A stretch of DNA of 54,438 nt from Bacteroidota bacterium. GTDB lineage: Bacteria; Bacteroidota; Bacteroidia; Chitinophagales; Chitinophagaceae. Where the stretch lies: contig JAKQJG010000008.1 in the NCBI GenBank assembly GCA_029561305.1, forward strand, positions 1 to 54,438, in the 5' to 3' direction. A program made the position numbers and the translations under genes. Under the pieces are notes generated by a model. That model had not been told where the DNA came from. It made no database searches and saw only the letters and a list, made by a program, of their open reading frames with translations. Every line of letters starts with the position of its first letter. Within the stretch, counting starts at the first letter, position 1. Shown piece after piece: positions 1 to 54,438 of the stretch.

Positions 1-3000
1 TTATTGAGTGTATCAAATTCGGGTGGGTTGCTGTGGTCAATTTCTGTAATGATGAGGCCGGATGGCTCGGTTACCAGCCAGCGGGTACACACTTTAAAAC
101 TGTCGTTTTGGTTCATGGCAAACGATACGCTGTCTATCAACACCTTTTCTCCATTGGCACGGGTATAATAAAAACGCATCCAGGCCGTGCCTTCATCTCC
201 ACCAAAATTGCGGACGTAATTACAGATGGTTATACTGTCGCCAATGGCGAATGAGCCCTGCGACAGGGTAATGGCCTCGAACAGGCTGTTGGCAAAATCG
301 GGCGCCCCGCCAACAATGATGGCACGGGTGGCTTCATTATTCCGTTCATTTCTTTCCGGCTGCCGGTTTTCTGCATCCACCCTCACTTTAATCACTTTTG
401 GCCCCACGATACCAGAAGCATACAATGCCGTTGCCAGTACCGTGGTGTCCTGTCCGGGGTACAGGCTATCGATCGGTATCAGGCTTCCCAGTGCCACATC
501 ATCTACAAAAAACTTTATTTTGGTAGGCCCCACCGGTGCATCTCCCATATTAACAACGGAGGAAGCAACCGTTATATACTGACCGGGGTCAGGATTGAGA
601 TTACTGGGCGAAATGTACTGACTCAATATGTGCAGGTCACCAATGGTTGTCCGGGCGTCTACATGTATCCGCCCCACATTATCGCTTTCACTGATCTCAC
701 ATATTTCCCCTGTATAATCTGCAAAAGCATTTATGATTAACCGGCCCACTGTATCAAAAGCATAAAAGAAGCCACTGTTGGTTTTTTCGCCTGCCCTTAA
801 ACTGGGAATTACATCTGTACCAATCACCTGCCCGTTCCACTTAAACTGCACCTTGATATTGTTTGCATTCCGGGTGCCGCTATTGCGTACCGTGGTTTCA
901 AAATAGGTAAGAATACCCTTGGGAGCAATGTAGGGGCCGCAGAGCGAAATGGCATTAGGGTCTGTAGTATTGTCACTGAAAAAACCTGCCCCGGCGTTAT
1001 CATTGATATCATCACAGCGTCGCCCGGCTTGTATATTTATGCCCAGCAATGCGGTATCCGCATTATTCTTTTCATTTGATTCGTTTACAACAGTATCCAC
1101 ATCTGCAAATATGGTTATTTGTTGCGGACAAGGGTTGGATGGAACCGTATAAGGTGTTGAAACAACCATCACTTCTGCGCCGGCATTTAAAGAAGGAATA
1201 TTGATGGCAGAACCTAATGGCATACCATCCACTTTAAAGGCAACTTTAAATGGTATACTCACCGGTAATACCTGGTTCTTTATCCTGGCGGTAAAATTAA
1301 CAAGCGAACCCTGGCTAAGATTGGAGTTGGAAATACTAATACCTGAAACACTTATATCAGGTTTCAACTCTTCTACTATAAACAATGCTGTAAGTGTGTT
1401 ATTATCTTCCCGTAATTCAGCTACTGTATTTTTTACATCCGTAACAATAGTAAGGTAGTGGGGGCCTGTTGCCCATCCTGGCCTGTTATAGTTAATATAG
1501 AAGCTGGAACGGGGCGGTACAGCATTCACAACAAAAGAATCCAGCAGTATGCTTTCAGTGTAACCTGGCATAGAATCGTACAGGTAGATCATATGAAGGC
1601 CAGCCGGCACACCACACGCAGTGTTTTTATCCAGGAATGCAAAAGCAGTATGGCCGGTTTTAGAAATACCCTCCAGGCTAAGGTCTGCCAGCGGTACCAA
1701 CACTTCAAAATTGGTGCTGCCGGTAATTTCCCTTCTTTCACCATTGGCAGTATAATACACATGTGTGTATGACGTGCTGTGGCTGCCAAGTGGTAGCCCG
1801 GCCATAGTGTCGGTAAATGAAACCCTGCTGCAGGTGATGATAGAATCCAGGATATGGGTTTGTTGCAATTCGCCATCCCTGTATATTTCAATCGTATCCC
1901 GGTTCACGGTAGGAGCACACAATCTTTGAAACCGTGTCCAGCTAAAATTCTCAATCGTTAGCGTGTGGGTGAACGATTCATTTTCCAGCAGGTAACCCTT
2001 GTTATCCTGGGTACAATTTAGGGCAGGGCCCCCACTATGCTGTATTTCACCAACCTGGTTGCAGTTGGCACAGGGTATAATGAATGTGGATTGGTAAAGG
2101 GCACTGGTAAGCGTGTAATCGGTTACCTGCACCGAGTAGGTATAAGGAACGCCACATGGAAGGCCTTCGCAGGTTACCGGGTCGGGGTCTGATGCACAGG
2201 GATCGAAACGGAAAGACCACTCACCTTTAATGTCGGTATGCAATGTGTAAATCGTTTCTTCTGGTGTGTAAATTTTAAGCGTAACGGTGGCACCTTCTAC
2301 CTGGGGTGTTCCCTCAAGGTTCAGACCGGTATAGGTGGCCACACCACCAAAATTTGTTTTGCCCTTGTTGCAAACAGACGTGCTGGCGCTGGCTGAAGCA
2401 ATGATTGCACCTGGCAAGGTAAATGCGCCTACTAATACAGCCCTGCTGGCATAATTATTAAGAATGTTACCTTCTCCCAGCACGCGGGCGCTGTCTATCC
2501 ACACTTTTACCGGGTAATAGCCATCAGGAGAAAATGACAAGGGCCGGGTAAGGGCTACACTGCTGTTGGCATCAATAAAAGGAATAGTATCCTCAAAAAG
2601 ATAAATAGAGTCTTTATAATAAAAACGCACAGGAACCCCGGATGCTGAATAATCGGAGTTATTGTGTATGGTAGCAGTAACGGTAAAAGGCTCTCCTGGA
2701 TTGGGGCGCTGGTTACTAAATACAATATCACTGGCATAGATATGCAGATCGAGGATATCCCGGGTTACCACCGGCCCGTTGTTATAGTCAATGCCGGTAA
2801 CAGCCAGGTTGCCCAATGAATCTGTTGCAAAAAACTGGTATCCATATAAATCACTGGCGGGCAAATCGGTCGCGTAAGTGTATTTTTCTCCCGCAAGCCA
2901 TTGGCTGGCATTGCTGACTTTTGTGAGTGTGTAAACACCTTCGCCAGCATCTGCAAAATCGCCATCCCCGTTTTTATCAATACCCATTTTAGGGAATCCT

Positions 3001-6000
3001 GTCATGGGCGCAGTACCATTCGGATGCCGGTAAATTATCCCGTAGGTGAATAATCCCGGAGGCGCTACAGCGGGGTTTACCCCGGTAATTCCATTATACG
3101 GCAGGTCTGGTTGAAATAACAGTTCAGGTGGGGAAGCCTTTACATAACCGGTGCCCGTTACAATTGCTCTTAAAATGCCAAGGCTGGCATTATTAGCTTT
3201 TATATTAATTTGACCCGAATAACTTATAATGGCAACAGGTGTAAACCTTACGGTCATAGTAACAGTGCCGCCTACCGGTAAATTAGTAATACCAAAACTG
3301 GTTGCCGTAAAACGTGGATTAGGAGAGCTGATGATAGATATCCGTAATGGTATGTTACCGGTATTGCGTATAATAAATTCTTTTGATGCGGTCTGGCCCC
3401 TCTCCACACTGCCAAAGTCATAACTGGAAGGTGTAACACTCCAGGCAGGTGCAGCCACCACACCCCTGCCCTGCAGTGTAATATCAAAATTACCGGCAGA
3501 GGTATGCAAGCGGGGTATACCCTGGTAGATAAGTAAGGCGGCAGGCACAAACCTAACGGGTATAGAATAACTGGTACCCGGCGGCAATGATACCGGCCCG
3601 GCAAACGTTGTGCTGAATGGCAACTCCAGGCCTGCCAGGCTGTCAATGGTTTCTGTGAGTGTACCCGTGTTGGTGATAACAATATTTTTAATGACGGCGG
3701 AATCCTGTACCACGCTGCCAAAATCCCACAAGCCCGGGGAAACGGTTAAAGCACTGAAATTAACCGTCACCGTCATGGTATCAGTTGCGCTGCAACCCTG
3801 TAAGCTGGTGGCAGTAAGACTGTAGCTGGTAGTTATACCCGGTGACACTACCGTGCTGTTGCCTGCGGCCCCGTTGCTCCAAAGTAAATTGCCCGTACCC
3901 GTTCCTGTTAGTGTCACGCTGCTTCCTCTCAGCATTGACTGGTCCGGGCCTGCGTTTACCAGCGGAAGAGGGCTAACCGTTACCGTTACAAAACCTGTTC
4001 TTGTACCGCAGCCATTGATGTCTGTTATCTGCACTTCGTACGTGGTACTAACGGCGGGGCTTACCGTATACATGGCTGCAGCCGGCCCACCCACCCACTG
4101 GTAAGCGCTTCCACCGGCAGCCCTTAATGTTGCACTGCCGCCGGCGCAGATAGCTGTATCTAAAGAAACCGTGCTTACGCCCGGCAGCAGCCGGATCACC
4201 GCCTCTGAGAGCGTATCATTGGAAGACCGCTGATCGGCTGTTAATGCAGTGAAGATGGTTAACTGGTAAAGCTGGTTGCCATTGGGTATCGCAACAGGAG
4301 TTGTGAATGTAAAATCCCTTTCTTCACCAGCCGGGATGCTGCTGCTGAATGTTTCGGTTACAGGCGCATTATCATCAAGACGGTAACCTACCGTGAAACC
4401 AGTTGCAGCAGCAGTACCTGCATTACGGATGGTAACGGTTACGGCTGGTGCAGTTCCCAATCCGCAACCGCTTGCAGGGCTCAGCAGCCGAACTGGTGCC
4501 AGGTCGTTTGCCAACGGTGGATTGATGGAAAAGCTGGTTTGAGCAGTAGCAGGATTATAATTCTGGTTACCTGCCTGGCTGGCGGTTACTGTAACCGTGC
4601 CACCACCTAAAATACTGATCACGTTACCGTTGATGCTTGCCACACCGCTGGCTGGCACTGTAACGATACTCAATGTTACCGGCAAGCCCGAACTTGCGGC
4701 GGCACTTACGGTAAATGCCGCATCGTTAAAATTTTTATTGGGTATGCTTTGTAAATTGATGGTTTGACTGGCTTTTGATATCTGCAGTGAACTGTCTTTG
4801 CTGCCCTGGTAATTTGCAGACGTGATACTGGCGCTAACTGCATACGCTGCTGCATTTACCGGAAGGGCAAAAGAACCATTGTAGGTAACAGCTGTATTCA
4901 GTCCCGGCGGCAACGTTGTAACAGTTGCGGATTTACCAGTACCGTCATATACATATTCCAGGTTGCTTAATGCAATGGCAGCTGCTGCTTTGTTTACCAG
5001 CACAGGGAGCGAAGCAGTAGCGGGATTAAAGCTGGCATTTCCTTCCTGGAAGGCGCCAACAGTAATAACCCCTGCACCGGTGATGGTAACCGTGCTGTCG
5101 GTAATGGAGCCGGGGCCACTTACAATACTGTACTGCACCGGCAGGCCGGAAGATGCTACAGCACGAACCACAAATGCAGGGTCGCCATAGGTTTTGGCAG
5201 ATTGCGGACTGAAAGTGATCACCTGGTTATTGCGTACCACCGTAATCAAAACAGGTGCAGACTGGCTGCCAGTGCCACAGGCATTGGTATAGGCTACTGT
5301 ATAACTACCCGTTTCATTATCAGGTACAATATAGTTTTGCGCTGTTTGCCCGCTGATCAATACGCCATCTTTAAACCACTGGAAACCTGTAACACCCTGT
5401 GCAGTCGATACAAACGTAGCAGTAAGCTGCCTGTTGTTTACTGTGATAGCAGGAGTAAAGGCCGGAGCAGCAGCAAAAACCTGTACGATCAATTGCACCG
5501 CAGGGCCGGTTCCACAGTTATTTGTTGCCGTTACTTTTAAAGTATCTGTTCCGGCACTTGTCCAGCTAACGGTGGCGGATGACCCATTAGGTGTAAGAGT
5601 ACCGCCACCGGATAGTTGCCATGCATAAGAAGACCCGGCGTCAAAATTGGATACAGCATATACCTGCGGAACAGTACAGGTTTGAGCAGGCCCATTAATA
5701 CTATATGAAGATCCGGGAATCCTGTTGATTGTAACGATATCAGCACTTTCCCTGCTGGTACTAACGGGTGCATTGGAAACAATCCTGATCCGGTAGCCGT
5801 TGCCTGAAGCTGCAGCGGCCGGAATAATACAGTTAATAGTACCTGAGGTATCACTCTGTATAGACCCGATAATCACAGGCGATGCAAAACTGCCATTAGC
5901 AGCGGACAATTGTGCAGTAAATGTATTGCCCGTACTGAACCGGGTATTCACCGTATAAGTCACCTGCATATTTTCTCCGGCACATACTGTGTTCGGCACA

Positions 6001-7226
6001 TTCCCAATAGTTACAGTGGGAATAACAGTGGATGAGATGGTAAATGTATCTATATTGGTTATACTCCACTTACCATCGGCATCAAGGCTTCGGATATAAA
6101 ACCGGTGAAAGCCGGCTGCGATGCCGGTAAGGTCTGCATTGAAAGGCAGATTGGAAATATTGGATGCAGCCATAACAGGTATATTGTTTGCCAGGCCGAA
6201 CCCAGGATCAATGTCAATAAAATACTCTGCCTTTACGATATTGGGCAATGAAGTGGACACCGATTTATAAAATGCCAGTTTATTGGTAACACTCCAGTAT
6301 CCATCTGCATCAAGGCTGCGAATATATAAATTATGTAAACCTTCGGATACAGCTTCCAGCGGAATGACAACCGACCCATCCTCAATATTACCCGAAGCTG
6401 TAACAGGTATGCTGGTAGCAGCACCAAAACCCGGATCGGTATCAATAAAATACTCGGCCTTCACTATGTTGGGCAGGGCGCTGGACATCGTTTTATAAAA
6501 TGCCATTTTATTGGTAACACTCCAACGGCCATTGGCATCAAGGCTGCGGATATATACATTATGGAATCCATCGGATACACCTGTCAGTGGAATTATAACG
6601 GACCCGTCATCAATATTACCCGAAGCTGTAACAGTTATGCTGGTAGCAGCACCAAAACCCGGATCGGTATCAATAAAATATTCTGCCTTTACTATGTTGG
6701 GCAGGGCCCTGGATACCGTTTTATAAAATGCCATTTTATTGGTAACACTCCAGCGGCCATTGGCATCAAGGCTGCGGATATATACATTATGGAACCCATC
6801 GGATACGCCTGCCAGCGGAATGACAACCGATCGGTCCTGAAGATTACTCGAGGCTGTAACAGGTATATTGTTGCCAGCACCAAAACCCGGATCGGCATCA
6901 ATAAAATACTCTGCCTTCAAAATGTTGGGCAGGGCGCTAAACACCGTTTTATAAAATGCCGTTTTATTCGTAACACTCCAGTTGCCATTAGCATCAAGGC
7001 TTCTTAAAAATAAATTATGAAATCCTTCTGTTGCAGATGCCAGGGGAATACTAACAGAAAAATCAGCGATATCCCGAGCAGCAGCTACAGGTATACTCAG
7101 GGCTGCGCCGAAACCAGGATCTGTATCAATAAAATACTCAACTCTGGTAATGTTAAGTTGCGCCTCTGCGTTGGAGAAGGCAAAAAGGCAACATAAAACA
7201 GTTAGTATGTTTTGCAATTTTTTCAA
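1..7226 (-). CDS. Giant secreted adhesin-like multi-domain protein (partial, C-terminus off the left edge)
   Basis: One reading frame stays open on the minus strand from 7226 to the left edge, giving at least 2408 residues. The start is inferred to be TTG at 7226-7224: a stop lies five codons upstream, no ATG is near, and TTG gives a good signal peptide (about residues 1-23, ending NAEAQ). Order of parts: five 76-residue repeats (30-409, each with EYFIDxDPGFG and LHN/FHN..IRSLDA.G.WS); Ig/PKD-like segments (about 410-660); MBG/YDG-type repeats (about 664-899); a CARDB-like domain (about 900-1010); two more PKD-like segments (about 1016-1153); two Hydin/ASPM-like domains (about 1156-1361); then further CARDB-like domains to the edge (for example about 1495-1593). 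Such architecture is typical of Bacteroidota surface proteins exported by the type IX system. The sorting domain would be outside the window. It is probably co-transcribed with the beta-helix gene 27 bp upstream. Ligand unknown. Confidence 0.85.
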   Translation of the reverse strand, partial: MKKLQNILTVLCCLFAFSNAEAQLNITRVEYFIDTDPGFGAALSIPVAAARDIADFSVSIPLASATEGFHNLFLRSLDANGNWSVTNKTAFYKTVFSALPNILKAEYFIDADPGFGAGNNIPVTASSNLQDRSVVIPLAGVSDGFHNVYIRSLDANGRWSVTNKMAFYKTVSRALPNIVKAEYFIDTDPGFGAATSITVTASGNIDDGSVIIPLTGVSDGFHNVYIRSLDANGRWSVTNKMAFYKTMSSALPNIVKAEYFIDTDPGFGAATSIPVTASGNIEDGSVVIPLEAVSEGLHNLYIRSLDADGYWSVTNKLAFYKSVSTSLPNIVKAEYFIDIDPGFGLANNIPVMAASNISNLPFNADLTGIAAGFHRFYIRSLDADGKWSITNIDTFTISSTVIPTVTIGNVPNTVCAGENMQVTYTVNTRFSTGNTFTAQLSAANGSFASPVIIGSIQSDTSGTINCIIPAAAASGNGYRIRIVSNAPVSTSRESADIVTINRIPGSSYSINGPAQTCTVPQVYAVSNFDAGSSYAWQLSGGGTLTPNGSSATVSWTSAGTDTLKVTATNNCGTGPAVQLIVQVFAAAPAFTPAITVNNRQLTATFVSTAQGVTGFQWFKDGVLISGQTAQNYIVPDNETGSYTVAYTNACGTGSQSAPVLITVVRNNQVITFSPQSAKTYGDPAFVVRAVASSGLPVQYSIVSGPGSITDSTVTITGAGVITVGAFQEGNASFNPATASLPVLVNKAAAAIALSNLEYVYDGTGKSATVTTLPPGLNTAVTYNGSFALPVNAAAYAVSASITSANYQGSKDSSLQISKASQTINLQSIPNKNFNDAAFTVSAAASSGLPVTLSIVTVPASGVASINGNVISILGGGTVTVTASQAGNQNYNPATAQTSFSINPPLANDLAPVRLLSPASGCGLGTAPAVTVTIRNAGTAAATGFTVGYRLDDNAPVTETFSSSIPAGEERDFTFTTPVAIPNGNQLYQLTIFTALTADQRSSNDTLSEAVIRLLPGVSTVSLDTAICAGGSATLRAAGGSAYQWVGGPAAAMYTVSPAVSTTYEVQITDINGCGTRTGFVTVTVSPLPLVNAGPDQSMLRGSSVTLTGTGTGNLLWSNGAAGNSTVVSPGITTSYSLTATSLQGCSATDTMTVTVNFSALTVSPGLWDFGSVVQDSAVIKNIVITNTGTLTETIDSLAGLELPFSTTFAGPVSLPPGTSYSIPVRFVPAALLIYQGIPRLHTSAGNFDITLQGRGVVAAPAWSVTPSSYDFGSVERGQTASKEFIIRNTGNIPLRISIISSPNPRFTATSFGITNLPVGGTVTMTVRFTPVAIISYSGQINIKANNASLGILRAIVTGTGYVKASPPELLFQPDLPYNGITGVNPAVAPPGLFTYGIIYRHPNGTAPMTGFPKMGIDKNGDGDFADAGEGVYTLTKVSNASQWLAGEKYTYATDLPASDLYGYQFFATDSLGNLAVTGIDYNNGPVVTRDILDLHIYASDIVFSNQRPNPGEPFTVTATIHNNSDYSASGVPVRFYYKDSIYLFEDTIPFIDANSSVALTRPLSFSPDGYYPVKVWIDSARVLGEGNILNNYASRAVLVGAFTLPGAIIASASASTSVCNKGKTNFGGVATYTGLNLEGTPQVEGATVTLKIYTPEETIYTLHTDIKGEWSFRFDPCASDPDPVTCEGLPCGVPYTYSVQVTDYTLTSALYQSTFIIPCANCNQVGEIQHSGGPALNCTQDNKGYLLENESFTHTLTIENFSWTRFQRLCAPTVNRDTIEIYRDGELQQTHILDSIITCSRVSFTDTMAGLPLGSHSTSYTHVYYTANGERREITGSTNFEVLVPLADLSLEGISKTGHTAFAFLDKNTACGVPAGLHMIYLYDSMPGYTESILLDSFVVNAVPPRSSFYINYNRPGWATGPHYLTIVTDVKNTVAELREDNNTLTALFIVEELKPDISVSGISISNSNLSQGSLVNFTARIKNQVLPVSIPFKVAFKVDGMPLGSAINIPSLNAGAEVMVVSTPYTVPSNPCPQQITIFADVDTVVNESNEKNNADTALLGINIQAGRRCDDINDNAGAGFFSDNTTDPNAISLCGPYIAPKGILTYFETTVRNSGTRNANNIKVQFKWNGQVIGTDVIPSLRAGEKTNSGFFYAFDTVGRLIINAFADYTGEICEISESDNVGRIHVDARTTIGDLHILSQYISPSNLNPDPGQYITVASSVVNMGDAPVGPTKIKFFVDDVALGSLIPIDSLYPGQDTTVLATALYASGIVGPKVIKVRVDAENRQPERNERNNEATRAIIVGGAPDFANSLFEAITLSQGSFAIGDSITICNYVRNFGGDEGTAWMRFYYTRANGEKVLIDSVSFAMNQNDSFKVCTRWLVTEPSGLIITEIDHSNPPEFDTLN
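6000..7139 (-). repeat. Five tandem 228-bp repeats inside the adhesin gene
   Basis: The codons for the motif EYFID recur at exact 228-bp spacing (forward anchor positions 7131, 6903, 6675, 6447 and 6219). Each unit is 76 codons, so copy-number change keeps the frame. Units 2, 3 and 4 are nearly identical, while the first and fifth are more diverged, as expected when inner copies are homogenised by recombination. Confidence 0.9.
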
Positions 7227-7253
7227 CCGGCTATTGTATTAATGGTTGGCAGT

Positions 7254-8270
7254 TTAATTACTCTTTGTACTAAAAATCAGCGTCATGCTGCTGCCGCTGG
7301 GGTTAGCAGGCAACGAAAGCTTGTAAATGGACGGGATAGGAGGAGTAAGTGCCAGTTTAAACGGGCTGGCACCGCCAAAAGCACCACAGTCAACACCAGC
7401 TTCCCCAGCTCCAATCGCCGGACTGCCGGGTTTTAACTGGTACACATTATCAAGGTAGCCGCCATTGTTGTTGACAAATACACCGGACATATCAACATTT
7501 TGAAGGTTGCTATTATCAGCAGGAATCCCTGTATTGGGGGCTATATTATTACTGAGGTTGCAATTGGAAAAACCGGCCTGCACCGTTTTATTGAAAATAT
7601 TATTGCTTACAGAACAGTTGGATAAAGCTTCAACAATACCCTGGCTGCTGCCCACTGCATGAATGACATTATTAGATACAATTCCATCGGAACTGGGATC
7701 ATTGTACACAGCATACGCAATAATATTGTTGGTGATAATGATATTATTCGAGTTGTTGTCGAACCGGATAAAATTCACCATACAGTTTTTTATAACAATA
7801 TTATCTGCATTGTTGATTCCTATAACGCCGGGTCTGCCATAAGTAATATCCGCATATCCGTCAGAGACTGCAGTTGCAGCGCAACCAATAAGGTTGATTC
7901 CTGATACAGCATTACTAATATAAATCTGGTCACTGAATCTTACCATGATAACGCTGTTGTTTGCCCCGGAATTACTGATGGTGATCCTGCCAACAAAGGC
8001 AGGCTTGGGGTCAAACTGTATCCCGGGATTTTGTGAAATAAACTGCCCGGTACTAATGATGACAAGCCTTTTGCTCATAATCAAATTTCCGTAAGTGTTT
8101 AGCGAAGGCTCCAGGTGGATAGTATCACCGGCCAGGGCACCATCATGGGCTGCCTGTACCGTGGTAAAATTCGCTGTTACACCGGTATTGTTGTTTACCC
8201 TCCAGATTTTCGCCTGTACTGTAAGCGCAGACAATGCACAGCAGGCAATGAACAAAGCAGTTTTCTTCAT
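7254..8270 (-). CDS. Secreted right-handed beta-helix repeat protein
   Basis: 338 residues with a signal peptide (about 1-20, ending VQA). The body after about residue 35 is a ladder of short Asn-rich turns (VIKNC, IIITNNII, GIVSNNVIH, CSVSNNIF, CNLSNNIA), the pattern of a NosD/pectate-lyase-like parallel beta-helix. It begins with an 'ANFTTVQAAHDGALAGDTIHLE' style opening, common in secreted Bacteroidota helices, and ends with a 'LKPGSPAIGAGEAGVDCGAFGG' type closing segment. No catalytic residues can be assigned; it may bind or cleave a polysaccharide or be purely structural. It lies 27 bp upstream of the giant adhesin on the same strand, so the two are probably one transcript and may work together at the surface. 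Confidence 0.8.
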   Translation of the reverse strand: MKKTALFIACCALSALTVQAKIWRVNNNTGVTANFTTVQAAHDGALAGDTIHLEPSLNTYGNLIMSKRLVIISTGQFISQNPGIQFDPKPAFVGRITISNSGANNSVIMVRFSDQIYISNAVSGINLIGCAATAVSDGYADITYGRPGVIGINNADNIVIKNCMVNFIRFDNNSNNIIITNNIIAYAVYNDPSSDGIVSNNVIHAVGSSQGIVEALSNCSVSNNIFNKTVQAGFSNCNLSNNIAPNTGIPADNSNLQNVDMSGVFVNNNGGYLDNVYQLKPGSPAIGAGEAGVDCGAFGGASPFKLALTPPIPSIYKLSLPANPSGSSMTLIFSTKSN

Positions 8271-8473
8271 CTTGTTATCGTTTTAAAATAAATTAATGTC
8301 TTGAATTGCGAAGAACAGACGTTTTCGAGGGAAAGTTTTATTGGGGGAAGGATTTGAAAAATAAATATACGGGGATAATTTTTATTAATATATACGCAAT
8401 TTAGCGTACTTGCCGCTTTGATAGGTAGAAAGAAAAGGATAAGACGATTTGGCAAGCGGGCGCTCTTGTATAA

Positions 8474-9766
8474 TTAATGCAGATCAACCGTAAGGATAAT
8501 GCAGGTTCCCTGCTGCCCGCTGATATCTGCTGTACCGTTTATTTCATCCATACGTTTGCGGATATTTTTGAGCCCATTACCAAACGGGTTGGTTTGACCT
8601 ATCCCTATTCCATTATCGGCAACTCTTATCACTAATTGACTTTTTGTCTTTAGCTCCATTCCGACTTCAATAGCAGATGCTTGTGCATACTTAAGCGAGT
8701 TATGTAAGATCTCTTTAACGCACAGAAAAAGCATTTTTCGCTTGTTGCCATGGATCACAATTGTGTCATTTTCTAAACCTACGCTGCTGAAATGTATCGT
8801 GGCAGGCGTGCCTTCAAAATAAGAGACGGCATATTGCCGAATGTATTCACTAAAATTTTGCAGCGTGTCGTTCTCTGGGTTCAATGCCCAAATAATGGTA
8901 TTCATTTTCTGCGATACCTCTCTCACTGTATAACTGATCTTTTCTGCAAATCTTTCCGTTTGTTGTATTCCCTGCGCTTTGTTTTTAAGTAAGTCCGACA
9001 TGATCCTGATACTGCTCAGTCCTCCCCCTACATCGTCGTGTAAATCTGCCAGTATACGCTCCCGCTCTTTTAGTAACAGTACTTCCTGCAACAACTCAAG
9101 CCGGTTTTTTTCCTTTTCAATCATTTTAGATTTTAGAATAAGGCCATAATTTAAAAACAGGAATTCAAGTGTTGCACCCGCCATGTGATAGGTCATATAA
9201 TGCAAACCGGATTTACTGTGATTGGATAATTTCATATCTGCAAGTGCCATCAGGCCAAAAGCCAGTAAACACATACTTCCCGAAACCAGTATCCGGTTGA
9301 ACAATACTTTTTTTGACCCGAGAAATACAATTATATAAAGCGAAAAAGCTGAAATAACCAGGATGATCCACAGCATGTATTTGTCGGAAAAGTAAAACCC
9401 ACCATGTAAATAACTGGTTATGATATCTGCTGAACCAATGGTAAACATTACTATCGTTACCATTTTTAATATTTTGGTATGTCTTGGATACAAGTGTGGC
9501 ATATTGCAGAAATGCATCCCGAACCGAAAATAAAAAGCTACAAAAAGAAACCAGCAGCCCCGGTTGAGGGTAAATTTTTCATACTGTGTGATGGTACTTT
9601 TGATTGGATTTAATGCTGGCTCCGCCTGGAATACAATATATACCGCAAGCGTTATACTGTAAAAAAGATACCATACAAATTCCTGTCGCCTGAAAATAAT
9701 CAACTGATAGATGATAAAAATGACCTGCAGCAGCAGTACACCTATAAAAATATTAATGGCAGACAC
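8474..9766 (-). CDS. Sensor histidine kinase, 7TM-type sensor, HisKA_3/NarL family
   Basis: 430 residues. The N-terminal ~215 residues hold about seven hydrophobic helices, like 7TMR-DISM sensors without the extracellular module. A coiled linker (215-240) leads to the H-box LHDDVGGGLSS with the phosphoacceptor His243. The ATPase domain follows: N-box around Asn356 (EILHNSLKYA), G1 box DNGIG at 384-388 and GNGLKNI at 397-403. The dimerisation type (HDDxGG) is that of NarX/DesK-like kinases that pair with LuxR-type regulators, and such a regulator lies 57 bp upstream on the same strand. The signal is unknown; hydrophobic or membrane-stress cues are plausible since the sensor is almost entirely in the membrane. 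Confidence 0.9.
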   Translation of the reverse strand: MSAINIFIGVLLLQVIFIIYQLIIFRRQEFVWYLFYSITLAVYIVFQAEPALNPIKSTITQYEKFTLNRGCWFLFVAFYFRFGMHFCNMPHLYPRHTKILKMVTIVMFTIGSADIITSYLHGGFYFSDKYMLWIILVISAFSLYIIVFLGSKKVLFNRILVSGSMCLLAFGLMALADMKLSNHSKSGLHYMTYHMAGATLEFLFLNYGLILKSKMIEKEKNRLELLQEVLLLKERERILADLHDDVGGGLSSIRIMSDLLKNKAQGIQQTERFAEKISYTVREVSQKMNTIIWALNPENDTLQNFSEYIRQYAVSYFEGTPATIHFSSVGLENDTIVIHGNKRKMLFLCVKEILHNSLKYAQASAIEVGMELKTKSQLVIRVADNGIGIGQTNPFGNGLKNIRKRMDEINGTADISGQQGTCIILTVDLH

Positions 9767-9823
9767 TATTCTTTATCAATTATATAGTGAATAAAACGGA
9801 TGCAGCTATGTGCTATTTCATGG

Positions 9824-10459
9824 TCAACGGTTTAAAAACATATTTACTGCCTCCACCCTTGTACTAACATGCAATTTTTCATAGATATGCTGTATATGTT
9901 TCCGCACCGTACCCGTGCTAATCTCCATTGCTGCTGCCACTTCCTTATTCATTAGCCCCTTTGAAAGAAATTGCAATACATCTTTTTCCCTTTCTGTGAG
10001 TAAGCTGGAAAAGGATTGTGCTTCCCGGGACTGGTTGAAACTGGCAACCACTTTCCTGGCAATGGCGCTGCTCATCGGGCTGCCACCTTCTATCATTTCA
10101 GAAAGCGCATTGATAATATTTTCAGGTCCCTCGGTTTTTAAAATATACCCGCTGGCGCCTGCCTTTAGCGAATTAAATATTTTATCATTGTCTTCAAAGG
10201 AGGTACACATGAGGAATAATATCTGTGGATAACGGTTTTTCAGATTTCCGACACACACAATCCCGTCGTTAACTGGCAGGTTAATATCCATCAATACAGC
10301 ATCGGGCATTATAAATGGAATATTATCCATTGCAGATTCCGCATCACAAAAGCTGCCGCCCAGCGCAAATCCATCGGAGTATTGAATCATGAGCGCAAGC
10401 GCTTCCCGCAATTCATCATTGTCCTCAACAATACAAATTATTTTGTCATCAATCGCCAT
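9824..10459 (-). CDS. Response regulator, NarL/FixJ (LuxR-type HTH) family
   Basis: 211 residues. The receiver domain (1-~120) has the acidic pair at 12-13, the phosphoacceptor Asp58 (VLMDINLP), Thr86 and Lys108 (YILK). A LuxR-type HTH follows at about 145-205 (LTEREKDVLQFLSKGLMNKEVA, then GTVRKHIQHIYEKL as recognition region). It is transcribed before the kinase, 57 bp apart, so the pair forms an ordinary two-component system. Targets are unknown; the beta-helix/adhesin genes downstream and the amidase upstream are the nearest candidates. Confidence 0.92.
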   Translation of the reverse strand: MAIDDKIICIVEDNDELREALALMIQYSDGFALGGSFCDAESAMDNIPFIMPDAVLMDINLPVNDGIVCVGNLKNRYPQILFLMCTSFEDNDKIFNSLKAGASGYILKTEGPENIINALSEMIEGGSPMSSAIARKVVASFNQSREAQSFSSLLTEREKDVLQFLSKGLMNKEVAAAMEISTGTVRKHIQHIYEKLHVSTRVEAVNMFLNR

Positions 10460-10524
10460 AGGAGTTAAAAGTACGGCATTTTATAGCTGCACAAATACGC
10501 CATTAGTAGTATATGCCGTATTAA

Positions 10525-12261
10525 TCACCTCGATGATTCCAAAAAATCTTTTAGTCCCAGCACTATTTTATCCACCATTTGCTGCTGGTATTCCGGGTTC
10601 AGGATTTGCTCTTCTTCTGCAAGGTTGCTCAGAAATAAAGTTTCTATTAAGGCATTGGGATATTCAGTAGGACTGTTCAGCATAAAGTTGAAAGAACCGG
10701 TATTGCCGTATTCTTTCAAACCCAGTTCGAGCAGGCGCTTATAAATTAAAAGGCTCAATGGTTTAAAACCTATATACCGGTAATACGTACTGGTGCCACC
10801 CACACTAAACGGATCTGTAGAAGAATTGAGATGAATACTCAACAACAGATCGGGTACACTATCCCGGTAGAAAAGTATCCTTTCTTTATTATCAAAAAAC
10901 ATTTCCCGGTTCCTGGTCATGATCACTTTGGCACCTTCTTTTTCCAGTGCTTTTTGTAATTTCAATGACAACGCCAGTGTTATTTCCTTTTCATAGGTAC
11001 CGGTGGCACCCACGGCTCCATTGTTTGTGCCGCCATGCCCGGCATCTACGGCAATGGTTAAATTTTTTAAAGAAAGATCAGCAGGCTGTTGTTTTATTTT
11101 GATCACTAAACTGTTGCCGCTGTAGTAAAGCTTATGACCCCAATGCTGCTGGTGTTTCAATTGTACTGTTATCCTGAATATTCCATCTGCCACTTGCTCA
11201 TAATCGATGGCTTCTATTTCTTTGGCCGTCTGCAGTTGTGTTATCCAGTTGGTATTGTTGGTAGCGCCAAAAACATCCACCACAATTTTCGATGGGCCAA
11301 CCAATTGAAAAGACTGGTAAGGCAACCTGGCAAATAGATTCAGTTTTACATAATCATACTTATCATCTCCCCAGGTAGTGATCTTATCTGTTAATGATTC
11401 CGAAGTAAAACTTCCTTTGGGCGCCAGTGTTACGAGTTCATCCGGTATATAGGCCGTTCTGGATGCAGACAGCCGCACTTTATAATGCGTACCGACCTTA
11501 CCAATAATTTTCAGCACAATATTGCTGTCTATATAACCCAGTTTTGCCCCGCCCAGCCTGTCATCTCCCAGTCCATATTCCAGGTGTGCAAGCCTTCCTT
11601 TTGTAAGCGCCATATCCTGGGTGTAAGCCGACATCACAGAAAACAGGTTCTTTGTTTCTTTTGTAATTGTTTTCCCCGATGTATCGGTAACGCTTACAGG
11701 AAATTTCTTTACAAAAAAACTGTCTTCGGGTCTTACGATATACGTTCCCTGGTAAATGCCTGCAATGCCTTTTGTACCAGTCACGGGCATTTCATGTAAC
11801 ACCGTGCCGTTGATCGTTTTTACTGTACAGTTTGGGAATGCCTTTACTTTGAATTGTATCGGGTCGCCCGGTTGTAAAACCAGGTCACCCTCTGGAAAAG
11901 TTTGCACCACATCTATATCCAGTGTTTTTGTGGCCCCTGCCGGCTTGGGTGGAGTATAGGAATAGTTAATTGTTTTTGAAACAGCTTTAGCTGCCCCATT
12001 TGCTTTAATTATAAAACTGCTGTCACCGGGTTTTAAATTCAATTCAAAAGCAAATGCCCCGGTTGAATAAACTTTCGCTGGTTTGTCATTTATGCTGACA
12101 GTACAATTTTTACAAGTAGACCCAATAATAAACTGGCGTGAAGCAGAAACAGGGTTGCTTGCTTTAAAAGGGTTTATCAATTTTACAAAAGGTGTTGCTT
12201 CCTCCTGGGCTAATAGTGCCGAATGTATAAAAACGGTTAGTATTAAAAGATAATATTTCAT
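10525..12261 (-). CDS. N-acetylmuramoyl-L-alanine amidase (Amidase_3) with N-terminal accessory domains
   Basis: 578 residues, signal peptide about 1-18 (ending LLAQ). The C-terminal ~180 residues are an Amidase_3 zinc amidase: DAGHGG with His409, YEKE with Glu424, SIHLNS with His477 and ALIET with Glu540, which are the usual zinc ligands and catalytic glutamate. It would cut the bond between muramic acid and the stem peptide in the periplasm. The N-terminal ~390 residues are longer than in standard AmiA/C proteins: a beta-rich segment with a paired cysteine (CKNC, 50-53), an SH3-like stretch near 240-280 and an AMIN-like region around 300-390. The catalytic set is complete, so activity is likely. 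It shares a short divergent intergenic region with the M48 protease gene. Confidence 0.9.
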   Translation of the reverse strand: MKYYLLILTVFIHSALLAQEEATPFVKLINPFKASNPVSASRQFIIGSTCKNCTVSINDKPAKVYSTGAFAFELNLKPGDSSFIIKANGAAKAVSKTINYSYTPPKPAGATKTLDIDVVQTFPEGDLVLQPGDPIQFKVKAFPNCTVKTINGTVLHEMPVTGTKGIAGIYQGTYIVRPEDSFFVKKFPVSVTDTSGKTITKETKNLFSVMSAYTQDMALTKGRLAHLEYGLGDDRLGGAKLGYIDSNIVLKIIGKVGTHYKVRLSASRTAYIPDELVTLAPKGSFTSESLTDKITTWGDDKYDYVKLNLFARLPYQSFQLVGPSKIVVDVFGATNNTNWITQLQTAKEIEAIDYEQVADGIFRITVQLKHQQHWGHKLYYSGNSLVIKIKQQPADLSLKNLTIAVDAGHGGTNNGAVGATGTYEKEITLALSLKLQKALEKEGAKVIMTRNREMFFDNKERILFYRDSVPDLLLSIHLNSSTDPFSVGGTSTYYRYIGFKPLSLLIYKRLLELGLKEYGNTGSFNFMLNSPTEYPNALIETLFLSNLAEEEQILNPEYQQQMVDKIVLGLKDFLESSR

Positions 12262-12279
12262 TCCTGCTATTTAATAAAA

Positions 12280-12297
12280 ATACCCTCCGGAGGGTAT
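12280..12297. promoter_or_regulatory. Perfect 18-bp palindrome between divergent promoters
   Basis: ATACCCTCC/GGAGGGTAT is perfectly self-complementary. It lies between the amidase gene (minus, start 12261) and the M48 protease gene (plus, start 12351). It is about 19 bp upstream of the plus-strand -7 box at 12316, where a -33 element would lie, and directly next to a TATTTTTA -7-like box for the minus strand. An operator is a reasonable inference; a terminator is unlikely because both flanking genes point away from it. Confidence 0.5.
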
Positions 12298-12315
12298 GGC
12301 AATTTATAAAACAAT

Positions 12316-12323
12316 TACATTTG
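12316..12323 (+). promoter_or_regulatory. Bacteroidota -7 promoter box (TACATTTG) for the M48 protease gene
   Basis: Matches the consensus TAnnTTTG exactly and is 27 bp upstream of the ATG at 12351. No clear TTTG -33 element is seen at the usual 19-20 bp upstream; the palindrome at 12280-12297 occupies that place. Confidence 0.55.
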
Positions 12324-12350
12324 TGCCGGTAATTTTAACCTTTACCTTGT

Positions 12351-13739
12351 ATGTCCAATTTTCGCTCTATCCTTATTACAACACTATTACTCTTACTGCA
12401 TTACTATTCCCCAGCGCAAGCGGCCTGGCTATATACCCCTGTAAAAGACGATGACGGTAAATTAAAAACCCTGCAGGCAGAGATACGAAAACAATATGAG
12501 AAAGACAGTGTCAGTATAACAGGTGAAAATAAAAAGTACATCCTGGAAATTTACAGAGACCGGTTGAAAGGGCTGAATGAACTGTTTGAAACAAAAGAAC
12601 CTTTATACTCACCGGAAGCTGCCGCTTACCTTGCTGGTATCACCAATGAGATCATCAATAAAAACCCGGAACTTAAAACCCTGGCTCCCCGTGTATTCTT
12701 CAGCAGGGCCTGGTGGCCGAATGCATATAGCACTGGCGAAGGAACGATCGTTTTTAACATTGATCTTTTTACAAGGCTTCAAAATGAAAGCCAGGTGGCT
12801 TTTGTGCTGTGCCATGAACTGGCCCATTTATACCTTAACCATAGCAATAAAAAGATCACCAGGTACATCAACACAATTTATTCTGAAGAGTACCAGCAAA
12901 AACTAAAGGAAATTAAGAAAAAGCAGTATGACAAAAAAGAGGAGCTCGACAAGCTGGAAATGGGCTTTGCATTTAAGAGCTTAAGGCATAGCCGCGAATT
13001 TGAAACCGAAGCCGATTCTATTGGCCTTCGTTTTATGAAAAATACAAACTACAATTGTAAAGAATCACTTACCTGTCTTGGTATACTGGATGAAATTGAT
13101 GAAGAAAAAATGGATTACAGCAAACAGTTGCCAAAATTGTTTTCTTTTTCCGGCTACCCTTTTAAAACAAGGTGGATTGAGAAAGAAGCGGCATTTTTTG
13201 GTGTGACTGCAGCCGTAAAGGACAAACTGGAAGATTCGTTAAAAACGCATCCCGACTGTAAAGAGAGAATAAAATCGCTTGAGTCAATATTGCAAAGGGA
13301 TTCAGCAGCAAAAGGGTTGCCCTTTGTTCAATCACCGGAACAGTTTACTCAACTGCAACAATTGTTTGCTTTTGAAGGGATCAACTTCTGTTTCCAGTCC
13401 AAAAAAGTTTCCAGAACGCTTTTTAATGCTATCAAATTGCTGGAACAAAACCCTCAAAATGTTTACCTGGTAACAACCATTGGCAATTGCTTTAACCAGT
13501 TTTTTGAAAAACAAAAAAACCATCGCCTTAATAATATTACCGACAATCCTTCTCCATTTCGTGAAAAAAATTACAATACCCTGTTGGAATTTGTCAGCAG
13601 GCTTTCGCTTAAAGACATCAGCCATATTGGCTATCATTTCATGAACCAGTACAGCACGGCTTTTTCAACAGATGCTGCATTCAGCAAAGCTTTTCAACAA
13701 ATTGAAAAAAACTATACAGAAACCAAATCAAGTAATTAA
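12351..13739 (+). CDS. Secreted M48 family metallopeptidase
   Basis: 462 residues with a signal peptide (about 1-24, ending PAQA). The zinc motif is HELAH (His155, Glu156, His159), followed by an ExxAD motif (Glu218 to Asp222) supplying the third zinc ligand, as in M48 peptidases of the Oma1/BepA type. A Lys-rich helical stretch (about 180-205) lies between them. The C-terminal half (about 300-462) has no recognised domain. BepA-like relatives act in outer-membrane protein quality control in the periplasm; a similar role is inferred. It is followed after 23 bp by the next secreted protein and both probably share the promoter at 12316. Confidence 0.85.
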   Translation: MSNFRSILITTLLLLLHYYSPAQAAWLYTPVKDDDGKLKTLQAEIRKQYEKDSVSITGENKKYILEIYRDRLKGLNELFETKEPLYSPEAAAYLAGITNEIINKNPELKTLAPRVFFSRAWWPNAYSTGEGTIVFNIDLFTRLQNESQVAFVLCHELAHLYLNHSNKKITRYINTIYSEEYQQKLKEIKKKQYDKKEELDKLEMGFAFKSLRHSREFETEADSIGLRFMKNTNYNCKESLTCLGILDEIDEEKMDYSKQLPKLFSFSGYPFKTRWIEKEAAFFGVTAAVKDKLEDSLKTHPDCKERIKSLESILQRDSAAKGLPFVQSPEQFTQLQQLFAFEGINFCFQSKKVSRTLFNAIKLLEQNPQNVYLVTTIGNCFNQFFEKQKNHRLNNITDNPSPFREKNYNTLLEFVSRLSLKDISHIGYHFMNQYSTAFSTDAAFSKAFQQIEKNYTETKSSN

Positions 13740-13762
13740 TAAAACCAACTAACCACACAATT

Positions 13763-15328
13763 ATGAGAAAGCAACTTACACTGATGGCTGTTTTTATGGC
13801 TTGCTTGTTTATACAGGCTGAGGCACAAAACAAGATCAGTTTTGAAAACGTGCGCCAGGTTTATATCCGCAACAACGGCCAGGTAATGGACGGCGAAGAA
13901 TTAAAAGGATATTTTACTTTTTATGTTACCGATAAAAAAGACAGGAAGACCAATGCCTACATGATCCAGATACTGGATAACAACCTGAATAAAGTAAAAG
14001 AAATAGAATTTGAAGACGATAAGGACATTCAGATTCTTGAAAGCAGCTATAACAACAGTGCCATCATGTTCCTGTTTTACAACCGCAAAGAAAAAACACT
14101 GGAATATCGCTGTTACGGTTTTGATGGCAAAGTAAAATCAACCTACACCAAAGACCTAACCAACCGTACCAGGATGCTGATTGAGAGCACCTATGGCGGC
14201 AAGTCGGAAGAAGGTCAGAACGAAGCCATTTTCAGTGTAAACAATGTTGGCTTCACTACCGTAATACCCGTTAAAGAAGGCAAATACTACAGCTATGAGA
14301 TCAACTTCTTTTTTACCGACCGCAATAAGCAATGGACATTTGAAGCAGCTGAAGAACAGGAAGACAAATGGTGTACTGCCCTGTATCTTGGGGCTACAGA
14401 TTCACTCGTGGTGTATGAAGTAATTAAACAAAAAAGACTGATGAGCAGGGAAGCACACTCCTGGCTGATTGCCTTCAATATTTTTACCGGGAAAAAACAA
14501 TTTGAAGTGTCTACAGAAGCGGAAGATTATAAATTTTTCCCGATGAATATTGTAACACTAAAAGGGCAAAGTGAATTTATGCTGCTGGGCACTTATTACG
14601 ATCCGGAAGGCAGGGTGGCCAAAGATGCAAGTCTTGGACTGGCCTCGTGGAGGTATAACACTGCCGGAAAAGTAGTATCAAAAAAATACAATTCCTGGGA
14701 AGGACCCATTAGTAAATTTTTGCCGGCAGATGCAAAAGGAAGGGTGGCGGATGTTGGCTATATCTATTTCCACAAAGTATTACAAACAGAAGATGGAAAG
14801 TTTTTTGCAGTTGGGGAAGGATATAAAAAAGTAGTGAGTGGATTAGGACTTGCTTCCGGAATATTAGGTGCTGGTAATTCAGGTGGCATCAGCATGATGA
14901 AGCTTAAAATAACTGACATGATCATGATGCAGTTTGATGAACAGTTCAATATCAGCAATGCAAAAGTGTATGAAAAAAACAGTAACTCTATGGAAATGCC
15001 TGCAGGTGCAAGTTATCTTACGCCACACACCATGGCATTGATTGCCAAAAGCTATAAGGCATTTGATTATGACTTTACACAAACAGATAAAAACCATACC
15101 CGTTTTTCTGTAGGCTACAGCGATTTTGTAAAAGAAGATGGTTTTAAAGGACGGACATTCAACACCATCAGTTATGCTGACGGCAAGATCACAACAGACA
15201 AAATAAATATCACTTCCAACAAGGCAACCTGGACGACCCTGATGGCGGCCAAACCTGGCTTTATCGTGATCATGGAATATTTTAAAAAAGAGAAAAAGCT
15301 TGATATAAGATTAGAGAAGCTAAACTAA
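13763..15328 (+). CDS. Secreted protein of unknown function
   Basis: 521 residues with a signal peptide (1-22, ending AEAQ). The mature part is rich in beta-strand patterns and charged residues, with no membrane segment and no enzyme motif recognised. A Gly/Ser-rich stretch near 360-378 (SGLGLASGILGAGNSGG) may be a loop or linker. It is 23 bp downstream of the M48 peptidase gene and ends before a strong hairpin, so the two genes are probably one operon. It could be a DUF6770-like protein, but this was not confirmed. Confidence 0.75.
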   Translation: MRKQLTLMAVFMACLFIQAEAQNKISFENVRQVYIRNNGQVMDGEELKGYFTFYVTDKKDRKTNAYMIQILDNNLNKVKEIEFEDDKDIQILESSYNNSAIMFLFYNRKEKTLEYRCYGFDGKVKSTYTKDLTNRTRMLIESTYGGKSEEGQNEAIFSVNNVGFTTVIPVKEGKYYSYEINFFFTDRNKQWTFEAAEEQEDKWCTALYLGATDSLVVYEVIKQKRLMSREAHSWLIAFNIFTGKKQFEVSTEAEDYKFFPMNIVTLKGQSEFMLLGTYYDPEGRVAKDASLGLASWRYNTAGKVVSKKYNSWEGPISKFLPADAKGRVADVGYIYFHKVLQTEDGKFFAVGEGYKKVVSGLGLASGILGAGNSGGISMMKLKITDMIMMQFDEQFNISNAKVYEKNSNSMEMPAGASYLTPHTMALIAKSYKAFDYDFTQTDKNHTRFSVGYSDFVKEDGFKGRTFNTISYADGKITTDKINITSNKATWTTLMAAKPGFIVIMEYFKKEKKLDIRLEKLN

Positions 15329-15347
15329 TTACAGGCCTGCTTTTTAG

Positions 15348-15385
15348 TACAAAGTCCACCCATGATCAAATGGGTGGACTTTGTA
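15348..15385. terminator. Bidirectional hairpin terminator between convergent genes
   Basis: A perfect 16-bp stem (15348-15363 pairs with 15370-15385) with a 6-nt loop, GATCAA. It lies 19 bp after the plus-strand gene stop and 20 bp after the minus-strand acyl-CoA dehydrogenase stop. T-rich flanks on both sides are modest. Confidence 0.8.
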
Positions 15386-15405
15386 TTATTACAGGAAAGT
15401 ATTTT

Positions 15406-17196
15406 TTAGAAACAATACTTGTGTTCCGCTATCATTTTATCAGCGATCCTTCTGCCGGCATCTTTGGCATTGAAAGGCTGAGCTTTGGTAAACCTTTTTA
15501 ACCCCAGCAGCATCATCCTTAATTCATCTCCTTCTGCAAAAGAATTAATAGCATCCTTTCCGGCTTTGTTCACGTTGTCAACCGCATCGTTCAGGTAACA
15601 ACGCATCAGGTCAACATAGAGCCTGCTGCTTTCTTCACCACTTTTATCCGTCATCTTCATTACTCTCAGTAAAGTGCTTTCAGCAGTAAATGTTTCCATC
15701 GCCATATCTGCAATATTCATTAATATCTCCTGCTCATCACTTAGTTTCATCATCAGTTTTTGCACTGCTGCGCCTGCCACCATCAGGATGGATTTTTTCA
15801 TATTCAGGATGGCTTTTCTTTCTGCTGCAAAAGCACCATCATCTTCACTGCCAAAATCAGGAATGCTCATCAATTCCTTTGAAACAGCCATCGCCGGACC
15901 CATCAAATCGAGCTTACCTTTCATGGCTCTTTTCAATATCATATCCACTGTGAGCAGGCGGTTAATTTCGTTGGTGCCTTCATATATCCGGTTGATACGG
16001 CTGTCGCGGTAAGCCCGGCTGATCATGTATTCATCACTAAAACCATTACCACCAAAAATTTGTACGCCTTCATCCACTACAAAATCCAGCACTTCACTTC
16101 CCAATACTTTCAAAATGGCACATTCCACGGCATATTCTTCTGCTGCACCCAGTAGTGCTTCATTAAATGGTTTGCCGTCTGCTTTTAGTTCATGCTCCTT
16201 ATCATCTATCCATTTACTTGTTCTGTATAAGGCGCTTTCGCAGGCAAAAATTTTCACTGCACTCTGGGCCAGTTTATGTTTGATGGCACCAAAATTGGCG
16301 ATGGCTGTTTTAAATTGTTCTCTTGTTTTAGCATAGTCAACCATTCCGGTCAATGCCATCTTAGCACCACCATTTGCAGCAGCACATAATTTTAAGCGGC
16401 CAATGTTTAAAATGTTAAAAGCAATGATATGCCCCTTGCCAACCTCACCCAATAAATTTTCAACAGGTACTTTGCAATCCTGGAAATACAATTGCACGGT
16501 AGAAGAACCTTTAATACCCATCTTGTGTTCCTCTGGCCCCTGTGTAAAACCTTCAAAGCCACGTTCAATAATAAAGGCAGAAAATTTATCGCCGTCAATT
16601 TTGGCAAACACGGTATATACGTCTGCAAAACCACCATTGGTTATCCAGCATTTTTGACCATTGAGTAAATAGTGTTTCCCATCAGCCGAAAGTGTTGCCG
16701 TTGTCTTAGCGCCCAATGCATCACTGCCACTGTTTGGTTCTGTTAGTCCATAAGCTCCTTTCCATTCACCCGTTGCCAGTTTGGGGATATATTTTTTCTT
16801 TTGTTCTTCTGTACCAAAATACAAGATCGGTAAAGTGCCAATACCTGTATGTGCAGCCACTGCCACACTAAAAGAATAACCGGCACCCAATCCTTCATTT
16901 ACCAATGTAGCAGTGATAAAATCTTTTCCCAGTCCGCCAAACTCTTCAGGAATAGCGGCGCCCAATAAACCTTGTTCGCCGGCCTTTTCTACCAATGAAG
17001 GCATTAGCCCCGGCTCCAGTTTATCAATCCTGTCAACAATGGGATTTACTTCAGTAGCCAAAAACTGCAGGCACATTTCTTTTACCATTACCTGTTCTTC
17101 GGTAAAATCTTCCGGTGTAAAAGTTTCAAATGCGTTGCTTTCTTTAATCAGCCACTCACCGCCTTTAAGGGTTGTTGTTGTAGTTTGAGTACTCAT
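15406..17196 (-). CDS. Acyl-CoA dehydrogenase (long form, about 600 residues)
   Basis: 596 residues. The flavin dehydrogenase core fills 30-430: YGLTEPNSGSD (149-159), the beta-domain motif WITNGG (184-189), FGGNGFSDEY (381-390) and the YEGTNEINR motif with the likely catalytic Glu406. The extra ~170 C-terminal residues resemble the tail of VLCAD/ACAD9-type enzymes. It would oxidise fatty acyl-CoA to the trans-2-enoyl-CoA with FAD in the cytoplasm. A MarR regulator lies upstream on the same strand across a repeat-filled 320-bp gap, and regulation by it is possible. No other beta-oxidation gene is adjacent. Confidence 0.9.
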   Translation of the reverse strand: MSTQTTTTTLKGGEWLIKESNAFETFTPEDFTEEQVMVKEMCLQFLATEVNPIVDRIDKLEPGLMPSLVEKAGEQGLLGAAIPEEFGGLGKDFITATLVNEGLGAGYSFSVAVAAHTGIGTLPILYFGTEEQKKKYIPKLATGEWKGAYGLTEPNSGSDALGAKTTATLSADGKHYLLNGQKCWITNGGFADVYTVFAKIDGDKFSAFIIERGFEGFTQGPEEHKMGIKGSSTVQLYFQDCKVPVENLLGEVGKGHIIAFNILNIGRLKLCAAANGGAKMALTGMVDYAKTREQFKTAIANFGAIKHKLAQSAVKIFACESALYRTSKWIDDKEHELKADGKPFNEALLGAAEEYAVECAILKVLGSEVLDFVVDEGVQIFGGNGFSDEYMISRAYRDSRINRIYEGTNEINRLLTVDMILKRAMKGKLDLMGPAMAVSKELMSIPDFGSEDDGAFAAERKAILNMKKSILMVAGAAVQKLMMKLSDEQEILMNIADMAMETFTAESTLLRVMKMTDKSGEESSRLYVDLMRCYLNDAVDNVNKAGKDAINSFAEGDELRMMLLGLKRFTKAQPFNAKDAGRRIADKMIAEHKYCF

Positions 17197-17516
17197 ATAT
17201 TAAAGTTTTTGTTTTTTATAAAAATGCTCCTGGTGTCTTGTTGCTTGATATTCTGTTACTGGTTTCTTGTTTCTGGCTATTCAGTTTCTGGTTTCTCGTT
17301 TCTTGTTATTCTGTTTCTCGTTGCTCAAATATTTAAGCTGTTTCCCAATCCGTAAACAGTATAGATAATAAAAGAGCCCAACGAGAAACAAGAAACTAGT
17401 AACGGTTTTCCTATTTCTAAACAGTTTACATATTAAAAGAGCCCAACGAGAAACGCCCAACAAGTAACCAGCAACGAGTAACATCTTTTAAAAGAGCCTA
17501 ACGAGAAACAAGAAAC
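17197..17516. repeat. 320-bp intergenic region full of short degenerate direct and inverted repeats
   Basis: Contains no credible gene. Three copies of a ~28-bp word beginning AAAAGAGCC and continuing AACGAGAAACAAGAAAC occur at 17370-17397, 17435-17454 (truncated) and 17490-17517; the first and last agree at 27 of 28 positions. The left part (17254-17325) carries the inverse word, GTTTCTGGTTTCTCGTT (17284-17300), so the two halves can pair. The last copy ends on the MarR stop codon. Confidence 0.75.
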
Positions 17517-17957
17517 TTACTTAAGATTATCATACACCATCTGCAGCACTTCCTTCGCAATTTCAACCTGCCCGTTAGTAACGCCTGCCAGTGCTTCATT
17601 CAGTGTTTGATTGGCCAGTTCCATGGTTTGTTCCTGCAACTGCTCTGCTTCCTTTGTTAAAAAAATAAGATTACTTCTGCGGTCGTCTTTGCTCGGCACT
17701 CTTTTCACCAGCTTCAGTTTTTCGAGATTATCCACTAACCTTGTAATACTTGGTTTATCCCTGAAAGTGGCATCACATAATTGTTGCTGGCTTAATCCAT
17801 CTTCCTTCCATAAATGATACAACACACTCCATTGTTCAATCGTTATATCAAGCCCTGCCTGTTTAAAATTCTTCTGCAACCGTCTTGCAATGGCCGTGCT
17901 TGCTTTTCCCGTAATGAAGCTGTACAGCTCCCCTTTCTTAAATTGGTTGTTTGGCAT
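17517..17957 (-). CDS. MarR family transcriptional regulator
   Basis: 146 residues from the ATG at 17957. A longer frame with an ATG at 17981 exists, but it would put the dyad at 17959-17981 inside the gene, so the shorter start is preferred. The winged-helix domain is visible: helix-turn-helix about 55-82 (LSQQQLCDATFRDKPSITRL) and the wing motif DDRRS (91-95). Members are usually dimeric repressors released by small aromatic or oxidative ligands. It precedes the acyl-CoA dehydrogenase gene on the same strand and is divergent from the glycosyltransferase gene. Confidence 0.88.
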   Translation of the reverse strand: MPNNQFKKGELYSFITGKASTAIARRLQKNFKQAGLDITIEQWSVLYHLWKEDGLSQQQLCDATFRDKPSITRLVDNLEKLKLVKRVPSKDDRRSNLIFLTKEAEQLQEQTMELANQTLNEALAGVTNGQVEIAKEVLQMVYDNLK

Positions 17958-17958
17958 A

Positions 17959-17981
17959 TAGTTGTTTATGCAACTAAACAA
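17959..17981. promoter_or_regulatory. Candidate MarR operator (two overlapping inverted repeats)
   Basis: TAGTTG-N6-CAACTA (17959-17976) overlaps TTGTTT-N8-AAACAA (17962-17981), immediately upstream of the MarR start codon. This fits autorepression by a MarR dimer. Confidence 0.5.
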
Positions 17982-18017
17982 AATTAATCATTCAATTCGA
18001 TTTTCAAAATTTATTTT

Positions 18018-18097
18018 TGCGGCACCGGCTTAGTGTTTTGGCAAGGCATCGTGGAGTTTATCCAGAGCGAAGCCGAAGATCACTCACTTTTGCCGCA
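18018..18097. repeat. Possible dispersed palindromic repeat element (encodes YPERSRR in one frame)
   Basis: Seven-base inverted ends TGCGGCA (18018-18024) and TGCCGCA (18091-18097) bracket a GC-richer segment with the words GAGTTTATCC and GCGAAGCCGAAG. In one forward frame it reads VYPERSRRS, a peptide signature seen in translations of dispersed short repeats in many bacterial genomes. It ends 8 bp before the glycosyltransferase start. Confidence 0.45.
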
Positions 18098-18104
18098 TAC
18101 CATT

Positions 18105-19295
18105 ATGCAGCTATTCATCCTTGGAATTTCTCTTGTACTTTTTGTTGTGTATGCTGCATTGATACTTTACTATGCCATCAGCTGGACCAGTATTCCCGCT
18201 TTCAAACCTGTTATGGGTAAAGGAGACAAACAGCTTACTCTCACTATTATCATTCCGGCCCGAAACGAAGAACAAAAAATTGGAGCCTGTTTAAACTCAG
18301 TTTGCAGTCAACAATACCCTGCACACTTGTATGAAGTGCTGGTGGTAGACGATCATTCCACAGACAACACGGCAAACATTGTAAAAAAATATGCTGGAAA
18401 AAATGTTCAGTTAATTTCATTAAAAGACGAACTGAGCGGTGGTACACTAAATGCTTATAAGAAAAAAGCTATCGAAGTGGCAGTTGCACGTGCCAATGGC
18501 GAATTGATCATAGCAACCGATGCCGATTGCATTGTAAATGAAAACTGGCTGAATACCATTGCGGCATTTCATCACAAACATAACGCAGCATTTATAGCCA
18601 TGCCGGTTACTTATGACAGCAGCAGCACCTTTATAGAAATATTCCAGTCACTTGATTTTATGACGCTGCAGGGAATCACCGGCGCTTCCGTTCACAAAAA
18701 GATACATAGTATGTGCAACGGAGCCAACCTTGCCTATACAAAAAAAGCATTTGAGGATGTAAACGGTTTTAAAGACATTGATAATATTGCCAGCGGAGAT
18801 GATATGCTGCTGATGCATAAAATATACAACCAGCAACCCGAAAAGGTTTTCTTTCTTAAATCAAAAGAAGTGATCGTACAAACGGCACCGATGAAAACCA
18901 TTAAAGACTTTTTTAATCAACGGATACGCTGGGCAAGCAAGGCAGATAAATTTGAAGACAAACGCATCTTTGCAGTATTGCTGATGGTGTATTTATTTAA
19001 TGTACTGTTACTGGTACTGCCGGTTGTCAGCCTTTTTAAAAATTACTCATTTGATTTTGTAAAAGGCAATGGCAACCGGTTTCACCTGTCGCTGTTTCAA
19101 TTTTGGTTACTGCTGCTGACTGGAAAAACCATTATTGAACTGATCTTTCTTTATCCTGTCGCCCGCTTTTTTAAAAAATCAACATTGCTTTGGTTGTTTC
19201 CGGTTGCACAGCCATTTCACATTGTATATACTGTTATTGCTGGCTGGCTTGGTAAGTTTGGCAGCTACGAGTGGAAAGAGAGAAAAGTAAAATGA
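18105..19295 (+). CDS. Family 2 glycosyltransferase, membrane-bound
   Basis: 396 residues from the ATG at 18105, which begins directly with a membrane helix. An upstream ATG at 18033 adds 24 residues translated from a repeat-like element and is disfavoured. GT-A fold motifs: IIPARNEE (49-56), VVDDHSTDNT (80-89), TDAD (138-141) as metal-binding DxD, SGDDMLL (230-236) and QRIRW (272-276), the QxxRW motif of processive-type enzymes. One N-terminal helix (about 3-27) and two or three C-terminal helices anchor it to the inner membrane. It probably adds sugars to a lipid carrier or extends an exopolysaccharide. Substrate unknown. Confidence 0.87.
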   Translation: MQLFILGISLVLFVVYAALILYYAISWTSIPAFKPVMGKGDKQLTLTIIIPARNEEQKIGACLNSVCSQQYPAHLYEVLVVDDHSTDNTANIVKKYAGKNVQLISLKDELSGGTLNAYKKKAIEVAVARANGELIIATDADCIVNENWLNTIAAFHHKHNAAFIAMPVTYDSSSTFIEIFQSLDFMTLQGITGASVHKKIHSMCNGANLAYTKKAFEDVNGFKDIDNIASGDDMLLMHKIYNQQPEKVFFLKSKEVIVQTAPMKTIKDFFNQRIRWASKADKFEDKRIFAVLLMVYLFNVLLLVLPVVSLFKNYSFDFVKGNGNRFHLSLFQFWLLLLTGKTIIELIFLYPVARFFKKSTLLWLFPVAQPFHIVYTVIAGWLGKFGSYEWKERKVK

Positions 19296-19377
19296 CCAAT
19301 TATTATTTCTTTAACAGCAGTGGTTGCAGCATTTATAATTATAATTCAATCTTCACATAAACCAATAACTTAACTGT

Positions 19378-20040
19378 ATGAAAAAAACATGTACGCTTTT
19401 TACCCTTGTTATTGCCCTTTCATTTTCTGCAACAGCACAAATTAAAAAAGGTGCTTCTTTACTTGGTATTGATCTGGGCTTTAATGGCTCCAATTTTAAA
19501 CAGGAGTTTACCGGCAATGAAATAAAAAGTTCAAGTACCGGTTTTAATGTTGCTCTATTGTATGGTAAAGCAATAAAAGACAATTTGTTTGCCGGCGGCA
19601 GTGTATCGTTTTCGTCAAGTTCATTAAAGCAGGGTAACCCACAAATAACACAAACAATAAAAACCTATGGTGCTTCTGTATGGACAAGAAAATATTTTCC
19701 GGTGTATGGACCTTTATATGCCTTTGTAAATGGAAGCCTGTATGCAACAATTGGCAACAATGAAAGCCCTAACAATAATCCACCCAAAACAAACAGTTTT
19801 GGATTGGGCATCGGTGTATATCCTGGAATCAGCATGCAGTTAAAAAAGCATTTTTTCCTGGATGCTTCACTTAATAATCTTGCCAATATTTATTACAACC
19901 GAACCAGTGGCAACAGTACAGATGGGTTAGGAAATACCGTAAAACAAACCAGCAGCAGCTATGGGTTCAGTACCTCGCTGGGCAATAACAGCAATCCATT
20001 GCAGTTGGGTATCAGGTGGATCATCCCGGGAAAAGGATAA
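19378..20040 (+). CDS. Small outer-membrane beta-barrel protein
   Basis: 220 residues, signal peptide about 1-21 (ending ATAQ). The mature part has alternating hydrophobic strands, Gly/Asn/Ser-rich turns and ends in a hydrophobic strand (LQLGIRWIIPGKG). This fits the porin-like/OmpW-size barrel family common in Bacteroidota. It is followed by a terminator and seems to be a single-gene unit. Function unknown. Confidence 0.75.
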   Translation: MKKTCTLFTLVIALSFSATAQIKKGASLLGIDLGFNGSNFKQEFTGNEIKSSSTGFNVALLYGKAIKDNLFAGGSVSFSSSSLKQGNPQITQTIKTYGASVWTRKYFPVYGPLYAFVNGSLYATIGNNESPNNNPPKTNSFGLGIGVYPGISMQLKKHFFLDASLNNLANIYYNRTSGNSTDGLGNTVKQTSSSYGFSTSLGNNSNPLQLGIRWIIPGKG

Positions 20041-20059
20041 AATCATACAAGATATTACA

Positions 20060-20092
20060 GGGGCAGCAGTTAAATCACTGTTGCCTCTTTTT
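20060..20092 (+). terminator. Rho-independent terminator of the outer-membrane protein gene
   Basis: An 11-bp stem with two wobble pairs (20060-20070 with 20077-20087), a 6-nt loop and a T5 tail (20088-20092). It overlaps the stop codon of the convergent AlkB-like gene. Confidence 0.75.
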
Positions 20093-21143
20093 GTGTGGAA
20101 GCCAACGGCATTTCAAAATCTCTAATGCGCCTGTTCATTATCCAAAACCAAAGCGGCGGTAGCAGCGAAAGCAGCATACTGCCAGGGTACCCTGTGGGTA
20201 ACTGCGGCGCTTCTTCGTGGTGTTTCAGCAACTGGTATTTGCGGCTGGCCAGATAATGATGATCGCTGTGGCGGCTTAATTCAAATAGCATCAATCTGCC
20301 CAGTATGTGATTGCTGTTCCAGCTATGGTGCGGCATAGCCCGTTCATATTTCCCCTCTCCAGTGGCTTTACGCTGCAGCCCATAGTGTTCAATATAATTG
20401 ACTGTTTCAAGCAGCAGTATACCTATCAAAGCAGCCATTAAAAAATATACCGTGACGGATAGCCCAAAAAAGTACCAGATAACGGAGATGAAAATTATCT
20501 GTATCACATGTGCCTGCAGCATTTCATTTTTCCAGATAGGCAAATGCTTTTTCCTGATTTCTTCATTGGCGATATGCCAGGCAGAGAGATAAGAAAAAAG
20601 GATGGTGCGGAAATAAAAAATGTACACCGCCTCGTTTTTCCTGGCGCTGCTGGGATCCTGTGGGGTGGCCACATTTTTATGATGGCCTTTGTTGTGCTCA
20701 ATAAAAAAGTGCATGTACAGCGATGACATCAGCGAAGCTTTTGCCAGCCATTGTTCAAACCTGTTTACCCGGTGACCCAGTTCATGGCCTACATTTATAC
20801 CAAAGGTACCGCAGAGTAAGCCCATGCTGCATATCCTGCCTGCAATACCCGCTGCTGATAATCCGGGTTGTGAAAAACCACTTAGGAAAATATACAAGGC
20901 CACAAATTGAACCGCTACAAAACAGTATAGTAAATAATCATACAGCCGGTCCTGCCTGGCCAGTTCTTCTTCGGCAGCAGTCATATTTTTTTCATCAGGC
21001 CGTATAAATAATTCAGCTATGGGAATCAGTGCCCATGCATAGATCATGGGCAACCAGGTATAGATGCCGTCTTTTGTAAAAGCGATATAAGCCAGTATAT
21101 AAAAGGTGATGGGTGAGAGGTATTTGTAAGCCCGGATGTTCAT
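20070..21143 (-). CDS. AlkB-type membrane di-iron alkane 1-monooxygenase
   Basis: 357 residues from the ATG at 21143; a frame start at 21185 would add 14 residues lacking any feature. Several membrane helices surround the histidine boxes HELGH (120-124), EHNKGHHKN (149-157), NYIEHYG (249-255) and RHSDHH (291-296), which is the AlkB pattern. The family hydroxylates medium-chain alkanes at the terminal carbon with electrons from rubredoxin. No rubredoxin or rubredoxin reductase lies nearby, so these must be encoded elsewhere. Another hydrophobic substrate is possible. The acyl-CoA dehydrogenase 3 kb away could use the resulting fatty acids, but that link is only suggestive. Confidence 0.82.
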   Translation of the reverse strand: MNIRAYKYLSPITFYILAYIAFTKDGIYTWLPMIYAWALIPIAELFIRPDEKNMTAAEEELARQDRLYDYLLYCFVAVQFVALYIFLSGFSQPGLSAAGIAGRICSMGLLCGTFGINVGHELGHRVNRFEQWLAKASLMSSLYMHFFIEHNKGHHKNVATPQDPSSARKNEAVYIFYFRTILFSYLSAWHIANEEIRKKHLPIWKNEMLQAHVIQIIFISVIWYFFGLSVTVYFLMAALIGILLLETVNYIEHYGLQRKATGEGKYERAMPHHSWNSNHILGRLMLFELSRHSDHHYLASRKYQLLKHHEEAPQLPTGYPGSMLLSLLPPLWFWIMNRRIRDFEMPLASTQKEATVI

Positions 21144-21218
21144 ACAGGAAATTAATTTTAAAGTTACTGCAAATGAAACAGCCACGGAAATTCCGTGACT
21201 GCTAAGATCCTGTTCAAA

Positions 21219-23270
21219 TTATTTGTCTTTCTTAATCGCTATTTTATACAATACAAAAGCCATAAAAGCAAAGAACAATACACCGAAAACCTGGTATCCA
21301 CCATGCCCCAAAATTTTACTAAAGTCCTCTTCCATATTTAATTTAGCCAGCACTTTTGCAGGCCCGTCAAAACCAGCCATGATAGCGAATATTACTCCCG
21401 CCACCGCACCGCCAGCTACTAAGCCGGTTGCAAATAAATTTCCTTTACCCAGTTCTTCTTCTTCAGCGCTTAAATGAATGTTCTTCTTTTTCTGGTACTT
21501 GTCGGCCAGGCCTCTTACCGCACCTCCAATGAAAATAGGCAGCGTTGTACTTAAAGGAAGATAGGCCCCTACAGCAAAACTTAATGCTTTAATGCCACAG
21601 AGTTCCATTACAATGGCTACAAAAACCCCGGCGAGTACAAACTGCCAGTCAAGGTTAAACGATAAGATACCCTTTGCCAATGTTGCCATCAGTGTACCCT
21701 GCGGTGCAGGAAAGTATTCACTGCCGATGGCATGGCCGGTAACACCTTTTGCAATCATCGCGGAAGTTGGCGTATCCAAAAACTTAACCGTTAACCCAAT
21801 GACAATAGAGGACACAATGGCGCCAACAAACAAAGCTATCTGCTGGTTTCGTGGTGTGGCGCCAACAATATAGCCACTCTTTAGATCCTGCGAAGTGGCG
21901 CCGGCATTTGCCGCAGCAATACAGATCATTCCGCCAACTACCAGTGCCATGGGTTCATATACTTTGCCGCTCCACCCCACTGCAATAAATATTAAGCAGG
22001 TACCCATCAACGTTGCAATCGTCATACCACTGATTGGGTTATTGGAAGACCCAATTAAACCAACGATCCTTGAAGACACAGTGACAAAAAAAGCACCGAA
22101 TATTACTACCAGTAAACCGATCAGTAGTTTTTGTCCAATGCCATTACCTGGAAGTTGCGGCAGCAATGCCATTAGCAGGATAAGGCCAAGACTTCCAAAT
22201 AACACCACTTTCAGGCTCAGGTCTTTCTCAGTACGCAAAACTTCCTTTTTTTCGCCATCAGTATTCTTGCCAATACTGCCCATACTTCCTTTAAAGGATG
22301 AAATAATGGTGGGAATGGTTTTTATCAAGGTAATAAAACCGCCGGCAGCCACAGCACCGGCGCCTATCTGCCTTACATAGGCATAATACACTGCTGCAGA
22401 AAAGTCCGTGAAAGTATGTGCTGCAGGATCCCAGCCACCTTTACCTCCGGCAGTTATCATATCTTTTAAATAACCCAATTTTACTAATTGCGCCGCAATG
22501 ATATCAGGTGGCACCAATTTGGTCAGCAGCGGAATCATCACCATCCAGGCAAACACACCACCAGCAACGAGCACCCCGGCAATTTTTGGCCCGATGATAT
22601 ATCCTACACCCAAATATTCGGGTGTGATCTCTCCGCTTACTTTTGCACTCTGCATATAATCACTTGTCTTTTTTGTGATATAAGCAGGCACTTCCGCAAT
22701 CACATGAAATACTTTTTGCAGAATAGCATACGAAAAAGCAAAACCCAATCCATAAAAAGCGGTCTTTGCAAAATCACCACCCCGCTCCCCGGCTTTTAAT
22801 ACATCACCACAGGCTGTACCTTCTGGATAAGGTAATGTTTCATGCTCATCCACTATCAAAGACTTACGGAGTGGTATCATCATTAAAGTTCCAAGGATAC
22901 CGCCAAATATGGCCAGTATCAGTATCGTGCCGTAGTTAAAAAACTGTTCTCCGCCGCCATCACTCAAAAACAAAAAACCCGGCAAGGTAAACACCACGCC
23001 TGCTGCAATACTTTCACCGGCACTGCCCGTAGTTTGAATGATATTATTTTCAAGAATCGTTGTTTTTAAAAACTTTCTGCCAAGGGTTATAGAAATTACG
23101 GCAATGGGAATAGATGCAGAAACGGTAAGCCCCGCTTTTAAAGCCAGGTATACTGTGGCAGCTCCGAAGATCACCCCAAAAAGGCTGCCCATTAAAATTG
23201 ACTTGAGGGTGAGTTCAGCCATATTGGTATGCGGCGATACAAAAGGCTGAAAGGTTTTTTTCTCAGGCAT
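21219..23270 (-). CDS. OPT family oligopeptide transporter
   Basis: 683 residues from the ATG at 23270. A longer frame from 23357 would run through the terminator at 23301-23336, so it is rejected. The protein opens with MAELTLKSILMGSLFGVIFG, the usual start of bacterial OPT proteins, and has about 14-16 hydrophobic helices. Glycine-rich segments such as TTGSAGESIAAG and ATSQDLKSGYIVG are typical of the family. It imports oligopeptides, or metal chelates in some relatives, with protons across the inner membrane. The neighbouring upstream gene is a POT-type peptide transporter. Confidence 0.9.
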   Translation of the reverse strand: MPEKKTFQPFVSPHTNMAELTLKSILMGSLFGVIFGAATVYLALKAGLTVSASIPIAVISITLGRKFLKTTILENNIIQTTGSAGESIAAGVVFTLPGFLFLSDGGGEQFFNYGTILILAIFGGILGTLMMIPLRKSLIVDEHETLPYPEGTACGDVLKAGERGGDFAKTAFYGLGFAFSYAILQKVFHVIAEVPAYITKKTSDYMQSAKVSGEITPEYLGVGYIIGPKIAGVLVAGGVFAWMVMIPLLTKLVPPDIIAAQLVKLGYLKDMITAGGKGGWDPAAHTFTDFSAAVYYAYVRQIGAGAVAAGGFITLIKTIPTIISSFKGSMGSIGKNTDGEKKEVLRTEKDLSLKVVLFGSLGLILLMALLPQLPGNGIGQKLLIGLLVVIFGAFFVTVSSRIVGLIGSSNNPISGMTIATLMGTCLIFIAVGWSGKVYEPMALVVGGMICIAAANAGATSQDLKSGYIVGATPRNQQIALFVGAIVSSIVIGLTVKFLDTPTSAMIAKGVTGHAIGSEYFPAPQGTLMATLAKGILSFNLDWQFVLAGVFVAIVMELCGIKALSFAVGAYLPLSTTLPIFIGGAVRGLADKYQKKKNIHLSAEEEELGKGNLFATGLVAGGAVAGVIFAIMAGFDGPAKVLAKLNMEEDFSKILGHGGYQVFGVLFFAFMAFVLYKIAIKKDK

Positions 23271-23300
23271 AAGCGTGTGGTTAGTTTTGAAAAAGTAAGA

Positions 23301-23336
23301 TAAATAAAAAAGGCGATACACGATGTACCGCCTTTT
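23301..23336 (-). terminator. Rho-independent terminator after the POT transporter gene
   Basis: On the minus strand the stem AAAAGGCG/CGCCTTTT (23336-23329 with 23315-23308) is extended inside by TACA/TGTA after one mismatch. It is followed by a T run. It separates the two peptide transporter genes and argues for the downstream OPT start at 23270. Confidence 0.85.
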
Positions 23337-23357
23337 ACTTAAACATATTTTGATCAA

Positions 23358-25427
23358 TTATCTTACTCCATGCATCATCTTTTTCAGCATTGGCGTGAGT
23401 GCAAATAATAATAGGGAAGCTACACCGCAAAGTACCACGAAAACCATAAAGAATTCAAAAAGGTCGTGGATAACAAATCCTGCAAAAGTGGGATACTCCA
23501 GTTTCAATAAATTCTTGTCTTTAATGATGGCTACCTGCTCTTTTGATAAAACAGAATCTTTCACCGCATATATTTTTTCAAAATCGAGATTATTCGCCTG
23601 TGCAGCCTGGGGATTGATGTCTGCTAAACCCACCTTGGCCAGATAAAACAACTGCTTGCCTTTTATTTTGCTTTGGTCTTTCAGCAACTCTGCCGCATCT
23701 ATATTTTCTCTTTTCAGAAGCCGGCTTTTCTCCGCATCTAAAGGGAGCAGGGTACTGGCATTGCTTTTTACGGTAATTACTTTGTTTACTTTAATAGCTT
23801 TAAACTGCTCTGGTTTTAATGTTGAATCTGACTTGGCAAAGATCTTGTCAAAATCAAGCCCGTTTTCTTTAGCCGCCTTTTTATCCAAACTTCCAATTCT
23901 TAATTTGGCAAGCATAAACAGGTCGGCAGCAGACGGATCTGTTTTTTTATCCAAAATGCTTTTGAGGTCAATATTTTCTATCTGAGCTCTTGTATATTCT
24001 TCACCTGTAGGTGGCAGTATAGCACCTAATGTTCCCGCCAGCGCATAACCCGATGCATTTGATAAAAAGAATACCCCGTACAAAAGGGAAGAAAACCTTT
24101 TTGGAGATAATTTGCCTACCAGGGAAAGCCCGATAGGTGATAAACACAATTCACCCAAAGTCTGGATCAGGTATAATAAGACTAACCATTTAACTGCCAG
24201 CAAACCAGTGTTGCCCAAATCTTTTACATTATGTGCGATGATAAAATAGCTAAGTGCAATCAGTGCTAAGCCAATGGCCTGCTTTACCGGCGATATAGGC
24301 TCTTTACCTTTTGCCCTGAGTTTATCCCATAAAATACTAAAAGGAACTGCCAATGCCACTACAAAAATTCCATTAAATATCTGTACCATGCTGGGCGGCA
24401 TATTCCATCCAAAAAAGTGGCGGTCCGTTTGGTTATCGGCAATAAAAGTAAGAGAAGAGCCTGCCTGTTCAAAAGCAGCCCAAAAGAAAATGATAAAAAA
24501 GGAAACAATGTAGATCACCAGTATCCTGTCTCTTTCAATTTTTGTCAAAGAGGTATCTGAAATGATCAGTCCGGCAAGCGTGATACCTGCAGAATAAATG
24601 ATCGAGTAAATTACATTCTGTCCAAATACGTAAAAGAATAATAAACCCAGTCCAATAAAAGCCACTACCGCCACGGCCAGGGCTGTATTGGAAAACTTAG
24701 CAGACTGTGCTTCACCTTCTGCATAATCTTCAGCTGTGTTGTTTTTGGGCAAACCACCAATGGGCCTGCCTTCCGGCGTTCTTACATATTTATCTTTCAA
24801 AAAATAAAAAGTGGTAACACCCAATAACATGGCTCCGGAAGCAGCCAGGTAACCCCATTTAAAAGCATAAATATCCCTTACACCATCAGCATCAACCACA
24901 TCTCCAATGATTGGACAGATCAACTGACCTAAGAAAGCGCCCACGTTTATTCCCATATAAAAAATGGTGAAAGCCGTATCGAGTTTGCTTCTTTCAGAAG
25001 GTGGATACAAACTGCTCACCATACTGCTGATATTGGGCTTAAAAAATCCGTTACCAAGAATAATAACACCCAACGCTACATACAACAGTGTTCTGGCCAG
25101 CTCAAGGTTGGATGAAAATATGGAAGCACTGAAAAAAAGCAATAATTGCCCGGCAGCCATCAATAAACCACCCAGCAGGATACAATTCCTGTTTCCTAAA
25201 AACCTGTCTGATATAAAACCACCCAACATGGGTGTTAAATAACAAAGTCCAAGGAATCCACCGTAGATAATGGAGGATTGCTCCTTGCTCAACATCAAAG
25301 CATTTACAATAAAAAGCGTAAGGATGGTACGCATGCCATAAAAGTTAAACCGCTCCCACATCTCCGTTCCAAATAATACCCACAATCCTTTAGGGTGGCC
25401 CTGTTTTACCGTTTGCTGTTCAATCAT
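23358..25427 (-). CDS. POT/PTR2 family proton-coupled peptide transporter with a large duplicated insertion
   Basis: 689 residues, against about 450-550 usual for bacterial members. POT signatures: EMWERFNFYG (22-31, the ExxERFxYY proton-coupling motif), FYMGINVGAFLG (156-167) and GELCLSPIGLSLV (425-437). About 12 major-facilitator helices are visible. Between the penultimate and last helices, residues 472-648 form a hydrophilic Lys-rich insert with two related ~49-residue units (501-549 and 590-638; shared pattern LFxLAKxxxxxxxxxAAxxNxLDFxKIxA). It imports di- and tripeptides. The insert should be an extramembrane domain; its role is unknown. Confidence 0.9.
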   Translation of the reverse strand: MIEQQTVKQGHPKGLWVLFGTEMWERFNFYGMRTILTLFIVNALMLSKEQSSIIYGGFLGLCYLTPMLGGFISDRFLGNRNCILLGGLLMAAGQLLLFFSASIFSSNLELARTLLYVALGVIILGNGFFKPNISSMVSSLYPPSERSKLDTAFTIFYMGINVGAFLGQLICPIIGDVVDADGVRDIYAFKWGYLAASGAMLLGVTTFYFLKDKYVRTPEGRPIGGLPKNNTAEDYAEGEAQSAKFSNTALAVAVVAFIGLGLLFFYVFGQNVIYSIIYSAGITLAGLIISDTSLTKIERDRILVIYIVSFFIIFFWAAFEQAGSSLTFIADNQTDRHFFGWNMPPSMVQIFNGIFVVALAVPFSILWDKLRAKGKEPISPVKQAIGLALIALSYFIIAHNVKDLGNTGLLAVKWLVLLYLIQTLGELCLSPIGLSLVGKLSPKRFSSLLYGVFFLSNASGYALAGTLGAILPPTGEEYTRAQIENIDLKSILDKKTDPSAADLFMLAKLRIGSLDKKAAKENGLDFDKIFAKSDSTLKPEQFKAIKVNKVITVKSNASTLLPLDAEKSRLLKRENIDAAELLKDQSKIKGKQLFYLAKVGLADINPQAAQANNLDFEKIYAVKDSVLSKEQVAIIKDKNLLKLEYPTFAGFVIHDLFEFFMVFVVLCGVASLLLFALTPMLKKMMHGVR

Positions 25428-25635
25428 ACAATGGTTTTTTGATAGTTGAGGTTGATAATAATTTAATTGCTCAAAGTAGGGAATTTCTCTTTATCAAAAA
25501 CAACTGAAGACATTTTTGTAAACGCAATGTTTTCTTTTACCCACACCGTTTATAAATTTAATATGGCTGGCAGCGGGCAAAATTTTAAATTCGCGGCAAA
25601 TCCAGGTCTACTAACTGATTAACCAAACTTTAGCT
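25428..25635. other. Divergent intergenic region between the POT gene and purD
   Basis: 208 bp, AT-rich, with no gene. It must hold both promoters. A TAAATTTA word near 25553 resembles a -7 box but deviates from TAnnTTTG. No riboswitch-like structure was recognised. Confidence 0.4.
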
Positions 25636-26934
25636 ATGAATATTTTAATTGCAGGCAGCGGTGGCAGGGAACATGCATTGGCGTGGAAATTAAAACAAAG
25701 CCACCTCTGTGAGCAACTCTATATTGCCCCGGGAAATGCAGGTACCGGCACCGTGGGCACCAATGTACCCATCAGCGTTACCGACTTTGCGGCGCTGGCT
25801 GCATTTTGTATAAAAAACCAGGTGGAGATGCTGGTGGTTGGCCCGGAAGAGCCGTTGGTAAAAGGCATCTACGATCATTTTACTACCAATCCTTCCCTCT
25901 CTCATATAATGGTGATCGGTCCTTCTAAACAAGCGGCTAAACTGGAGGGCAGTAAGGCTTTTGCAAAAGAATTCATGCAACGCCACGATATCCCTACTGC
26001 AGGTTACAGGGAGTTTGACGAAACCAATTACCCGGAAGGAACAGAGTACATAAAAACACACCCCCTGCCTGTGGTATTGAAGGCGGATGGATTGGCGGCT
26101 GGCAAAGGCGTAATTATCTGCACCAATCATATTGAAGCGCTGGCAGAATTTGAACTGATGGTGCAGCAGGCAAAATTTGGCGATGCAGGAAAAAAAGTAG
26201 TGATAGAAGAGTTTTTAACTGGTATTGAGCTGAGTGTATTTGCCCTTACTGATGGCAAAAATTACGTGTTGCTACCCGAGGCAAAAGACTACAAAAGGGT
26301 GGGGAAAGGTGATACCGGCGCCAATACAGGTGGTATGGGTGCAGTAAGCCCGGTACCATTTGCAGATGAAATTTTCATGGAAAAAGTCATCACCCGGATT
26401 GTGGAACCGTCTATTAAGGGTTTACAAAAAGAAAATCTTGACTATAAAGGAGTGGTGTTTTTTGGCCTGATAAAAGTAAAGGATGAACCTTTTGTAATTG
26501 AGTACAACTGCCGGTTTGGTGATCCGGAAACAGAAGTGGTGATACCCAGGGTAGAGAATGACCTGGTGGAATTATTTACCGCTGTAGCTCAGCAGCGTCT
26601 TAATGAAATAACAATAAAAGTGAACCCGCAGGCTGCTGTTACAGTGGTAGCGGTTAGTAGCGGCTATCCCGGCAATTACCAGGCAGGCAAGAGCATTTCC
26701 GGCCTGGAAGATGCAGCCATAGAGGGTTCCATGATATTTCATGCCGGCACCACACAGGAAGGTACAGAGGTGATCAGCAAAGGAGGGCGGGTACTCACGG
26801 TTACATCTTATGGTGATAATATTACCGATGCGGTGGGCCAAAGCATGTATGTGATGGAAAACCTTTTCTTTGACGGCATCTATTACCGGGATGATATTGG
26901 TTACGAATTTGCAACCTTACCGCCTTCCGCTTAG
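25636..26934 (+). CDS. purD: Phosphoribosylamine--glycine ligase (GAR synthetase)
   Basis: 432 residues, the usual length. The start MNILIAGSGGREHALAWKL is diagnostic, followed by VVGPEEPLVKGI, the ATP-grasp core (KADGLAAGKGVI, then GGMGAVSPVP) and FGDPETEVVIPR with metal-binding residues. It catalyses the second step of purine synthesis, joining glycine to 5-phosphoribosylamine with ATP in the cytoplasm. No other pur gene lies in the window, and it appears to be transcribed alone or with a weak terminator after it. Confidence 0.97.
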   Translation: MNILIAGSGGREHALAWKLKQSHLCEQLYIAPGNAGTGTVGTNVPISVTDFAALAAFCIKNQVEMLVVGPEEPLVKGIYDHFTTNPSLSHIMVIGPSKQAAKLEGSKAFAKEFMQRHDIPTAGYREFDETNYPEGTEYIKTHPLPVVLKADGLAAGKGVIICTNHIEALAEFELMVQQAKFGDAGKKVVIEEFLTGIELSVFALTDGKNYVLLPEAKDYKRVGKGDTGANTGGMGAVSPVPFADEIFMEKVITRIVEPSIKGLQKENLDYKGVVFFGLIKVKDEPFVIEYNCRFGDPETEVVIPRVENDLVELFTAVAQQRLNEITIKVNPQAAVTVVAVSSGYPGNYQAGKSISGLEDAAIEGSMIFHAGTTQEGTEVISKGGRVLTVTSYGDNITDAVGQSMYVMENLFFDGIYYRDDIGYEFATLPPSA

Positions 26935-27002
26935 TTACTAACTATCAGCAGTACCCCAAAACAAAACAGTATAAATTTCAGTAGTCAAAAAATGCAATGC
27001 AG

Positions 27003-27024
27003 CCTTTGTCAGCAAAGGATTTTA
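27003..27024 (+). terminator. Weak hairpin downstream of purD
   Basis: CCTTTG-TCAG-CAAAGG is a perfect 6-bp stem with a 4-nt loop, followed by ATTTTAC. The stem is short and the T run is poor, so termination here is uncertain. Confidence 0.3.
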
Positions 27025-27155
27025 CACCCCGCTGGGTTTTGCACAATTATTTGTCAAAATGTTGAAAAATAAAGTGGGCTACGTTGTTATTTCAGATTAT
27101 TTCCTTCAACTTTGCCCACATTGTTCACAATACTTTTTTTTCTCTACTATACAAC

Positions 27156-28181
27156 ATGGGTCTTTTTAATTTTTTTACGCAGGAAATTGCGATGGATCTG
27201 GGCACAGCCAACACCCTGATCATATTTAATGATGAGGTGGTGGTGAATGAACCATCCATTGTGGCGCTCGACAGGAACAATCCCAAGAATATTTTAGCCG
27301 TGGGTAAAAAGGCATTGATGATGCATGAAAAGACCCACGAAAGCATACGCACGGTACGCCCATTAAAGGATGGCGTGATTGCCGATTTTAATGCCGCCGA
27401 ATTAATGATAAGGGAAATGATCAAAATGATCTATCCCAAAAAACCTTTGTTCGCCCCTAGCTGGCGGATGATGATCTGCATTCCCAGCAGCATTACAGAA
27501 GTTGAAAAGCGTGCCGTAAGAGACAGCGCAGAACAAGCCGGGGCAAAAGAAGTTTACCTCATTCATGAACCTATGGCCGCTGCCCTTGGTATTGGAATTG
27601 ATGTGGAAGAACCGGTTGGTAATATGATCATTGATATTGGCGGTGGCACCACGGGTATCACCGTGATTGCTTTGGCAGGTATCGTTTGCGACCAGAGTAT
27701 CCGTATTGCAGGCGATGAATTTACCGCAGATATCATGGAAGCCCTTCGCCGTTACCATAGCCTGCTGATAGGCGAGCGCACTGCCGAGCAAATTAAAATA
27801 CAGGTGGGTGCTGCCATGAAGGACCTCGAAAATCCACCTGATGATATACCGGTTAATGGCCGTGACCTTGTAACAGGTATTCCCAAACAGGTATTTGTTA
27901 GTTTCCAGGAAGTGGCTGAAGCACTCGATAAAAGTATTTTTAAAATAGAAGAAGCGATCTTAAAAGCATTGGAAACCACACCTCCCGAACTTGCTGGTGA
28001 TATTTACCGCCGTGGTTTATATTTAACTGGTGGCGGATCTTTGCTTCGTGGTTTAGATAAAAGGATCTCTGCCAAAATAAAACTGCCTGTACATGTTGCC
28101 GATGATCCGCTGAAAAGTGTGGTACGTGGCACCGGCATTGCTTTGAAAAATTATGACCGGTATCCGTTTGTGATGCGTTAG
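27156..28181 (+). CDS. mreB: Rod shape-determining protein MreB (actin homologue)
   Basis: 341 residues from the ATG at 27156; the frame extends to 27084 but the upstream residues do not fit the family. Typical MreB opening MGLFNFFTQEIAMDLGTANT, with actin-fold phosphate motifs DLGTANT and DIGGGTTGITV, and RGLYLTGGGSLLRGLD near the end. It polymerises on the inner membrane and guides peptidoglycan insertion along the side wall. It is followed by mreC, mreD, mrdA and rodA in the same direction, the classic elongasome cluster, though a terminator-like hairpin separates mreB from mreC. Confidence 0.96.
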   Translation: MGLFNFFTQEIAMDLGTANTLIIFNDEVVVNEPSIVALDRNNPKNILAVGKKALMMHEKTHESIRTVRPLKDGVIADFNAAELMIREMIKMIYPKKPLFAPSWRMMICIPSSITEVEKRAVRDSAEQAGAKEVYLIHEPMAAALGIGIDVEEPVGNMIIDIGGGTTGITVIALAGIVCDQSIRIAGDEFTADIMEALRRYHSLLIGERTAEQIKIQVGAAMKDLENPPDDIPVNGRDLVTGIPKQVFVSFQEVAEALDKSIFKIEEAILKALETTPPELAGDIYRRGLYLTGGGSLLRGLDKRISAKIKLPVHVADDPLKSVVRGTGIALKNYDRYPFVMR

Positions 28182-28206
28182 TATTTTATATTCTAAAAAA
28201 TTAAGG

Positions 28207-28250
28207 TTCTAAATTCTAAAGTATAGTCGTTTTAGGATTTAGAATTTTTT
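28207..28250 (+). terminator. AT-rich terminator-like hairpin between mreB and mreC
   Basis: A 13-bp stem with one mismatch or wobble (28208-28220 with 28231-28243), a 10-nt loop and a T6 run at 28245-28250. It probably reduces read-through from mreB into mreCD-mrdA-rodA. Confidence 0.65.
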
Positions 28251-28271
28251 CATTCAATAATTCCCCAAAAG

Positions 28272-29141
28272 GTGCGTAATGTCTTCCTGTTCATCCGGCG
28301 CTTTTCTAATTTCCTGTTATTCTTCGTACTGCAGGTGGTGAGCATTTATCTCATTTATCAATACAACACCTACCATAACGCTATAGGCTCAGTTGCTATG
28401 AATGAAGTTACCGGCAGGGTAAATGAACAATACAACAGGGTTGATAATTACATCGGCCTGAAAAAGGAAAATGATAAACTGAGGGCACAAAATGAAAGAC
28501 TGCTGAATGCAATGAGGTCTTCATTTGAAAACCCGGATACCGCTACTGCCCTTGTTGCTGATACGATTCCTTATGATACTTTGGGCAATAAGCGAAAATG
28601 GCTGTATCAAAGCGCCAAAGTGGTTTCCAATTCTGTTACCTCACCAGCTAATTTTATCGTGATCAACCGTGGCAGCAATCAATGGGTTGAAAAAGGCGAA
28701 GGTGTGGTGGACACCAATGATGGCGTGATAGGCATTGTAACAGATGTAAGCAGCAATTTTGCGGTGGTAATGAGTATGCTGCATAAAGACAGCAAGATAA
28801 CCGCCATCTTAAAAAATGATCCGGCATCCGGCGGCCTGGTAATATGGGATGGAAAAGAGCCGAATTACCTTTCTCTGATCAATGTAAGAAAAAGTGCCAA
28901 GGCAAAAAAAGGAGATACCGTGCTGGCCAGTCCTATTACCGCCACATTTCCTACCGGCATGATGATCGGAACCATTGATGAAATTAAGCCTGATGTGAGT
29001 ACCAACACTTTTCTCATCAAGGTAAAGTCAACAGCAAATTTTTATAATCTTCAGTATGCTTTTGCCATTAAAAATTACCAACGGGCGGAAGTTGATTCAT
29101 TACTTGAAAAAGCAAAAACCAGTATCAACAAGCAACCATAA
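28272..29141 (+). CDS. mreC: Rod shape-determining protein MreC
   Basis: 289 residues. The start is a GTG at 28272, giving MRNVFLFIRRFSNFLLFFVLQ; no ATG fits. One membrane helix (about 10-30), a coiled coil (about 50-82), then the paired beta-barrel domain with SNSVTSPANFIVINRGSN and GVVDTNDGVIGIVTDV, typical of MreC. It is periplasmic and links MreB and MreD with PBP2 and RodA. The stop overlaps the mreD start by one base (TAATG), implying translational coupling. Confidence 0.93.
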   Translation: MRNVFLFIRRFSNFLLFFVLQVVSIYLIYQYNTYHNAIGSVAMNEVTGRVNEQYNRVDNYIGLKKENDKLRAQNERLLNAMRSSFENPDTATALVADTIPYDTLGNKRKWLYQSAKVVSNSVTSPANFIVINRGSNQWVEKGEGVVDTNDGVIGIVTDVSSNFAVVMSMLHKDSKITAILKNDPASGGLVIWDGKEPNYLSLINVRKSAKAKKGDTVLASPITATFPTGMMIGTIDEIKPDVSTNTFLIKVKSTANFYNLQYAFAIKNYQRAEVDSLLEKAKTSINKQP

Positions 29142-29674
29142 TGACCGTACTAGTTAAAAACATACTGCGTTTTATTATATTAATATTGATCCAGGCATTT
29201 GTGCTGGATAAAATACACCTGCACCAGATGGTGACACCTTATATTTATTTTCTATTTATTATCTGGATGCCTTTCAGTATCGGAAGGGGCTGGCAAATGA
29301 TACTGGCTTTTATACTAGGCTATACGCTCGATAGTTTCCGCCACCACCCGGGCTTTCATGCTGCAGCCAGTGTATTGATCGCTTACTTCCGGCCATTCCT
29401 CATCAACCTGTTGATACCACAGGAAGGGGCTGACACCAACTATGAAGAACCTTCAGCCCGGAGCATGGGCGGTCTCTTGCCCTATATGACCTATGCCGGC
29501 CTGCTTACCCTGCTCCATCATAGCTGGCTGTTCTTTTTAGAAGCCCTTGAATTCGGCAACTTTTGGTACTTTATCATTAAAACATTGCTGTCAACAGTTA
29601 TTACCCTGTGTTTGATATTTATTGCTGAGTTAATGTTTTCAAGAAAACAAAAATTCAAGACAAACACTGCCTAA
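29141..29674 (+). CDS. mreD: Rod shape-determining protein MreD
   Basis: 177 residues, with about five hydrophobic helices and the short charged N-terminus MTVLVKNILRF. Position directly after mreC (TAATG overlap) and before mrdA fixes the identity; sequence conservation of MreD is always low. It works in the inner membrane as part of the elongation complex. Confidence 0.85.
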   Translation: MTVLVKNILRFIILILIQAFVLDKIHLHQMVTPYIYFLFIIWMPFSIGRGWQMILAFILGYTLDSFRHHPGFHAAASVLIAYFRPFLINLLIPQEGADTNYEEPSARSMGGLLPYMTYAGLLTLLHHSWLFFLEALEFGNFWYFIIKTLLSTVITLCLIFIAELMFSRKQKFKTNTA

Positions 29675-29731
29675 TTTTACGAAGGAAAGTACATGTGTGT
29701 CAAAAAATATTTCAATTAATAAAAAATTAGT

Positions 29732-29751
29732 TTCCCGTTAACCTACGGGAA
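29732..29751 (+). other. Hairpin just upstream of the mrdA start codon
   Basis: TTCCCGT-TAACCT-ACGGGAA forms a 7-bp stem ending 8 bases before the ATG at 29760. There is no T run, so it is not a terminator. It could influence translation initiation or mRNA processing between mreD and mrdA. Confidence 0.4.
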
Positions 29752-29759
29752 CGGGGTCT

Positions 29760-31895
29760 ATGTCTGTTTTCAACCAAAGCCGAAAAAATGTGATCATGCT
29801 TGCCTTTGCAGGTGTGTTTATCATTATTTTGCTGCAACTTACCAACCTGCAATTGTTTTCATCTGGCTATAAAGTATCCGCAGACAACCAGGGCTTGTTC
29901 AGGAAAGTAGTATATCCTGACAGGGGTATTGTATTTGACCGGAACAGGAAAGCCATTTTACAAAACACCACCATCTACGACCTGATGGTACAGCCCAATA
30001 AACTGAAAGGTGTGGATACCCTTGAACTTTGTAAAATCCTTGGCATCACTACAGAACAATTCAAGAAAAAAGTTTTGGAATGCATTATTAAAAATACCAG
30101 GAGCAGGCCTTCGGTATTTGATGGTTTGCTAACCGAGCAAAAAATGGCGCTGCTTAACCAGTTCATGTTCAAATTTCAACCCGGCTTTTATTTACAGGAG
30201 CGCCCGGTAAGAAGTTATCCTTATGATGCTGGTGGGAACATTCTTGGCTATTTATCGGAAGTGGACACCAATTTTTTAAAAAAACATAGGGAAGAAGGGT
30301 ATCAAATGGGAGACTATGCCGGCAAAACCGGTATGGAGCGTACTTATGAAAGAGTATTGATGGGACAGCGGGGTATCCAGTATTGGAAAAGGGATAAACT
30401 GGGAAGACTCATTGAAAGACTTGATAATGGCAAGTACGATACCACTGCAGTGGCTGGTCAGAATATGTACACCTCCATTGATATCGACCTGCAGGCGCTG
30501 GGTGAAAAACTGATGGAAAATAAACTCGGTTCTATCGTGGCCATCGATCCAAAAACTGGCGGCATACTTTGCATGGTAAGCAGCCCTACTTTTAAACCGA
30601 AGCTCTTAACCGGGGCCGACAGGAAAAAACATATCACCAATTTATTACTGGATCCATCGCTCCCCTTATTGAACAGGTCTGTAAGCGCAACGTATTCTCC
30701 CGGCTCCACTTTTAAAACACTGCAGGCACTAATAGGATTGCATGAAGGTGTAATTACTACTGAAACGCAGTTTAGTTGCGGTGGCGCTTTTTATGGATGC
30801 GGTAAGCCGATGCGTTGCCTGGATATTGGCACTTTTGACCTTCGGCATGCCATCACCCTATCAGACAATACTTATTTTGCACAGGTAATGCAAAGGGTGA
30901 TCAATAACCCTAAATACCCTAATGTTGACAGCAGCCTGTCAGCATGGGACAATTATATGTATGCTTTTGGCCTTGGCAGAAGACTGGGTGTGGATGTGCC
31001 GTCGGAGAAAAAAGGAAATATACCTACACCTGCCACTTATAATAAAATTTTTGGTGCAGGTCATTGGAATTTTTGCAGCTTCCGGTCTGTAAGTATTGGC
31101 CAGGGCGAAGTGGATGTAACGCCTATTCAAGTGGCCAACGAAATGGCCTATATCGCCAACAAAGGCTATTTTATCACACCACATATTGTTGACTCCATTG
31201 AAGGCGGTGACAAATTTGGGATGCTGACCGCATTTAAAGAAAAGCACCGGGCAATAGATATTCCCGATAGTATTTTTGAAGCCGTGCATGATGGTATGGA
31301 AGGTGTGGTAAGCCGTGGTACCGGCCAGGGTTCTAAAGTAAAAGATATTGCCATATGCGGCAAAACAGGTACGGTTGAAAACTACTTTCGTGGGGTGAAA
31401 CAACCCAACCACGGTTTCTTCTGCGGCTTTGCACCCAGGGACAATCCAAAAATTGCTATAATGTGCGTGGTGGAGAACAGTGGCAGGTTTGGAGGAACCT
31501 ATGCGGCACCGATAGTAGGATTTATGATTGAAAAATACCTCAAGGATTCTATAACGGATAAGGCAAGGAAAGAAAGGCTGGAATACTATTCCAATTTGAA
31601 TCTTATACCACCCCGTATCTATGCCCAGATCCGTACGCAGGACAGTATGCGCCATTCAAAAGACTCAGCATACCTTGTGGCAAAGGGTTATATTAAATTA
31701 ATAAAAGACACACTTGAGATTGATGAAGAGGATGAACAGGATGCATTGGACAAATTAAAAAAAGATAAAGAGACAACTAAAAAAACACCCGGTAAAGACA
31801 GTACTGAGAGGAAGATGATCATTAAACCGGATGCCATATTACCAAACGAAAAAAAGAGGCAGGAAGCCAGGGATACTGCAGGCAGAGAGCAATAA
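29760..31895 (+). CDS. mrdA: Penicillin-binding protein 2 (peptidoglycan transpeptidase)
   Basis: 711 residues: a short cytoplasmic tail, one membrane helix (about 11-32), a dimerisation/pedestal region (about 45-230) and the transpeptidase domain. Active-site motifs are complete: STFK (Ser316, Lys319), SDN (368-370) and KTG (535-537). A charged, low-complexity tail after about 650 (EEDEQDALDKLKKDKE) is longer than in E. coli PBP2 but usual in this phylum. It cross-links side-wall peptidoglycan together with RodA, encoded next. It is a target of beta-lactams; a class D beta-lactamase is encoded 18 kb away. Confidence 0.95.
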   Translation: MSVFNQSRKNVIMLAFAGVFIIILLQLTNLQLFSSGYKVSADNQGLFRKVVYPDRGIVFDRNRKAILQNTTIYDLMVQPNKLKGVDTLELCKILGITTEQFKKKVLECIIKNTRSRPSVFDGLLTEQKMALLNQFMFKFQPGFYLQERPVRSYPYDAGGNILGYLSEVDTNFLKKHREEGYQMGDYAGKTGMERTYERVLMGQRGIQYWKRDKLGRLIERLDNGKYDTTAVAGQNMYTSIDIDLQALGEKLMENKLGSIVAIDPKTGGILCMVSSPTFKPKLLTGADRKKHITNLLLDPSLPLLNRSVSATYSPGSTFKTLQALIGLHEGVITTETQFSCGGAFYGCGKPMRCLDIGTFDLRHAITLSDNTYFAQVMQRVINNPKYPNVDSSLSAWDNYMYAFGLGRRLGVDVPSEKKGNIPTPATYNKIFGAGHWNFCSFRSVSIGQGEVDVTPIQVANEMAYIANKGYFITPHIVDSIEGGDKFGMLTAFKEKHRAIDIPDSIFEAVHDGMEGVVSRGTGQGSKVKDIAICGKTGTVENYFRGVKQPNHGFFCGFAPRDNPKIAIMCVVENSGRFGGTYAAPIVGFMIEKYLKDSITDKARKERLEYYSNLNLIPPRIYAQIRTQDSMRHSKDSAYLVAKGYIKLIKDTLEIDEEDEQDALDKLKKDKETTKKTPGKDSTERKMIIKPDAILPNEKKRQEARDTAGREQ

Positions 31896-31910
31896 GCAAT
31901 GGGCAAGTAG

Positions 31911-31965
31911 CAGGAATATTCACCATTGACTATTCCCTATTCACCATTCACCATTCACCATTTAC
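31911..31965. repeat. Heptamer microsatellite-like repeat between mrdA and rodA
   Basis: Three perfect tandem heptamers TCACCAT (31941-31961) preceded by degenerate relatives (TATTCACCATTGAC, TATTCCC). They fill most of the 82-bp gap up to the in-frame stop three codons before the rodA start. Confidence 0.7.
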
Positions 31966-31977
31966 TAAAACAACAAC

Positions 31978-33345
31978 TTGTACCAAAAAAAACCTGAACT
32001 GGCAAAAGGCGTGGATGCATTGATGATATGGTTGTATGTCATACTGGTGCTCTTTGGCCTGCTTTGTATTTTTTCTGTTGAATATAAAAATGGTGACCCC
32101 GTACTGCAAACATTTTTAGGGTTTAAAAGAGAGTATAGCAAGCAGTTTTATTTTTTTATCGCCAGCCTTGTAGTAGCCACTTTTATTTTATTGACCGATA
32201 GTAAGTTTTTTACGGCCACATCCAATCTTATGTATGCAGCAGGTATCCTTTTGATATTGGCTACGTTTGTGGTGGGTAAGGAAGTGGGTGGTTCAAAAAG
32301 CTGGATACCGCTTGGTTTTATGAATATTCAGCCGGTGGAAGTATGTAAGATTTTTACCTCGCTGGCAATAGCGAAATACCTTTCCATGCCCGACCTTGAT
32401 TTTTCGAAAACAAAGTCGCAGTTAATTGCAGCAGCCATTGCTTTTTCGCCTGCCATTTTATCTGTATTACAAAAAGAACCTGGTGCTGCCATTGTATATT
32501 TTTCCTTTTCCATTGCGTTTTACCGCGAGGGCCTTCCGGCAATATACCTGGTGCTTGTTTTTTCGCTGGCTATATTGGTGATCGCCAGCATTGTAGTGCC
32601 GCCTACTGCACTGCTCATTGCGCTGTCGGCTATTGCACTCATGGTTGCCATGATCTTTCGCCGAAAAATAAAAAGAGACAAAGGCATACTGGTGGTTATT
32701 GCAGGCATATGGCTGCTGTGTGTGGGGGTTCAGTTTTTTCTGGTACCTGCTTTGTTCGAAAAAGTGTTAAAACCCCACCAGGTGGTACGCATCTTCACCA
32801 CATTTGGCATTGATGATTACAAATTTAAAGCTCCCGAACGACAAGCGGAGATGCAAAAGGAATATGCCAAACTGGGTACGGTAAGAAAAGGTTCTAATGA
32901 AAAAATAGAAGGCTATAATGTAAAGCAATCCAAAATTGCGATTGGTTCGGGTGGTTTTATTGGTAAAGGCTTTTTACAGGGCACCCAAACCAGGGGCGAA
33001 TTTGTACCGGCACAAAACACAGATTTTATTTTTTCGTCTGTTGGAGAAAGTTTTGGATGGGTCGGCTGTATCATATTAATGCTGCTGTATTTCGGCATGA
33101 TGTTCCGCCTGGTATTTTTAGCAGAGCGGCAGCGAAGTACTTTCAGCAGGGTGTATATCTATTGTGTAGCCAGCATACTTTTCTTTCACGTGGCATTAAA
33201 TGTTTGTATGACGCTTGGTATTGCGCCCTCTCCAGGTATCACTTTACCATTGCTGAGTTATGGTGGGTCGTCGTTGGTAACGTTTACCATACTGCTGTTT
33301 ATTGCTATCAAGTTAGATGCAGACAGGCAAATGGTGCTTCGATAA
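31978..33345 (+). CDS. rodA: Peptidoglycan glycosyltransferase RodA (SEDS family)
   Basis: 455 residues with a TTG start at 31978. A stop three codons upstream excludes a longer frame, and the next ATG (32023) would remove the N-terminal tail before the first helix. About ten membrane helices. SEDS signatures: GSKSWIPLG (105-113), QPVEVCK (118-124), and PAQNTDFIFSSVGESFG with the essential Asp349; GITLPLLSYGGSS near the end. A hydrophilic loop (about 260-330) is longer than in E. coli RodA, as is common in Bacteroidota. It polymerises glycan strands from lipid II in partnership with PBP2. Confidence 0.94.
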   Translation: MYQKKPELAKGVDALMIWLYVILVLFGLLCIFSVEYKNGDPVLQTFLGFKREYSKQFYFFIASLVVATFILLTDSKFFTATSNLMYAAGILLILATFVVGKEVGGSKSWIPLGFMNIQPVEVCKIFTSLAIAKYLSMPDLDFSKTKSQLIAAAIAFSPAILSVLQKEPGAAIVYFSFSIAFYREGLPAIYLVLVFSLAILVIASIVVPPTALLIALSAIALMVAMIFRRKIKRDKGILVVIAGIWLLCVGVQFFLVPALFEKVLKPHQVVRIFTTFGIDDYKFKAPERQAEMQKEYAKLGTVRKGSNEKIEGYNVKQSKIAIGSGGFIGKGFLQGTQTRGEFVPAQNTDFIFSSVGESFGWVGCIILMLLYFGMMFRLVFLAERQRSTFSRVYIYCVASILFFHVALNVCMTLGIAPSPGITLPLLSYGGSSLVTFTILLFIAIKLDADRQMVLR

Positions 33346-33361
33346 AATGCTGGTATCCGGT

Positions 33362-33751
33362 TTATAAATTTTGAATGATCATATCCTGCACCGCTTTAAA
33401 CTCTTCAACACTTAATTTCAGTTTTTCCCTGTTAAAATTCAAATCATCTGCACTGTTAATTGGAATTAAATGCATGTGTGCGTGCGGTACTTCAAGACCC
33501 ATCACACTAATGCCGCAACGGTTGCAGTCAAATGCCTTTTCAATGGCATGGGCAATGGGCTTTGCAAACAACAGCATTGTTGAAAGATATTCATCGCTCA
33601 AATCAAAAAACCTGTCTGTTTCATTTTTCGGTACTACCAGCACATGGCCTTTTACCAATGGAAAAATATCTAAAAAAGCAAAAAAGCTGTCATCTTCCGC
33701 AATTTTATAAGAAGGGATCTGCCCTGCAATGATCTTTGAAAAAATGGTCAT
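33362..33751 (-). CDS. HIT family hydrolase (histidine triad nucleotide-binding protein)
   Basis: 129 residues from the ATG at 33751 (MTIFSKIIAGQIPSYKIAED), the classical HINT start; the frame up to 33802 adds an unlikely 17 residues. The histidine triad is HAHMH (His90, His92, His94), with FAFLDIFPLVKGHVLVVPK upstream as in all HIT proteins. Members hydrolyse purine nucleoside phosphoramidates or AMP-lysine type adducts in the cytosol. It converges with rodA (16 bp apart) and diverges from the SET-domain gene. Confidence 0.92.
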   Translation of the reverse strand: MTIFSKIIAGQIPSYKIAEDDSFFAFLDIFPLVKGHVLVVPKNETDRFFDLSDEYLSTMLLFAKPIAHAIEKAFDCNRCGISVMGLEVPHAHMHLIPINSADDLNFNREKLKLSVEEFKAVQDMIIQNL

Positions 33752-33809
33752 GAGAAATGTTTTTGTAAAAATACAAAACATGTTATCTTGAAAGCATAAC
33801 AATCATGGC

Positions 33810-34220
33810 ATGACAAAAGAAGAATTGCTGAACGAACTGGCGAATAACACGTGGGTAATGATAAAACCAAGTGGCATACACGGCATTGGTGTATTTGCCG
33901 TAAGGGACATTCCCGCTGGCTGCAGGGAAATGTTCAGCAAAGAAATGGGTGAATGGACCACGATCACAAGAACAGAAGCAGGTGAACTTCCTGCTTATGC
34001 AAAAAACATGGTGGAGAACTACTGCCTCTATGATGAAGCAAATTATTTTATACCAGCCAAAGGCTTTAAAACAATCGACATCTCCTTATTTTTAAATCAT
34101 TCAGATACACCCAACATCATTTCTGTAAATGATGGCGAATATTTTGAAACAACAAGAGATATCAGGAATGGAGAAGAGCTTTTTGTTGATTATGGTGAAA
34201 TAGTTGACAGCCAAGAATAA
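33810..34220 (+). CDS. Small SET-domain protein (putative protein-lysine methyltransferase)
   Basis: 136 residues consisting almost entirely of one SET domain. The N-terminal SAM-binding motif is GIHGIGVFAVRDIPAG (22-37), the pseudoknot motif is ISLFLNHSDTPNI (91-103, with Asn96-His97) and the catalytic end is GEELFVDYG (121-129, Tyr128). There is no post-SET cysteine cluster. SET proteins methylate lysines with S-adenosylmethionine; small bacterial versions have few known substrates. It is divergently transcribed from the HIT gene with only 58 bp between them. Confidence 0.83.
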   Translation: MTKEELLNELANNTWVMIKPSGIHGIGVFAVRDIPAGCREMFSKEMGEWTTITRTEAGELPAYAKNMVENYCLYDEANYFIPAKGFKTIDISLFLNHSDTPNIISVNDGEYFETTRDIRNGEELFVDYGEIVDSQE

Positions 34221-34246
34221 AAAACGCCGGAGGAAGTGCCCCGGCG
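34219..34246 (-). terminator. Rho-independent terminator of greA
   Basis: On the minus strand, CGCCGG/CCGGCG (34246-34241 with 34230-34225), plus an inner GG/CC, is followed by six T (34224-34219). It begins 22 bp after the greA stop and overlaps the end of the SET gene, whose transcription it may also stop. Confidence 0.8.
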
Positions 34247-34267
34247 CATTAAACTTAGCCAGCAATT

Positions 34268-34741
34268 TTACGCTGTAATATCTTCCACTTTAAATTTAAG
34301 TGTGCCTGCAGGCACTGTTACTACCGCCACATCTCCCACCACTTTGCCCAGGAGGCCTTTACCAATGGGCGATGTAACCGAAATTTTACCCAGCTTCAGG
34401 TCGGCTTCTTTTTCTGACACTATTTTATAGGTAACCTGTTTTTTGGTGCCCATATTAGTGACCGTTACTTTAGTCAGGATAGATACTTTGCTCGTATCAA
34501 TATTGTTTTCATCGAGTATCCTTGCAGTAGCAATTACACCTTCCAGCTGTTTTATCTTTGCCTCCAGCAAACCCTGTGCTTCTTTGGCGGCATCATACTC
34601 CGCATTCTCTTTTAAGTCACCTTTTTCACGGGCTTCAGCAATCGCTTTACTGGCAGCAGGCCTTTCAATTCCCTTCAGTTGCTGCAGCTCTTCTTTCATT
34701 TTTTCGAAAGTATCCTTCGTTACATAATTTGTTACACTCAT
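34268..34741 (-). CDS. greA: Transcription elongation factor GreA
   Basis: 157 residues from the ATG at 34741, the usual GreA length; an upstream ATG (34813) adds 24 unrelated residues. N-terminal coiled coil with the acidic tip GDLKENAEYDAAKEAQ (41-56) and the C-terminal FKBP-like domain with SPIGKGLLGK. It enters the RNA polymerase secondary channel and stimulates cleavage of backtracked transcripts. It sits between two hairpin terminators, so it is a single-gene unit. Confidence 0.95.
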   Translation of the reverse strand: MSVTNYVTKDTFEKMKEELQQLKGIERPAASKAIAEAREKGDLKENAEYDAAKEAQGLLEAKIKQLEGVIATARILDENNIDTSKVSILTKVTVTNMGTKKQVTYKIVSEKEADLKLGKISVTSPIGKGLLGKVVGDVAVVTVPAGTLKFKVEDITA

Positions 34742-34765
34742 AGCAAGATCTTTTATCGTATTGAG

Positions 34766-34803
34766 AAAAAAAATACAACGCCCCGGGAATACCAAGGCGT
34801 TGT
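34766..34803 (-). terminator. Rho-independent terminator of the 2-hydroxyacid dehydrogenase gene
   Basis: On the minus strand, ACAACGCC/GGCGTTGT (34803-34796 with 34782-34775) encloses a 13-nt loop and is followed by ATTTTTTTT. It lies 25 bp after the stop codon. Confidence 0.85.
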
Positions 34804-34827
34804 AACAGCACAAATATAGATAATTTT

Positions 34828-35763
34828 TTAAAAGCCGAGTTTTTCCAGCAAAACGGTGCTCATTTTGGTAAACGCCTCATGGCTGTAGCCGGCTATATGC
34901 GGTGTTACAATCACATTGGGCTGGCTGGTTAAAAAATCAAGTTGCGCCCTTTGTATTTGGGTCAGGCTGTGCATGTTTTCATTTTCCAGTACATCCAGTG
35001 CAGCCCCGGAAATTTGACCCAGCTCCAATGCCTTGATCAATGCGGCCGTATCTGTAACCCCACCCCTGCAGGCATTAATAAAAAAAGGCCGCCGCAAAAG
35101 TGAATTAAAAAAATGCTCTCCCGCCATATACTTTGTTTCTGCGGTAAGGGGTACATGAAAACTGATCACATCTGCATAGCGGCAAATTTGTTCCAGGCTG
35201 GCTTCATGTACATGACCTTGGGCAAAACCAAACTTGTATTTGTCAAACGCCAGTACAGTTACATCAAAGGATGCAAGCAGTTTTGCAAAAGCACTCCCGG
35301 TGTTGCCATAACCAATTATGCCAACAGTCTTTCCTGTAAGTTCGGTACCCCTGTTAGCATCTCTTATCCATTTGCCTTCTTTTACCTCGTTGAAACTACT
35401 GCTGATCTTGTTCATCATGGTAAGTAACAATCCAAGTACATGTTCAGCCACTGCATTGCGGTTCCCTTCGGGGCTGCTGGTGCATTGAATGCCTTTGCTT
35501 TGAGCATAGTCAACATCAATATGCTCCATGCCACTGCCCAGCCGGCCAATCCATTTTAAATGAACTGCCTTATCAAGAAGTGACTTGTTGATCTTTATTT
35601 TTGTTGTCAGTATCAATCCTTCTGCCAGCGAAATTTTTTCCTCCATTTCACCAGTTGTGATATCCGGGAGGTATTGCACCTGGTAGTTTTTCTGCTCCAG
35701 TCTTTCAATTAAAAAACCGGGTACCCTGTCTGTTATGATCACCAATGGCGCTGCTGTACTCAT
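34828..35763 (-). CDS. D-isomer-specific 2-hydroxyacid dehydrogenase
   Basis: 311 residues. The nucleotide-binding motif is GYGNTG (151-156), followed by Asp174 for the NAD ribose. Catalytic residues are Arg233 (ACRGG), Glu260 (LDVLENE) and His289 (TPHIAGYS). The length fits the core without an ACT regulatory domain, so it is shorter than many 3-phosphoglycerate dehydrogenases. It could be a phosphoglycerate, glyoxylate or D-lactate type enzyme; the sequence alone does not decide. It is monocistronic, with its own terminator. Confidence 0.88.
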
Positions 35764-35813
35764 TTTATTAAATCAATTTATTAACTTGACCGTTCAAAAT
35801 TAAACTGCTTTTT

Positions 35814-36335
35814 ATGTTTATTAAAACCTGTTTTACCAGCATCATTGTTTTTCTTTCCCTGCAAAGCATGGCCCAAACATTTGACCTGGAAGAAAAAGCC
35901 ACTTTCACCGAAAATGGTTTTGAGTATGGCTACATCATCAAAAACGAGCAAACAAAAAAAGCCGGTGATGAGGAATTCAGCCGTTATGAAATTACTTTCT
36001 TCATCATCAATAAAAGCAGCTGTAATAAAATTTACCGGCAAGGTACTAGCAGCAACTCTTATAATGTACCCAACCTGCTGGCAACTTTTAACTGCCGTAA
36101 TGCCAATGGCAAAAGACTGACCAGCAAAAGCGGCAATGTAAGAGCAAGGGATTTTTACATTACTATAAAAAAGAAAAAAGAAGGGGACGAAAAAAAGGAA
36201 GTAACGGAAAGTGTGAAAGCTGGTTTTATTTTCCGCAACGGGGAAACCTTACGTGACAATGTAATCGTTCTTGTTCCACTAGGAGAAAAACCGCAGATAC
36301 AATGTACCGTTAATCATCTGCAGGAACTGGATTAA
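35814..36335 (+). CDS. Small secreted protein of unknown function
   Basis: 173 residues with a signal peptide (about 1-21, ending SMAQ). The mature chain is beta-rich with a very basic/acidic patch KKKKEGDEKKE (about 120-130). No domain recognised. Two cysteines in the middle may form a disulfide. Its last four bases overlap the end of the convergent RidA gene. Confidence 0.65.
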   Translation: MFIKTCFTSIIVFLSLQSMAQTFDLEEKATFTENGFEYGYIIKNEQTKKAGDEEFSRYEITFFIINKSSCNKIYRQGTSSNSYNVPNLLATFNCRNANGKRLTSKSGNVRARDFYITIKKKKEGDEKKEVTESVKAGFIFRNGETLRDNVIVLVPLGEKPQIQCTVNHLQELD

Positions 36336-36712
36336 CCAGCAGCAATAACACTGATTTCAACATTGGCATTTTTAGGCAACCCGCTTACTGCAACAGTCTC
36401 TCTTGCCGGAAAATCGCCTTCAAAATACTTAGCATAGATCTCATTCACATGGCCAAACAAAGCCATATCGCTTAAAAAAATGGTTGTTTTTACAATATTG
36501 CTGAAATCCATACCAGCCTCCTGCAAAATGGATTTGAGGTTTTGCAATACCTGGTGTGTTTCTTCAATAATATCCGCATTGGCCATTTCATTGGTGCCTG
36601 GTTTCAAAGCTACCTGTCCTGATACAAAAAGCAAATTCCCTGTTCTGATAGCCTGGTTATAAGGTCCGATGGGTGCTGGTGCATTATTTGTTGTGATGAT
36701 GGTCTTGCTCAT
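36332..36712 (-). CDS. RidA/YjgF family enamine/imine deaminase
   Basis: 126 residues, the family's usual length. Signature segments: APAPIGPYNQAI (11-22), GNLLFVSGQVA (25-35), the active-site Arg104 in FPARETVAV and the final NVEISVIA with Glu119. It hydrolyses reactive 2-aminoacrylate-type enamines from PLP enzymes and so protects against metabolite damage. A -7 box lies 18 bp upstream of the start. Confidence 0.95.
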   Translation of the reverse strand: MSKTIITTNNAPAPIGPYNQAIRTGNLLFVSGQVALKPGTNEMANADIIEETHQVLQNLKSILQEAGMDFSNIVKTTIFLSDMALFGHVNEIYAKYFEGDFPARETVAVSGLPKNANVEISVIAAG

Positions 36713-36730
36713 TTTATTTTACTTGTGCTG

Positions 36731-36738
36731 CAAATATA
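36731..36738 (-). promoter_or_regulatory. Bacteroidota -7 box (TATATTTG) for the RidA gene
   Basis: Exact TAnnTTTG on the minus strand, 18 bp before the ATG at 36712. No -33 TTTG at ideal spacing. Confidence 0.5.
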
Positions 36739-36754
36739 TCTTTTATCAACCACC

Positions 36755-36762
36755 TATTTTTG
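36755..36762 (+). promoter_or_regulatory. Bacteroidota -7 box (TATTTTTG) for the 3HCDH-tsaB unit
   Basis: Exact TAnnTTTG on the plus strand, 14 bp before the ATG at 36777. It lies back to back with the RidA promoter. It supports the ATG at 36777 rather than the frame start at 36669. Confidence 0.5.
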
Positions 36763-36776
36763 CAAAAAAACAATTT

Positions 36777-37376
36777 ATGCTGATTGCTGTGCTGGCTACT
36801 GATGAACAATGGAAGGAATTGCCGGATGATGGCAATAAAGACTTTTTTATCCGGCTGAATACGCTGCAGGATGAGGTTATTGCTGATGCTTACCTGGTAC
36901 TGGATGAAAAATTGATTTCGACGGTAACGATTGTAAACAAACCTGTGTTGCTGAATAGCGTGATAAAAACGCTGACTGAATTAAATGCTCCTAAAAATGT
37001 GCTGCGGATCAACGGGTGGAATGGTTTTATTCTACGAAAAATATGGGAGGCAGCAGGAAATGTTACGGATGAGGTAAAAGAAATTTTTGCTGCAGCTGGA
37101 AAGCAACTGATAGAAGTGGCAGATAAACCCGGGCTGGCAGCAGCGAGGAGCATTTCAATGATAATCAACGAAGCCTATTTTGCATTAGGGGAGGAAGTAA
37201 GTACCAAAGCAGCAATTGATACGGCAATGAAATTAGGAACAAACTATCCCTATGGTCCTTTTGAATGGGCTGAAAAGATCGGGTTAAAAAATATATACCA
37301 ATTGCTTGCGGTTCTCCACAGAACCAGCAAAAGATATTCACCTGCACCGTTATTGCAAAAAGAAGCCACTGTATGA
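36777..37376 (+). CDS. Stand-alone 3-hydroxyacyl-CoA dehydrogenase C-terminal domain protein
   Basis: 199 residues from the ATG at 36777; the frame up to 36669 overlaps the RidA gene and is rejected. The C-terminal half is the 3HCDH helical domain: PGLAAARSISMIINEAYFA, then GVAS-like EEVSTKAAIDTAMKLGTNYPYGPFEW. The first ~95 residues look like a shrunken Rossmann fold without GxGxxG, so NAD binding and normal catalysis are doubtful. It overlaps tsaB by four bases (ATGA), indicating coupled expression. It may be a structural or regulatory relic; function unknown. Confidence 0.75.
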   Translation: MLIAVLATDEQWKELPDDGNKDFFIRLNTLQDEVIADAYLVLDEKLISTVTIVNKPVLLNSVIKTLTELNAPKNVLRINGWNGFILRKIWEAAGNVTDEVKEIFAAAGKQLIEVADKPGLAAARSISMIINEAYFALGEEVSTKAAIDTAMKLGTNYPYGPFEWAEKIGLKNIYQLLAVLHRTSKRYSPAPLLQKEATV

Positions 37377-38050
37377 GCCTGATATTAAATATTGATACCA
37401 CTTCTGAATCGGCATTGGTGAATATTGGAGAGAAAGGTGCTGTGCTGTTTGAAGAAAAAAATGATCTACAAAAAGACCATGCTTCTTTTTTACATCCTGC
37501 TATTGAAAGGGTTTTGAAAAAAGCTAATATTTCAATCAGGGAAGTGGATGCTGTATCTGTTTGCCATGGACCGGGATCTTATACTGGAATACGGGTGGGT
37601 GTTGCTGCTGCCAAAGGTTTGTGCTATGCTGCACGCAAACCTCTTATTACAGTAAATCAATTGGAGATTTTAGCAAAGGATGCCATTGAAAATAATACAG
37701 GTAATAACGGTTTATATTGCCCTTTGATAGATGCCAGGCGTATGGAGGTATTTACTGCTGTGTACGACAACACACTTAAAGAAATAGCATCACCCTCCGC
37801 CCTCATTCTGGACCACCTTTCATTTCATGATTTTTTAAATGCAGGTAAAGTTTTTTTTATTGGCAGTGGTATTTTGAAATGGGAAATTGTATGCACGCAT
37901 CCTAATGCACGCTACCAAAAAATTGTTAACAAAGGTTTAGCATTTTCAAAACTGTCTTACGAATTTTTCCAACGGGGAGGATTTGCCAGTCTTGCGTATG
38001 CAAGGCCGTTATATATCAAGGACTTTCACACAACAGCGGTTGCCCGATAA
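37373..38050 (+). CDS. tsaB: tRNA threonylcarbamoyladenosine biosynthesis protein TsaB
   Basis: 225 residues. It opens with MSLILNIDTTSESALVNIG and contains VCHGPGSYTGIRVGVAAAKGLCYA, the diagnostic TsaB signature of the ASKHA fold. With TsaD and TsaE it transfers the threonylcarbamoyl group to A37 of tRNAs reading ANN codons. The gene overlaps the upstream 3HCDH-domain gene by four bases. A small terminator follows. Confidence 0.94.
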   Translation: MSLILNIDTTSESALVNIGEKGAVLFEEKNDLQKDHASFLHPAIERVLKKANISIREVDAVSVCHGPGSYTGIRVGVAAAKGLCYAARKPLITVNQLEILAKDAIENNTGNNGLYCPLIDARRMEVFTAVYDNTLKEIASPSALILDHLSFHDFLNAGKVFFIGSGILKWEIVCTHPNARYQKIVNKGLAFSKLSYEFFQRGGFASLAYARPLYIKDFHTTAVAR

Positions 38051-38071
38051 AGATATTAAAATATCTTTTTT
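38049..38071 (+). terminator. AT-rich terminator after tsaB
   Basis: AAAGATATT-AA-AATATCTTT is a perfect 9-bp inverted repeat immediately followed by T. It begins inside the tsaB stop codon. Confidence 0.6.
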
Positions 38072-38118
38072 CATTGCCACTCATAAAATATTAATAAGGA
38101 AGTATATAATTTCGATCT

Positions 38119-38126
38119 TATCTTTG
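38119..38126 (+). promoter_or_regulatory. Bacteroidota -7 box (TATCTTTG) for the ArsR gene
   Basis: Exact TAnnTTTG, 92 bp before the preferred ATG at 38218 and 35 bp before the frame-start ATG at 38161. Confidence 0.45.
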
Positions 38127-38217
38127 CACCCTCTTTAATCCGTATATAAATTTGATAACTATGATTAAGATAATGCAATGGCAGAGGACCATGCATCGTC
38201 TTTTAAAAACTAAAAAC

Positions 38218-38514
38218 ATGAGTACACTAGGAATTGACTACTACAATGTAAAAAAAGGGGCTCTTATTTTAAGGGCTGTAAATCACAAATTAAGGCAGCA
38301 GTTAATTAAACTGATTGATGATGAAAAGCGGATCACTGTTACGGAGATCTATGTTCGGTTAAGGCTTGAGCAGTCTGTTGCATCCCAGCACCTTGCCATT
38401 TTAAGAAAGGCAGGTATCGTTACTACAGAACGGGAAGGCAAATTCATCTATTATATCGTTAATTATAAACGTCTGGAGGAAGTAGGGAAAATTGTGAACG
38501 ACCTTGTTGCGTAA
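38218..38514 (+). CDS. ArsR family winged-helix transcriptional regulator
   Basis: 98 residues from the ATG at 38218. In-frame ATGs upstream (38152, 38161) would add a basic, unconserved extension; the -7 box position leaves them possible. Winged helix with recognition helix SVASQHLAILRKAG (53-66) and a wing GKFIYYIVN (74-82). There are no cysteines at all in the preferred product, so it lacks the metal- or persulfide-sensing thiols of SmtB, ArsR, BigR and SqrR. The next gene, across a terminator, is a persulfide dioxygenase-like enzyme; BigR-type ArsR proteins control such genes elsewhere. Confidence 0.87.
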   Translation: MSTLGIDYYNVKKGALILRAVNHKLRQQLIKLIDDEKRITVTEIYVRLRLEQSVASQHLAILRKAGIVTTEREGKFIYYIVNYKRLEEVGKIVNDLVA

Positions 38515-38537
38515 CGCATCATACTGATTACAATGCA

Positions 38538-38563
38538 ACGGATGAAAACTCATCCGTTTTTTT
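38538..38563 (+). terminator. Rho-independent terminator after the ArsR gene
   Basis: ACGGATGA-AAAC-TCATCCGT (38538-38557) followed by six T. A textbook terminator, 23 bp after the ArsR stop. Confidence 0.9.
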
Positions 38564-38568
38564 GTTTC

Positions 38569-38576
38569 TATATTTG
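38569..38576 (+). promoter_or_regulatory. Bacteroidota -7 box (TATATTTG) for the MBL-rhodanese gene
   Basis: Exact TAnnTTTG placed right after the terminator and 19 bp before the ATG at 38596. It supports this start and independent transcription from the ArsR gene. Confidence 0.6.
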
Positions 38577-38595
38577 CCCGATTAATCGAATTTGT

Positions 38596-39999
38596 ATGTT
38601 TATAAAGCAATTATACACAGGCTGTATCAGTGAAGCAGCCTATTATGTGGAAAGTAACGGGGAAGCTGCCATTATCGACCCATTAAGGGATACGGAAGTA
38701 TATACCAACCTGGCCAAAGAACGCAATGCCGTAATAAAATATATTTTTGAAACACATTTTCATGCGGATTTTGTAAGTGGCCATTTTGATCTTAGTAAAA
38801 AGACCGGCGCACCTATTGTTTATGGTCCCCGTACCGAAACAAAGTTTGATGTGCACATTGCAAAAGATGGAGAACTGTTTACACTGGGGGATATTTCTTT
38901 TACTGTGTTACACACCCCCGGTCATACAATTGAAAGTTCCTGTTACCTGTTAAAAGATGAACAGGGAAAAGACCATGCACTTTTTAGCGGCGATACCATA
39001 TTTGTGGGTGATGTTGGCCGCCCCGACCTGAGCAGTGGCGACATGACGGCGGAGGAACTGGCTGCCATTATGTATGATACGATCCAAACTAAAATATTAC
39101 CACTTGCTGATACAGTGCTGCTTTACCCGGCACACGGCCCCGGCAGCAGTTGCGGTAAAAATTTAGGACCCAATACATTCAGTACAATTGGCGACGAAAA
39201 GAAAAGCAACTATGCCCTTCAGCCACAAACAAAAGAAAACTTTATCAAAGCTGTTACAGATGGTTTAGCAGAAGCTCCCCGCTATTTTCCCATTAATGCA
39301 TTGATCAATAAAGAAGGATATGAAAGCCTTGATACCGTAAAAGAAAAAGCCCTGGTACCGCTTTCAGTGGCGGATTTTAAAAATAAAATGAACCGGGATA
39401 TAACGGTGCTGGATACACGCCCTGGAAATGTGTTTATAGAAGGTTTTGTTCCTGGCAGTATTTTTATCGGCCTCGAAGGAAGGCTGGCAGAATGGGCCGG
39501 CAGTATTGTATCATTTGAAAAACCCATATTGCTTATTACAGAAACCGGTAAAGAAGAAGAAACTGTGATACGTCTTGCAAGAGTGGGCTTCTCCAGATTT
39601 GAAGGTTTCCTGCAAGGCGGCTTTGAAGCATGGCAGAACGCAGGAGAGCAAATTGACATGGTTATCACTATTGAAGCCGATGAATTTGCAATGGATCTTC
39701 CCCATGATACCAAATTGCAGGCTATTGATGTAAGAAAGGAAACAGAGTTTGCCGAAGGGCATGTGAAGGGTGCTATAAATATGCCCCTGACCGACCTCAC
39801 CGATACTGCCATGATCGCCGGGCTGGATGATGACCAGAACCTCTATGTATATTGTGGCGGTGGTTACCGCAGTGTAATTGCATCCTCCCTCATCAAAAAA
39901 CAAGGCATACATAATTTGAGAAATATCGCTGGCGGATGGGGCAGTATAAAAGAAGAAAAAAAGATACCGACAGCAAAAGATGCCCGTGTACTGAACTAA
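38596..39999 (+). CDS. ETHE1-like persulfide dioxygenase (MBL fold) fused to two rhodanese domains
   Basis: 467 residues from the ATG at 38596; the longer frame from 38533 would include the terminator. The MBL domain (1-~235) has HFHADF (His54, His56, Asp58), His110 (HTPGHT) and Asp133 (SGDTIFVGDVGRPD). The His of the second metal site in HxHxDH is Phe59, consistent with a mono-iron ETHE1-type enzyme rather than a di-zinc hydrolase. Rhodanese 1 (~265-355) has lost its cysteine (ITETGKEEE). Rhodanese 2 (~370-460) keeps it (Cys420, VYCGGGYRS). Likely role: oxidation of glutathione- or low-molecular-weight persulfides to sulfite and sulfur transfer, detoxifying sulfide in the cytosol. Confidence 0.9.
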   Translation: MFIKQLYTGCISEAAYYVESNGEAAIIDPLRDTEVYTNLAKERNAVIKYIFETHFHADFVSGHFDLSKKTGAPIVYGPRTETKFDVHIAKDGELFTLGDISFTVLHTPGHTIESSCYLLKDEQGKDHALFSGDTIFVGDVGRPDLSSGDMTAEELAAIMYDTIQTKILPLADTVLLYPAHGPGSSCGKNLGPNTFSTIGDEKKSNYALQPQTKENFIKAVTDGLAEAPRYFPINALINKEGYESLDTVKEKALVPLSVADFKNKMNRDITVLDTRPGNVFIEGFVPGSIFIGLEGRLAEWAGSIVSFEKPILLITETGKEEETVIRLARVGFSRFEGFLQGGFEAWQNAGEQIDMVITIEADEFAMDLPHDTKLQAIDVRKETEFAEGHVKGAINMPLTDLTDTAMIAGLDDDQNLYVYCGGGYRSVIASSLIKKQGIHNLRNIAGGWGSIKEEKKIPTAKDARVLN

Positions 40000-40889
40000 G
40001 GCTTCGGCCTGTTATCCATCCAGAGCTCTTCAAACTGGGGGGTAAATTCATGACGCCAGCGGCGGTGGGTCCATAAATAATTGGCAGGTTCACGACGGAT
40101 GGTTTCTTCCAAAAAATCCCTGTATATCCTGGTGAGTTCTCCTGGTTTATATTGTTCTGTACTTTCTGCTATCACTTTTGTTTCATAGTGATAGTAGCCT
40201 CTTTTCTTTTTTACCACATTCACAAACACCACAGCGGTATTATTTTTCAAAGCGCCTTTGTCGGGTCCGCTGATAAATGGAACCGGCTTAGTAAAAAAAT
40301 ACATCCAGTAACCCTTATGAGGTGCAGTGTTCTGATCAGCTGCAAGGGCCAATGAGTATTGTGATTTAAAATATAAATGCCTCACATCTTTAAACTCCCT
40401 GGTTGACACCAGGAGTGTGCCCATCCTAACCCGCATATTGTAAAATATTTTATGTACCGCAGCGTTTGAAATATGCTGGTACACCCCCACCCATGGAATA
40501 GACACATTTCTTGCACCAACCCAGTTGGCATATTCCCAGTTCATCTGGTGCCCGCTATGGAACTGAATATTTTTTCCCGCTGCACCCAGTGCATTGGCAG
40601 CAGCACATTCCATGGTGCATCGTTTATCAAATGCTTTGCTGCTCATGCTGATCATCTTGATGCTTTCAATAAAAGTATCTACCAGGTTTTTGTAAAACTG
40701 TTTGGCAATCGCTTTTTTTTCTGCAGCAGATTTTTCAGGGAAAGCAATGCTGAGATTGTTCATCACAATATCTTTCCTGTACCCAAATACATAGTACATC
40801 AAAAAATAAACAAGATCGCTTAAGCGGTACAGGATAAAAAAAGGCAGCAGCGATAACGCATATAAAAAGCCAAATAAAATATAGTACAT
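39996..40889 (-). CDS. LpxL/HtrB-type lipid A acyltransferase family protein
   Basis: 297 residues. An N-terminal membrane segment (about 1-35) is followed by the lysophospholipid acyltransferase motif HQMNWE (His114 to Glu119, the HX4E catalytic pair) and the closing WTHRRWR motif. This is the late acyltransferase family that adds a secondary acyl chain to lipid A (or, in Bacteroidota, to other aminoacyl lipids) at the inner membrane. It converges with the MBL-rhodanese gene with a four-base overlap. Exact acceptor not decided. Confidence 0.86.
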   Translation of the reverse strand: MYYILFGFLYALSLLPFFILYRLSDLVYFLMYYVFGYRKDIVMNNLSIAFPEKSAAEKKAIAKQFYKNLVDTFIESIKMISMSSKAFDKRCTMECAAANALGAAGKNIQFHSGHQMNWEYANWVGARNVSIPWVGVYQHISNAAVHKIFYNMRVRMGTLLVSTREFKDVRHLYFKSQYSLALAADQNTAPHKGYWMYFFTKPVPFISGPDKGALKNNTAVVFVNVVKKKRGYYHYETKVIAESTEQYKPGELTRIYRDFLEETIRREPANYLWTHRRWRHEFTPQFEELWMDNRPKP

Positions 40890-40915
40890 GCTGTGGTATT
40901 ATTAAAGCTGCAAAT

Positions 40916-42586
40916 CTACAATACAATATTCTGTATCATATCACTCTTTGATGGATAATCGGTATTGTAATGCAGCCCACGGCTTTCTTCCCTGAACTCA
41001 GCGCTTTTAACAATGAGGTAAGCAACAGTGATCATATTTCTCAATTCACATAGCTGTGGTGACACGATGGTTCTTTTATATAGTTCTTCTGTTTCTGTAA
41101 ACAAGAGATCCAGTCTTTTCATTGCCCTGTGCAAACGTTCATTATTCCTTACAATACCTACGTAGTCACTCATCAGCAGTTTCATTTCCTTCACACTTTG
41201 TGTTATCAGGATCATTTCTTTGGGTGCATTGGTGCCATCTGCCTTCCAATTGGGTATGGCGTTTCCATTTAAACCGGGCATAAGTGCTGATGGATTATTG
41301 ATATTGGCGACAGCATCTTTATAAGCCCGGTGTGCAAATACCATTGCTTCCAGCAGGCTGTTACTCGCCAGCCGGTTAGCGCCATGCAACCCTGTGCTGG
41401 CGCATTCACCCGCCGCATACAAATTTTTGATAGAGGTTCTGCCCCATTCATCTGTTTTGATGCCACCACAACTATAATGCGCTGCTGGTGCCACAGGTAT
41501 CATATGTTTGCTGATATCAATACCAATGCTCATGCATTTATCATAGATATTGGGGAAATGCTCCACAAATTTTTCTTTGCTAAAATGCCTGCAATCCAGG
41601 TACACATGTTCTGTACCATTTACCTTCATTTCATTGTCAATAGCCCTGGCTACAATATCCCTGGGTGCAAGATCTTTTCGTTCATCATAGCGTTCCATAA
41701 AGGCTTCTCCATCATAATTACGGAGGATACCGCCATCACCCCGTACTGCTTCTGTTATTAAAAAGCTTTGCCCACGTACACCCGGTTCATACAAGGCCGT
41801 TGGGTGAAACTGTATAAACTCCATATTCTCAATCCTGCCTTTTGCCCTGTACACCATTGCCACGCCATCGCCTGTTGCAATGGCAGGATTGGTGGTGCTG
41901 CGGTACACCTGCCCGTTACCCCCGGTGGCAAGCAATGTAATGGAGGAAAGTACTTTTTCTATCTTGTTGGTTTGCAGGTTAAGCACATACACGCCAAAAC
42001 ATTCAATATCCGGTGTTGACTTGGTAACAAGATAACCCAGATGGTGTTGGGTGATAATGTCCAGCACAAAGCAATGGCTTACCAGTTCTATATTTCTTTG
42101 CTTTGCAATGGCGGCCAGCAAGGCCCTTTCCATTTCTTTACCGGTTACATCTTTGTGATGAAGAATTCGGTATTCACTGTGCCCGCCCTCTTTGCCCAAT
42201 TTATAATCACCATCCGGCTCTTTGTCAAATTGTGCACCCCATTCAATAATTTCTTTTATCCTGTCAACCCCTTCTCTTACTACGATCTCCACGACTTTCT
42301 GGTTGCACAAACCATCACCAGCAATCAGTGTGTCTTCAATATGCTTTTCAAAACTGTCCTGGTCCGCATCCCATACCCCTGCAATGCCGCCCTGGGCATA
42401 CTTGGTGTTGGTTTCGTCACTGTATGTCTTCGTAAAAATGGTTACTTTTTTATCGGGGCAATCCTGTGCTGTTTTTAAAGCATAGGTTAACCCTGCTATA
42501 CCACTGCCGATTACAAGAAAATCTGTTTGCCCCCCGTTTCCTGAAGAATTATTCGCAAAGGCAGCTGTTGATTTTGTTTCGCTCAT
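40916..42586 (-). CDS. nadB: L-aspartate oxidase
   Basis: 556 residues from the ATG at 42586 (MSETKSTAAF); an in-frame ATG at 42649 would add 21 residues and cannot be excluded. FAD-binding GSGIAG (27-32), then TKYAQGGIAGVW, the active-site region HPTALYEPG and DCRHFSKE, and RLASNSLLEAMVFAHRA near the FAD end. It oxidises L-aspartate to iminoaspartate for de novo NAD synthesis. nadA and nadC are not in the window. It follows ispG on the same strand and may be co-transcribed with it. Confidence 0.96.
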   Translation of the reverse strand: MSETKSTAAFANNSSGNGGQTDFLVIGSGIAGLTYALKTAQDCPDKKVTIFTKTYSDETNTKYAQGGIAGVWDADQDSFEKHIEDTLIAGDGLCNQKVVEIVVREGVDRIKEIIEWGAQFDKEPDGDYKLGKEGGHSEYRILHHKDVTGKEMERALLAAIAKQRNIELVSHCFVLDIITQHHLGYLVTKSTPDIECFGVYVLNLQTNKIEKVLSSITLLATGGNGQVYRSTTNPAIATGDGVAMVYRAKGRIENMEFIQFHPTALYEPGVRGQSFLITEAVRGDGGILRNYDGEAFMERYDERKDLAPRDIVARAIDNEMKVNGTEHVYLDCRHFSKEKFVEHFPNIYDKCMSIGIDISKHMIPVAPAAHYSCGGIKTDEWGRTSIKNLYAAGECASTGLHGANRLASNSLLEAMVFAHRAYKDAVANINNPSALMPGLNGNAIPNWKADGTNAPKEMILITQSVKEMKLLMSDYVGIVRNNERLHRAMKRLDLLFTETEELYKRTIVSPQLCELRNMITVAYLIVKSAEFREESRGLHYNTDYPSKSDMIQNIVL

Positions 42587-42685
42587 GTTTAACTCGAAAA
42601 TTTTGTATTCATTCAATAACTCACTTTTAAGAGAATCATTATTGGGCATTACATATTGTTTAGCCTATAAGATCTTGCTGCTGCT

Positions 42686-44701
42686 TTACTGGAGCGGAGG
42701 GGTTACCCAAACCTCATTTTCCTTCAATAAATTGATCAATTCGTCCACCGCCACTGCACTGTCCACATTGCGCTTCACCACTTCTTTCCCTTTGTACAAA
42801 GTAATCTTCCCGGGGCCACTTCCTACATAACCAAAATCTGCATCGGCCATTTCACCCGGGCCATTAACGATACATCCCATGATGGCAATCTTCAATCCTT
42901 TTAAATGATTGGTTACGGCTCTTATCCTGGCCGTTGTTTCCTGCAGATCAAATAAGGTTCTGCCACAACTGGGACAGCTGATATATTCTGTTTTGGATAT
43001 CCTGGTCCGGGTGGCTTGTAAAATAGAGAAGGCAGTATTATTAGTGAATTGATAAATGTCTTTTACTTCTAAATAAGTACGCCCGGTGGCTTTTACATTT
43101 TCCAGTTGTGTTTTACTGCTGTAGCCCAAACAAATACCATCACCAAAACCATCCAAAAACAATCCGCCCGTTTCGGTTGCCAAATGAATGAGGTGTTCAT
43201 CAGGTGTATGCCATGGGCTGTCTGTCATCAGCACCACGGGGTTGTTAATATTCCTGTTCAGCAATTCTATAAACATGCGGCGTACACTTTGCAGGGCATT
43301 GGCGTTAGTACTGCTAAAACAGAGCACCACAGTTTTATCATTACCCAATTCATCTATAAAAGTAAAATCATTAACGGGTGTATCATCATTGAAACAATCC
43401 ACCATCACAAAATTGAGCACAGCACTTTTTGTTTCCGCATCACTGTACCCGGTGTCAGAAAAAATGGGTAAATATTTTTGTTTGTCTTTTGCATCGGCCC
43501 AGGCACCGGGAAATACAACTACTTTTAAGGTACCGGGTAGTTCAAAATCCAGCAATTGATTGCCTGTAAATATGTAATCAGCCGCACTATCCCCGATAGT
43601 CCATTTGTCAGTTCCAGCATCATAGGTATAACCCACACTTTGTAAATGTGCCGGTGTAATTTTCTCCATCCTGCTGATATCTGCAATCACAACGGGAACC
43701 TGTTTGCCCCCGATATTTCCTATTTCAAAACTTTCCCTTCTTTTATATTCAAAAGGCAAGTAGGGCAGTTTATCTACTGGAGGAACTTTTACTGTTTCAT
43801 TCTGCGGGGTGGTTTGGAGAGGGCTATACCGCCTGACTAAGTCTTTACAAACGGGTATTTCAAATTCCGGATCTTCGGTTAAACTTACCCTAATGGTGTC
43901 TCCAATGCCGTCTTCCAGGAGTGTACCAATACCAATCGCAGATTTGATCCTGCCGTCTTCACCATCACCGGCTTCTGTTACGCCCAGGTGTAAAGGATAG
44001 CATTCGCCAAATTCTTCCATCATATGGTTGATGAGCAACCGGTAAGCCTGAACCATCACCAATGGATTGCTGCTTTTCATGCTGAGCAGGATGTTATGAT
44101 AATCTTCACTCCTGGCTATCCGCAAAAATTCCATCGCACTTTCCACCATGCCATTGGCGGTATCGCCATAGCGGCTCATGATACGGTCACTCAGGCTGCC
44201 ATGGTTGGTGCCGATACGCATGGCGGTACCGTGTTCTTTACAAATTAAAACCAGGGGTGTAAACCGCTCCCTTATTCTTTCGATCTCTTCGGCGTACTCT
44301 TCATCCGTGTATTCTATCTGTTCAAATTTTTTCTTGTCCACATAATTGCCTGGGTTCACCCTTACTTTCTCCACTATCCTGGCAGCTATTTCGGCAGCAT
44401 TGGGTGTAAAATGAATGTCAGCTACTAACGGCGTATCATAACCTCTTTTTCTCAATTCGTCTTTTATATGCTGTAAGTTCTCCGCTTCTTTTTTGGAGGG
44501 GGCAGTAATGCGTACCAACTCCGCCCCCGCTTCAATGCAGCGGATCGTCTGCTCCACGGTTGCCAGCGTATCCATGGTATCGGTGGTGGTCATCGTCTGC
44601 ACCCGGATGGGGTGGCCATTGCCGAGCAATAAATTACCAATCCTTACTTCCCTGGTTGGTAACCGCCTATATGATGTTAGTGATTCACAGTACAACTGCA
44701 T
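42686..44701 (-). CDS. ispG: 4-Hydroxy-3-methylbut-2-enyl diphosphate synthase (long form)
   Basis: 671 residues, against about 370 in E. coli. The N-terminal TIM barrel starts at TREVRIGNLLLGNGHPIRVQTMTTTDT. A large middle insert (about 290-560) separates it from the C-terminal [4Fe-4S] domain with Cys576, Cys579 (CPSC) and Cys610 (GCIVNGPGE), and Glu617. This three-domain layout is known from plants, Chlamydia and Bacteroidota. It makes HMBPP from MEcPP in the MEP isoprenoid pathway. Intact ligands argue for activity. Confidence 0.96.
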   Translation of the reverse strand: MQLYCESLTSYRRLPTREVRIGNLLLGNGHPIRVQTMTTTDTMDTLATVEQTIRCIEAGAELVRITAPSKKEAENLQHIKDELRKRGYDTPLVADIHFTPNAAEIAARIVEKVRVNPGNYVDKKKFEQIEYTDEEYAEEIERIRERFTPLVLICKEHGTAMRIGTNHGSLSDRIMSRYGDTANGMVESAMEFLRIARSEDYHNILLSMKSSNPLVMVQAYRLLINHMMEEFGECYPLHLGVTEAGDGEDGRIKSAIGIGTLLEDGIGDTIRVSLTEDPEFEIPVCKDLVRRYSPLQTTPQNETVKVPPVDKLPYLPFEYKRRESFEIGNIGGKQVPVVIADISRMEKITPAHLQSVGYTYDAGTDKWTIGDSAADYIFTGNQLLDFELPGTLKVVVFPGAWADAKDKQKYLPIFSDTGYSDAETKSAVLNFVMVDCFNDDTPVNDFTFIDELGNDKTVVLCFSSTNANALQSVRRMFIELLNRNINNPVVLMTDSPWHTPDEHLIHLATETGGLFLDGFGDGICLGYSSKTQLENVKATGRTYLEVKDIYQFTNNTAFSILQATRTRISKTEYISCPSCGRTLFDLQETTARIRAVTNHLKGLKIAIMGCIVNGPGEMADADFGYVGSGPGKITLYKGKEVVKRNVDSAVAVDELINLLKENEVWVTPPLQ

Positions 44702-44730
44702 AGTTTATTAATATGTGTTGCAAAATAACA

Positions 44731-44764
44731 ACAAAAAAGGCAGGGGGTTCAGAATCCCTGCCTT
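44731..44764 (-). terminator. Rho-independent terminator of the lipoprotein gene
   Basis: On the minus strand, AAGGCAGGG/CCCTGCCTT (44764-44756 with 44745-44737) is followed by TTTTTTG. It lies 22 bp after the stop at 44786. Confidence 0.85.
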
Positions 44765-44785
44765 AAACATAGTAATAAGTAAATT

Positions 44786-45583
44786 TTAGTACTCAATCGT
44801 ATATTCTCCCTCTGTTGGTTTTTCCATCAGGTCGGTAATAATTGATTTGATGGTCACTGTCCTTTTATCATCCGACAGGGTGGCCTTGGCATTGCTCACT
44901 GTTTTGGCAGGAGCCGGCAGTTTAATAATGGTGGTGGTGGTCATATCCCCCATCAGCATGGAGGCCTGTTGCATCATTTGCATGATAGAATCATTGGCGG
45001 CCATGTCTTTCAATTTGTTGTTATCATTCATGCTGAAAGAAATCTTTCCCGGTAGCGCTGTAAAAGTATATTGCTTTTCAGAAGGATTGATATGTGGCAT
45101 TAGATCTATATCTGCTTTCTCCCCGCCAAAGTCTGATAAACTGCTCTCTGCCTCTCCTTTTCCACGGGCTTTTCCCATCAGTTCTAATTTTTTCATCATA
45201 CCCGCCAGGTCCTTTTTAACTATTACCAAGTCATTCATGTTCTTAAAAGGGCAACCCATTTTTAAGCTCATTTTGCCATTGGCTTCATCCATGAATATTT
45301 TGCAATAGCCGTCTTTGAACACCCTTTTTTCTTCATCAGAAAGTTGGACAAAACTTTCGCCGGTATCTTTAAAATAGATGGTGGTATCTGCTTTTTCGGG
45401 TGCCTTTTTGGCCTCTTTATCTTGTTTCATGGTGTTGGCAAATTCCAGGAACTTGGTCATATCAATGCTCATCGAATATTTGCCGCTGTTGTCTGCAGCT
45501 AATTCTATCAGCTCTTCAATATCAATACAGCCAGCCAAAAAACTGAGTGAAAACAAGATGAGAAGGAGTTTAAGTTTTTTCAT
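44786..45583 (-). CDS. Putative lipoprotein of unknown function
   Basis: 265 residues. Lipoprotein signal peptide [19 protein letters not shown], with the lipobox LAGC (Cys19). The mature part begins with the acidic stretch IDIEELIELAADNSGKYS, reminiscent of secreted LppM-like lipid-interacting proteins, and contains a Met-rich segment (IMQMMQQASMLMG, about 200-212). Two further cysteines (about 95 and 112) could pair. No enzyme motif. Single-gene unit with its own terminator. Confidence 0.75.
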   Translation of the reverse strand: MKKLKLLLILFSLSFLAGCIDIEELIELAADNSGKYSMSIDMTKFLEFANTMKQDKEAKKAPEKADTTIYFKDTGESFVQLSDEEKRVFKDGYCKIFMDEANGKMSLKMGCPFKNMNDLVIVKKDLAGMMKKLELMGKARGKGEAESSLSDFGGEKADIDLMPHINPSEKQYTFTALPGKISFSMNDNNKLKDMAANDSIMQMMQQASMLMGDMTTTTIIKLPAPAKTVSNAKATLSDDKRTVTIKSIITDLMEKPTEGEYTIEY

Positions 45584-45967
45584 GTAATGTGCTTATTTTA
45601 AGAGATAAATGTAGGAATTATACCTGCATAAATATTTTTAATTGGCTGATAATTCCCTTCATTTTTTAAAGACTCCTCCATGCTGCCAGAGAGAATTGTA
45701 AACTTATTGTTTTCCCAAATGCCCCGGTTATGTCTTTTGTCTTGCAGCGAAGTACCGTGATGGATAATTGTGAGAGTTTAACTATGTATGAAATATAATG
45801 TTGTAAGCCTCAGTCGTTGGTGAAAACACACAACGACGGCGTATGCCGGGTAGCTTAGTGCTATTAACTTAAGACCAACAAAGGCAAAGCATTATTTGAG
45901 CAAATATGCTGTTTTTGACGGCAGGATGCTGCTATAAGTATAAATAAAGATATTACTCCAAGTTTCA
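45584..45967. other. 384-bp intergenic region without a gene
   Basis: Contains no reading frame of convincing length. It holds one clear hairpin: GTCGTTGGTG-AAAA-CAC(A)CAACGAC at 45813-45837 (ten pairs with one bulged A), followed by CGGC-GTAT-GCCG at 45837-45848. No T run follows on either strand. It may be a dispersed repeat or a small structured RNA; nothing else was recognised. Confidence 0.5.
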
Positions 45968-47617
45968 TCACCAATCCTTTTCCGGCTTTTCAATCGTCTG
46001 TGCATCCGTCTTTTTTAATTTATCCTGCAGGTTCTTTTCCTGCTGCAGCAAGGCTTTTAGTTTTTCTTCTGCTTCCTTTTTGGTCATTTTACTCGCCTGC
46101 GGTTTAGGTGGCTGCGGCTGTTGTGGTTGTTTTTGCTGCTGCTTTTTTTGTTCCTTTTTTTCCAGGTCCTGTTGCTTTTTTTGCTCTTGTTGTTGCTGCT
46201 GCAGGGCTTTTTGCAGGTTCAGCCGGGCATCTTCATCTGCAGGATCGAGTTTCAAGGCCTGCTTGTATGCATCTATGCATTCACGCAATTTCTTATCATT
46301 CTGCAGCAGTACACCCTTATTATACCAGGCTGCTGCTTTGTCCTGGTTTGTTTTGCTGAATGCGATAGCTTTGTCATAAGCCTTCAGCGCACTGTCGGTG
46401 TCATTGTTTTTATACAGCGCATTACCAAGATTATAATGAGCCGCAGCGTCGCCGGTTTTTTTATTGATGGCTTTTTGATAGTGCGATGCGGCCTCACCAT
46501 ATTTTCTCTCTTTGTACAGTTCATTCCCCTGTTTGATCTCTTCATTGCTGTTTTGCGAAAACAGTTGCAGCGATGAGAGCAGGCAAAACAGGAGCGGTAT
46601 AACAGTTACGGGCAATCGCTTAGCTTTAAATATCTTTTTATTTTCCCCCATAAAGAATTCAATTAGTAACAGCAGCAAAGCCACACCCAATATCCAGGGA
46701 AAATAATAGCGGTAACTGGCATGTGACATTTCAGTAATGCCCCGTTTTTCCATGGTGCCTAATTGCTGCTGTATTGAACCGGCTGCTTCATCACTGTTTG
46801 TTAAAGAGAGATAGATACCCCCGGTTGCTGCAGCAATATTTTTTAAACTTGTCTCATTTAATCTGGTGATCACTGTTTTGCCTTCTGCATCTTTTTTTGA
46901 CTCGCCGGTTACAGGATCGTCAATGGTGGCGCCTTCTGCAGAACCTATACCTACCGTATTTACCATCACACCTTCTTCTGCAAGTGAACGGGATAATTTT
47001 ACTGCAGATTCATCATGGTCTTCGCCATCACTGATCAGTACAATCGCTTTATATTTTTTTTCCTTTGCATTAAAGGCAGCAAAGCTCATTTGCAATGCAT
47101 CGCTGATAACAGTACCCTGGGTGGGCACCACATCGGGTGCAGCAGTAGAAAGATAAAGTTTGGCGGCAGCCAGGTCGGAAGTAAGCGGCATTTGCAAATA
47201 AGACCTTCCGGCAAATACTACTATCCCCACCCTGTCCTCTGGTATCTTGTCTATCAATTTTGATACAAATTGTTTTGCTCTCTCTAACCGGTTGGGTTTT
47301 ATATCCTGCGCCAGCATGCTCCTGCTTACATCTAAAGCTATCATTACATCAATCCCTTTATGCTTTACATTGCTGCTGCCATCCGGTTTGCGTGGATTGG
47401 CCAAAGCAATCACCAGTAAAATAAACGCCGCCGAAACAAGAAGAAACTTGCTGCGGAATTTTTGTGGACTATAGTTGCCAATGAGTTGCTGAACCAATAA
47501 AGGGTCACCCATTTTTTGTAATTTTTGCCTCTTCCATTTGTTATATAGAAAAAACAAGACGGCCATGACTGGAACGCCGCACAACGCAATTAAATATAGT
47601 GGGAATTGAAATCTCAT
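45968..47617 (-). CDS. BatB-BatC fusion: membrane VWA domain protein with TPR domain
   Basis: 549 residues from the ATG at 47617; the first ATG (47635) lies inside the -7 box at 47633-47640, so it is disfavoured. Numbering here follows the longer frame. Two N-terminal membrane helices (11-31, 64-80), a VWA domain with an intact MIDAS (DVSRS at 102-106, Thr152, Asp203) and a third helix (313-329) form BatB. Residues 338-361 look like a second signal peptide (PLLFCLLSSLQLFSQ), followed by three or so TPRs (363-470) and a Gln/Lys-rich coiled tail (478-545), i.e. BatC. Bat proteins support envelope stability and oxidative-stress tolerance in Bacteroidota. BatA, BatD and MoxR are not in the window. 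Confidence 0.85.
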   Translation of the reverse strand: MRFQFPLYLIALCGVPVMAVLFFLYNKWKRQKLQKMGDPLLVQQLIGNYSPQKFRSKFLLVSAAFILLVIALANPRKPDGSSNVKHKGIDVMIALDVSRSMLAQDIKPNRLERAKQFVSKLIDKIPEDRVGIVVFAGRSYLQMPLTSDLAAAKLYLSTAAPDVVPTQGTVISDALQMSFAAFNAKEKKYKAIVLISDGEDHDESAVKLSRSLAEEGVMVNTVGIGSAEGATIDDPVTGESKKDAEGKTVITRLNETSLKNIAAATGGIYLSLTNSDEAAGSIQQQLGTMEKRGITEMSHASYRYYFPWILGVALLLLLIEFFMGENKKIFKAKRLPVTVIPLLFCLLSSLQLFSQNSNEEIKQGNELYKERKYGEAASHYQKAINKKTGDAAAHYNLGNALYKNNDTDSALKAYDKAIAFSKTNQDKAAAWYNKGVLLQNDKKLRECIDAYKQALKLDPADEDARLNLQKALQQQQQEQKKQQDLEKKEQKKQQQKQPQQPQPPKPQASKMTKKEAEEKLKALLQQEKNLQDKLKKTDAQTIEKPEKDW

Positions 47618-47632
47618 TGGATCCTTGCTGTT

Positions 47633-47640
47633 CAAAGATA
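47633..47640 (-). promoter_or_regulatory. Bacteroidota -7 box (TATCTTTG) for the BatB-BatC gene
   Basis: Exact TAnnTTTG on the minus strand, 15 bp before the ATG at 47617. It overlaps the upstream ATG at 47635, which decides for the shorter start. Confidence 0.5.
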
Positions 47641-47649
47641 GTAAAACAG

Positions 47650-47671
47650 CACCGGGCTTCTTCTCCTGGTG
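47650..47671 (-). terminator. Weak hairpin downstream of the SGNH gene
   Basis: CACCGGG/CCTGGTG (seven pairs including one G-T), 8-nt loop, followed on the minus strand by GCTGTTTTAC. It lies 63 bp after the SGNH stop. Only a tentative terminator. Confidence 0.35.
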
Positions 47672-47734
47672 AATATATTGCAGTTGGGGTAATGTTAAAA
47701 TATAAGCAAATGCCTTTGGTTTGTTGAGAATGTA

Positions 47735-48691
47735 TCAGTGCTTATATTTCACAGAATAATCTGTCAGTATACTATCCACCAGTTTTTTAGTAAAGATGAT
47801 GGCATAGACCGGGTTTAAATGACAATCATCATAGTAGAAGGTACTGTCGTGTGCAGGGGCTTCATTTTTATAGGTAAAAGACGACCACTCATAAAACCTG
47901 TTATAAGCCGGTATGTTGGGTATGTTGTTTTCTGTAACATCCAGCAGTTCATATATTTTTTTTGCCACCGGCATATACACACCGTAAACAACCGATCCTT
48001 TGCTTTGCAGTTTTTTAATCAGTTCATTTGCTTCTGCCTCGTATTTGTTAAGTTCGGCCTTTTTAAAATTCTTTGTAAACCCGCTGAACATTTTGTGCTG
48101 TTCCACAGCCCTGGCAGTATAAGCGCCGTTCTCTGTAACCGTTACACCGCCCAAAGAGTCATACACATGACTTTTAAAATACAAGGGGGTGCGTTTTATC
48201 CAATACCATACTGACTGATCACGGAAATAACAATTCTTATCGAGCCAGTGATTGAATGCTTCGTATTTCCTGTTGTAAAGAGAATACTCAATGGTATCCG
48301 TTCCATGATTTTTGTGGGTGCCATAGTTGGGCGCATAACCATGTATAATGATCCGGGGATGTATATCATTTTTTACTAAAAACCGCAATACATCCAGACC
48401 GTTTTTTCCAGGAGTGGCCATATTCACCACATTACCTTCTATGCCAGCCTCCTTTATTTTTTCTGCAATGGTCAATGGTTTAATGCCCCATTCGGGCCTG
48501 CTGTCACCAATAACAAGGATAGTGCTATTGTTTATTTTGGGCACAAGGTTTTGTGCTTTTGCGTAAATATCGTGATGGGCTATCTTGGGAACTTTCAATA
48601 AACGGTACAGTAATTCCAGCGCCACTATCAGCACAAAAAATAGCAGCGTCATTGTTAGCGTCCTTTTTAAAAAATGCTTCATAAAAGGCAT
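47735..48691 (-). CDS. Membrane-anchored SGNH-like protein, partner of the MBOAT acyltransferase
   Basis: 318 residues, one N-terminal membrane helix (about 8-30) and a periplasmic domain. The motif IGDSRPEWG (Ser64) and DDCHLNP (Asp288 to His291) are placed like block I and block V of SGNH esterases/acetyltransferases. Its start overlaps the MBOAT stop by one base (TAATG), so the two are translationally coupled. In AlgI/AlgJ/AlgX, PatA/PatB and Dlt-type systems such a pair moves acyl groups across the membrane and onto an extracellular polymer. The polymer here is unknown. Confidence 0.75.
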   Translation of the reverse strand: MPFMKHFLKRTLTMTLLFFVLIVALELLYRLLKVPKIAHHDIYAKAQNLVPKINNSTILVIGDSRPEWGIKPLTIAEKIKEAGIEGNVVNMATPGKNGLDVLRFLVKNDIHPRIIIHGYAPNYGTHKNHGTDTIEYSLYNRKYEAFNHWLDKNCYFRDQSVWYWIKRTPLYFKSHVYDSLGGVTVTENGAYTARAVEQHKMFSGFTKNFKKAELNKYEAEANELIKKLQSKGSVVYGVYMPVAKKIYELLDVTENNIPNIPAYNRFYEWSSFTYKNEAPAHDSTFYYDDCHLNPVYAIIFTKKLVDSILTDYSVKYKH

Positions 48692-49440
48692 TAAAACTGG
48701 AAATAAATAAATTGCTGTTCACCACCTGCAAACCAAAATACAGCGAGGGCGATGGAATAATACAGTGCATAGCGCCACGGCTTTTTCAATTTGACATCCA
48801 AATGTGCTATTGCATACTGTTCCCTCCTGCCAAACCATTCGATCACCATAAATACAACAATGCAAAATGCGGCTATCACCATCTCCGAAAGGTTCACCTG
48901 GGGTATTGACAACAGCGATTTTGAAAATATTTTTTTTACGATACCAAATGCCTGCTGAACGGTGGAGGCCCTGAAAAATATCCAGGCCAATACTGTGAGA
49001 CCAAAAGTCAGCAGGATAGAAAATACTTCAGCTGCTGTTGGCCATCGCCTGTCTCTTGCCACGATATCAATATTGTTGCGGTGTGTTTTAAAGATGATGG
49101 AAGGCATAATGTAAAGGGCATTTAATAATCCCCATACGATAAATGTCCAGTTGGCCCCATGCCAGAATCCACTCACTAAAAATATGATGAAAGTGTTCCT
49201 GATCTTGATCCAGGTACTCCCTTTGCTTCCGCCAAGCGGGATGTATAAATAATCTCTGAACCAGGTAGAAAGCGAGATATGCCAGCGGCGCCAAAATTCT
49301 GCGATGTCTCTTGAGAAATAGGGAAAGGCAAAATTGCGCAGCAGGCTGATACCAAATAACCTTGCTGTACCCAGGGCAATATCTGAGTAGCCTGAAAAAT
49401 CACCGTAAATCTGGAAGGTGAAAAACAAAGCGCCGATCAA
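48691..49440 (-). CDS. MBOAT O-acyltransferase, C-terminal half (downstream of frameshift)
   Basis: 249 residues from an internal ATG; the same frame continues upstream to the A6 run at 49518-49523. It contains the catalytic half of an AlgI-like MBOAT: QIYGDFSGYSDIALG (10-24), FWRRWHISLS (49-58, with conserved His54) and SGFWHGANWTF (90-100, active-site His94). Joined to the upstream half it gives a 481-residue protein, the usual length. Without the frameshift correction it would lack the first half of the membrane channel. It ends in a TAATG overlap with the SGNH gene. Confidence 0.8.
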   Translation of the reverse strand: MIGALFFTFQIYGDFSGYSDIALGTARLFGISLLRNFAFPYFSRDIAEFWRRWHISLSTWFRDYLYIPLGGSKGSTWIKIRNTFIIFLVSGFWHGANWTFIVWGLLNALYIMPSIIFKTHRNNIDIVARDRRWPTAAEVFSILLTFGLTVLAWIFFRASTVQQAFGIVKKIFSKSLLSIPQVNLSEMVIAAFCIVVFMVIEWFGRREQYAIAHLDVKLKKPWRYALYYSIALAVFWFAGGEQQFIYFQF

Positions 49441-49514
49441 TAAAGTACTGCCTCCATATTGCCCCGGGTTATTAAAGATGGTATTGGCATATTCAGCACA
49501 CTGATCTGCTATTA

Positions 49515-50135
49515 CTATTTTTTAAACAGGCCCCATAGTATTTGCCGCATGCCATCGGCTGCCTGTGAATAGTCAAAGGTCCTTTCTTTTTTTATTTGCG
49601 GCAGCAAATGTGTTGCTCTTTCAATAGGGCCTGCCACTAACAGGGGAAAGAAGCTAACAAACACAGCATACTCTACAAAATTCTTTTCAGCTGGTATGCG
49701 GCCTTTATAAATATCGATCACATAACTAAGCCCGTGAAATGTATAAAATGAAATACCCACGGGTAAAATTATATGCAGTACCCATGGATTGGAATGTATA
49801 CCCATGCTGGCCAGCCCTTCTGTAAAAGAGGAAATAAAAAAATTGTAGTATTTAAAAAAACCCAGGAAACCAGCGTTGACAACGATACTTAGCCAGAACC
49901 AAAATGCCTTCCACCTCTTGTCTTTTGCATCAAACATCTTTAACCCGGTAAAATAATCAAGCCAGGTAGAGAACATCAAAAGAAAAAGAAAACGCCAGTC
50001 CCAGCAGGCATAAAAGAAGTAACTGGCTGTCAGGAGCAGGATATTCTGCGTTTTAAGATTTTTATTGGCAACAAACCAATAGAGGAAAAAAACTACCGGC
50101 AGAAAAACAGCAAATGAAACAGAATTAAAAAGCAT
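49515..50135 (-). CDS. MBOAT O-acyltransferase, N-terminal half (ends at a frameshift)
   Basis: 206 residues, typical MBOAT opening (MLFNSVSFAVFLPVVFFLYW) with five or six membrane helices, PVGISFYTFHGLSYVIDIY and FFPLLVAGPIERA. The frame stops at GLFKK followed by TAG TAA TAG. In the -1 frame the same bases read IVIADQCAEYANTIF, the expected continuation. The shift point is the A6 run (T6 on the plus strand, 49518-49523). Either one A was lost, or ribosomes/RNA polymerase slip here, or it is an assembly error. Confidence 0.8.
   Translation of the reverse strand: MLFNSVSFAVFLPVVFFLYWFVANKNLKTQNILLLTASYFFYACWDWRFLFLLMFSTWLDYFTGLKMFDAKDKRWKAFWFWLSIVVNAGFLGFFKYYNFFISSFTEGLASMGIHSNPWVLHIILPVGISFYTFHGLSYVIDIYKGRIPAEKNFVEYAVFVSFFPLLVAGPIERATHLLPQIKKERTFDYSQAADGMRQILWGLFKK
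49518..49523 (-). other. Homopolymer A6 frameshift site in the MBOAT gene
   Basis: CTG TTT AAA AAA TAG on the minus strand: one extra A, or a -1 slip, restores the full-length reading frame. It sits at the GLFKK/IVIAD junction. Confidence 0.85.
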
Positions 50136-50221
50136 TGCTTTGTTCTTAATTTATGATCTCCCCGGTAATTCTGGAGACAGGATGTTAGACTTAATAAACG
50201 GTGAATGTATAAAAATTTTGA

Positions 50222-50243
50222 AAGCGCTAGTTGTGATGGCGCT
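50222..50243 (-). terminator. Possible hairpin terminator after the beta-lactamase gene
   Basis: AGCGC and GCGCT arms (five pairs) with a 12-nt loop begin within the stop codon; downstream on the minus strand comes TTCAAAATTTTTA. Weak. Confidence 0.3.
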
Positions 50244-51057
50244 ATTTCTTTCCTTCAAAAAAGCCATATTGCTTTAAAATGCCTTTTAAAATACTAAGTC
50301 TGGCAGTCCGCATGTCGAAATCTTTATTGGGATTTTTTACCAGCAGGGTAAAAAAGTAAGGATGTTTGTTTTCTTCTATCCAACCCACGATCCACCCGAT
50401 ATTGGCATTTTGCTCGTCAAAGCCCCAGCCTGTTTTATAGGCCAATGTGTATTGGGTGGTGTTTTCCTGTATCATCATATCCCTAACAATTTGCTGGTTG
50501 CGTTTTTGAAAAGGTAACTGGTCAAAATACAGCCGTTTTACCAAACCAAGTTGTTCATCAGGAGAAATTTTCATGGTATTGTTCAGCCAGAACGAGTCCA
50601 CCGCCCCGTTAATTTTTTGAGTGCCGTAGTTTAACGTGTCTAGCCATTTTTGCATGCTGTCCTTAGTGATCCTTCTTGCCACTTCCTGGTAATAGTTGAC
50701 AGCGCTGACCTTAAAAGCCTGTTCCATAGTAAGATCACGGTTCCAGTCATCGTTCCAGCGTTTAATACTGTCCCATTTGATCAGCATTTTTTCATCCTTT
50801 ACCACATTTGTTTCGAGACCAACCAGGCTGTTGACGATCTTAAAAGTGGAGGCGGGCAAAAAACGGGCAGTATCCAATGCCATATTGTATACCGTTACTT
50901 TTCCAGTCCCATTATCAAAAAGTGTAAAGCAGCCTTCTGCCTTGTGTTCGTCAAAGTACTTTTTCAGACTGGTATCAATTTCAGCTTTGTTTACTGAACA
51001 GCCCGTAATAACAAATAACGAATAACAAATAACGAATAAGAGAGAGAGGCTTTTCAT
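50242..51057 (-). CDS. Class D (OXA-type) beta-lactamase, lipoprotein-like
   Basis: 271 residues. The signal peptide ends in the lipobox ITGC (Cys20), suggesting a membrane-anchored periplasmic enzyme. Class D motifs are complete: STFK (Ser70, Lys73, the lysine that is carboxylated), SAV (118-120), YG (144-145; YGT instead of the usual YGN), Trp157 and KTG (208-210). NIGWIVGWIE follows as in OXA enzymes. It hydrolyses beta-lactams; the spectrum cannot be told from sequence. No LysR/AmpR-like regulator or mobile element is adjacent, so it looks like a resident chromosomal gene. Its signal peptide is encoded partly by a 14-bp tandem repeat. Confidence 0.92.
   Translation of the reverse strand: MKSLSLLFVICYSLFVITGCSVNKAEIDTSLKKYFDEHKAEGCFTLFDNGTGKVTVYNMALDTARFLPASTFKIVNSLVGLETNVVKDEKMLIKWDSIKRWNDDWNRDLTMEQAFKVSAVNYYQEVARRITKDSMQKWLDTLNYGTQKINGAVDSFWLNNTMKISPDEQLGLVKRLYFDQLPFQKRNQQIVRDMMIQENTTQYTLAYKTGWGFDEQNANIGWIVGWIEENKHPYFFTLLVKNPNKDFDMRTARLSILKGILKQYGFFEGKK
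51011..51038. repeat. Perfect 14-bp tandem duplication in the beta-lactamase signal peptide
   Basis: The unit ACAAATAACGAATA (plus strand) is present twice in a row. It encodes part of the hydrophobic core LFVICYSLFVI. Fourteen is not a multiple of three, so loss or gain of one unit shifts the reading frame near the start of the gene. Confidence 0.9.
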
Positions 51058-51070
51058 TAATGTTGATGTT

Positions 51071-51661
51071 TTATTTTTTCTTGTTTTGGTTGAGGTGCAG
51101 CGCAGTTGCTTCTAATGTTTCGTAAAATGCCTCGCCGTATTTTCTTATCAATGATTCTTTTAAAAAAACATATACGGGCACTTTTAGTTTTTTACCAAGC
51201 TCACAGCCACCCTGGCAAAGATCTTCCCTTGGCTCGTAATTTACATATTCTGTTTTTTTGTCCCGGCTTTGTGATATCCGGATGGGATACAAATGGCAAC
51301 TGATCGGCTTTTTCCATGTCACTTTACCGTCGTAATAAGCCTGCTCAATACCGCATTTCACGATGCCCTTTTCATCGGTAATGCCATATACACAAACCTT
51401 GCTGGCAATGGTGGGGGTTACCCATCCAAATTCTTTATCATACACATACCTGCCCTGCCGTTCAATTTCCTTTTTACTTTCTTCCGTAAGGTAAGGCAGT
51501 ACCGCTTCGTACACCTGGTTGATATTATCCAGTTCATCAATATGCAAAGGTGCGCCTGCATCGCCATCAACGCAGCAGCCGCCCTTGCATTTGCTGAGGT
51601 CGCAAACGAATTGTTCGTCGATCACTTCATCGCTTACCAGCTTGTTATCTATTGCTATCAT
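51071..51661 (-). CDS. DUF3109 family cysteine-rich protein
   Basis: 196 residues from the ATG at 51661; the frame start at 51679 lies upstream of a -7 box and is disfavoured. Cysteines cluster early (CDLSKCKGGCC) and again at ISCHLYPIR and DLCQGGCELG, resembling the metal-binding layout of YkgJ/Fe-S cluster-type proteins. DUF3109 proteins are widespread single-copy genes in Bacteroidota without known function; a role in binding iron-sulfur or zinc is inferred. Cytoplasmic. Confidence 0.85.
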   Translation of the reverse strand: MIAIDNKLVSDEVIDEQFVCDLSKCKGGCCVDGDAGAPLHIDELDNINQVYEAVLPYLTEESKKEIERQGRYVYDKEFGWVTPTIASKVCVYGITDEKGIVKCGIEQAYYDGKVTWKKPISCHLYPIRISQSRDKKTEYVNYEPREDLCQGGCELGKKLKVPVYVFLKESLIRKYGEAFYETLEATALHLNQNKKK

Positions 51662-51666
51662 TGCCG

Positions 51667-51674
51667 CAAAAGTA
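51667..51674 (-). promoter_or_regulatory. Bacteroidota -7 box (TACTTTTG) close to the DUF3109 start
   Basis: Exact TAnnTTTG on the minus strand, only five bases before the ATG at 51661. If used, the mRNA would be leaderless or nearly so. Confidence 0.4.
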
Positions 51675-51697
51675 GGCACAAAAATGAAAGCGTTGGA

Positions 51698-51727
51698 TTG
51701 TTTTTAGTTCCGGCTTAGCTATCTTTA
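51698..51727 (+). promoter_or_regulatory. Candidate promoter for the secreted multi-domain protein gene
   Basis: TTG (51698-51700), 19-bp spacer, then TATCTTTA (51720-51727), close to the Bacteroidota layout TTTG-N19-TAnnTTTG. It is 44 bp before the ATG at 51772. Confidence 0.5.
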
Positions 51728-51771
51728 TCATAATAATCATTCTTTTTCCAATACTAAAGTTTTCTCTGCTT

Positions 51772-54258
51772 ATGCGTACTTTTATTATAATCCATTTATT
51801 GTTCATTTCCTCATTTTCTTATGGCCAGTCTCAAACTTTTTTGCCTGCGGTACAATGGGAAAGATTGTTAGGGGGAAATGAAAGCGATTGTGCCCTTGAC
51901 CTGATTGCCGAGGCAGGTGGCAGCATTGTGGCAGTTGGCAGATCTTATTCTACTGATGGAGATGTTAGCGGCCATCATGGCGACAGTACAAGCAGTGATG
52001 GATGGATTGTAAAACTCAATGCTTCCGGTAATATCCTTTGGCAAAGATCGGTCGGTGGTACATTGAATGATGAATTTGCTGCAATACTTGCCACTGCCGA
52101 TGGCGGATATTTGTGTGCAGGCAGCAGTTCTTCTGCAGATATGGATGTGCCGGCCAATAATGGCCTCGCTGATGCCTGGTTAGTAAAACTATCTGCCACT
52201 GGTGATATTGAGTGGAGCAGGAACTATGGTAATAATCTCATCAATAGTTTTGTTTCAGCCTGTGTAATGGATGATGGAAATATTGCAGCCATTATGGAAT
52301 CAAAACCTGATTTGTATCCATGGACAATTCCACAAACTTCAGTAATAAAATTTGATCCGCAGGGTAATATTTTATGGCAAACCGTTGCTGGCACAGGCAA
52401 AACAATTGTAGAAACAGACGATCGTAGATTACTAACATCGGCAGGTATTTTATTTGATGGAACAACAGGCGCAACATCGGCAGTAATATGGAACATGCCA
52501 AGTGGTGGAGCATCTTTAAAAAAAATAAGTGGGATAATTTATGCGGTAGTTGGAAGCTATAATGGAAGTGTCAACTTAGCAGGACATCTTGAAAGAACGG
52601 GAGAGAACACCTATAATTTCGTAAGCCGCGTATGGGCCACAGATTTTTCATCCGGAGACGAGTTTGGATTTCAAACGTCCTACGTCCCATTACCAAAAGG
52701 AATGGCATATTTATCTTCATCTGATTCTTATGTGGTTAGTGGATGGGTATCTCATTCCAGCAGGGGTGGAACGTATGAATATGGAGTATTAAGTACAGGT
52801 GGCGAAGCTGCTTTCATTCCTACCATCAACAGGGATGAGGATAGATTGTATTCGGTATGTGCCTTAAATAATGGAGATGAATTTGTGTGTGCAGGCGGAA
52901 GGTATGATGGTGTAAGGAATAAGTTCTGGGTAGTCAAATATTCCATGCGCAATATCATCAGGGGTAATGTTTTCTTCGACCAAAACAATAACAATATACA
53001 GGATGCCGGGGAACCTCCTTTTAACAATGTACTGGTAAGGTCTGTCAAAAACGTACAAAGCACATTCAACAAAACGATAAATGGTGTTTACAGTAATTTT
53101 GTTGATACAGGCTTTTATACCACATCGCCTGTACTATCACAACTTCCCTACTATACTGTTTCACCGGCCAATGATACCGTTACTTTCAGCAGTTTTAAAA
53201 ATATTGCTACCAGTAATTTTGCCGTACAAAAAATTGCGGATGCAAGGGATTATACCGTTTCATTGGCAGCTTATACACCTGCCAGGCCGGGTTTTCCTGT
53301 ACAGTACAAAATAACCTGTACCAATAAAGGCACCGATACCATTGTAAACAAAACCATCCAGTTTATTAAAGACAGTCATTTGCAATTGGTGCAAACCAAT
53401 CCATTGTTCGATGCATTGTCTGGTGATACTCTTTTGTGGAATGTGAATAATATCGCCCCGGGCGAAGAAGCTGTGCTGCACATTGACATGACGGTTGGTA
53501 CATCCAGCCCAGTAAGCATCGGAGATACACTTATATCTTATGCTTTTATTGACAGTACCGGGGATATTAACCCGGCAGATAATTCAGATGTTTTACTTCA
53601 GCAGGTAACCGGTTCTTTTGACCCTAATGATAAAACGGAAATACGTGGCGGGCAAATCACTAAACTGGAAGTGGAAAACGGAGAGTATCTTGAATATACC
53701 ATCCGTTTCCAGAACACTGGTAACGACACTGCTTTTAATGTCATCGTCCGGGATACCCTTGATAGCAGGCTGCAATGGTCCAGTGCAGAAGCCATCAGTG
53801 CCAGCCATCCCTATTCTTTAAAAGTAATGGAAGGAAGAAATGTGGAATGCCTGTTCCAGGATATTCAACTGGTGGACAGCCTGCGCAATGAACCGGCCAG
53901 CCATGGTTTTATCACTTACCGCATCAGGCCTAAAACAAACCTGGTAGTGGGTGATGTGGTGCGTAACGCTGCTTCTATTTATTTTGATTTCAATGCGCCT
54001 GTAAAAACAAATACACAAACAACATTAGTGGTACGGACCACCGCCATTTGGACCGGCGCTGTTGACAGCTTATGGGATAACCCCGGCAACTGGAACATTA
54101 ACCTGGTACCGGATGCAGAAACGGTGGTAATCATCCCGGCCAATGTGCCAAACAATCCGCTGGTAAATATCAACGCGGCCTGTTTTGCCTTGAGAGTGGA
54201 TAAAAATGGGGTGATCAATATTGGAGATGGCAATCAACTTGACGTAATGGGAAAGTAG
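51772..54258 (+). CDS. Large secreted multi-domain surface protein
   Basis: 828 residues with a signal peptide (about 1-19, ending SYGQ). Residues ~25-390 are propeller-like repeats of the pattern WxVKLxxxGxIxWxxxxGG followed by DDGGYLxxG. An SdrD B-like segment follows (~393-490, IIRGNVFFDQNNNNIQDAGEPP, with a calcium-binding look), then a DUF11/DUF7619-type region (~495-755, GSFDPNDKT, LEYTIRFQNTGNDTAFNV, IYFDFNAPVKTNT). It ends in a WTGAVDSLWDNPGNWN module typical of Bacteroidota surface proteins. No type IX C-terminal sorting domain is recognisable after it, which is odd for this architecture. Likely adhesive or structural. Confidence 0.82.
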   Translation: MRTFIIIHLLFISSFSYGQSQTFLPAVQWERLLGGNESDCALDLIAEAGGSIVAVGRSYSTDGDVSGHHGDSTSSDGWIVKLNASGNILWQRSVGGTLNDEFAAILATADGGYLCAGSSSSADMDVPANNGLADAWLVKLSATGDIEWSRNYGNNLINSFVSACVMDDGNIAAIMESKPDLYPWTIPQTSVIKFDPQGNILWQTVAGTGKTIVETDDRRLLTSAGILFDGTTGATSAVIWNMPSGGASLKKISGIIYAVVGSYNGSVNLAGHLERTGENTYNFVSRVWATDFSSGDEFGFQTSYVPLPKGMAYLSSSDSYVVSGWVSHSSRGGTYEYGVLSTGGEAAFIPTINRDEDRLYSVCALNNGDEFVCAGGRYDGVRNKFWVVKYSMRNIIRGNVFFDQNNNNIQDAGEPPFNNVLVRSVKNVQSTFNKTINGVYSNFVDTGFYTTSPVLSQLPYYTVSPANDTVTFSSFKNIATSNFAVQKIADARDYTVSLAAYTPARPGFPVQYKITCTNKGTDTIVNKTIQFIKDSHLQLVQTNPLFDALSGDTLLWNVNNIAPGEEAVLHIDMTVGTSSPVSIGDTLISYAFIDSTGDINPADNSDVLLQQVTGSFDPNDKTEIRGGQITKLEVENGEYLEYTIRFQNTGNDTAFNVIVRDTLDSRLQWSSAEAISASHPYSLKVMEGRNVECLFQDIQLVDSLRNEPASHGFITYRIRPKTNLVVGDVVRNAASIYFDFNAPVKTNTQTTLVVRTTAIWTGAVDSLWDNPGNWNINLVPDAETVVIIPANVPNNPLVNINAACFALRVDKNGVINIGDGNQLDVMGK

Positions 54259-54317
54259 CGTAAATAATTCTACATATTACAGAAGTGATTTCCGGGTATT
54301 TGAAATAATTTAAAAAG

Positions 54318-54350
54318 GAGCCAGGCGGTTTAGGTGCCCGGCTCTTTTTT
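54318..54350 (+). terminator. Rho-independent terminator after the secreted protein gene
   Basis: GAGCC (54318-54322) pairs with GGCTC (54340-54344), extended inside by GG/CC after one mismatch, and is followed by six T. Poly-A before the stem would let it work in both directions. Confidence 0.85.
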
Positions 54351-54385
54351 ATTTTACAATAATAGTAGTGATCACCATTAGAAAA

Positions 54386-54427
54386 TGATGGCCTGCAGGT
54401 TATTTTGCCTTTTTTTTAAGGCCATCA
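54386..54427. other. Stem-loop at the right edge
   Basis: TGATGGCCT (54386-54394) pairs perfectly with AGGCCATCA (54419-54427) around a 24-nt loop that contains T8. It may be a terminator or part of a repeat continuing beyond the window. Confidence 0.35.
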
Positions 54428-54438
54428 TAAAAATGTGG

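Follow-up and report, generated by a model that had tools for sequence, protein, structure and literature searches.

A frameshift at a six-base A-run splits an MBOAT acyltransferase gene of a Bacteroidota bacterium at a site that is also broken in other lineages

The window, by which we mean the whole stretch of 54,438 nucleotides that was analysed, is an entire contig, one of the 443 that make up a genome of 4.83 Mb, and has a GC content of 42%. On its minus strand an MBOAT gene lies split between two reading frames, which together extend from 50135 to 48691. The first half (minus strand, 49515..50135), delimited by its ORF and its homologues, encodes 206 aa and ends in W-G-L-F-K-K-stop, the DNA reading TTT AAA AAA and then TAG directly past the A-run. 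The second half (minus strand, 48691..49521) lies in the other frame, which is open for 276 codons (49521-48694) before its stop and is preceded by TAA (49524-49522). Since the first frame is closed by TAG (49517-49515) and the second by this TAA, the sequence and the frame extents place the transition at 49515..49524 on the minus strand and confine the shift to TTTAAAAAATAG, about ten bases, which is in effect the A6 run (49523-49518), ~42% of the way into the gene. The first-pass annotation had proposed that a frameshift at this run splits an MBOAT gene, with the halves at 50135-49515 and onward to 48691; the break is real, and those coordinates agree with the reading frames found here. Its length of 481 residues for the joined protein also agrees as arithmetic (206 + 275), a sum obtained without building the joined protein. 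Production of a split enzyme by reinitiation was thought unlikely, the first usual start in the second frame being a TTG (49440) 28 codons in.

The second half was matched by Pfam PF03062 (MBOAT; E 2.2e-22, 80.2 bits versus a cut-off of 27) and, in a sequence search, matched solved DltB structures. The first half alone gave no match in the Pfam scan; against NCBIfam DltB (TIGR04091) it reached E 1.6e-9, far below the curated cut-off, and its homologues in other genomes are up to 80% identical among the matches listed. Relatives of the second half that carry names are mostly Bacteroidota, e.g. Mucilaginibacter, Flavobacterium and Chitinophaga (best 80 of 586), and the genome is accordingly taken to be that of an environmental member of the phylum. 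A set of relatives was assembled from 123 distinct proteins with the sought motifs, 111 of which were of the usual length, with identity above 50% in 98 of those 111. The catalytic His, in the motif GFWHGANW, and the C-terminal FIYFQF are both present in the second half of the window's gene, bearing out the expectation that the two halves keep the conserved motifs; the His was found in 98/98 close relatives, FIYFQF in 95/98 and the Tyr of the latter motif in 98/98. In the PatA/PatB system, the His and the Tyr motif are both required for PatA auto-acetylation (PMC12148441). Because the catalytic His and the acyl-Tyr motif lie past the stop, the 206-aa product, which has neither, should be inactive.

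Directly after the MBOAT gene comes an unbroken 318-aa ORF (47735..48691, minus strand) for a probable SGNH-type partner, with GDS and D..H-like motifs that we take to be SGNH-like. Its predicted structure (mean pLDDT 39) was too poor for use. Among genes lying 3' of related MBOATs, 4/136 show a weak resemblance to it (E 6.1e-7 at best, in a small set), and it was matched in only 3/59 genomes, its own counted. With matches so few and so weak, the putative partner is probably evolving quickly. The locus resembles the MBOAT-SGNH systems PatA/PatB, AlgI/AlgJ-AlgX and DltB/DltD in its MBOAT domain, its invariant His, its FIYFQF-type C-terminal motif with Tyr, and a neighbour with candidate SGNH-like motifs. 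It differs from them in that the MBOAT gene is split and the putative partner had no match in Pfam, NCBIfam or a PDB sequence search.

Other features of the window were also noted. Beside the MBOAT gene, the sequence at 50242-51057 (minus strand) is similar to class D beta-lactamases, scoring 244.8 bits against NCBIfam bla_class_D_main, slightly short of the cut-off of 250. A VWA and TPR protein, like BatB and BatC joined, is encoded at 45968-47635 (minus strand), with all matches below NCBIfam cut-offs, and a reading frame of 2408 codons at 3-7226 (minus strand) runs off the contig end. Scans of the window with ARAGORN and with Rfam at the gathering threshold gave no hits.

Runs of the length of the broken one are common in this DNA. 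The 48,951 coding bases of the window hold 168 runs of at least 6 bases, 54 of them 7-8 long and eight of length 8, so that the A6 run is itself unremarkable and the break is the remarkable part. Within the split gene, longer runs are unbroken (T7 three times, A7 and A8). No other frame break was recognised in the window from the ORF list and Pfam scans of 18 proteins. Long genes elsewhere in the genome were also whole. Five of the seven RND matches are near full profile length and 5/5 of these are unbroken, the other two being short and partial. Near-complete coverage of the profile was reached by 12 of 42 SusC matches, and 12/12 of these are unbroken; three long matches end no more than 84 bases from a contig start, and the shorter rest were not judged. 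A stop was seen in 0/44 ABC-transporter matches, a short domain that says little. A generally poor, frameshift-ridden assembly was therefore rejected on the strength of the whole RND and SusC genes and the single break recognised in the window.

Both halves of the gene appear otherwise intact. Compared with the 98 relatives, the window has lost 0/65 near-invariant columns before the break and 0/76 past it, in keeping with the earlier description of two sound halves; many further disabling mutations in the second half, which would have spoken against that description, were looked for and the same 76 columns showed none lost. The difference in identity between first and second halves falls inside the spread of the relatives, 35/98 of which show an equal or larger difference, and the second half is thus not unusually diverged by this comparison. 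With no columns lost and no excess divergence past the break, the break is recent, rescued or an error. An old, decayed pseudogene was rejected, a single lesion being seen here with 0/141 conserved columns lost, as against a related locus (L160) with several stops. The closest relative in the first half among the matches listed (G373, 80%) is whole at this site, with a frame of 481 aa.

The site was then compared across 172 distinct fetched copies, a set biased in that some loci were fetched because their frames looked short. The frame remains open for at least 200 codons past the site in 160, meets a contig end in 3, and in 9, the window counted, stops before the site or fewer than 200 codons past it. 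Twelve first-half matches had been dropped beforehand (7 that do not reach residue 195 and 5 with insufficient sequence beyond the site). Before most of the directed fetches, 136 distinct copies held four short ones: the window, L029 (in G040), L081 and L160, the last of which had itself been fetched as a suspected break. Among the 160 intact copies, the run is interrupted by G, through synonymous codons, in 76, reads A7 in 44 and A6 in frame in 38, and 2 copies are without the Lys-Lys pair. A break at the site with the other half open was found in 3/172 copies, the window counted. Downstream RNA structure did not exceed that of shuffled sequences at the window's site (z 0.51), nor did it exceed chance at the corresponding site of G368 (z -1.02). 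A conserved programmed frameshift was rejected, given the 160/172 copies that read past the site and the missing stimulatory structure. The locus is like programmed -1 frameshifting of the dnaX type in that a stop in the original frame comes after an A-rich site, but the split is not conserved and the canonical in-frame heptamer is absent. Of the three origins offered by the first-pass annotation (recent, programmed or error), the first and the last therefore stand, and the programmed one falls, since most copies read on and many interrupt the run.

Breaks at this spot also occur in two more lineages. In G368, from another family of the same order, A6 is followed by TAG TAA and the remainder is open in the other frame; this copy has likewise lost 0/65 conserved columns in the first half and 0/76 in the second. 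Its locus (L198, G368:C26 13392-14009 and on) shows an A6-TAG MBOAT break matching that of the window. G040, also from a different family, has an extra base a few nucleotides past the site, opposite in sign to the base missing from the window; the other frame of its second half is open for 262 codons and aligns with residues 2-249 of the query taken from the second half. The G040 break (L203, the same locus as L029, on G040:C64, at about locus base 2110) is not within an uninterrupted run. Longer runs, A8 and T7, are unbroken in G368, and runs of A8 and T7 are unbroken in G040 as well.

Where all matches were listed, the window was the sole copy with an open frame ending at the site; this holds for the genus search (1/141 matches in 93 genomes), the class search (1/141 matches in 395 genomes) and the family search (1/112 matches in 394 genomes), sets that overlap and were read by open-frame length, by which copies at contig ends cannot be judged. 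Among the matches listed in further searches, G368 was the only additional case, and the broken copy of G040 was not among them. Breaks at the site are rare, yet they recur at one codon. In the comparison of the run in related genomes that had been suggested at first pass, the gene is mostly open, though broken at this spot in two further lineages.

Related copies are also lost in other ways. L159 has its break elsewhere, near residue 134. In L081 the Trp codon of the His motif is replaced by an in-frame TGA, which lies 118 codons beyond the site in a gene otherwise open over the match; this may be a nonsense mutation, an error or a recoded TGA. L160 has several lesions and L218 a stop before the site. 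Recognisable sequence is lost in the second half of L201, L202 and L205, the first two inside contigs and L205 near a contig end, which may reflect truncation, recombination or chimeric assembly. G425 holds a truncated second MBOAT copy. The clean one-base breaks are those of the window, G368, G040 and L159, too few, and too much the product of partly directed fetching, for a formal clustering test.

The most economical account, and one we hold to be somewhat probable, is that a recent one-base loss inactivates an accessory MBOAT gene at a recurrent site. One base would have been lost from the A-run that follows the Lys-Lys codons in a gene for a surface-polymer acyltransferase, presumably by replication slippage, and would be missing from the DNA of the cell itself. 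Translation would halt at once and yield the 206-aa fragment. The MBOAT and its neighbour, which may acylate a surface polysaccharide as a pair, would thereby be off together. The genome has MBOAT matches at three further places, where frames of 480, 528 and 553 aa are open, so the loss may be tolerable; at 33-47% identity in matched pieces, these copies are related only distantly to the split one by sequence, too distantly for redundancy to be assumed. The reading of a recent loss draws on the frame bracket, the intact columns of both halves, the ordinary divergence of the second half, the whole copy in G373, the whole RND and SusC genes, and the loss of related MBOATs elsewhere too (the 9/172 short copies). 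Two things count against it: a consensus error would look identical, and breaks in two further lineages at the same place exceed the coincidence expected of random loss, as each broken gene keeps longer runs unbroken.

An assembly or consensus error, in which the run in the cell is longer and the gene is whole, ranks second and is rather unlikely. The division of the genome into 443 contigs and the perfect conservation of both halves fit an error, and singleton frameshifts have been classed as either indel mutations or sequencing errors (PMC3711429). Set against this, the break is the sole one recognised among the runs of at least 6 bases in the coding sequence of the window, eight of which have length 8, and the long RND and SusC genes are whole, as are the ABC-transporter matches, so far as that short domain can tell. 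Homopolymer frameshifts in Blochmannia endosymbionts (PMC3017870) likewise involve a single indel in an A-run of a gene that is otherwise intact; as described there, the AT bias of the endosymbiont genomes is extreme and tracts of at least nine bases are numerous, whereas here the run is of 6 in a window of 42% GC. Transcriptional rescue of such frameshifts is described in the same source, and compensatory frameshifting at indels in another (PMC5009743). Rescue of this kind at the present site, by ribosome or RNA polymerase slippage on A6 before TAG, would give some full-length enzyme, so that indels persist and the halves stay intact, and we regard it as very unlikely. The Lys-AAA codon could re-pair one base back with the stop codon in the A site, both A6-TAG copies (the window and G368) keep all conserved columns, and, for some bacteria, runs of fewer than nine bases are considered capable of transcriptional slippage (PMC1088944). 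The same source finds selection against A/T runs evident mostly from about nine bases, and a survey of E. coli and Buchnera reports no detected transcription error that restored a frame (PMC5574713); moreover, neither A6-TAG copy has downstream structure in excess of chance, the site differs from the A_AAA_AAG heptamer, and such a slip site is absent at the break in G040.

A slow reversible switch, in which the run alternates between in-frame and out-of-frame lengths and thereby switches acylation of the polymer on or off across the population, appears improbable. The A6-TAG state is shared with G368 from a different family, G040 has a break of opposite sign at the same site, A7 is the run in 44/160 intact copies, a surface function is probable, and a general role in reversible gene inactivation has been proposed for short poly(A) tracts (PMC2831843). 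In that report, isolates of one species show intact, shortened and interrupted forms of a short poly(A) tract, and the same three forms occur among the relatives here; the present comparison is between species, not strains, reversibility is here a proposal, and the site is mid-gene, rather than near the 5' end as proposed there. The run is interrupted in nearly half of the intact copies (76/160), many unbroken runs of the window are at least as long, and the G040 break lies outside any uninterrupted run. Homopolymer phase variation typically involves a long or conserved repeat, which a run of 6, so often interrupted, is not. The exact letters of the site were found in 1/93 genomes, the window's own, the relatives being other species and the search having almost no power for within-species variation; viral contigs gave 0 occurrences. 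The titles and abstract openings of the few papers listed on phase variation of MBOATs or O-acetyltransferases described no MBOAT switched at this site.

As a single case, the recent loss that we prefer makes this an ordinary frameshifted accessory gene. Recurrence in three lineages at one spot, with longer runs unbroken, suggests either that the spot is prone to mutation or misassembly, or that surface acylation is slowly switched there. On the furthest-reaching form of this idea, which we consider improbable, the A-run of the Lys-Lys codons, midway along MBOAT genes of Bacteroidota, would be a shared, recurrent break point, kept reversible through A6/A7 slippage or rescued in part by leaky decoding, that switches surface-polymer acylation at the same codon in unrelated lineages.
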